From Tannerella sp. (GTDB lineage: Bacteria > Bacteroidota > Bacteroidia > Bacteroidales > Tannerellaceae): DNA of 32,672 nt. This document shows positions 1 through 32,672 of this stretch, in pieces. Every line of letters begins with the position of its first letter. Positions within the stretch are counted from its first letter, which is position 1. The notes under the pieces are model-generated. The model saw only the letters and a list, made by a program, of their open reading frames with translations, had not been told where the DNA came from and did no database searches. Both the position numbers and the translations under genes were made by a program. The stretch is from positions 1-32,672 of the forward strand of contig JAIRZY010000036.1 of the NCBI GenBank assembly GCA_031266995.1, given 5' to 3'.

Positions 1-838
1 AAACATCCTGCCACGCACCGCCGACCAGTTCGCGCGTCGTGCGGAACCCCGCGTCCCTCAGCAGCGCAAGCGCTTCCGCCCGTCCGTCGTTCACCAGGCG
101 GGTGTAATGGCAGTCCGAATTGACGATGACCGGGATGTTGCGCCGCCGTATCTCCCCGAACGTATTCACGTGCGGATAAGTCTGATTCCTGCGGTGCAGA
201 TTCTTGGTGTTCACTTCGAGCGTCAGCCCCTTTTCGGCAATCAGGTCGAGGGCGGCGGCAAGAGGCCGGCAGTACCAGTCCGCCGCAATGTCGAAGCCCG
301 GATGCAGGCTGCCGTTCATATAGATTTTGTCGAGGTGCCCGACGATGTCGAAACCGCCGGCCTCCACCATCCGCATCGACGATTCGAAAAAATCCCTCGC
401 GAGAAGCCGCACGTCGCCGCCGTAATGCAGCTCGACAGCCCTCGCAAAATCCGCATACCCGCCGTCGATGCACACCATGTTTTCCTCCACCAGAGGCAGC
501 CTCCAGGGCAGGAAGTGGATCGACGCGATGCGATAGTCCAGCGCCAGCGAGCGGAAGAATGGGATGGAAGCATTGTACGTCCCGTCGAGGTAGTCGATCT
601 CGAGGCCGGCATATATCTCCATCCGTCCGCGATACACCTCTTTCAGCCGCGCAATCTCGCGGAGATAGGCCGGCATATCGCCGGCGGACATGTTCCACGC
701 CGTCTCGAACGGCAGAGGCGAATGTGACGAGAATCCGTAGGCCCTGAACGACTGCGAGAGCGCCGCGCCGGCAAACTCGCCCGGCTCGCCGTGCCCGTCG
801 CAGAAAATACAGTGACTGTGAAAATTGCTTGGTTGCAT
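1..838 (-). CDS. PHP-domain histidinol-phosphatase family protein (3' end truncated by window edge)
   Basis: Reverse-strand reading from ATG at 838 gives MQPSNFHSHCIFCDGHGEPGEFAGAALSQSFRAYGFSSHSPLPFETAWNM..., with PHP motifs (HSHCxFCDG, GHLDKIY, VNSDCHY). The ORF track missed it because the stop lies outside the window. Confidence 0.85.
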   Translation of the reverse strand, partial: MQPSNFHSHCIFCDGHGEPGEFAGAALSQSFRAYGFSSHSPLPFETAWNMSAGDMPAYLREIARLKEVYRGRMEIYAGLEIDYLDGTYNASIPFFRSLALDYRIASIHFLPWRLPLVEENMVCIDGGYADFARAVELHYGGDVRLLARDFFESSMRMVEAGGFDIVGHLDKIYMNGSLHPGFDIAADWYCRPLAAALDLIAEKGLTLEVNTKNLHRRNQTYPHVNTFGEIRRRNIPVIVNSDCHYTRLVNDGRAEALALLRDAGFRTTRELVGGAWQDV

Positions 839-865
839 GTTTGAATATCCGTATACGCAAGAGGG

Positions 866-2056
866 CTAAGGTATGACCTGCAGCGTCTTCCCGACCTTCA
901 CGAACGCCTCGACCGCCCTGTCGATGTGCGCCTTTTCGTGCGCGGCCGACAACTGGACGCGGATGCGCGCCTGTCCCCGCGGCACGACGGGATAGTAGAA
1001 ACCGGTCACGTATATACCCTCGTCCTGCATGAGCCGCGCAAAGTCCTGCGACAGCTTCGCGTCGTACAGCATCACGGCGCAGATGGCCGACTGCGCAGGC
1101 TTGATGTCAAAGCCGGCGGTCAGCATCCTCTCGCGGAAGCAGGCCACGTTGCTCATCAGCCGCGTATGCAGCTCGCTGCTTTCCTTCAACATGCGAAACA
1201 CCTCGATGCCCGCCCCGACGATGGCCGGCGCCAGCGAGTTGGAGAAAAGGTAGGGCCGCGAACGCTGGCGCAGCATGTCGATGATCTCCTTCCGCCCGGC
1301 CGTGAAGCCGCCCAGCGCACCGCCGAACGATTTGCCCAGCGTGCCGGTAAAGATGTCGACGCGCCCGTGCAGGTCGAACTGCTCGGCCACGCCGTGCCCC
1401 GTCGGGCCGACGACGCCGGCCGAATGCGACTCGTCGACCATCACCAGCGCGTCGTACCGTTCGGCCAGCGCGCAGATGCGGTCCATCGGCGCGACATTTC
1501 CGTCCATCGAGAACACGCCGTCCGTCGCGATGATGCGGAAGCGCTGCGCCTGCGCCTTGCGGAGACATTCCTCAAGCTCCGCCATGTCGGCATTCGCATA
1601 GCGGTAGCGAACGGCCTTGCAGAGCCTGACGCCGTCGATGATCGAGGCGTGGTTGAGCGCGTCCGAGATGATGGCGTCTTCGTCCGTAAACAGCGGCTCG
1701 AACAGGCCGCCGTTGGCATCGAAGCAGGCGGCATACAGGATGGCGTCGTCCGTCCCGAAATAGTCGGAGATGGCGCCCTCCAGTTCCTTGTGAAGATCCT
1801 GCGTGCCGCAGATGAAGCGTACCGACGACATGCCGAATCCGTGCGTGTCCATCGCCTTCTTCGCCGCTTCGATCAGCCGCGGATGGTTCGACAGGCCGAG
1901 ATAGTTGTTGGCGCAGAAGTTCAATACTTCCGGACTGTCGCCCACGCGGATGCCGGCTTGCTGGGGCGTGGTGATCAGGCGTTCGCTTTTATACAGTCCG
2001 CTGTTTTCGATTTCGGCTAATTCGTGAGCCAGAAATGATTGTAATTTTCCGTACAT
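866..2056 (-). CDS. kbl: glycine C-acetyltransferase (2-amino-3-ketobutyrate CoA ligase), PLP-dependent
   Basis: Protein MYGKLQSFLAHELAEIENSGLYKSERLITTPQQ...NFCANNYLGLSNHP...DESHSAGVVGPTGHG...GTLGKSFGGALGGF is typical of the alpha-oxoamine synthase/KBL family. Internal ATG at 2056 preferred over the longer ORF. Confidence 0.93.
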   Translation of the reverse strand: MYGKLQSFLAHELAEIENSGLYKSERLITTPQQAGIRVGDSPEVLNFCANNYLGLSNHPRLIEAAKKAMDTHGFGMSSVRFICGTQDLHKELEGAISDYFGTDDAILYAACFDANGGLFEPLFTDEDAIISDALNHASIIDGVRLCKAVRYRYANADMAELEECLRKAQAQRFRIIATDGVFSMDGNVAPMDRICALAERYDALVMVDESHSAGVVGPTGHGVAEQFDLHGRVDIFTGTLGKSFGGALGGFTAGRKEIIDMLRQRSRPYLFSNSLAPAIVGAGIEVFRMLKESSELHTRLMSNVACFRERMLTAGFDIKPAQSAICAVMLYDAKLSQDFARLMQDEGIYVTGFYYPVVPRGQARIRVQLSAAHEKAHIDRAVEAFVKVGKTLQVIP

Positions 2057-2155
2057 AATAAATATGCTTTGTTTTTGAGGGGCAAATATAGTTCTTTCCG
2101 GCTGAATGGGGACGAAAATTGCAAATAATTTGTCATGCATCCGACAATTATTGCG

Positions 2156-2163
2156 TACCTTTG
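2156..2163 (+). promoter_or_regulatory. candidate Bacteroidetes -7 element (TACCTTTG) for the threonine dehydrogenase-like gene
   Basis: TAnnTTTG match 24 bp upstream of the ATG at 2187; a TTTG at 2129-2132 is at a slightly long spacing (23 bp). Confidence 0.45.
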
Positions 2164-2186
2164 CGACCGTGTTTTGAAAATATATT

Positions 2187-3146
2187 ATGAAGAATGTGTT
2201 GATTATAGGCTCGACAGGCCAGATCGGTTCGGAGTTGACGATGGCGCTGAGATCGCGTTACGCCGGGGGTCAGATCGTAGCCGGGTATATTGCCGGTGCG
2301 GAGCCGAAGGGCGAGCTGGCCGAATCGGGGCCTTCCGCGCAGGTAGACATTACGGACGGACGGCAGGTGGGCGAAGCGGTTTCGCGTTACGGCATAGATA
2401 CGATATACAATCTGGCGGCCTTGCTGTCGGCCGTGGCGGAATCCAGGCCGCAGCTTGCGTGGAAGATTGGCATCGGCGGCCTGTTCAATGTGCTCGAAGT
2501 GGCGCGCGAAAAGCATTGCGCCGTGTTCACGCCAAGCTCGATAGGCGCTTTCGGCGAAGACGCGCCGAAGTATAAAACGCCGCAGGATGCATGTCGCAAT
2601 CCGCATACGATGTATGGCGTGACGAAGGTGACGGGCGAGATGCTCAGCGACTATTATTTCAGGCGGTATGGCGTCGACACGCGCTCGGTGCGCTTCCCGG
2701 GACTGATTTCGCACGTGACGCCGCCGGGTGGCGGGACGACCGATTATGCGGTCGACATCTTCTATTCGGCCGTCAGGAAGGAACGCTTCGTCTGCCCGAT
2801 TGCGGCCGGCACGTTTATGGATATAATGTATATGCCCGACGGGCTGCATGCCGCCATCCGGCTGATGGAAGCCGACCCGTCGCGCCTGAAGCACCGCAAT
2901 GCGTTCAACATTACCTCGATGAGCCTCGACCCCGAAGCGCTCGCCGGTCAGATACGGAAATACGTGCCCGGCTTCACGATGGAATACCGTGTAGACCCGC
3001 TCCGGCAGGCGATTGCCGAATCGTGGCCCGACATGCTCGACGACGCCTGCGCCCGCGAAGAATGGGACTGGCAGCCACGCTACGACCTGGACGCGATGAC
3101 GCGGGACATGCTCGAAAAGCTGAGCGCAAAAACCGGCAGCCGGTAG
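2187..3146 (+). CDS. NAD-dependent epimerase/dehydratase family, likely SDR-type L-threonine 3-dehydrogenase
   Basis: MKNVLIIGSTGQIGSELTMAL (Rossmann GxxGxxG), YGVTKVTGE (YxxxK), FPGLIS. Divergent from kbl, consistent with a threonine catabolic pair. Confidence 0.85.
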   Translation: MKNVLIIGSTGQIGSELTMALRSRYAGGQIVAGYIAGAEPKGELAESGPSAQVDITDGRQVGEAVSRYGIDTIYNLAALLSAVAESRPQLAWKIGIGGLFNVLEVAREKHCAVFTPSSIGAFGEDAPKYKTPQDACRNPHTMYGVTKVTGEMLSDYYFRRYGVDTRSVRFPGLISHVTPPGGGTTDYAVDIFYSAVRKERFVCPIAAGTFMDIMYMPDGLHAAIRLMEADPSRLKHRNAFNITSMSLDPEALAGQIRKYVPGFTMEYRVDPLRQAIAESWPDMLDDACAREEWDWQPRYDLDAMTRDMLEKLSAKTGSR

Positions 3147-3227
3147 GGGCCTGTCGCCGACGCCGGCACGGCTCTGCGCAACGGCGCTAAAAGTGACTGA
3201 ATAACTGAATTTTTGAATCTCTTTATC

Positions 3228-3806
3228 ATGGAAACGCTTCTGGAATACGAACGTAATTTATTTTTGTGGCTCAACGGTTCGCACACGCCTTTTCTGGACG
3301 CGGTGATGTGGTTTTTTGCTGGCATCTGGATATGGCTGCCGACGCTGCTCGTGCCGCTGTATTTTGTCTGGAAGAAGAAGCGGCGATCGCTGTCCGTCGT
3401 ACTCGCGGTGACGACGGTGGTGGTGTGCAGCCTGTGCGTGTCCGCGTATGTGTTCAAACCGGCCTTTGCGCGCTTTCGCCCGACGACGCATCCGGCGTTC
3501 ATGCACAGCGTGACGCTGCTGAACGACTATCATGCGGGTGGCCCGTACGGTTTCATCTCGGGACATACGACGACGGCCTTCGGCTTCGCCGTCTTTTCGA
3601 TGCTCCTGATCCGGCGGAGAGCCTACTCCGTTGCCATCCTGTGCTGGGCGGCGCTGATGGGATATTCGCGCATTTATCTGGGCGCTCATTTCATCTCGGA
3701 CGTCATCGCGGGGCTGCTGACCGGCGTGCTGCTGGGATGGCTCACTTTCCGGCTGCACCGGCGCGCGGCCTTGCGATCCACACGTAACGCGCTGTCCGGC
3801 ACATGA
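3228..3806 (+). CDS. PAP2 superfamily phosphatase (undecaprenyl-PP/lipid phosphatase-like)
   Basis: METLLEYERNLFLWLNGSHTPFLDAVMWF...KPAFARFRPTTHP...GPYGFISGHTTTAFGFA...YSRIYLGAHFISDVIAG: PAP2 motifs KxxxxxxRP, SGHT and SRxxxxxHxxxD. Confidence 0.9.
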   Translation: METLLEYERNLFLWLNGSHTPFLDAVMWFFAGIWIWLPTLLVPLYFVWKKKRRSLSVVLAVTTVVVCSLCVSAYVFKPAFARFRPTTHPAFMHSVTLLNDYHAGGPYGFISGHTTTAFGFAVFSMLLIRRRAYSVAILCWAALMGYSRIYLGAHFISDVIAGLLTGVLLGWLTFRLHRRAALRSTRNALSGT

Positions 3807-4597
3807 AAAAGATCCTCTTTATCACATGCTTCCTGCTCATTGCGGGAATGGCTTTCGGGGAAGAAGATACGCTGTCCGTGTCGTCGCGCCGCGCCGTTCT
3901 GTCCGAAAAACGCCTCTCCGTGCCGGCCCCGGCGCAGCTTCGCCGCCCTTCCGCCACGCGCTTCATCGCCCCGACGCTCCTCGTGGCCTGCGGCGTCGCG
4001 GCGCGCTTCAACGACACGCCCTTTCGCCGGTTCGACCGATACGTGGCCCGGCAGGTGGATTTGAACGTCGACCGGCATTATCCTGCGGACAATTATCTCC
4101 TCGCCGCGCCGGCGGCATTTGCCTGGGGGCTTGATTTCCTGCCCGGCGTCACGTCGCAGCATAACTTCAGAGACCGGACGCTGATACTCGCCACGTCATA
4201 CCTGTTCATGTATGGCACGGTGACGACGATGAAGCGGCAGATTCCCGTCGTCCGCCCCCGCGGGTGGAACGACGACGCTTTTCCTTCGGGACATACGGCC
4301 GTGGCGTTCACCGGGGCGCATATTCTGTACCGTGAATACCGCGACCAGTCGCCCTGGATCGGAGTGGGCGGATATGTCGTGGCGACGGCGGTGGGTGCGC
4401 TTCGCGTCGCCAACCGCGCCCACTGGATGAGCGACATCGCGGCCGGCGCGGGCATCGGCATCCTGAGCGCCGAAGTCGGATACCTGATGCTTCCCGTCTG
4501 GCACCGCCTGTTCGGCATCGACGGCGACGGGCAACTGGTCGTCATGCCCTCGGCGGGCGTGCAGAATGTGGGCATCGGGCTTGTGTACGTCTTTTAG
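3803..4597 (+). CDS. PAP2 superfamily phosphatase, secreted or membrane
   Basis: Signal peptide MKKILFITCFLLIAGMAFG; PAP2 motifs FPSGHTAVAFTGA and RVANRAHWMSDIAAG. Overlaps the preceding PAP2 stop codon (3803-3806). Confidence 0.88.
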   Translation: MKKILFITCFLLIAGMAFGEEDTLSVSSRRAVLSEKRLSVPAPAQLRRPSATRFIAPTLLVACGVAARFNDTPFRRFDRYVARQVDLNVDRHYPADNYLLAAPAAFAWGLDFLPGVTSQHNFRDRTLILATSYLFMYGTVTTMKRQIPVVRPRGWNDDAFPSGHTAVAFTGAHILYREYRDQSPWIGVGGYVVATAVGALRVANRAHWMSDIAAGAGIGILSAEVGYLMLPVWHRLFGIDGDGQLVVMPSAGVQNVGIGLVYVF

Positions 4598-4635
4598 TCC
4601 GCACCACTGTGCACGGCACGGTTTACAGAGATTCC

Positions 4636-4988
4636 TGCCTGACCTGAATTTTCATCAAAATCAATATCTGTCTTTAGATTAAACGCTTAATACGCGAGCG
4701 TTTCTTTTCGTCATACGCCGGGATGAAGAAATCCGTGCGAAAACAGGTTTCATATCTGTAGAGATAAGATTCATATATATACGGATAAGTTTCATCTCCA
4801 TAGAGACAGGTTTCATCTCCGCAGAGATGGGTTTCATCTCCATAGAGATGGCTTTCATCTCTTCGGAGATGAGTTTCATCTGTATACAAATGGTTTTCAT
4901 CTCTGCAGAGATGAAACTGATCCGTATATATATGAATCTTATCTCTATAGATATGGCGACGCAATTTCCCGAAAGACGGGTTCCCGCG
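4636..4988 (+). repeat. dispersed intergenic repeat element copy 1 (stem-loop / 10 x 21-bp dyad array / stem-loop)
   Basis: Aligns along its length with the reverse complement of 12475-12850: shared flank catcaaaatcaatatctRtcttta...cttaatacgcgagcgtttcttttcgtca, shared 21-bp array, shared end ...atggcgacgNaatttcccg. Array units at 4747-4956. Confidence 0.9.
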
Positions 4989-5315
4989 TGGCTATAAATA
5001 TATGTATCGTATTGCCGTATTCCGAATCCGGAGGATTATACTGTGAACGGTATGGTTTTGTGTCCGAACCAAGAGATTCAAAGATTTCTAAGGATACTGT
5101 TCAGATAGATGCGCTCTCTTCGGGAGCGGTTGTGCAGCAGAAATCAAGATTGCCCTGCATGGAAACAAAGAATTTAGCGAACGATGTGATTTTTTTTCAC
5201 CTTAAGAGGAATGAAATCTTGAATAAGTTCGTATTTTTGCGACCCCGAACGGAAACATCTTGAAACGGCAAAGCGGGAAGGTACTTAATATTAACTGGAT
5301 AAATGTTTTTTTGAG

Positions 5316-5855
5316 ATGGTGAGGAAAGTAGGGAATTTAATTCCGAATACCTTTTTTATAGCAAAAGGAAGTGGGGAATCCGATTTGGAAAAACATGCCG
5401 GATCCTATCACATGGCACTGTACGATGCCGGTATCGCTGATTTCAACATCATGACCTATTCGTCCGTAATCCCGGCTACGGCACACCTGAAGACGATGGA
5501 CGAAATCGATCTGCCACCGTTCGGATCGGAAATGAAAACCATCATGGCCGTCTCGCACGGCTATCAGGATGAATTTGTTTCGGCCGGCGTTGTGTATGCA
5601 TGGATGTACAGGGACGAGAATTTCGACGATAAACTGGGCGGCCTGGTCTGCGAAGTCAGCGGACGCTATCGCATCGAAGAACTGGAATCCCGCCTGATAC
5701 GCGTCATAAACGACCTGCATCAGAAAACCTACGGCAAATACTATCTTGGCGACCTGAACTTTGTCACGGAAGGCATCACGATAGAAAAACGGTACGGCAC
5801 GGCCCTGGCGGCATTATGCTTCACCGACTTCCTGCTCCCGTCGGTGAAGGACTGA
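5316..5855 (+). CDS. pyruvoyl-dependent arginine decarboxylase
   Basis: MVRKVGNLIPNTFFIAKGSGESDLEKHAGSYHMALYDAGIADFNIMTYSSVIPATA...: conserved NxxxYSSVIP self-cleavage region of the PvlArgDC family. Confidence 0.88.
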   Translation: MVRKVGNLIPNTFFIAKGSGESDLEKHAGSYHMALYDAGIADFNIMTYSSVIPATAHLKTMDEIDLPPFGSEMKTIMAVSHGYQDEFVSAGVVYAWMYRDENFDDKLGGLVCEVSGRYRIEELESRLIRVINDLHQKTYGKYYLGDLNFVTEGITIEKRYGTALAALCFTDFLLPSVKD

Positions 5856-5880
5856 CGGTATGCCAAGGCAAGTAAATGAA

Positions 5881-5976
5881 CGACGGAATAACTGAAATTT
5901 ATAATATCTGAATCATTGAATCCCGGAATCCCTGAATCTCCCGATTCCGACACAAAACCGTGCCGTGCGCGGCCTG
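5881..5976 (-). repeat. GATTC-octamer intergenic repeat family, copy A
   Basis: Reverse complement reads gcgcacggcacggttttgtgtcggaatcgggagattcagggattccgggattcaatgattcagatattataaatttcagttattccgtcg, similar to 20619-20723 and 26613-26720. Confidence 0.75.
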
Positions 5977-5981
5977 TACCG

Positions 5982-7562
5982 ATGAAAAAACTGATACTCC
6001 TCCTCCTTGCATGTTCGACCGGCATGGCGGCCGTGGAAGACGAACGCGTTTACGTCAATCCGGTGATTGCCGGCGATTATCCCGACCCGACGGTCATCCG
6101 CGTGGGCGACGACTATTATGCGGCAGCCACATCGTCCGATTTTGCGCCAAATTATCCCCTGTTCCATTCGCGCGACCTGGTAAACTGGGAGCGGACAGGC
6201 GCCGTGTTTGACGCACCTCCCCCGTGGGTTGCGGGCGACTGCTGGGCGCCCGAACTGTTCTTCAACAACGGCATGTACTACGTATATTATACGGCGCGCA
6301 GGAAAAGCGACAACGTCTCCTGCATCGGCGTGGCCGTCACCGACGACCCGCGCAAAGGCTTCACCGACCGCGGCGTCCTCGTCGAATGGGGCAGCGAAGC
6401 CATCGACGCCTTCGTCTTCAGAGACGACGACGGCTCGCTGTATATCTCGTGGAAAGCATACGGCCTGGACGCATCGCGCCCGATCGAACTGCTGGCTTCG
6501 GAACTGACCCCCGACGGCCTGTCGCTGCAAGGAACGCACTTCAGCCTGACCCCTCACGACCGTGGCTGGCAGGGAAAAGGCGATGAAGGACACTGCATCG
6601 TGAAGCGCGACGGGTATTATTACCTCTTCTATTCCGTCGGCGGATGCTGCGACAACCGGTGCGACTACAGAGTCGAAGTGGCGCGCTCGAAAATCCTGAA
6701 AGACGGCTGGGTGCAATATGATGAAAACCCGATACTGCAGGGCGGCGAACGGTGGAAATGCAGCGGGCACGGGACGGTGGTGCAGACGCCGGACGGCCGG
6801 TATTTCTATCTCTATCACGCCTATCACGAATCCGACTTCGAGTTTGTGGGTCGCCAGTGCCTGCTGGACGAAATCCGGTGGGACGACGACACGCACTGGC
6901 CCCGCTTCGGAAACGGCGGCCACCCGTCCCTGCAGGCTGAAATGCCCGTCGAAAACACATTTCAGCAGCGGGAAACGGTTTTTTATGACGATTTTACCTC
7001 TGCCGAAAAAGAAATATACTGGCTGCGCGACGTGAATCTTCCCGAGCCGGTGATCGAAAAAGACGGTCAGGGCCTGAAGATTGCCCCCTCCCGGCCGGGG
7101 ATCTGCTTCCGGGGCGTCAATCCGCAGACGGGGAGTTACGTCGCAGAAACGTTTGTGCTCAATAAGGGCGAAAACTTCAAGGGACTGTGCGTTTACGGAA
7201 ACAGGGTGAACCTGTTTGCCTGGGGTCTGGAAAACGGACGGATCGAACTGTACAAACTGATGGACGGGAATAAAACCGTCCTGTTTTCGCAGGCGACGGA
7301 TGCGTCCGGAATTTATTTGCGGGTAACGTCCGTCGACGGGCGATATTTCCACGTCCAATGGTCTCCCGACCGCGAGGAATGGCACGCATACCCCGAAACC
7401 GGAAGCCTCGACGGGCATTTCCTGCCCCAGTGGGGAAAGGGCGTTCGCTGCGGGCTGATGGTGGCCGCCGACAGGGCGGACGATGCAGGAATATTTTCCT
7501 TTTTCCGCATGGAAAGCCGTTTCACCCCGCCCCGCGCATATTTGCCGGAAGCCGGCAGTTGA
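5982..7562 (+). CDS. glycoside hydrolase family 43 protein (beta-xylosidase/arabinofuranosidase-like)
   Basis: Signal peptide MKKLILLLLACSTGMAAVE followed by YVNPVIAGDYPDPTVIRVGDDYYAAATSS...CWAPELFFNNGMYYVYYTA, a GH43 five-bladed propeller signature, plus a C-terminal beta-sandwich-like extension. Confidence 0.9.
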   Translation: MKKLILLLLACSTGMAAVEDERVYVNPVIAGDYPDPTVIRVGDDYYAAATSSDFAPNYPLFHSRDLVNWERTGAVFDAPPPWVAGDCWAPELFFNNGMYYVYYTARRKSDNVSCIGVAVTDDPRKGFTDRGVLVEWGSEAIDAFVFRDDDGSLYISWKAYGLDASRPIELLASELTPDGLSLQGTHFSLTPHDRGWQGKGDEGHCIVKRDGYYYLFYSVGGCCDNRCDYRVEVARSKILKDGWVQYDENPILQGGERWKCSGHGTVVQTPDGRYFYLYHAYHESDFEFVGRQCLLDEIRWDDDTHWPRFGNGGHPSLQAEMPVENTFQQRETVFYDDFTSAEKEIYWLRDVNLPEPVIEKDGQGLKIAPSRPGICFRGVNPQTGSYVAETFVLNKGENFKGLCVYGNRVNLFAWGLENGRIELYKLMDGNKTVLFSQATDASGIYLRVTSVDGRYFHVQWSPDREEWHAYPETGSLDGHFLPQWGKGVRCGLMVAADRADDAGIFSFFRMESRFTPPRAYLPEAGS

Positions 7563-7579
7563 GCGGTCAGGAAAATAAA

Positions 7580-8059
7580 TCATCCCACAATCAAATCGAC
7601 GGTTTCCGCGTTTGCGATTTTGATCAGATCCTCCGTTCCGATTTTCATCTGCAAGCCCCGCTGCCCGGCGCTGACGAAAACAGACGCATACAACAGGCAG
7701 GTTTCGTGGATATACGCCGGAAAATGCTTTTTCATCCCTACCGGCGAACATCCGCCCCGGACATAACCGGTCAGTGGCAGGAGGTTTTTTTGCGGAATCA
7801 GGTCGCAGTTTTTGTTCCCGGAGACTTTGGCCGCCTTTTTCAAATCCACTTCGGAATCGCCCGGAACCACGCAGACGAAATACCCGCTCCTGTCGCCCTT
7901 CAGGACAAGCGTCTTAAAAACCTGCTCAAGCGGTTCGTTCAAGGCTTCCGCCACGTGCGAAGCGCTCAAATCGTTCTCGTCAAACCTGTAAGGAATAAGC
8001 TCATACACGATTTTCGCCTGATCCAGCAGGCGGGCGGCGTTTGTCTTGCTTATTTTCAT
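7580..8059 (-). CDS. Cys-tRNA(Pro)/Cys-tRNA(Cys) deacylase-like protein (YbaK/EbsC family)
   Basis: MKISKTNAARLLDQAKIVYELIPYRFDENDLSASHVAEALNEPLEQVFKTLVLKGDRSGYFVCVVPGDSEVDLKKAAKVSG...GYVRGGCSPVGMKK. Start at 8059 preferred. Confidence 0.9.
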   Translation of the reverse strand: MKISKTNAARLLDQAKIVYELIPYRFDENDLSASHVAEALNEPLEQVFKTLVLKGDRSGYFVCVVPGDSEVDLKKAAKVSGNKNCDLIPQKNLLPLTGYVRGGCSPVGMKKHFPAYIHETCLLYASVFVSAGQRGLQMKIGTEDLIKIANAETVDLIVG

Positions 8060-8073
8060 GTTTCGATATTCCG

Positions 8074-8583
8074 TCATTCGGCAACCGTTTTTACCTGTAA
8101 TCGCCACCAGCATGTATCGTCCTGTCTGTAAAGCGAGAATCCGCACCGCTTTAATACGTTTTGCGATGCGGGACTGTCAATTTCGGTTTCTGCCGTTACA
8201 TGAGAAATCCCCTTTTGCTCCAGCGCCCATTTGCAGATGGCTTTTACGGCTTCCGTCATATACCCGTTGCGTTCAAAATGTTTTCCCAGTCCATAGCCGA
8301 TCTCAACCTCTCCGTTTTCGTCGGGTACACCTTTGAAACAGGCGGAGCCTACAACAATCCGGTCTGTTTTTCTGACAAGAAACCAGAAGGTATGATACAG
8401 GCAGTTCGCTTCATCGTTCGAGGCTTTTTTGGCCTGCCCCTTCACAATCGCCAGGAACTGACCTTCCACAGGTTCCGCCTGATAGCTGCAGTTCAATTCT
8501 TTTTCCAGGGCCGGAAGATTTTCGGTCCATAACTTCAGTTGCGTTGCCGTCAAAGGTATCAGGTGCAATCTTTGTGTTTCCAT
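8074..8583 (-). CDS. GNAT family N-acetyltransferase (RimJ/RimL-like)
   Basis: METQRLHLIPLTATQLKLW...VGSACFKGVPDENGEVEIGYGLGKHFERNGYMTEAVKAICKWALEQKGISHVTAETEIDSPASQNVLKRCGF: canonical RimJ/L layout. Confidence 0.88.
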   Translation of the reverse strand: METQRLHLIPLTATQLKLWTENLPALEKELNCSYQAEPVEGQFLAIVKGQAKKASNDEANCLYHTFWFLVRKTDRIVVGSACFKGVPDENGEVEIGYGLGKHFERNGYMTEAVKAICKWALEQKGISHVTAETEIDSPASQNVLKRCGFSLYRQDDTCWWRLQVKTVAE

Positions 8584-8608
8584 AAGACAAAGTCTTTGTG
8601 TTTTTGAA

Positions 8609-9751
8609 TCATTCCCGCCTGATTCTGATCTGTATCGCGTGCTCGACCGGCTGTTCGCCGATCAGCACGAGGTAACCGCCGCCGCCGGCACCCGACAGTT
8701 TCCAGCCCAGAACTTTCGACTGATACGGTCTCAGAGCGGCCTGCACTTCTTCGGGCGCCATGTTTGGGAACATGCTTATCTGCGCTTTATAGCTTTCGGC
8801 TGTCGCCCGGCCCCATGCTTCCGCGTCGTGGCTCAGCAGCGCCTCCCAGCTCCTGTCGGCGGCCATGCTCAGCGCTTTTGCTTTCTCTGCGGTTATGTCG
8901 GTGCGTGCGAGCACGTTGTAGTTCTTCTTTCGCGGATAGAGCGGAATCAGCCATACGCGCTGTTCGATCCAGGTCAGCAGCTCGCCGTCGAGCCGGGATA
9001 TGATTTTTTCCGGCCAGTACCCGTTGTTGTAATAAAAGTAATTCAGTCCGGGCATTACGATTCCGAGCGAATCCTGCGAACCGCTCACATACTCCGTGCC
9101 CGGGGGATTCTCGTAGCAAAACAGCGTCCGGGCATACTTTTCCCTGTCGCCTCCTTCCGGAATATTCGTCTGCCACAGCTCAATCGCTTTTTTCCTCGAA
9201 CTTGTAGACATGCCGCTGCGGTCGTTGAACTCATAGTCCGGCTCTATGCAGACGGTTATCACCGCGCCGGGATACAGCCTGTTCACAAAGGGCTGATCCA
9301 GCCAGCCGCCTGCCAGGTCGATGCGAAACGGTATCAGACATTCCTCCCGCAGCGCGGTGGTCGAACGCGCCGGCAGGCCTGCGTGAGGTATCCGCCGGCT
9401 CACGATGTACTCGATGCCAAGCGCTTCGCAGAAACGCTCCTTGACGGGCGAATGGCCGTCGCTGTTTACGAAAAAAATGTCGGGCTTGAGTCTTTTCACC
9501 TCTTCCTCAAAGTCCAGGATGCCGCTGCCACTGTTTATCCATGCGTCTTTCACCACTTTCAGCGCTTTTACCATATACAGGCGTTCCGCATCGGTGTTGA
9601 CCGTTTTGCGCGCTTTCAGTTCGCCGACGGTCGCGTCCGAACCGATGCCGACATACAGGTCGCCGTGCTGCGACGCTTCCTCGAAGAACGCTACGTGGCC
9701 GCTGTGCAGCATATCATAGCATCCGCTTACAAAAACTTTTTTCATACTCAT
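8609..9751 (-). CDS. fusion: cytidylyltransferase-like nucleotidyltransferase + GHMP-kinase-like domain
   Basis: N-terminal MKKVFVSGCYDMLHSGHVAFFEEA (HxGH nucleotidyltransferase motif). C-terminal RIDLAGGWLDQP (GHMP motif 1 as in fucokinase/heptose kinase types) and LSGAGGGGYLVLI (GHMP motif 3). Confidence 0.8.
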   Translation of the reverse strand: MSMKKVFVSGCYDMLHSGHVAFFEEASQHGDLYVGIGSDATVGELKARKTVNTDAERLYMVKALKVVKDAWINSGSGILDFEEEVKRLKPDIFFVNSDGHSPVKERFCEALGIEYIVSRRIPHAGLPARSTTALREECLIPFRIDLAGGWLDQPFVNRLYPGAVITVCIEPDYEFNDRSGMSTSSRKKAIELWQTNIPEGGDREKYARTLFCYENPPGTEYVSGSQDSLGIVMPGLNYFYYNNGYWPEKIISRLDGELLTWIEQRVWLIPLYPRKKNYNVLARTDITAEKAKALSMAADRSWEALLSHDAEAWGRATAESYKAQISMFPNMAPEEVQAALRPYQSKVLGWKLSGAGGGGYLVLIGEQPVEHAIQIRIRRE

Positions 9752-9780
9752 TCGACAGTGTTATGTTGTTAATCAGACTG

Positions 9781-9812
9781 CAAAATTACACGATTTTATC
9801 CGGACAGGCAAA
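9781..9812 (-). promoter_or_regulatory. Bacteroidetes primary-sigma promoter (TTTG-N20-TAATTTTG)
   Basis: On the reverse strand TTTG at 9812-9809, 20-bp spacer, TAATTTTG at 9788-9781, ~30 bp upstream of the fusion gene ATG. Confidence 0.7.
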
Positions 9813-9944
9813 TGCGCGGATATTTTGCGCATCGACACCTTCCGATGCGTACGGATTGATTCCGGCGAAAGATCGTCATCCCTTTCCCGGCAGCCGTTTC
9901 GATATTTTTTTTTACATTTGCATCCGAATAATACTGATGTGTTT

Positions 9945-12419
9945 ATGCAGACAAATCAACAGCTTGAACTTGCGGAAAAATACGTACAGCATACCGGCCG
10001 GCACATTTTCCTCACGGGAAAGGCGGGGACGGGAAAGACGACTTTCCTGCATCGCCTGCGCGAGGCGTCGCCGAAGCGGATGATCGTCGTCGCGCCGACC
10101 GGCGTGGCGGCCATCAATGCCCGCGGCGTGACGATTCATTCCTTCTTCCAGCTTCCGCCCGGCCCGCAGTTTGGCATCGAACAGGCAAACCCGGCACGGG
10201 CACGCTTCAACAAAGAAAAAATCAATATCATACGCAGCCTCGACCTGCTGGTCATCGACGAAATCAGCATGGTACGCGCCGACCTGCTCGACGCCGTCGA
10301 CGCCGTCCTGCGCCGTTTCCGCTCGCAGGGCAAGCCTTTCGGCGGCGTACAGTTGCTGATGATCGGCGACCTGCAGCAGCTCTCGCCGATCGTCAAGGAC
10401 GACGAACGCGCGATGCTGCTCGAACGCTACGACACGCCCTACTTCTTCAGCAGCAGGGCGCTGCGCGAGACGTCGTTTGTCAGCATCGAACTCACGCACG
10501 TCTTTCGCCAGCAGGACGACCGCTTCATCTCGATTCTCAACAAGGTGCGCGACAACCGCCTCGACCGCGACGCGCTGAACGCGCTGAACGAGCGCTACAT
10601 ACCCGACTTCCGCCCCGACGGCGAAGAGGGCTGCATCACCCTCTGCACCCACAACGCGCAGGCGCAGCGCCTCAACGAGAGCCATCTGAACGCCCTCGCC
10701 GGCAGGGCATACCGCTTCACGGCGCAGGTCTCGGGGACGTTTCCCGAATACTCCTATCCGGTCGATTTCGAGCTGGTGGTGAAGGACGGCGCGCAGGTGA
10801 TGTTTGTCAAGAACGACACTTCGCCCGAAAAGCGCTTCTACAACGGCAAGGTGGGGCGAATCACGTATGTCGACGACGACGAAATCCGCGTGCACTGCCC
10901 CGGCGATGCGGACGAAATCGCCGTCGAGCCGCTGCGCTGGGACAACGTGAAATACAGCCTCGACGACGCGACGAACGAAATACGCGAAGTCGTCGAAGGC
11001 AGCTTCGTCCACCTCCCGCTCAAGCTGGCATGGGCCATCACTATTCATAAAAGCCAGGGACTGACGTTCGAACGCGCCGTGATCGACGCCGAAGCCTCCT
11101 TTGCGCACGGGCAGGTATACGTCGCCCTCAGCCGCTGCAAGACGCTCGAGGGGATGGTGCTCAGCTCGCCCATCCGCACGGAAAGCATCATCCACGACCG
11201 CACGGTCAGCAGCTTCACGCAGCAGATCGAACAGAACCAGCCCGACGAGCAGCAGTTTCAGGCCGCGCATCTGGCCTATCAGCACGAGCAGATTGCCGAC
11301 CTGTTCCGCTTCGACGCCTTCCGCTCACGCATTTCGTATGTCAATAAGATTATGAACGAAAACCGCGGCAGCATCCCCGCGCAGACGCTCGAGCTGTTCG
11401 ACCGCATGATGCCGCCCGTTCAGGACGACATCGTCGAGACGGGCAACCGCTTCCGCCAGCAGGTAGACCGCCTGCTGGCGCAGCAGCCCGACGTGGCGCA
11501 AAACGCCGCCCTGCAGGAACGCATCGCCCAGGCTGCCAGATATTTTTCCGAAAAAACGGAAACGCTCATCCTCGCGCCCCTTGCCAGGGCCGACCTCGAC
11601 GTAGACAACAAGGCGGTGAAAAAACAGCTTCGCGACGCCGCTGCCCGGCTCAGCGGCGAGGCGCAGGCGAAATACGGGAGCCTGTGCGCCTGCCTGACGG
11701 GCTTCGACCTGGCGGAGTTTCTCCATGCCAAAGCTCTTGCGGCGATCGAAAAGGACAGGCCGGGCGACGGCCCCAAAGCCTCGCCTGCAGACGGCGACAC
11801 GATCGAGCATCCCGTCCTGTTCGAGCGCCTCCGCGCGTGGCGCCGCGACAGGGCGGCCGAGCTGGAGCAGCCGTCATACATCGTCTTCTCGCAGAAAGCC
11901 CTCTACGAGCTGGCGCACTACCTGCCGACGGACACGAAGGCGCTGATGCAAATCAACGGCATCGGTGCGAAAAAAATCGAACGTTTCGGCGCGGACATCA
12001 TCGAAATCATCAGAGATTACTGCGACGAAAGCGGCGCGACGGGCGCGGCGGAGATTCCTTTCCAGCCGTCGGCGCCTCCGGAGAAACCCGCCTCGCGCGG
12101 CGAAGACACACGCCGCGTCAGCCTCGACCTCTTCCGCGAGAAAGCGGGCAAAATCGTCGACGAGATTGCCGCCGAGCGCTCCCTGACGCGGCAGACCGTC
12201 GAAGGCCATCTGACGCATTTCATTGCCGAAGGCGAGCTGGATGCCAAAACGTTTCTCGCGGCCGACAGGCTCGAACGGATCATCGACTGCTTCCGCGAAA
12301 CGGGCGGCGAAAGCCTCTCGGCGGCAAAGACGGCGCTCGGCGACGATGTCTCATACGAAGAACTGCATATCGCACGGGCGCATCTCATGTTTCTGGAAAA
12401 CAGGGAGCGGAGGGAATAA
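9945..12419 (+). CDS. PIF1-family SF1B helicase with C-terminal HRDC and helix-turn-helix domains
   Basis: MQTNQQLELAEKYVQHTGRHIFLTGKAGTGKTTFLHRL (Walker A), VVAPTGVAAINARGVTIHSFF, VIDEISMVRADLLD, HKSQGLTFERAVID, VYVALSRCKTLEG; then HRDC-like SQKALYELAHYLPTDTKALMQINGIGAKKIERFG and an HTH-like RQTVEGHLTHFIAEGELD. Start moved to the ATG at 9945. Confidence 0.92.
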   Translation: MQTNQQLELAEKYVQHTGRHIFLTGKAGTGKTTFLHRLREASPKRMIVVAPTGVAAINARGVTIHSFFQLPPGPQFGIEQANPARARFNKEKINIIRSLDLLVIDEISMVRADLLDAVDAVLRRFRSQGKPFGGVQLLMIGDLQQLSPIVKDDERAMLLERYDTPYFFSSRALRETSFVSIELTHVFRQQDDRFISILNKVRDNRLDRDALNALNERYIPDFRPDGEEGCITLCTHNAQAQRLNESHLNALAGRAYRFTAQVSGTFPEYSYPVDFELVVKDGAQVMFVKNDTSPEKRFYNGKVGRITYVDDDEIRVHCPGDADEIAVEPLRWDNVKYSLDDATNEIREVVEGSFVHLPLKLAWAITIHKSQGLTFERAVIDAEASFAHGQVYVALSRCKTLEGMVLSSPIRTESIIHDRTVSSFTQQIEQNQPDEQQFQAAHLAYQHEQIADLFRFDAFRSRISYVNKIMNENRGSIPAQTLELFDRMMPPVQDDIVETGNRFRQQVDRLLAQQPDVAQNAALQERIAQAARYFSEKTETLILAPLARADLDVDNKAVKKQLRDAAARLSGEAQAKYGSLCACLTGFDLAEFLHAKALAAIEKDRPGDGPKASPADGDTIEHPVLFERLRAWRRDRAAELEQPSYIVFSQKALYELAHYLPTDTKALMQINGIGAKKIERFGADIIEIIRDYCDESGATGAAEIPFQPSAPPEKPASRGEDTRRVSLDLFREKAGKIVDEIAAERSLTRQTVEGHLTHFIAEGELDAKTFLAADRLERIIDCFRETGGESLSAAKTALGDDVSYEELHIARAHLMFLENRERRE

Positions 12420-12474
12420 AGATTCCATGATTCGGTTATTGTTCCCGACGGAAGGCATACGGAAGATTTTTATC

Positions 12475-12850
12475 CCCCGGATACCCGCATGTCGGGAAAT
12501 TTCGTCGCCATATCTGTAGGTATGAAATCCATATCTATAGGTATAAGTTTCATATCTATAGGTATGAAATCCATCTCTATAGAGATGAAAACCATTTGTA
12601 GACAGATGAAACTCATCTCTGCAGATATGAAACCCATCTCTGAAGAGATGAAACTTATCTCTGAAGAGATGAAATTTATCTCTATAGATATGAAACTTAT
12701 ACCTATAGATATGAATCTTATCTCTATAGATATGAAACCGCTTTTCGCACAGATTTCTTCGCCCCTGCGTGTGACGAAAAGAAACGCTCGCGTATTAAGC
12801 ATTTAATTTAAAGATAGATATTGATTTTGATGGAAATTCCGGCCAGTCCG
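12475..12850 (-). repeat. dispersed intergenic repeat element copy 2, inverted relative to copy 1 (11 x 21-bp dyad array)
   Basis: Array units exactly 21 bp from 12510 to 12740, e.g. atctctatagagatgaaaacc, atctctgaagagatgaaactt. Flanks match the reverse complement of copy 1. Confidence 0.9.
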
Positions 12851-12928
12851 GTCAAAGTTGCATCCCTTCGCACGGCCCGCGGCATGAAGGCGCGTAAAAA
12901 AAGATTTTTCAGGTGAAAATAAATACAG

Positions 12929-12936
12929 TACCTTTG
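12929..12936 (+). promoter_or_regulatory. candidate -7 element (TACCTTTG) for dsbD-like gene
   Basis: TAnnTTTG match 22 bp upstream of ATG 12958; no convincing TTTG at -33. Confidence 0.4.
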
Positions 12937-12957
12937 CCCGTCCAAACAAAAACGGTT

Positions 12958-14982
12958 ATGATGAGAAAAAGTATTATTTTCGCGGGACTGATATTCGCGT
13001 CGTGGATGGTTGCGGCGCAGATACTTACGCCCGTCAAGTGGGATATTGTGCTGGCCGGTTCGGAACCGGCGGAGGTGGACGTCCTCTTTACGGCCGTGAT
13101 CGACCGCGGCTGGCACGTCTATGACATGAATCTGCCGACGGGCGGTCCGATTTCGACGAGCATCGCATACGAACGCCTGCAGGGCGCCGAACTGATTGGC
13201 GAGCCGCAGCCGTCCGCGCCGCCTGCAACGGCGTATGACAAGTCCTTCGACATGGAACTGCGCTGGTATTCGGACAGAATCACCTTTACGCAAAAAATCC
13301 GGGTGACCGACCCGGAGCGCTTCGTCCTCGAAGGCGAGCTGGAATTTATGGCCTGCAACGACGAGATGTGTCTTCCGCCCGACAGGATTCCCTTCGCGTT
13401 CGACAAAAATGATGTGAACAAAACGCGGACGGAGGCTGCCGACGCCGCGCCGGCAGACCGCGAAACAGTGGCGATGGAATATATTTCTCTGAATAATCAT
13501 GCGGACGCGGCGGCGCAGGACGTGCTGACGGCGCAGCCCGAACTCTGGACGCCCGTCGTCGACGAGCTGCGCTCCTTCGGCGAAAACGGCATTGCGCCGA
13601 CCGGCGCATCGTGGTGGCTGATCTTTCTTGCCGGCTTTCTCGGCGGATTCATCGCGCTGCTGACGCCCTGCGTCTGGCCGATGATTCCGATGACGGTCAG
13701 TTTCTTCCTCAAACGCAACAAGCGGCGGCAGAAAGCCATCCGCGAGGCCTTCGTCTACGGCCTGTCCATCATCGTGATATACCTGGCGATGGGCCTGCTC
13801 GTCACGGCCATTTTCGGGGCGAGCGCCCTGAACGATCTTTCGACAAACGCCGTCTTCAACATCCTGTTTTTCCTGCTGCTCGTGCTGTTTGCCGTTTCGT
13901 TTTTCGGCGCCTTCGAGCTGGTGCTGCCCTCGTCGTGGACAAACAGGATGGATGCGAAAGCCGATTCCACGTCGGGCATCCTGAGTATCTTCTTCATGGC
14001 GTTCACGCTGGCGCTGGTATCGTTCTCGTGCACAGGCCCCATCATCGGCACGCTGCTGGTCGAGGCCGCCGCGGGAGGCTCGGTCGCCGGCCCTGCCGTC
14101 GGGATGGCGGGATTCGCACTCGCGCTGGCGATCCCGTTCGCTCTTTTCGCCGTCTTTCCCAACCTTCTGCAAAACATGCCCAAGTCGGGAAGCTGGCTCA
14201 ATTCGGTGAAAGTCGTTCTGGGATTCCTCGAACTCGCGCTGGCGCTGAAATTCCTGTCCGTAGCCGACCTGGCCTACGGATGGCGGATTCTGGATCGCGA
14301 GGTATTTCTGGTGCTGTGGATCATCATCTTCGCCCTGCTGGGCTGCTATCTGCTGGGCAAGATACGTTTCAGGCACGACGGCGACCTGCCGCACGTCTCC
14401 GTCACGCGCCTCTTCCTGGCAATCATCTCGTTCTCCTTTTCCGTCTACATGCTGCCCGGACTGTGGGGCGCGCCGCTGAAAGCCATCAGCGCATTTGCGC
14501 CGCCGCTGTACACGCAGGATTTCAATCTGTACGAAAAGGAAGTGCACAGCATTTTCGACAGCTACGAAGAAGGAATGGCCCACGCCAGAGAGGTGAAAAA
14601 GCCCGTGATGATCGACTTTTCGGGATTTGGCTGCGTGAACTGCCGCAAAATGGAAGCTTCCGTATGGACGGACCCGCAAGTGAAACGCCTGCTGGAAGAA
14701 CAGTACATCCTTATCACGCTGATGGTAGACGACAAGAGCAAACTGCCCGTACCGGTCACCGTCGTGGAAGGCGGTAAAAAACGGACGCTGAAAAGCATCG
14801 GCGACAAGTGGAGCTATCTGCAGCGCATGAAGTTCGGAGCGAATGCACAGCCCTTTTACATCATCCTCGACAACGAAGGCAAACCGCTTGCGCCACCTTA
14901 TGCCTACGACGAAGACGTCGCAAAATATGTCCTTTTCCTGTCGGACGGATTGAAAAACTATCAACAGCGCGATAAAAAATGA
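12958..14982 (+). CDS. dsbD: thiol:disulfide interchange protein DsbD-like (cytochrome c biogenesis transmembrane region + thioredoxin)
   Basis: N-terminal DsbD-like domain; membrane segment WWLIFLAGFLGGFIALLTPCVWPMIPMTVSFFLKR; C-terminal thioredoxin VMIDFSGFGCVNCRKMEASVWTDPQV. Confidence 0.9.
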   Translation: MMRKSIIFAGLIFASWMVAAQILTPVKWDIVLAGSEPAEVDVLFTAVIDRGWHVYDMNLPTGGPISTSIAYERLQGAELIGEPQPSAPPATAYDKSFDMELRWYSDRITFTQKIRVTDPERFVLEGELEFMACNDEMCLPPDRIPFAFDKNDVNKTRTEAADAAPADRETVAMEYISLNNHADAAAQDVLTAQPELWTPVVDELRSFGENGIAPTGASWWLIFLAGFLGGFIALLTPCVWPMIPMTVSFFLKRNKRRQKAIREAFVYGLSIIVIYLAMGLLVTAIFGASALNDLSTNAVFNILFFLLLVLFAVSFFGAFELVLPSSWTNRMDAKADSTSGILSIFFMAFTLALVSFSCTGPIIGTLLVEAAAGGSVAGPAVGMAGFALALAIPFALFAVFPNLLQNMPKSGSWLNSVKVVLGFLELALALKFLSVADLAYGWRILDREVFLVLWIIIFALLGCYLLGKIRFRHDGDLPHVSVTRLFLAIISFSFSVYMLPGLWGAPLKAISAFAPPLYTQDFNLYEKEVHSIFDSYEEGMAHAREVKKPVMIDFSGFGCVNCRKMEASVWTDPQVKRLLEEQYILITLMVDDKSKLPVPVTVVEGGKKRTLKSIGDKWSYLQRMKFGANAQPFYIILDNEGKPLAPPYAYDEDVAKYVLFLSDGLKNYQQRDKK

Positions 14983-15770
14983 GTACGAAAGAAGAACGCA
15001 TGGAAGCCTTCGGGCGGCTGCTCGACATCATGGACGAACTGCGCGAAAAATGTCCGTGGGATCGCAAGCAGACCAACGAAAGCCTGCGTGCCAACACCAT
15101 CGAAGAAACGTATGAACTGTGCGACGCCATCATGCGCGACGACCAGGACGGCATACGGAAAGAGCTGGGCGATTTGCTGCTGCACGTCGTCTTTTATGCT
15201 AAAATAGGAGAAGAAAAGCAGACGTTCGACATCAGGGACGTCTGCGAAAGCCTCTGCGAGAAACTGATCTACCGCCATCCGCACGTCTTCGGCGATGCGC
15301 AGGCCGAAAACAGCCGCAAAGTGGAGCAGTCGTGGGAACAGCTCAAGCTGAAAGAAAAAGGCGGCAACAAAACGGTGCTGGACGGAGTGCCCGTCGCGCT
15401 GCCTTCGCTCGTAAAAGCATACAGGATACAGGATAAGGCCCGCAACGTCGGTTTCGACTGGGAAGTGCGCGAGCAGGTGTGGGACAAAGTCGAGGAGGAA
15501 TTGCTCGAACTGAAAGCCGAAATCGGCCGGATGGACGCCGACGGGATAGAAGCCGAGTTTGGCGATCTGCTTTTCAGCCTGATAAACGCGGCCCGCCTGT
15601 ACAAAATCAATCCGGACAATGCGCTGGAGCGTACCAACCGGAAGTTCATACAGCGATTCAACTACCTCGAAGCGCAAACCATCCGGCAAGGTCGCTCCCT
15701 GAAGGATATGACGCTCGCCGAGATGGATGCGATCTGGAATGAAGCGAAAAAACAGGAAGAGAAGGCGTAG
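14979..15770 (+). CDS. mazG: nucleoside triphosphate pyrophosphohydrolase MazG
   Basis: LLDIMDELREKCPWDRKQTNESLRANTIEETYELCDAI...ELGDLLLHVVFYAKIG, tandem MazG domains (VEEELLELKAEI...AEFGDLLFSLINAARL). Start overlaps the dsbD stop. Confidence 0.95.
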   Translation: MSTKEERMEAFGRLLDIMDELREKCPWDRKQTNESLRANTIEETYELCDAIMRDDQDGIRKELGDLLLHVVFYAKIGEEKQTFDIRDVCESLCEKLIYRHPHVFGDAQAENSRKVEQSWEQLKLKEKGGNKTVLDGVPVALPSLVKAYRIQDKARNVGFDWEVREQVWDKVEEELLELKAEIGRMDADGIEAEFGDLLFSLINAARLYKINPDNALERTNRKFIQRFNYLEAQTIRQGRSLKDMTLAEMDAIWNEAKKQEEKA

Positions 15771-15780
15771 CTTCTGCTCT

Positions 15781-17799
15781 TTATTTCAATGTATAGCCGA
15801 CGCCGGCCGTCAGCCAGAATCCTGCCTGGGGCACATTGCCCGTATCATAGTAATGCGTGTCGTACAGGTTGTTAAGGTTGAGGTAGAAATTCCACTGCCG
15901 GTGTTCACAGTTCAGTTTCAGGTCGGCCGTCGAGAAGGCCGGATAGGGATGCTGTCCCATGTCGACGCCGTCCTCGTATTTGCGGAATGTTCCCATGCGT
16001 TTCTGCACGCGGAAATACCAGTTCGCCGATAAACCCCTGTAAATGGAATGATTCAACTGCACGGTACATTTGTCTCGCAGATAATTCAGTGAATACCGGG
16101 ATTCCAGCCCTCTGCTGTCGCACGTCTGGTTCGTGCGCGCATAGTTGAGCGCGAGAGTCGTACGCTCCAGTGAAGGCCATTTGCTGCCCGGGCGAAACGT
16201 CAGTCCCGCCTCTATACCTTGCTTGTCGAGTTCGGTCAGGTTCCACGATGCCCACTTCGCATCACCCGATTCCCGCACCCAGTCGATAATATTGCGCCCC
16301 CACATTAGGTAACCTGCTAACGAGACGCTTACAAGCTGATGATTATATTTGATACCCAAATCAATCGACTCCGAACGCTCGGATTTCAGCTTTTCGTTGG
16401 CGAGATGGGTTTCGGTCGTGTAGTAGAGGTCGGTAAAGGTTGGCATACGTGAGGATTGGCTCCACGTCGCGTACACTTTGAGGACATCGTTCGGGCGACA
16501 GGCAAGGCTGACGGACGGATAGAAATGGGCCTCCTGCTGAATCGTATTGCGGCTCATCAGCACACCGGCCGAAGCGACGAAATACTCCAGATTGGCAGTA
16601 TGTTCCAGCGATATAGACGTGTTGGTACGCTCGTCGTAATGCGTATAATGGCCGTGCGCACGCGCCATCGGCAGGCCCAGATTGCTGCTCAATATTTCTT
16701 CGCGGCGCAACTCACCTCCCAGATTCGTAATGCCTAACCGCGACTTGTATTGGAAAATCAGATTTGCGCCGTATGTATCGCCACGATGGTAGTTTCGCCC
16801 TGTGTCCGTGTCTTTTATGAGATCGAATTGGTCATAGTGCCTGTCCCAGTACAGGATGGGAATGATTTTGAATAAGTTGCCGAACGAGCCTTTCACGGTT
16901 CCCATCAGTGTGCTCAGTCGTTCGTACTGGTTTGGATAAAGGGCTGAATAAAAAGTGTTTGCTCCGTATTTTTTATCGCTGTAACCCAGTTGAACATCGA
17001 GAAAAGATTTTTCTTTCACAGTCAAACGAGTTTGCCACAGCATATTATAGATAGAATAATCACTGTTTGCCATATATCCGTCCGACTTCCGGCGGCTGAC
17101 TGACAGACTGTTGTCCGTCGACCCGATGGCAACAGTGCCACGCGCTTCCATACCGTAAAGCCCATGCATACCGGCCTCAGCCTGAGCATAGATGCGCGTA
17201 TCTGCTTCTTTTTTGGTGATAATGTTTATTCCGCCCGAAAAAGCACCCGATCCGTAAATAAGCGCGGAAGGGCCGTGTACGATTTCGATGCGTTCGATGT
17301 CGGAAAGACTGACGGGAATGTCGAAGCTATAATGTCCTGTGTGTGGATTGGTTAGATTGATACCGTTCAACAGTATGGCCGTTTGGTCGGCCGAGCCGCC
17401 GCGGATGGAAATATCGGCTTGTACGCCGTGTCCGCCGCGCTGGATGACGTCGATGTGTGCGGCGTATGTGAGAAGATCCTGGATACTTCGGACAGGCGCT
17501 TTTTCGATTTGCGCTTTTGTGATGACCGTGACCAGTTTGGCAGCTTGGCTGACAGGCATTTCCGTACGCGAAGCTGTCACGGTCACTTCTTCCAGCTTTT
17601 CTTCCAGCAACTTTTCAGGCTGCTGTTCTGCGGCAACCGTCTGCGCCGACGTCGAAGTTACATGTGCAAATGTCAGCGTGCAGCACGTTAATACTCCAAT
17701 ATTTACGATTCGGTGCATACTGTTGAAGGCACTGTAGCTTTTTCTCGAAAATCGCTTGAAACGGGAAACGCTACATTCATTTTTTCTTTTTCTTTTCAT
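15781..17799 (-). CDS. TonB-dependent outer-membrane receptor, BtuB-like (start may be the internal ATG at 17718)
   Basis: LEEVTVTASRTEMPVSQAAKLVTVITKAQIEKAPVRSIQDLLTYAAHIDVIQRGGHGVQADISIRGGSADQTAILLNGINLTNPHTGHYSFDIPVSLSDIERIEIVHGPSALIYGSGAFSGGINIIT (plug domain) and C-terminal barrel ending in GVGYTLK. Confidence 0.88.
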   Translation of the reverse strand: MKRKRKNECSVSRFKRFSRKSYSAFNSMHRIVNIGVLTCCTLTFAHVTSTSAQTVAAEQQPEKLLEEKLEEVTVTASRTEMPVSQAAKLVTVITKAQIEKAPVRSIQDLLTYAAHIDVIQRGGHGVQADISIRGGSADQTAILLNGINLTNPHTGHYSFDIPVSLSDIERIEIVHGPSALIYGSGAFSGGINIITKKEADTRIYAQAEAGMHGLYGMEARGTVAIGSTDNSLSVSRRKSDGYMANSDYSIYNMLWQTRLTVKEKSFLDVQLGYSDKKYGANTFYSALYPNQYERLSTLMGTVKGSFGNLFKIIPILYWDRHYDQFDLIKDTDTGRNYHRGDTYGANLIFQYKSRLGITNLGGELRREEILSSNLGLPMARAHGHYTHYDERTNTSISLEHTANLEYFVASAGVLMSRNTIQQEAHFYPSVSLACRPNDVLKVYATWSQSSRMPTFTDLYYTTETHLANEKLKSERSESIDLGIKYNHQLVSVSLAGYLMWGRNIIDWVRESGDAKWASWNLTELDKQGIEAGLTFRPGSKWPSLERTTLALNYARTNQTCDSRGLESRYSLNYLRDKCTVQLNHSIYRGLSANWYFRVQKRMGTFRKYEDGVDMGQHPYPAFSTADLKLNCEHRQWNFYLNLNNLYDTHYYDTGNVPQAGFWLTAGVGYTLK

Positions 17800-17894
17800 A
17801 AGGCATAAATTTTAAAATAAGACTTAAAGATATGATATATAAATAACTGTGCAATCAGTTTCTCTCTTCCGGAATTTCCGGCAAAAGATGGATG

Positions 17895-17925
17895 CAAAGA
17901 TAGAAAGAATGATTTGGCATGCAAA
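17895..17925 (-). promoter_or_regulatory. Bacteroidetes promoter (TTTG-N19-TATCTTTG) for the TonB receptor
   Basis: Reverse-strand TTTG (17925-17922), 19-bp spacer, TATCTTTG (17902-17895). Confidence 0.65.
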
Positions 17926-18011
17926 TTTATTTAAATATCGTTAACGTGCCATTTTAAAATACTTATGCCCGTAAAAAACCGTTTATCTTTACAGACTGAA
18001 AACAGTAATTG

Positions 18012-18563
18012 ATGTATCGCTATACGGAAGATGAATTGACGGAGAAACTGAGCCGGCCGGACACGCGACGGGAAGCATTTACGCACGTGGTTGATACTTA
18101 CGGCGAAAAACTGTACTGGATGATTCGTAAAATGGGTCTGTCGCACGACGATACGAACGATATTGTCCAGAACACGTTTATGAAGGCATGGATGAATCTG
18201 GACGGTTTCCGGGGCGATTCGAAACTTTCGACATGGTTGTACAAGATTGCCATCAACGAAAACATCACGTTCCTGAACAGGCAGCGCGCCATGAACAACA
18301 TTTCCATCGACGACACGGACGTGTTTCTGCTGGAAAAACTGAAAAGCGACGATTATTTTGATGGCGACAACCTGTTGTTAAAATTGCAGGAAGCGATATT
18401 GAATTTGCCTGAAAAACAGAGGATAGTATTTAATATGAAATATTATGAGGATATGAAATACGAAGAAATGTCCGAGATATTGGGCACATCTGTCGGCGCG
18501 CTCAAGGCGTCATATCATCATGCGGTAAAAAAAATAGAAACATTTTTAACAGATAGTGTTTAA
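18012..18563 (+). CDS. ECF-type RNA polymerase sigma factor
   Basis: MYRYTEDELTEKLSRPDTRREAFTHVVDTYGEKLYWMIRKMGLSHDDTNDIVQNTFMKAWMNLDGFRGDSKLSTWLYKIAINENITFLNRQR (region 2) ... LPEKQRIVFNMKYYEDMKYEEMSEILGTSVGALKASYHHAVKKIE (region 4). Confidence 0.95.
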   Translation: MYRYTEDELTEKLSRPDTRREAFTHVVDTYGEKLYWMIRKMGLSHDDTNDIVQNTFMKAWMNLDGFRGDSKLSTWLYKIAINENITFLNRQRAMNNISIDDTDVFLLEKLKSDDYFDGDNLLLKLQEAILNLPEKQRIVFNMKYYEDMKYEEMSEILGTSVGALKASYHHAVKKIETFLTDSV

Positions 18564-18609
18564 ACCTTTTGGCCTTTGATTCGTCAAAGTGCGCAGAGGA
18601 TAGAATTGT

Positions 18610-18990
18610 ATGGAAGCAAAAGAAAGCAAACTGGAGAAATTGAGGGGTCAGAATCCGTTTCACGTTCCCGAGGGATATATGGAAGGACTTACATCCCAAA
18701 TTATGAGCAGGATTCCCGACAATGTGCCACGGAGAGAAGCGAAAGTGATTTCTCTCAGCGAGCGATTACGTCCTTTATTGTATCTTGCGGGCGTTTTTGC
18801 CGGTGTGATAATCCTATTCAGGGTGTTTGTCAGTCCACTGACGCCCAAAAACGATACACAGCAAAGCGAATCCGCACAGATACAGACCTCCGATAGCGGG
18901 ATTACGGCGGAGGATGAAGAATACCTTGAGTATCTGCAACAGCATTATTACAGCGATCTGCTGGCCGGAAGTTTTGAAAATATGGATTGA
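18610..18990 (+). CDS. small single-span membrane protein, candidate anti-sigma factor
   Basis: Directly downstream of the ECF sigma gene; cytosolic-like N-terminus, one TM segment LRPLLYLAGVFAGVIILFRVFV, acidic C-terminal tail. Confidence 0.6.
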   Translation: MEAKESKLEKLRGQNPFHVPEGYMEGLTSQIMSRIPDNVPRREAKVISLSERLRPLLYLAGVFAGVIILFRVFVSPLTPKNDTQQSESAQIQTSDSGITAEDEEYLEYLQQHYYSDLLAGSFENMD

Positions 18991-18997
18991 TACGGAT

Positions 18998-19516
18998 ATG
19001 AGAAAAAGGGTATTATATATTATTGTACCTGCATGTCTTGCCTTTGTTGCCACCGCATTGCACGGTCAGACAAACGGCAAGCCGAAATTTGACAGGCAGG
19101 AGTTTATGACAAAACGGAATGCCTACATCACAGTCGAAGCCGGACTGACGACCGACGAAGCAGTCGAATTTATTCCGCTGGAAAATGAAATGAAAGATAA
19201 ACTGTTTGAAATCGGTCACGAATGCCGCAAACAGAACAGGGATCTCCATTCGAAGAAGTCTCCGTCGGACGAAATGTATCTGAAACTCATTGACTGCAAT
19301 ATCGAAACACGCATCAGGGAAGCGCAGCTCGAGAAAGATTATTACGCCAAATTCAAGAAAATCCTTTCGCCCGAAAAGTTGTACAGATACCAGCAGGCAG
19401 AATTTAAGTTCATGCACGACTTCATGGGTGGAGATCAAGGCGACCAGCGACGTGCACGAAATAACGACAACGCGCGCGAAAAACGGCAACGCGATTTACA
19501 GGATAAAGATATATAG
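18998..19516 (+). CDS. periplasmic Spy/CpxP-like protein (hypothetical)
   Basis: Signal peptide MRKRVLYIIVPACLAFVATALHG; helical charged body with ITVEAGLTTDEAVEFIPLENEMKDK and KKILSPEKLYRYQQAEFKF, similar in style to LTxxQ-type proteins. Internal start at 18998 preferred. Confidence 0.55.
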   Translation: MRKRVLYIIVPACLAFVATALHGQTNGKPKFDRQEFMTKRNAYITVEAGLTTDEAVEFIPLENEMKDKLFEIGHECRKQNRDLHSKKSPSDEMYLKLIDCNIETRIREAQLEKDYYAKFKKILSPEKLYRYQQAEFKFMHDFMGGDQGDQRRARNNDNAREKRQRDLQDKDI

Positions 19517-19796
19517 AATTTCGGCATTGCTAATCCGGCTGCATGCTTATGCCCGTAAAATTCGCTGCCATTGTCGGAAGTAATGGAATGTACCCGCCGT
19601 TTACAGGACAATAGCAGGTTAGAATGTGAGAATTAAAAAGAGGAGAATGAACTGCTTCATTCTCCGTATTTTGAAATTCTCTCTGCATTTTTATTTTCTG
19701 AACTGCAAAGAATACGTAAAAATTATAATGTTGGCAATGCGGGTATTCTTCTCCTACACAAAAAAGGCTATTTTTGCATCATTGAAACTAAATATA

Positions 19797-20539
19797 ATGA
19801 GGCAATTTATTTATTTTCCTGCGCTGTACTTGTTTATTCCGGTCTGTTTTCCGACAACGGCAGTCCGGAATCTTAAAAAGATGTTCGTCATATGCATTAT
19901 ACTCTGTACCGTGGCTGTTTCTGCAATAGCCCAGAGCGTGGGCGAAGGAAAAGAGACGCCGTCATTCCCCGCCGGCGATTCGCAGACGCACAAGCATCCG
20001 GATTATCCGCACCGTATCGTTCAGCCATCCGTTATTTCCTTAACGCCTCCCGGAGAACTGCTCAGGCATGTGGCGCCCGCATTTGGCCGATACGAAAATG
20101 CTTTTGCACTCGTATCCGGCATTGCGGTGATTCCATACGGCGAACGGGAGGCCTTTATCGGGACGGGCGGCTACGACCGCGCCGGCGCCATGCTGCGGTG
20201 GCAACTGTCCGAAAGCGTCTCGCTCGGAGGTGGCGGGTTTGCCGATAGGCAGTACAGTTACAGGCTGACGGGCGGACAAAACGCGTTCGGTGCCAATGCG
20301 GCTCTGGACTGGGCGGTTTCCGGCAGGCTGCGGCTGGGCCTGCACGGAAATACGTAAATGCCGTCGAAAACTCTTTGCTCTATCAATTGAATCCTTTCCT
20401 GAATCCGTATGTCGGGCTGCTCTGGGAGTATAAAATACAGGAAAACATGACCGTGGGAGGCGGTGTCAGACTGGAATATGACCGAATTAAAAGAAAATGG
20501 ACACCCGTCGGCAAGTTTGGCGCCAAATATTCGTTCTGA
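19797..20539 (+). pseudogene. frameshifted outer-membrane beta-barrel-like hypothetical protein
   Basis: First frame MRQFIYFPALYLF...RLRLGLHGNT* stops at 20357. The neighbouring frame continues KYVNAVENSLLYQLNPFLNPYVGLLWEYKIQENMTVGGGVRLEYDRIKRKWTPVGKFGAKYSF* to 20539. One extra A in ggaaatacg would join them (LHGKYVNAVE...). Confidence 0.75.
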
Positions 20540-20618
20540 ATCTGCTTTTATAAAAAAGAGAGAGACCGGTTTTGTACGTAGCCGCCGTCACGGTTGAATC
20601 TTAGCTCATGCGATACTT

Positions 20619-20723
20619 ACTGTGTCGCGGCATGGTTTTGTATATTGGGGGATTCAAAGATTCTAAAATTTAATGATTCCAAAATTTTAAAATTCAGTTA
20701 TCCAATTATTCGGCTACTGTCCC
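20619..20723 (+). repeat. GATTC-octamer intergenic repeat family, copy B
   Basis: ctgtgtcgcggcatggttttgtatattgggggattcaaagattctaaaatttaatgattccaaaattttaaaattcagttatccaattattcgg; shared layout with copies A and C. Confidence 0.7.
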
Positions 20724-20763
20724 GGGAAATGCGCCCGTTGTGCCAACGCCATGCTCCTACGGT

Positions 20764-21981
20764 TCACTTTGTCCTGAACACACGGCAAAACGTCGTCATC
20801 AGCAGGATGCACAGCCCGAGCAATCCAACGACGATATAGGCATACTGCATGTTGAACGCCTTCGAGATAGCGCCAATCAGCGGCGGAGCGACGAGCGAGC
20901 CAATGAAACTGATACTCGACAGGATAGTAAGCGCCATTCCGACAGGGATTTTCGACTTTGCTCCAACGAAACTGTATACCGTCGGCACCATGCAGGAGAT
21001 ACCCAGCCCGACCAGCATAAATCCCGACGAAATCATGACGACCTTCGCCGTCATTGAGGCGGGCAAGCTTCCCGGCAGAGCAGACGCAAAGAAGCCGGCA
21101 AAGATCAGCAGACCGGCCAGTTGCAGTACCCGCTGTTTCCCCAGTTTACCATATGCATAGTTAGTGAGAAAGCGTCCCACCGTCATCATCACCATGAACA
21201 CGAGGAAGCCTATCTGTAACGACCTGGGCGCATGGATAACCGATTCGAAGTACAGCCCGCTCCAGTCGAACATCGCGCTTTCGACGATCAGCGCAAACAG
21301 GCTGACAATGCCCAATTGAATCAGCAGCAGTTCGGGACGGCGAACGAAACTCCACAGCGCCGGCGGCGCCTTCTTTTCCGCCGCATCTGCAGGAACGGAC
21401 GAAGCCACAGGCGCGTCGTTCTGCAGATATTTCCGCCCGAAGAGGACAATCAGCACGATCACGGCCGCAACCATCACAAAATGCCACGTCGGCGGTACGT
21501 CGACGAGTATCATCAGGAAACCCGTCAGTGCGCCGAGGCAGGCGGCCAAGCTCCAGCAGCCATGAAACGTCGCCATAATCGTCCGCCCGAACAGGCGTTC
21601 AATGCTGATACCCTGCGTATTCAGCGAAATATCGCACAGATTCCAGAATACGCCGAAGCAGAACAGGCAAGCGCCCAGCACATACACATGCGAAACGACG
21701 CCGATGCTCAACAGCGCCGCGGCGTACCCCAGCACGCTTACCTGCACCATGATACGACTGCCGAGCTTCGATACCAAATAGCCCGCCAGCGGAATGGCCA
21801 CAAACTTGCCAACGGGTATCATGAACAGAATCCAGCCCCACAGCAGCGGATCGTCGGTGAAAATCGCTTTTATGTCCGGGATGCGACTTGCCCACGTAGA
21901 AAAACACAGCCCCTGCGCGAGGAAAAACGTCAGCATCGCGAAACGGATGTGCTCTTTCGAATATGCATTACTACTATTCAT
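20764..21981 (-). CDS. MFS transporter
   Basis: MNSSNAYSKEHIRFAMLTFFLAQGLCFSTWASRIPDIKAIFTDDPLLWGWILFMIPVGKFVAIPLAGYLVSKLGSRIMV..., about 12 hydrophobic segments. Confidence 0.88.
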   Translation of the reverse strand: MNSSNAYSKEHIRFAMLTFFLAQGLCFSTWASRIPDIKAIFTDDPLLWGWILFMIPVGKFVAIPLAGYLVSKLGSRIMVQVSVLGYAAALLSIGVVSHVYVLGACLFCFGVFWNLCDISLNTQGISIERLFGRTIMATFHGCWSLAACLGALTGFLMILVDVPPTWHFVMVAAVIVLIVLFGRKYLQNDAPVASSVPADAAEKKAPPALWSFVRRPELLLIQLGIVSLFALIVESAMFDWSGLYFESVIHAPRSLQIGFLVFMVMMTVGRFLTNYAYGKLGKQRVLQLAGLLIFAGFFASALPGSLPASMTAKVVMISSGFMLVGLGISCMVPTVYSFVGAKSKIPVGMALTILSSISFIGSLVAPPLIGAISKAFNMQYAYIVVGLLGLCILLMTTFCRVFRTK

Positions 21982-22112
21982 CATCTGCAAAAAATTAATT
22001 AATACGGCGTACAAAGTAAGCGTTTTTTTGCTTGCATGCGAAAAAATGCATGAAATTATGAATCCCGGAATCGCCAAATCCTAAATTTCGAATCTAAAGC
22101 CCTTCCTGTCAT

Positions 22113-22148
22113 AAAAAACACAGGGAGCGAAACTCCGCCCCCTGCGCT
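22113..22148 (-). terminator. Rho-independent terminator downstream of ferredoxin
   Basis: Reverse strand CGCAGGGGGCGGAGTTTCGCTCCCTGTGTTTTTT: stem followed by a T-run. Confidence 0.7.
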
Positions 22149-22171
22149 CTAAAATGCATTGATCCGCGCTG

Positions 22172-22339
22172 TCAAGCCGGATGTATTGCTTCGGTCGGGC
22201 ATGCATCGGCGCATGTGCCACAATCCGTACACATTTCGGGATCGATATGATAAATGTCACCTTCAGAGATAGCCTCTACAGGACATTCATCAATACAAGT
22301 CCCACAAGCAATACAATCTTCACTAATTACATAAGCCAT
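22172..22339 (-). CDS. 2[4Fe-4S] ferredoxin (55 aa)
   Basis: Reverse translation MAYVISEDCIACGTCIDECPVEAISEGDIYHIDPEMCTDCGTCADACPTEAIHPA*: two CxxCxxCxxxCP motifs. Absent from the supplied ORF track, probably because of its length. Confidence 0.95.
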   Translation of the reverse strand: MAYVISEDCIACGTCIDECPVEAISEGDIYHIDPEMCTDCGTCADACPTEAIHPA

Positions 22340-22474
22340 TTTTTTCAATATTTGGAGTTAATACGCCGCAAAATTAAACTTTATTCATACATAAAAAAAA
22401 TTTCCAGCCATATTTTTCTCATCGCCTCCCGACAATATCTTGTCCTGACCTTCGTTATAGTCATAACAAACAAC

Positions 22475-23185
22475 ATGGCATTGAGACGGTTCATACTGAT
22501 ATTATGTATATGCGGCATCGCCGCACCGAGTATGCTGGCACAAAGGCAGAGACCTAAAAACCAGCCGTATGCTGATATGAAACGCTACCATTTGGGATTT
22601 CATATCGGCTTTCATACGCAGGATTTGATACTCACCCACAGCGGTGCAGCCGGTCCCGACGGCGAGGTATGGTTTGCCGAAATACCGGGATACGCGCCGG
22701 GGTTCAGTGTGGGAGTGATCGGCGACATGGCCGTCAATTCCTATATCAATTTGCGTCTCACGCCGACCGTTCATTTTGGCAACAAGGACTTTACCTTCGT
22801 CGAACAGAAGACTGGCGAGATTTTCGAGACCTCCGCCCGCTCCAACTACATCATGTTTCCGTTAGACGTCAAATACGCGTCGCTTCGCCTCAACAACTTC
22901 CGTCCTTACATGCTTGGCGGGGTATTTGCCTCGCTCGATGTCGGGCGCAAGAAAGGCAATCCGTTACTGCTGAAAGGACTGGATTACGGTCTTGAATTTG
23001 GATTCGGATGCGACATGTACCTGCCGTATTTCAAGTTCTGTCCCGAAATAAAATTCTGCTTCGGGCTGGCGGATGTGCTGGAAAAAGACAGAAGCGACCT
23101 AATTCAAGAAGTGGACCGCAAATATTCGCAAGCCCTTTCGCGAGCCACGTCGCGGATGATTGTCCTTACTTTCAATTTCGAATGA
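22475..23185 (+). CDS. PorT-family outer-membrane beta-barrel protein (type IX secretion-associated family)
   Basis: MALRRFILILCICGIAAPSMLAQRQRPKNQPYADMKRYHLGFHIGFHTQDLILTHSG...GFSVGVIGDMAVNSYINLRLTPTVHFGNKDFTF...YIMFPLDVKYASLRLNNFRPYMLGGVFASLD...PEIKFCFGLADVL...RMIVLTFNFE resembles PorT. Confidence 0.65.
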   Translation: MALRRFILILCICGIAAPSMLAQRQRPKNQPYADMKRYHLGFHIGFHTQDLILTHSGAAGPDGEVWFAEIPGYAPGFSVGVIGDMAVNSYINLRLTPTVHFGNKDFTFVEQKTGEIFETSARSNYIMFPLDVKYASLRLNNFRPYMLGGVFASLDVGRKKGNPLLLKGLDYGLEFGFGCDMYLPYFKFCPEIKFCFGLADVLEKDRSDLIQEVDRKYSQALSRATSRMIVLTFNFE

Positions 23186-23987
23186 AGCACTCGATATAAA
23201 CGTAAATGACCGGGACCGTCAGAATGATGCTGTCCAGGCGGTCCAGTATGCCGCCGTGTCCAGGCAACAGTTTCCCGGAATCCTTCACGCCGAAATTGCG
23301 CTTAATCAGCGATTCTACCAGGTCGCCCCACGTGGCAAAAACGACCACAATGATCGCCATAACAGGCCAGTGATACCACTCCATCAGGCCGGAAAACAGT
23401 CCGGCGAACAGTATAGACACCGCCAGCGTGACGGCAAAACCGCCCGCGAACCCCTCCCACGACTTCTGGGGCGAGATGCGCTCAATCATCCTGTGCCGGC
23501 CAAACGCCGTCCCTGTCATGTAGGCGCTGGTATCGTTCAGCCATGCGAAGACAAAAATAAGCAATGCGTAATACGGTGAATAGTCGCCTGTTTGCGGGTC
23601 AAAAACAATGAAATTGAACAGCGAAAGGAAACCCGCGCAATACAGTTGCGCAAATAGCGTCATCGCCCATTCGCCGACGGGATTCTCGATTTTGAGGTAC
23701 AGCGCCCGCACCAGAATCAGTTGCAGCAGCAATATGTAAGGCAGGAAGACGTATCCGCCCGCATATCCGCCCGCATATAAAAACGATGCGACAAAGAGAT
23801 ACATACCTCCGGACACGCTGAGCCACCGCATTTTGCGATAACCTGCCAGAGCATGGAACTCCCCCAGCCCCAGCCCGGCAATCACCGCAAAAAGCGACAC
23901 GAAAGCGTACGGATGGAAATAAATCGACCCGCTGATTGCCAGCACGCAAACAATTCCGGTCAGCGACCGTACCAGTATATTCTTCAA
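23172..23987 (-). CDS. cdsA: phosphatidate cytidylyltransferase (possible TTG start)
   Basis: LKNILVRSLTGIVCVLAISGSIYFHP...FGRHRMIERISPQKSWEGFAGGF...VFATWGDLVESLIKRNFGVKDSGKLLPGHGGILDRLDS (CDP-diglyceride synthetase signature). Confidence 0.93.
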   Translation of the reverse strand: MKNILVRSLTGIVCVLAISGSIYFHPYAFVSLFAVIAGLGLGEFHALAGYRKMRWLSVSGGMYLFVASFLYAGGYAGGYVFLPYILLLQLILVRALYLKIENPVGEWAMTLFAQLYCAGFLSLFNFIVFDPQTGDYSPYYALLIFVFAWLNDTSAYMTGTAFGRHRMIERISPQKSWEGFAGGFAVTLAVSILFAGLFSGLMEWYHWPVMAIIVVVFATWGDLVESLIKRNFGVKDSGKLLPGHGGILDRLDSIILTVPVIYVYIECFIRN

Positions 23988-24019
23988 TACCTCAATATTA
24001 TAGTCAACCAAGTCAGGAT

Positions 24020-25960
24020 TTACCCTGCGTTTTCCCGTTCTTTCTGTTCCAGAATCTCCTGCGAGCGGGAGACCCACTGGCGCTTGCCGAAAATGTGTTC
24101 CATGTCTTCCGAATAAATCACTTCGGATTCCAGCAATTTCTCTGCCAGCAAATTATGTTTTTCCGCATATTCCGAAAGGGTAGACTTGGCACGCTCGTAC
24201 TGCGAGTTTACGATGCTTTTCACCTCCTCGTCGATCACTTTTGCGGTCTCTTCGCTGTAAGGTTTCGTAAATCCCCAGTCCTGACCGGAGGAGTCGTAAT
24301 AGTTCAGGTTTCGTAGTTTCTCGCTCATCCCGAAATAGACGACCATGGCGTAGGCCTGCTTCGTCACACGTTCGAGGTCGTTGGATGCGCCTGTCGATAT
24401 TTCACCGAGGAACACCTCTTCGGCCGCCCGTCCGCCCAGCGTGGCGCAAATCTCGTCGAGCAATTGCTCGCGCATTGTGATCTGCCTCTCTTCCGGCAGG
24501 TACCATGCCGCGCCAAGCGCTTTGCCGCGCGGGACGATGGTGACCTTCACCAGCGGATTAGCGTGCTCCAGCACCCAACTGAGCGATGCGTGTCCCGCCT
24601 CGTGATAGGCAATCGTTTTCCGTTCCCTGGCCGTCGTGATGCGCGAACGCTTTTCCAGCCCGCCCACGATGCGGTCTACGGCATTCATGAAATCCTCTTT
24701 CTGTACAAAGTTCTTTCCGTTGCGGGCGGCGATCAGCGCAGCTTCGTTGCAGACGTTGGCAATGTCGGCGCCCGAAAAGCCGGGCGTCTGACGCGCCAGA
24801 AAGTCGGCGTCGACCGTCCGGTCGATTTTAATCGGACGCAGGTGTACGCCGAATATCTCCTTCCGTTCGTTCAGGTCGGGCAGCTCGACATGTATCTGCC
24901 GGTCGAACCGTCCGGCGCGCAGTAGCGCCTTGTCCAGCACGTCTGCACGGTTAGTCGCTGCCAGGATGATGACACCGCTGTTCGAGGCAAAGCCGTCCAT
25001 CTCGGTAAGCAGTTGGTTCAGCGTGTTTTCACGCTCGTCGTTACTGTTTATGTTCGCATTCTTGCCCCGCGCGCGTCCTACGGCGTCGATTTCGTCGATG
25101 AAGACGATGCACGGCGCTTTCTCCTTCGCCTGACGGAACAGATCGCGCACGCGCGACGCGCCCACGCCGACGAACATCTCGACGAAGTCGGAGCCTGACA
25201 GGGAGAAGAACGGTACATTCGCCTCTCCGGCCACGGCCTTTGCCAGCAGCGTCTTGCCCGTGCCCGGAGGGCCTACCAGCAATGCTCCTTTGGGGATTTT
25301 CCCGCCCAGTTCGGTATATTTGTTCGGATTCTTCAGAAACGAAACGATTTCCTCCACTTCCTGCTTGGCTTCGGCAAGTCCTGCGACGTCACGGAAGGTG
25401 ATTCTCGTATGCGAATCTTTATCAAAAAGCTGTGCCTTCGACTTGCCGACGTTGAACACGCCGCCCGCATTGCCGCCGCCCGCCATGCGCCGCATGATGA
25501 AAAACGATATCAGGATGATGAAGATAAAGGGAGCCAGCGAATAGATGATGTTCCAGAACATGTCGTCGCTTTCCTTGAAACTGACTTTGGTCTTAATGCC
25601 ATGCTCCTGAACGGCTTTGTCGTAGAAATCGGAAAATTTATCCGGCGAGGGGATCCTGACTGTCACATTGCTGCCGATGCCTTTGCGTATGTCGTCGCTG
25701 CTGAAGACTGCCGGCTTCTCGCTGTTGCGGACGGTGGCTTCCAGCATGTTTTTTTTGTTTAAAACGACAATATTTTCGAACACGTCTTTTTGTGCCAGCG
25801 CGCGAAATTCCGTCCAGCCCAGTTCTTTGGTCGAATCGAAATCGTTCGTCATGAAGAGGGCCATCAGTCCCAGAAACAGCAGTCCGTAGAGCCAGTATGC
25901 ATTGAAGCGAAGCCTTGGCTTGCCGTTCTTCGGAGACAGATTATTGCTACTTTCGTTCAT
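24020..25960 (-). CDS. ftsH: ATP-dependent zinc metalloprotease FtsH
   Basis: Walker [22 protein letters not shown] region [22 protein letters not shown], zinc motif HEAGH. Confidence 0.97.
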
Positions 25961-25978
25961 ACGTTTTAGTTAAGTAAT

Positions 25979-26338
25979 TTATTCATTATCCGAAATTTCC
26001 GTAATCACGGAGTCAGCCCAGAGCGTTTCGATATTGTAGAACGCACGCTGTTCGGGCATGAAGATGTGTACAATAACCGTGCCATAGTCTATCCCGATCC
26101 ATGTGGAATTGCGCCCGCCGTCGATCGACAGCGGTTTCTCGCCCGTATCCCTGCGCACAACCTCCCATACCGAATCGGTAAGCGACGAGAGTTGCGTAAG
26201 GCTACTTCCTTCGCACACAATCATATATTCGCAAATTGCGCCCGTGAGCAGGCTTAAGTCTACTTTGACTGTCTTTTTCCCTTTTTTTTCCTGTAAACCT
26301 CTCACTACGGCTTCCACAAGGGATTTTGTTTGATCCAT
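25979..26338 (-). CDS. rsfS: ribosome silencing factor RsfS
   Basis: MDQTKSLVEAVVRGLQEKKGKKTVKVDLSLLTGAICEYMIVCEGSSLTQLSSLTDSV...GRNSTWIGIDYGTVIVHIFMPEQRAFYNIETLWAD; located upstream of ftsH-cdsA. Confidence 0.95.
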   Translation of the reverse strand: MDQTKSLVEAVVRGLQEKKGKKTVKVDLSLLTGAICEYMIVCEGSSLTQLSSLTDSVWEVVRRDTGEKPLSIDGGRNSTWIGIDYGTVIVHIFMPEQRAFYNIETLWADSVITEISDNE

Positions 26339-26451
26339 GCTTTTACTTTCCTTTCCGAGCGCACAAATATAGATTATTTTATTCAGAACGGCTGCAATTT
26401 TTTGCGCTATTTCGCGGTTTGAAAAAAAACTGCATAAATTACGGCAAAATA

Positions 26452-26483
26452 TTTGGGAGCGTTTCAAAAATGATGTATTTTTG
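26452..26483 (+). promoter_or_regulatory. Bacteroidetes promoter (TTTG-N20-TATTTTTG) of tRNA-Gln
   Basis: TTTG 26452-26455, 20-bp spacer, TATTTTTG 26476-26483, 17 bp upstream of the tRNA. Confidence 0.8.
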
Positions 26484-26500
26484 CAGCGCAAAACAGGAAT

Positions 26501-26571
26501 TGTTCTATGGTGTAATGGTAACACGTCAGATTCTGGTCCTGAAATTCCAGGTTCGAGCCCTGGTAGAACAA
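26501..26571 (+). tRNA. tRNA-Gln (anticodon CTG)
   Basis: TGTTCTA...TAGAACA acceptor stem, D-arm GTGTAATGGTAACAC, anticodon loop TTCTGGT, T-arm CCAGGTTCGAGCCCTGG. CCA not encoded. Confidence 0.93.
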
Positions 26572-26573
26572 CG

Positions 26574-26606
26574 GAGAGGCGGGTCGCGAGGCCCGTCTCT
26601 TTTTGT
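26574..26606 (+). terminator. Rho-independent terminator after tRNA-Gln
   Basis: gagaggcgggtcgcgaggcccgtctctttttg: stem GAGGCGGG/CCCGTCTC followed by TTTTT. Confidence 0.8.
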
Positions 26607-26612
26607 TCCATT

Positions 26613-26720
26613 CTGTGCGCAGCACGGTTTTGCGCCCGGACCGGGGGATTCAATGATTTCAAAATTCAAGGATTTGAAAATTATAAAATACAGTCATCCG
26701 GTTATTTCGTAACTCAGCTA
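26613..26720 (+). repeat. GATTC-octamer intergenic repeat family, copy C
   Basis: ctgtgcgcagcacggttttgcgcccggaccgggggattcaatgatttcaaaattcaaggatttgaaaattataaaatacagtcatccggttatttcg. Confidence 0.72.
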
Positions 26721-26753
26721 TGGCCGCCAAAGCATGAAATGACGGCAAAATAC

Positions 26754-26959
26754 AGCGATACATCGGGCCAATGCAGCGATACATTGCACCGATGTAGCGA
26801 TACATTACGCCAATGCAGCGATACATTGCACCAATGTTGCGATACATTGCACCAATGCAGCGATACATTACACCAATGTAGCGATACATTGAGCCAATGC
26901 AGCGATACATTTTGCCAATGTAGCGATACATTTGTCCGATGCAGCGATACATTTTGCCC
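26754..26959. repeat. 21-bp tandem array (agcgatacattgcaccaatgY), about 9.8 units, alternating 42-bp dimers
   Basis: Units start every 21 bp from 26754; junction alternates TGC|AGCG and TGT|(A/T)GCG strictly. CAATGTA-GCGA-TACATTG hairpins occur at alternate junctions. Confidence 0.95.
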
Positions 26960-27021
26960 CTTCCATACCTGTTTTATACCGTGTGCGTCATGATTTGCCG
27001 GGAGATTCAACGAATATCCCC

Positions 27022-27061
27022 GAAAAACAGGAAGGCGCCCATACCTGTCTGGACGCCTTCC
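27022..27061 (-). terminator. Rho-independent terminator downstream of susD-like gene
   Basis: Reverse strand GGAAGGCG tccagacaggtatggg CGCCTTCC TGTTTTTC. Confidence 0.75.
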
Positions 27062-27102
27062 CTTTGCGAGTCAGTCATAATCCGGGTTGCGCCGGTTCAT
27101 TT

Positions 27103-28671
27103 TCATTTGAAGGACGGATAGCCGGGATTCTGCACCAGATGCTGGTTGGTTTGCCATGCCGTCTGCGAAACGGGATAGAGCTTCAGGTGCGCACCCGTGA
27201 TCCGCTGACAGTTGGAGGCACTCCACGCCGGCGTTTCAAACGTGCCGAAACGGATGTCGTCCTGACGCGACCAGGCTTCCCATGCCAGCTCGAACTTGCG
27301 CTCCAGCGCGATCTGTTCGAGCGTGACGGCGGTGCGGTTGTGGTCGGCATTGCCGTAAGCCCTTTCGCGGATGGCGTTTACCAGGCGCGTCGCTTCCGCG
27401 GCATCGCCTCCGGAGCGCAGCAGCGCTTCGGCCTTTGTCAGATAGATGTCCGCCAGGCGGAAGATGTGGAAATGATTCCCCATCGCGTTGGTCAGGCTCG
27501 TCGAGTACGGCCACTTCTGGCAGCGCGCGCCGGCTTCCTGCACGACGGCGGCCCACGGACCGCCATCGTATTCCGTGCCCGGAATAAAGTTGAAGTCAAC
27601 GGTATAGTTCAGCGGATCGCCCTGTCCGGTCGTCAGTATCTCGCCCGTATTGATGTTCCTGCGCAGGCCGATGCGGAAGGTCGTTTCGTAGCGCGGGTCT
27701 TCGGTGTCGAAGAGTTTCACGTAGTCCGGCTGCGCGCAGATGCCGTTCCATGCGCTGTAGAGCGAGCCGTCGGCAAGGTTGTCGGCATAGTGAAGCGTAC
27801 GGTTCATCAACTGGTTCTCGTCCTGCGTATCCGATTCGCTGAAGCAGATCGTGAAGATGCCTTCGCGCGAGCGGTCGCTGATTCCGAAGTTGGTTTTGAA
27901 GTCCGGTTCCAGCACGTAGCCCATGCCCAGCACCTGGTCGCACGCGGCGATGCACTGCTGCCAGGCATCGCCGGACACGCTGACGCCCCATGCCTCGGCG
28001 TTCAGGTAGAGCTTGGCCAGCAGAAATTGGGCAGAGCCGCGGGTGAACTTGCCGTAGTTCCCGTAGCTCCCTTCGGGACACTGCCCGGCGATTTCCGTTA
28101 CCTCCTGAATGAGCCAGTCGAATACTTCCTGACGCGGCCGGTTGGCGGGCAACACCTTGTCCTGATAGTCGGTGACCAGAGGGACGTTGCCCCAGCAGTC
28201 CATCATGGCATAGATCCAGAAGGCGCGCACGCCCCGCATCGCGGCCACGTTTTCGGTCTTCTGGGCGTCGGTCATGAATCCGGATTTTTTCAGCACGTCG
28301 ATCGTTGCGTTGCAGGTACCGAGGGCGGTAGAGGCCGCGCTCCACGAGTCGCGGACGACTTGCGTCATGCCCGTCCACGTGTGCGTGTATATTTCGCGAT
28401 ACTGTCCGCCGTCGTACCAGTCGCCGCCGAAACGGGTCGGCGTGACGGCCATCGACCCTCCACATTCGGAAAGATACATGAAGTTGCTCGGCCAGTAGGT
28501 TTTCATCGTGTTGTAGACCGTGCCCATCAAGGCCTTCACCTCGATTTCCGTACTTCCGAAACGGTCGGCCGGAAGCTTGTCATACACGCTCTCGTCCAGA
28601 TTCGTACACGACGTCATGCACATCATCCATGCGATGATGCCTGCAAACAATATGTTTATATTCTTTTTCAT
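27103..28671 (-). CDS. SusD/RagB family nutrient-binding outer-membrane lipoprotein
   Basis: MKKNINILFAGIIAWMMCMTSCTNLDESVYDKLPADRFGSTEIEVKALMGTVYNTM...AARFLLAKLYLN-like segment (GSAQFLLAKLYLNAEAWG)...RLADIYLTKAEALLRSGG; partner of the SusC gene. Confidence 0.95.
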   Translation of the reverse strand: MKKNINILFAGIIAWMMCMTSCTNLDESVYDKLPADRFGSTEIEVKALMGTVYNTMKTYWPSNFMYLSECGGSMAVTPTRFGGDWYDGGQYREIYTHTWTGMTQVVRDSWSAASTALGTCNATIDVLKKSGFMTDAQKTENVAAMRGVRAFWIYAMMDCWGNVPLVTDYQDKVLPANRPRQEVFDWLIQEVTEIAGQCPEGSYGNYGKFTRGSAQFLLAKLYLNAEAWGVSVSGDAWQQCIAACDQVLGMGYVLEPDFKTNFGISDRSREGIFTICFSESDTQDENQLMNRTLHYADNLADGSLYSAWNGICAQPDYVKLFDTEDPRYETTFRIGLRRNINTGEILTTGQGDPLNYTVDFNFIPGTEYDGGPWAAVVQEAGARCQKWPYSTSLTNAMGNHFHIFRLADIYLTKAEALLRSGGDAAEATRLVNAIRERAYGNADHNRTAVTLEQIALERKFELAWEAWSRQDDIRFGTFETPAWSASNCQRITGAHLKLYPVSQTAWQTNQHLVQNPGYPSFK

Positions 28672-28683
28672 AATTCTGTCCTG

Positions 28684-31674
28684 TTAAAATGTTAAGTTTA
28701 TTCCAAACGTAAATGAGCGGGCTTTGGGGAAATAGTTGCGCGCTTCGATGCCGGGCGACAGTCCGGCATCGTCGTCGGTCGCATTGCCGCGGAAAAGCTC
28801 TACCTCGGGGTCCAGACCCTTGTAGGCCGTGATCACGAACAGATTCTGAGCCGCCACGTAGACACGCGCCCTGTCAAGCCAGCTCGATTTCGCGGTATTG
28901 AAGGTATAGCCGACGGCCATATTGTCGAGGCGGGCAAACGAAGCGTCTTCGAGGAAGAAAGAGCACACGCGCGAGTTTTCCGTAAACTTCAGCAGGTTGT
29001 CGTTCATGATCGCATTGGCTCCCGATATGTAGGTATTGTTGCCGTAGGCGGCAAGGGGATTGTTGAGCACGTCGTTGCCGACGGTTCCGCGGATGAAAAA
29101 GCTGGCGTCCCAGCTCTTCCAGCTAAAACTGTTGTTCCAGCCGAAGGTCAGGTCGGGCTGCGCGTTGCCGACGTAGGTGCGGTCGTCGTCCGTGAACTGT
29201 CCGTCGCCGTTCACGTCAATGATCTGGAGCTTGCCGTTCGCGTCCAGCTTCTTCTCGGCCTTGAGCATGAAGAACTGTCCCACGGGGCGACCCTCTTCCA
29301 CGACATGCGAAGTGACACCCGAGCCGCCCCGTATCCACGGGTCGCCCGTATAGATGCGGTCGGTGGTGTAGAGGTTGTTGGAGAGGCGGGTGATCTCGTT
29401 TTTATTATGAGCCAGATTGATCGAAGTGTTGTAGTTGAACGTGCGGCTGCGCACCACGTCGATGTTCAGCAGCAGTTCGACACCCTTATTGACCATGTCG
29501 CCCACGTTGGCATAGATGCGGTCGTATACGAAAGTGGGCGTCGGCACCCGGTAGCGGTATATCATGTCCGTCGTCCGCTTGTTATACCATTCGACGGTAC
29601 CGCCGACGCGACCGCTGAAGAGCGAGAAGTCAAGGCCGACGTTGAACATGGACGTCTCTTCCCATTTCAGGTCGGGATTCGCATTCTGCGACACGCGGTA
29701 GGCAATGGACTGGCTGCCGTTGTCGTAATAAGTGCCGGATGCCTCGTAAAGCTCGAGCGTCCTGTACGGTTGCAGGCCGTCCTGATTACCGGTGATGCCA
29801 TAGCCGACGCGGAGTTTCAGGTCGTTGAGCCATGAGATGTCTTTCATGAAATCTTCCTGCGTGATGCCCCATGCGGCCGAGGCGGAAGGAAACAGACCCC
29901 ACTTGTGGTTGGCGCCGAACTTGGACGAACCGTCCCGGCGAACCGTTGCCGTGACCATATACCTGTTGTCGTAGCTGTAGTGGCCGCGGGCAAAGAAGGA
30001 GATCAGTTTGTAGTCGTCCTTCGACGACTTCACGTTGCTCACCCGCAGCAGGTTGCCGCTCTGTATGCTGTTGGCACCCATCGACGACACGGCGAAGTCG
30101 CTGGCCAGCGCATATTGAGTCTGGTTACTGTTGACCTCCCACGAATAGCCGGCAATGGCGTCGACGCTGTGTTTGTCTCCAAACTCATTGTTGTAGTTCA
30201 GCGTCCACTCCATCAGTTCGCGTTCCATCGTCCGGCCCTCCCTTATGGCCTCGCCGTTGCTGCCGCGTCCGCGGGAGTTTGTCGGCGCCAGCCACTGGCT
30301 GCGATCCATGCTGAATACACTTTTATATAAATGTACCTTGGCATTCAATCCCTCCATGAGGTCGAACTGGATATTACCCGCGCCATAGAAATAATTATTC
30401 TTCATGAGATTATAATTCTCCTCCTGATTCTGGACCGGGTTGCCCTGGTCATACTGGCCGAACATGTCGGTATTCCAGCTACCGTCCGCATGTCTGACAG
30501 GGTGCACCGGCGGCATGTTGTAAGCCAGAATAAAGTCGTCGCGGAAAGGCATGCGCAGATCGGTAATGGTCGCCGATCCGGTCAGGTCTACGCGCAGACG
30601 GTCGTTAATGGCGCGCTGCTGGAACTGGAAGCGGAAACTGTGCCGCCTGATGTAGTTATCGCGCGCAATGCCGTTCCTGTCCAGGAAGGTATAGGACGCG
30701 CGATAATTGTTTTTCGAGCCGCCGCCGGACATGGACAGCGCGTGATTCTGCGAAAAACCGGTACGCAACATTTCGCCCAGCCAGTCGGTCGCCACGCCGG
30801 AGCCGTAGCGGTCGATGCCGCTGACGTCGTTGCCGAGCTTGCGGTTGACGTCGCGCCATTCTGCAGCGTTCAGCAGGTGAGGCTTGTTGGACACCACGTC
30901 GGCAGACACGTATCCGTCATACGTGATCTGCGTCTTCACGCCCGAGCCGCGCTTGGTCGTGATCAGGATGACGCCGCCCGCAGCGCGCGAACCGTAGATC
31001 GCCTGCGAAGAAGCGTCCTTCAGCACGGAGACGGACTCGATGTCCGAAGGCGAGACGGTCGACATGTCGCCGCCGGGGATGCCGTCGACCACGATCATCG
31101 GGCCCTGGTCGTTCATCAGGGTAGACGTACCGCGCAGGCGTATCTGGCTGCCGCGGGTGACGTCGCCCGAACCGCTCGTAACCGTCAGACCGGCCACTTT
31201 GCCCTGCAGCAGGTCTGCCGCGTCGCGCGTAATGCCTTTGTTAAAATTCTCTTCCGAGACGTTGGCTACCGAGCCGGTGATCTGGCGACGCGTCTGCGTA
31301 CCGTAACCGATCGCCACCACTTCGCCGAGGTTCACTACCGACGGTTCCAGCGTCACGTCTATCGTGCCGCGTCCGTCGACATTCTCTTCCAGCGTGTTAT
31401 AGCCCACATACGAAAAGTGGAGCACCGCTCTCTGGCCATTCTGGACGACGAGGGAGTAATTCCCGTCCATATCGGATACAGTCCCGTTCATGGTACCTTT
31501 CTCCAGAATATTGGCGCCAATGATCGTCTCGCCCGTTTCGTCCAGAATTTTACCTTTGACCGTCAGTTGTGCGAATACAGTCATCACACAAAAAACCATC
31601 ATCAAAGACAGTAACCCCGCCTTTCGTACAAGGCCGGAGGAGTTTTCAATAAAAAAAATTGCTTTTTCTTTCAT
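28684..31674 (-). CDS. SusC/RagA family TonB-linked outer-membrane protein
   Basis: Carboxypeptidase-like N-domain LTVKGKILDETGETIIGANILEKGTMNGTVSDMDGNYSL, ALGYGTQ-type VAIGYGTQTRRQITGSVANV, plug GPMIVVDGIPGGDMSTVSPSDIESVSVLKDASSQAIYGSRAAGGVILITTK. Start at MKEKAIFF (31674). Confidence 0.96.
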   Translation of the reverse strand: MKEKAIFFIENSSGLVRKAGLLSLMMVFCVMTVFAQLTVKGKILDETGETIIGANILEKGTMNGTVSDMDGNYSLVVQNGQRAVLHFSYVGYNTLEENVDGRGTIDVTLEPSVVNLGEVVAIGYGTQTRRQITGSVANVSEENFNKGITRDAADLLQGKVAGLTVTSGSGDVTRGSQIRLRGTSTLMNDQGPMIVVDGIPGGDMSTVSPSDIESVSVLKDASSQAIYGSRAAGGVILITTKRGSGVKTQITYDGYVSADVVSNKPHLLNAAEWRDVNRKLGNDVSGIDRYGSGVATDWLGEMLRTGFSQNHALSMSGGGSKNNYRASYTFLDRNGIARDNYIRRHSFRFQFQQRAINDRLRVDLTGSATITDLRMPFRDDFILAYNMPPVHPVRHADGSWNTDMFGQYDQGNPVQNQEENYNLMKNNYFYGAGNIQFDLMEGLNAKVHLYKSVFSMDRSQWLAPTNSRGRGSNGEAIREGRTMERELMEWTLNYNNEFGDKHSVDAIAGYSWEVNSNQTQYALASDFAVSSMGANSIQSGNLLRVSNVKSSKDDYKLISFFARGHYSYDNRYMVTATVRRDGSSKFGANHKWGLFPSASAAWGITQEDFMKDISWLNDLKLRVGYGITGNQDGLQPYRTLELYEASGTYYDNGSQSIAYRVSQNANPDLKWEETSMFNVGLDFSLFSGRVGGTVEWYNKRTTDMIYRYRVPTPTFVYDRIYANVGDMVNKGVELLLNIDVVRSRTFNYNTSINLAHNKNEITRLSNNLYTTDRIYTGDPWIRGGSGVTSHVVEEGRPVGQFFMLKAEKKLDANGKLQIIDVNGDGQFTDDDRTYVGNAQPDLTFGWNNSFSWKSWDASFFIRGTVGNDVLNNPLAAYGNNTYISGANAIMNDNLLKFTENSRVCSFFLEDASFARLDNMAVGYTFNTAKSSWLDRARVYVAAQNLFVITAYKGLDPEVELFRGNATDDDAGLSPGIEARNYFPKARSFTFGINLTF

Positions 31675-31721
31675 ACAAAATGAGTTTGAGGTTAAACATT
31701 CAGAAATATATATTTCAGGAG

Positions 31722-31729
31722 CAAATGTA
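31722..31729 (-). promoter_or_regulatory. candidate -7 element (TACATTTG) of the susC-like gene
   Basis: Reverse strand TACATTTG ~48 bp upstream of the ATG; no TTTG at canonical -33 spacing. Confidence 0.45.
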
Positions 31730-31759
31730 AAATAAAATCGAATATTAATAAGCGTAAAA

Positions 31760-31775
31760 ATGCCAAAAATGGCAT
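31760..31775. promoter_or_regulatory. perfect inverted repeat ATGCCA-AAAA-TGGCAT upstream of susC-like gene (possible operator)
   Basis: 16-bp dyad with 6-bp arms, ~38 bp centre-to-edge upstream of the candidate -7. Confidence 0.5.
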
Positions 31776-32350
31776 AAACTATCATAACGATATGTTCTTA
31801 TTTATATATAAACATCAATGATTCGGGCTAAAAGAAATCAATTTTTTGAAAAATCAAAATTCGGGGAAGGCGAAGATTCGAGGAAATAAAACAAATCAGA
31901 AATCCATAAATTAAAAAATATTTTTCATGAATATCTCATTTTTATATTTTCCCCGACGGCCACTCCTGACGCCTCTGTGGAGCGACCTGTATACTTCGCA
32001 CGGGGACGGGGTTGCAACTCTCCTGCAGGCCGGCATCTTTTAGAACTAAATGGCCTCAAACTCGAAACACCATACATGGCCTGCGCAGGAGACATATCCT
32101 TTACGTCTTTTCACATTCTTCTCCTCCGGCTGTCTTCCGGAAATGGGATACGGCAAAAAACGGGAGGGGATGAAATAACATTTGTTTTGATTCCGTTACT
32201 CGAACCGTCTTCGGGCAACAGCCCGAAAAAAAACAGGCAATTGAATGAATCAACTGCCCGTACAGGATAAACTTCCGCCCGCTTATCGGTTGAAGTATCG
32301 CTTCGTCTCTGACAAAAGACGGAATAAACCCGAAATGTCCATTAGCGCAT

Positions 32351-32502
32351 TCTCTGCCGCAAGTTGCGGCAGACCGTCCCCCACGAGGGGACATCCTGCC
32401 GGAAAATCCGGGAGACTTTCCACCATGAGTGGCAACCTTGCCGGAAGTTCCGGGAGATTTGCCACTGTGGGTGGTAACCTTGCCGCAAGTTCCGACAGAA
32501 CT
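32351..32502. repeat. 42-bp tandem repeat, ~3.6 units, each with two dyads
   Basis: Register at 32351, 32393, 32435, 32477. Dyads include CTGCCGCAAgTTGCGGCAG and GTCCCCcacgaGGGGAC; later units CCGGAAgTTCCGG and CCAC...GTGG. Confidence 0.85.
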
Positions 32503-32672
32503 GATCGGAACCGGCTCCGGTTCTGAAAAGTTACGACTGAACTGATCGGAATCGGCTCCGGTTTTGAAGAGTTACGACTGAACTGATCGGAATCGACTCC
32601 GGTTCTGAAAAGTTACGACTGAACTGATCGGAATCGGCTCCGGTTCTGAAAAGTTACGACAGAACTGATCGG
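32503..32672. repeat. 41-bp tandem repeat (gatcggaatcggctccggttctgaaaagttacgactgaact), more than 4 units, runs off window end
   Basis: Exact register at 32503, 32544, 32585, 32626, 32667. Confidence 0.97.

Follow-up and report, generated by a model that had tools for sequence, protein, structure and literature searches.

The window analysed here is the whole of contig C80 (32,672 nucleotides) from a Tannerella sp. draft genome (MAG) of 2.94-Mb in 284 contigs that is 93% complete with 7% contamination. Near its right end lies an array of six hairpins of two alternating kinds, which spans about 32353-32475 with hairpin centres 21 bp apart (Table 1). All six palindromes reported in the first-pass annotation are present, each as a single copy in the window, and the 42-bp unit proposed there was recovered by TRF (period 42 at 32355-32494), after which a 41-bp array runs to the contig end (32487-32672). 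The interval originally assigned to the array, 32351-32502, does hold it, but the feature reaches further, as the element that contains it begins at 32329. Hairpin 4 has the palindrome described, but a T·C mismatch interrupts its full stem (TTTCCAC/GTGGCAA), which leaves this stem half changed.

Both coupled arm changes that had been pointed out, C-G to G-C and C-G to A-T, were also found. As these are the only two two-sided base-pair changes in the window, the window alone is thin evidence of coupling, which the wider sets described below confirm. The predicted fold of 32340-32505 is very stable (z = -5.9 for the RNA of each strand, z = -6.3 for DNA), and in each case 0 of 200 shuffles were equally stable.

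Table 1. Coordinates of the hairpins and of the left end of the element in the window
Feature	Position	Strand	Basis
Presumed left 5-bp target duplication, ATAAA	32324..32328		position only; right copy past contig end
Left terminal inverted repeat (TIR), CCCGAAATGTCCATTAG	32329..32345	+	54 genome sites; inverted partner at the right end of the 15 complete copies
Subterminal left leader, CGCATTC	32346..32352	+	conserved in 18-copy alignment
Hairpin 1, TCTGCCGCAA-g-TTGCGGCAGA	32353..32373 (palindrome 32354-32372)		palindrome scan
Hairpin 2, GTCCCC-cacga-GGGGAC	32376..32392		palindrome scan
Hairpin 3, CCGGA-aaa-TCCGG	32399..32411		palindrome scan
Hairpin 4, TTTCCAC-catga-GTGGCAA, one T·C mismatch	32417..32435 (palindrome 32420-32432)		
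Hairpin 5, CCGGAA-g-TTCCGG	32441..32453		palindrome scan
Hairpin 6, TTGCCAC-tgtgg-GTGGTAA	32459..32477 (palindrome 32462-32474)		palindrome scan
Second array, 41-bp units, GAACCGG-ct-CCGGTTC type palindromes	32487..32672		TRF; contig end cuts array, right TIR absent

Elsewhere in the window, 4640-5010 and 12466-12845 form an inverted pair belonging to a second repeat family, in which other fixed end modules flank a 21-bp palindrome array (CATCTCTATAGAGATG); further copies in the same genome keep the ends and differ in their cores (e.g. CATCCCGTACGG in L214). At 26749-26953, directly downstream of a tRNA gene, the window holds yet another array of 21-bp palindromes (CAATGTA-gcga-TACATTG), the third of this kind, and only two other places in the genome are related to it.

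A dispersed element and its probable IS1380-type relatives

The six hairpins make up the left half of an element that is dispersed in the genome, where a blast search with 32340-32672 returned 68 matches. The element starts with the TIR CCCGAAATGTCCATT, and the contig end cuts the window copy so that its right end is absent. With at most 1 mismatch, a 15-mer of the TIR occurs at 54 sites in the genome (0 for the reversed control); a few of these sites stand single and are possibly due to chance. Many copies start with WCCCGAAATGTCCATTAGCGCATTCTCTGCCGCAAG or a near variant, and complete copies end with the inverted repeat CCAATGGACATTTCGGG. The 15 complete elements are 92-590 bp long, and those on contigs C44, C205, C55 and C276 carry the 41-bp block of the second array before the right TIR. 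When elements from this genome and from sister species were taken together, 19 of the 33 complete ones had the same 5 bases on both flanks, against a mean of 4.5 and a maximum of 11 after shuffling, and these 5-bp target duplications are AT-rich.

Genes were predicted with a simple model of codon usage for which the window served as training set; none of them contains a mapped copy (0/37), and all mapped copies are intergenic. In 24 of 34 cases the left-hand gene faces the element, and 7 of the 12 two-sided cases are convergent. For the copy on C189, the left gene is present in 32 genomes of other relatives, in which the right neighbour is non-syntenic. Two elements, at the end of C205 and at the start of C55, have an identical right flank and unlike left flanks, a pattern that may stem from a mixture of strains, from arrays that recombined or from a join made in the assembly; given the 7% contamination of the MAG, some of the element copies may come from another strain.

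With a probability of about 0.85, the sequence between 32329 and the contig end represents the left portion of an IS1380-type MITE that is non-autonomous and encloses a minisatellite in which hairpins of ~21 bp alternate. The elements are short and multi-copy, have TIRs at both ends and a 5-bp duplication, and no Pfam match was found in the frames of the array; the identification draws on the TIRs, the duplications, the dispersal, the intergenic sites and an element of a sister species that has the same TIRs and a broken transposase frame of probable IS1380 type. This last element, in genome G028, is 1543-bp long, and its two ends agree at 22 of their first 23 bases. Pieces of its broken frame match the IS1380-family model NF033539 at 1.6e-11, 1.6e-18 and 1.9e-25, each below the 180-bit curated cut-off because the frame is broken. 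Decayed relatives are found in further genomes of the genus, and insertion sequences sharing the TIR in the sister genomes G028, G007 and G001. One IS1380-type copy, on contig C147 of G022, shows a large internal deletion with both ends kept, and it is possibly a MITE precursor.

Against the MITE identity, the IS1380 family model found no transposase in the draft assembly that carries the array, no empty site was seen, and the G028 match is in pieces below the cut-off. However, an insertion sequence with a shared TIR in the same genome is no absolute requirement for a MITE, as the parents can be lost or unassembled, and we infer that the elements were moved in trans by an IS1380-type transposase. 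Moreover, five sister species (G016, G019, G021, G022 and G033) have arrays with the same linkers as those used below for which a recognisable TIR was not found, and a MITE is therefore not the sole context of the arrays; several same-linker arrays of the carrier genome also have decayed TIRs or none.

Of 37 same-genus genomes, 14 have the TIR, this one among them, and a single weak match came from another genus; a collection that bears names points to the MAG Tannerella sp. Gx485_bin220 as a carrier. Copy number differs widely between sister species. When the linkers were sought order-wide, 6 of 392 other genomes gave single matches, which is close to the control rate, and the linker family is therefore limited to the genus. 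In sister species, the loci L137:1032-1262 and L130:948-1628 combine the same TIRs with very different palindrome-rich interiors (23-bp CAAAGACGCTTTGTCCGAACGAA units and CGTCCCGGCCGGGACG, respectively).

Hairpin arrays and the coupling of their arms

The bodies of 35 elements contain 291 palindromes, compared to 91 in dinucleotide shuffles, and 139 of their 256 successive centre spacings are 20.5-21 bp (0.9 in shuffles); a walk of the phase that began at the left anchor was too blurred by drift to be of use. The two hairpin classes alternate, and their stems vary from array to array in free combination: CCGGAA/TTCCGG, CGCAC/GTGCG or CTGCA/TGCAG in class one, and TTTCCCC/GGGGAAA, TTGCCAC/GTGGCAA or TGTACA/TGTACA in the alternating partner, class two. 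In 3 of 19 elements the array runs in the opposite orientation with respect to the TIR ends, and head-to-head and tail-to-tail junctions are both present among the arrays. Furthermore, both loop orientations were observed in 8 of 17 cases (18% expected, p = 0.009), a test in which orientation was scored locally, as inverted arrays otherwise inflate the count; for the TTGCCAC hairpin, loop inversion was seen in 0 of 9.

Coupling of the arm changes, claimed from the window, persisted in larger alignments across element copies and species, so that the outcome named in the first-pass annotation as refuting it, arms that change without coupling, did not arise. For one of them, 10 copies were picked by the TIR plus the 5-base loop in hairpin 2, since a whole-family alignment misplaced 4- versus 5-base loops. 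In this set 88% of pair cells were standard, compared to 25-47% in slid controls, and the covariation score (0.138 vs 0.058) was matched by 0 of 500 shuffles. Two-sided changes were present in only 4 of 20 pairs, a value that 153 of 500 shuffles reached, and uncoupled states were C·C and G·G at pair 32-38 and an unpaired pair 28-42 in 9 of the 10 copies.

We also fetched hairpins by their linkers (ACTTTCC-N(6-12)-GGAAACCTT) over 41 same-genus genomes, a pattern that selects linkers and outer stem, not pairing; as it fixes the outer stem, the inner pairs alone were tested. Among the 53 distinct variants obtained from 8 genomes (eight species), the inner pairs were Watson-Crick in 47 (89%) and 45 (85%), whereas permuted variants reached 38-39% (maxima 58% and 64%), although in this test and in the 10-copy one the copies are related and the shuffles overstate significance. 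Eight fully paired inner combinations were found: CC/GG, TA/TA, GA/TC, CA/TG, GG/CC, GC/GC, AA/TT and CG/CG. A pairing figure of 83% carries no weight as evidence, because its half-units were selected by pairing.

Recent changes within arrays are mostly one-armed, with 131 one-sided changes making or breaking a pair and 15 compensated. G·T did not exceed A·C either in single-type clusters (16 vs 20) or in the linker-fetched variants (3 vs 6), in a test that has little power if the arrays are transcribed in either direction. Mismatch strand bias gave no signal.

Explanations for the persistent pairing

We favor the possibility that the pairing persists through DNA template switching and repeat slippage over selection on an RNA, and we give this copying mechanism slightly less than even odds; taken together with the MITE identity as one joint explanation, we consider it an even bet. 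Slippage and unequal exchange would make the arrays grow and homogenize. During replication, the nascent strand could fold back or switch template within a hairpin, copying one arm onto the other; this would rewrite both arms at once, in some cases with an inversion of the loop or of a stretch of the array, and would keep palindromes without a conserved sequence. With a step of 21 or 41-42 bp, two or four turns of the helix, neighbouring hairpins would come to lie on one face of the DNA. Such copying accounts for the loop and array inversions, the junction types and a palindromy that is blind to sequence, and it is in agreement with inner pairs being kept in the linker-selected variants despite complete turnover of the letters. 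The lack of loop inversion in the TTGCCAC hairpin speaks against it, and as one-armed changes are common within arrays, hairpin repair is not fast.

Alternatively, hairpins transcribed near gene 3' ends could protect mRNA ends or attenuate read-through irrespective of their sequence, as REP/BIME-like elements, and selection would then act on the RNA. The intergenic position with genes facing the element, the very stable folds on both strands and the coupled arm changes are consistent with this. However, RNA selection predicts tolerance of wobble pairs, of which the G·T and A·C counts gave no sign, and recent stem changes are mainly uncompensated; a position near 3' ends would also result if insertions into promoters are selected against. 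The Rfam search of the window gave no match at the array, its only match being a tRNA, and no T-tract terminator was found at the array itself. The structural RNA that the first-pass annotation implied is thus not supported, given the predominance of one-armed recent changes, the lack of a G·T excess and the Rfam result, and we regard selection on RNA as unlikely, if still the strongest of the selective explanations.

Selection could also act on the DNA, with phased palindromes serving as cruciforms, supercoil buffers or sites for structure-specific proteins. The two-helical-turn spacing, the prevalence of the same periods in other arrays of this genome and a palindromy without conserved sequence, which would suit a reader of structure, point in this direction, but stems of 5-9 bp make weak cruciforms and copy number varies widely among sister species, so that we consider it improbable. 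The complete turnover of stem sequences makes a single sequence-specific dimeric DNA-binding protein unlikely as well. Least credible of all is a 14-residue repeat protein under protein-level selection. A frame is open over 32245-32526, and some frame is open in 9 of 13 complete copies; nevertheless, up to 5 of 6 frames are open together, as expected of stop-poor repeats. Many copies have a 41-bp period and keep no fixed frame, and as 41 is not a multiple of 3, the frame shifts at each unit.

A broader proposal is that the genus has a DNA-level process that makes and rewrites palindromes at two-helical-turn spacing, generating strong covariation without RNA function, with MITEs only carrying some of the arrays. 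We put this forward as a speculative option, supported by the tandem arrays of the genome. In a 222-kb sample including the window, 14 of the 16 strong arrays detected by TRF have periods of 20-23 or 40-43 (10 of 12 when the window is left out); the sequences of these 14 are largely unrelated, and 8 of the 14 consensus units exceed at least 95 of 100 shuffles in palindromy. In small samples, the rate of arrays per Mb was 63 in this genome, 23 and 26 in two sister species, and 10 and 0 in two other families.

When the two arms of a stem change together, this is usually held to be the best evidence that an RNA is functional. In the present case, one genus has dozens of arrays in which coupling is strong, yet the inversion of loops and arrays, the recent changes in one arm and the lack of a wobble bias are signs that copying could produce it, and the genus could serve as a natural test bed for mutational versus selective covariation.

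Comparison with known systems

Template switching in replication has been described to create and repair hairpins and to explain coupled multi-base changes of both arms in RNA genes (PMC8794818); the hairpins discussed here are instead in MITE minisatellites, and the process is inferred from their patterns alone. The cited passages on REP/BIME and REPIN describe clustered intergenic palindromes moved by RAYT (Y1) transposases (PMC3733652, PMC3116915). Such clusters resemble the Tannerella arrays, but as described there they are conserved in sequence and are without the TIR and TSD of a DDE element. RAYT (Y1_Tnp, PF01797) had 0 matches in the carrier genome, whereas 5 of the 14 control genomes contain it. 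BOX elements of Streptococcus pneumoniae share the modular plan of fixed ends and variable tandem units, with boxA and boxC at the ends, a variable number of boxB, stem-loops and over-representation between convergent genes (PMC3049150). However, they belong to an unrelated lineage, no IS parent is given in that paper, and a turnover of stem sequences is unpublished for them.

The closest in kind are BrickBuilt and MITE464/PgRS of Porphyromonas gingivalis, intergenic MITEs in which a tandem minisatellite of 23 or 41 nt stands between fixed ends with short TIRs; long stem-loops are predicted for them and they cause assembly gaps (PMC4596501). They are likewise Bacteroidales MITEs with a minisatellite inside, but their TIRs match elements of the IS5 family rather than IS1380, and their units are described as direct repeats, without alternating palindromes that turn over their letters. 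The BrickBuilt 23-nt repeat AGAYCATARTATCCTCTCRTRTG had 0 matches in the window at 3 mismatches, and its IS5-type TIR GAGACCTTTGCA is not shared. The Tannerella element is outside the BrickBuilt family and, as MITE-borne minisatellites were already known, it represents a second Bacteroidales lineage of them, with a probably different parent IS family.
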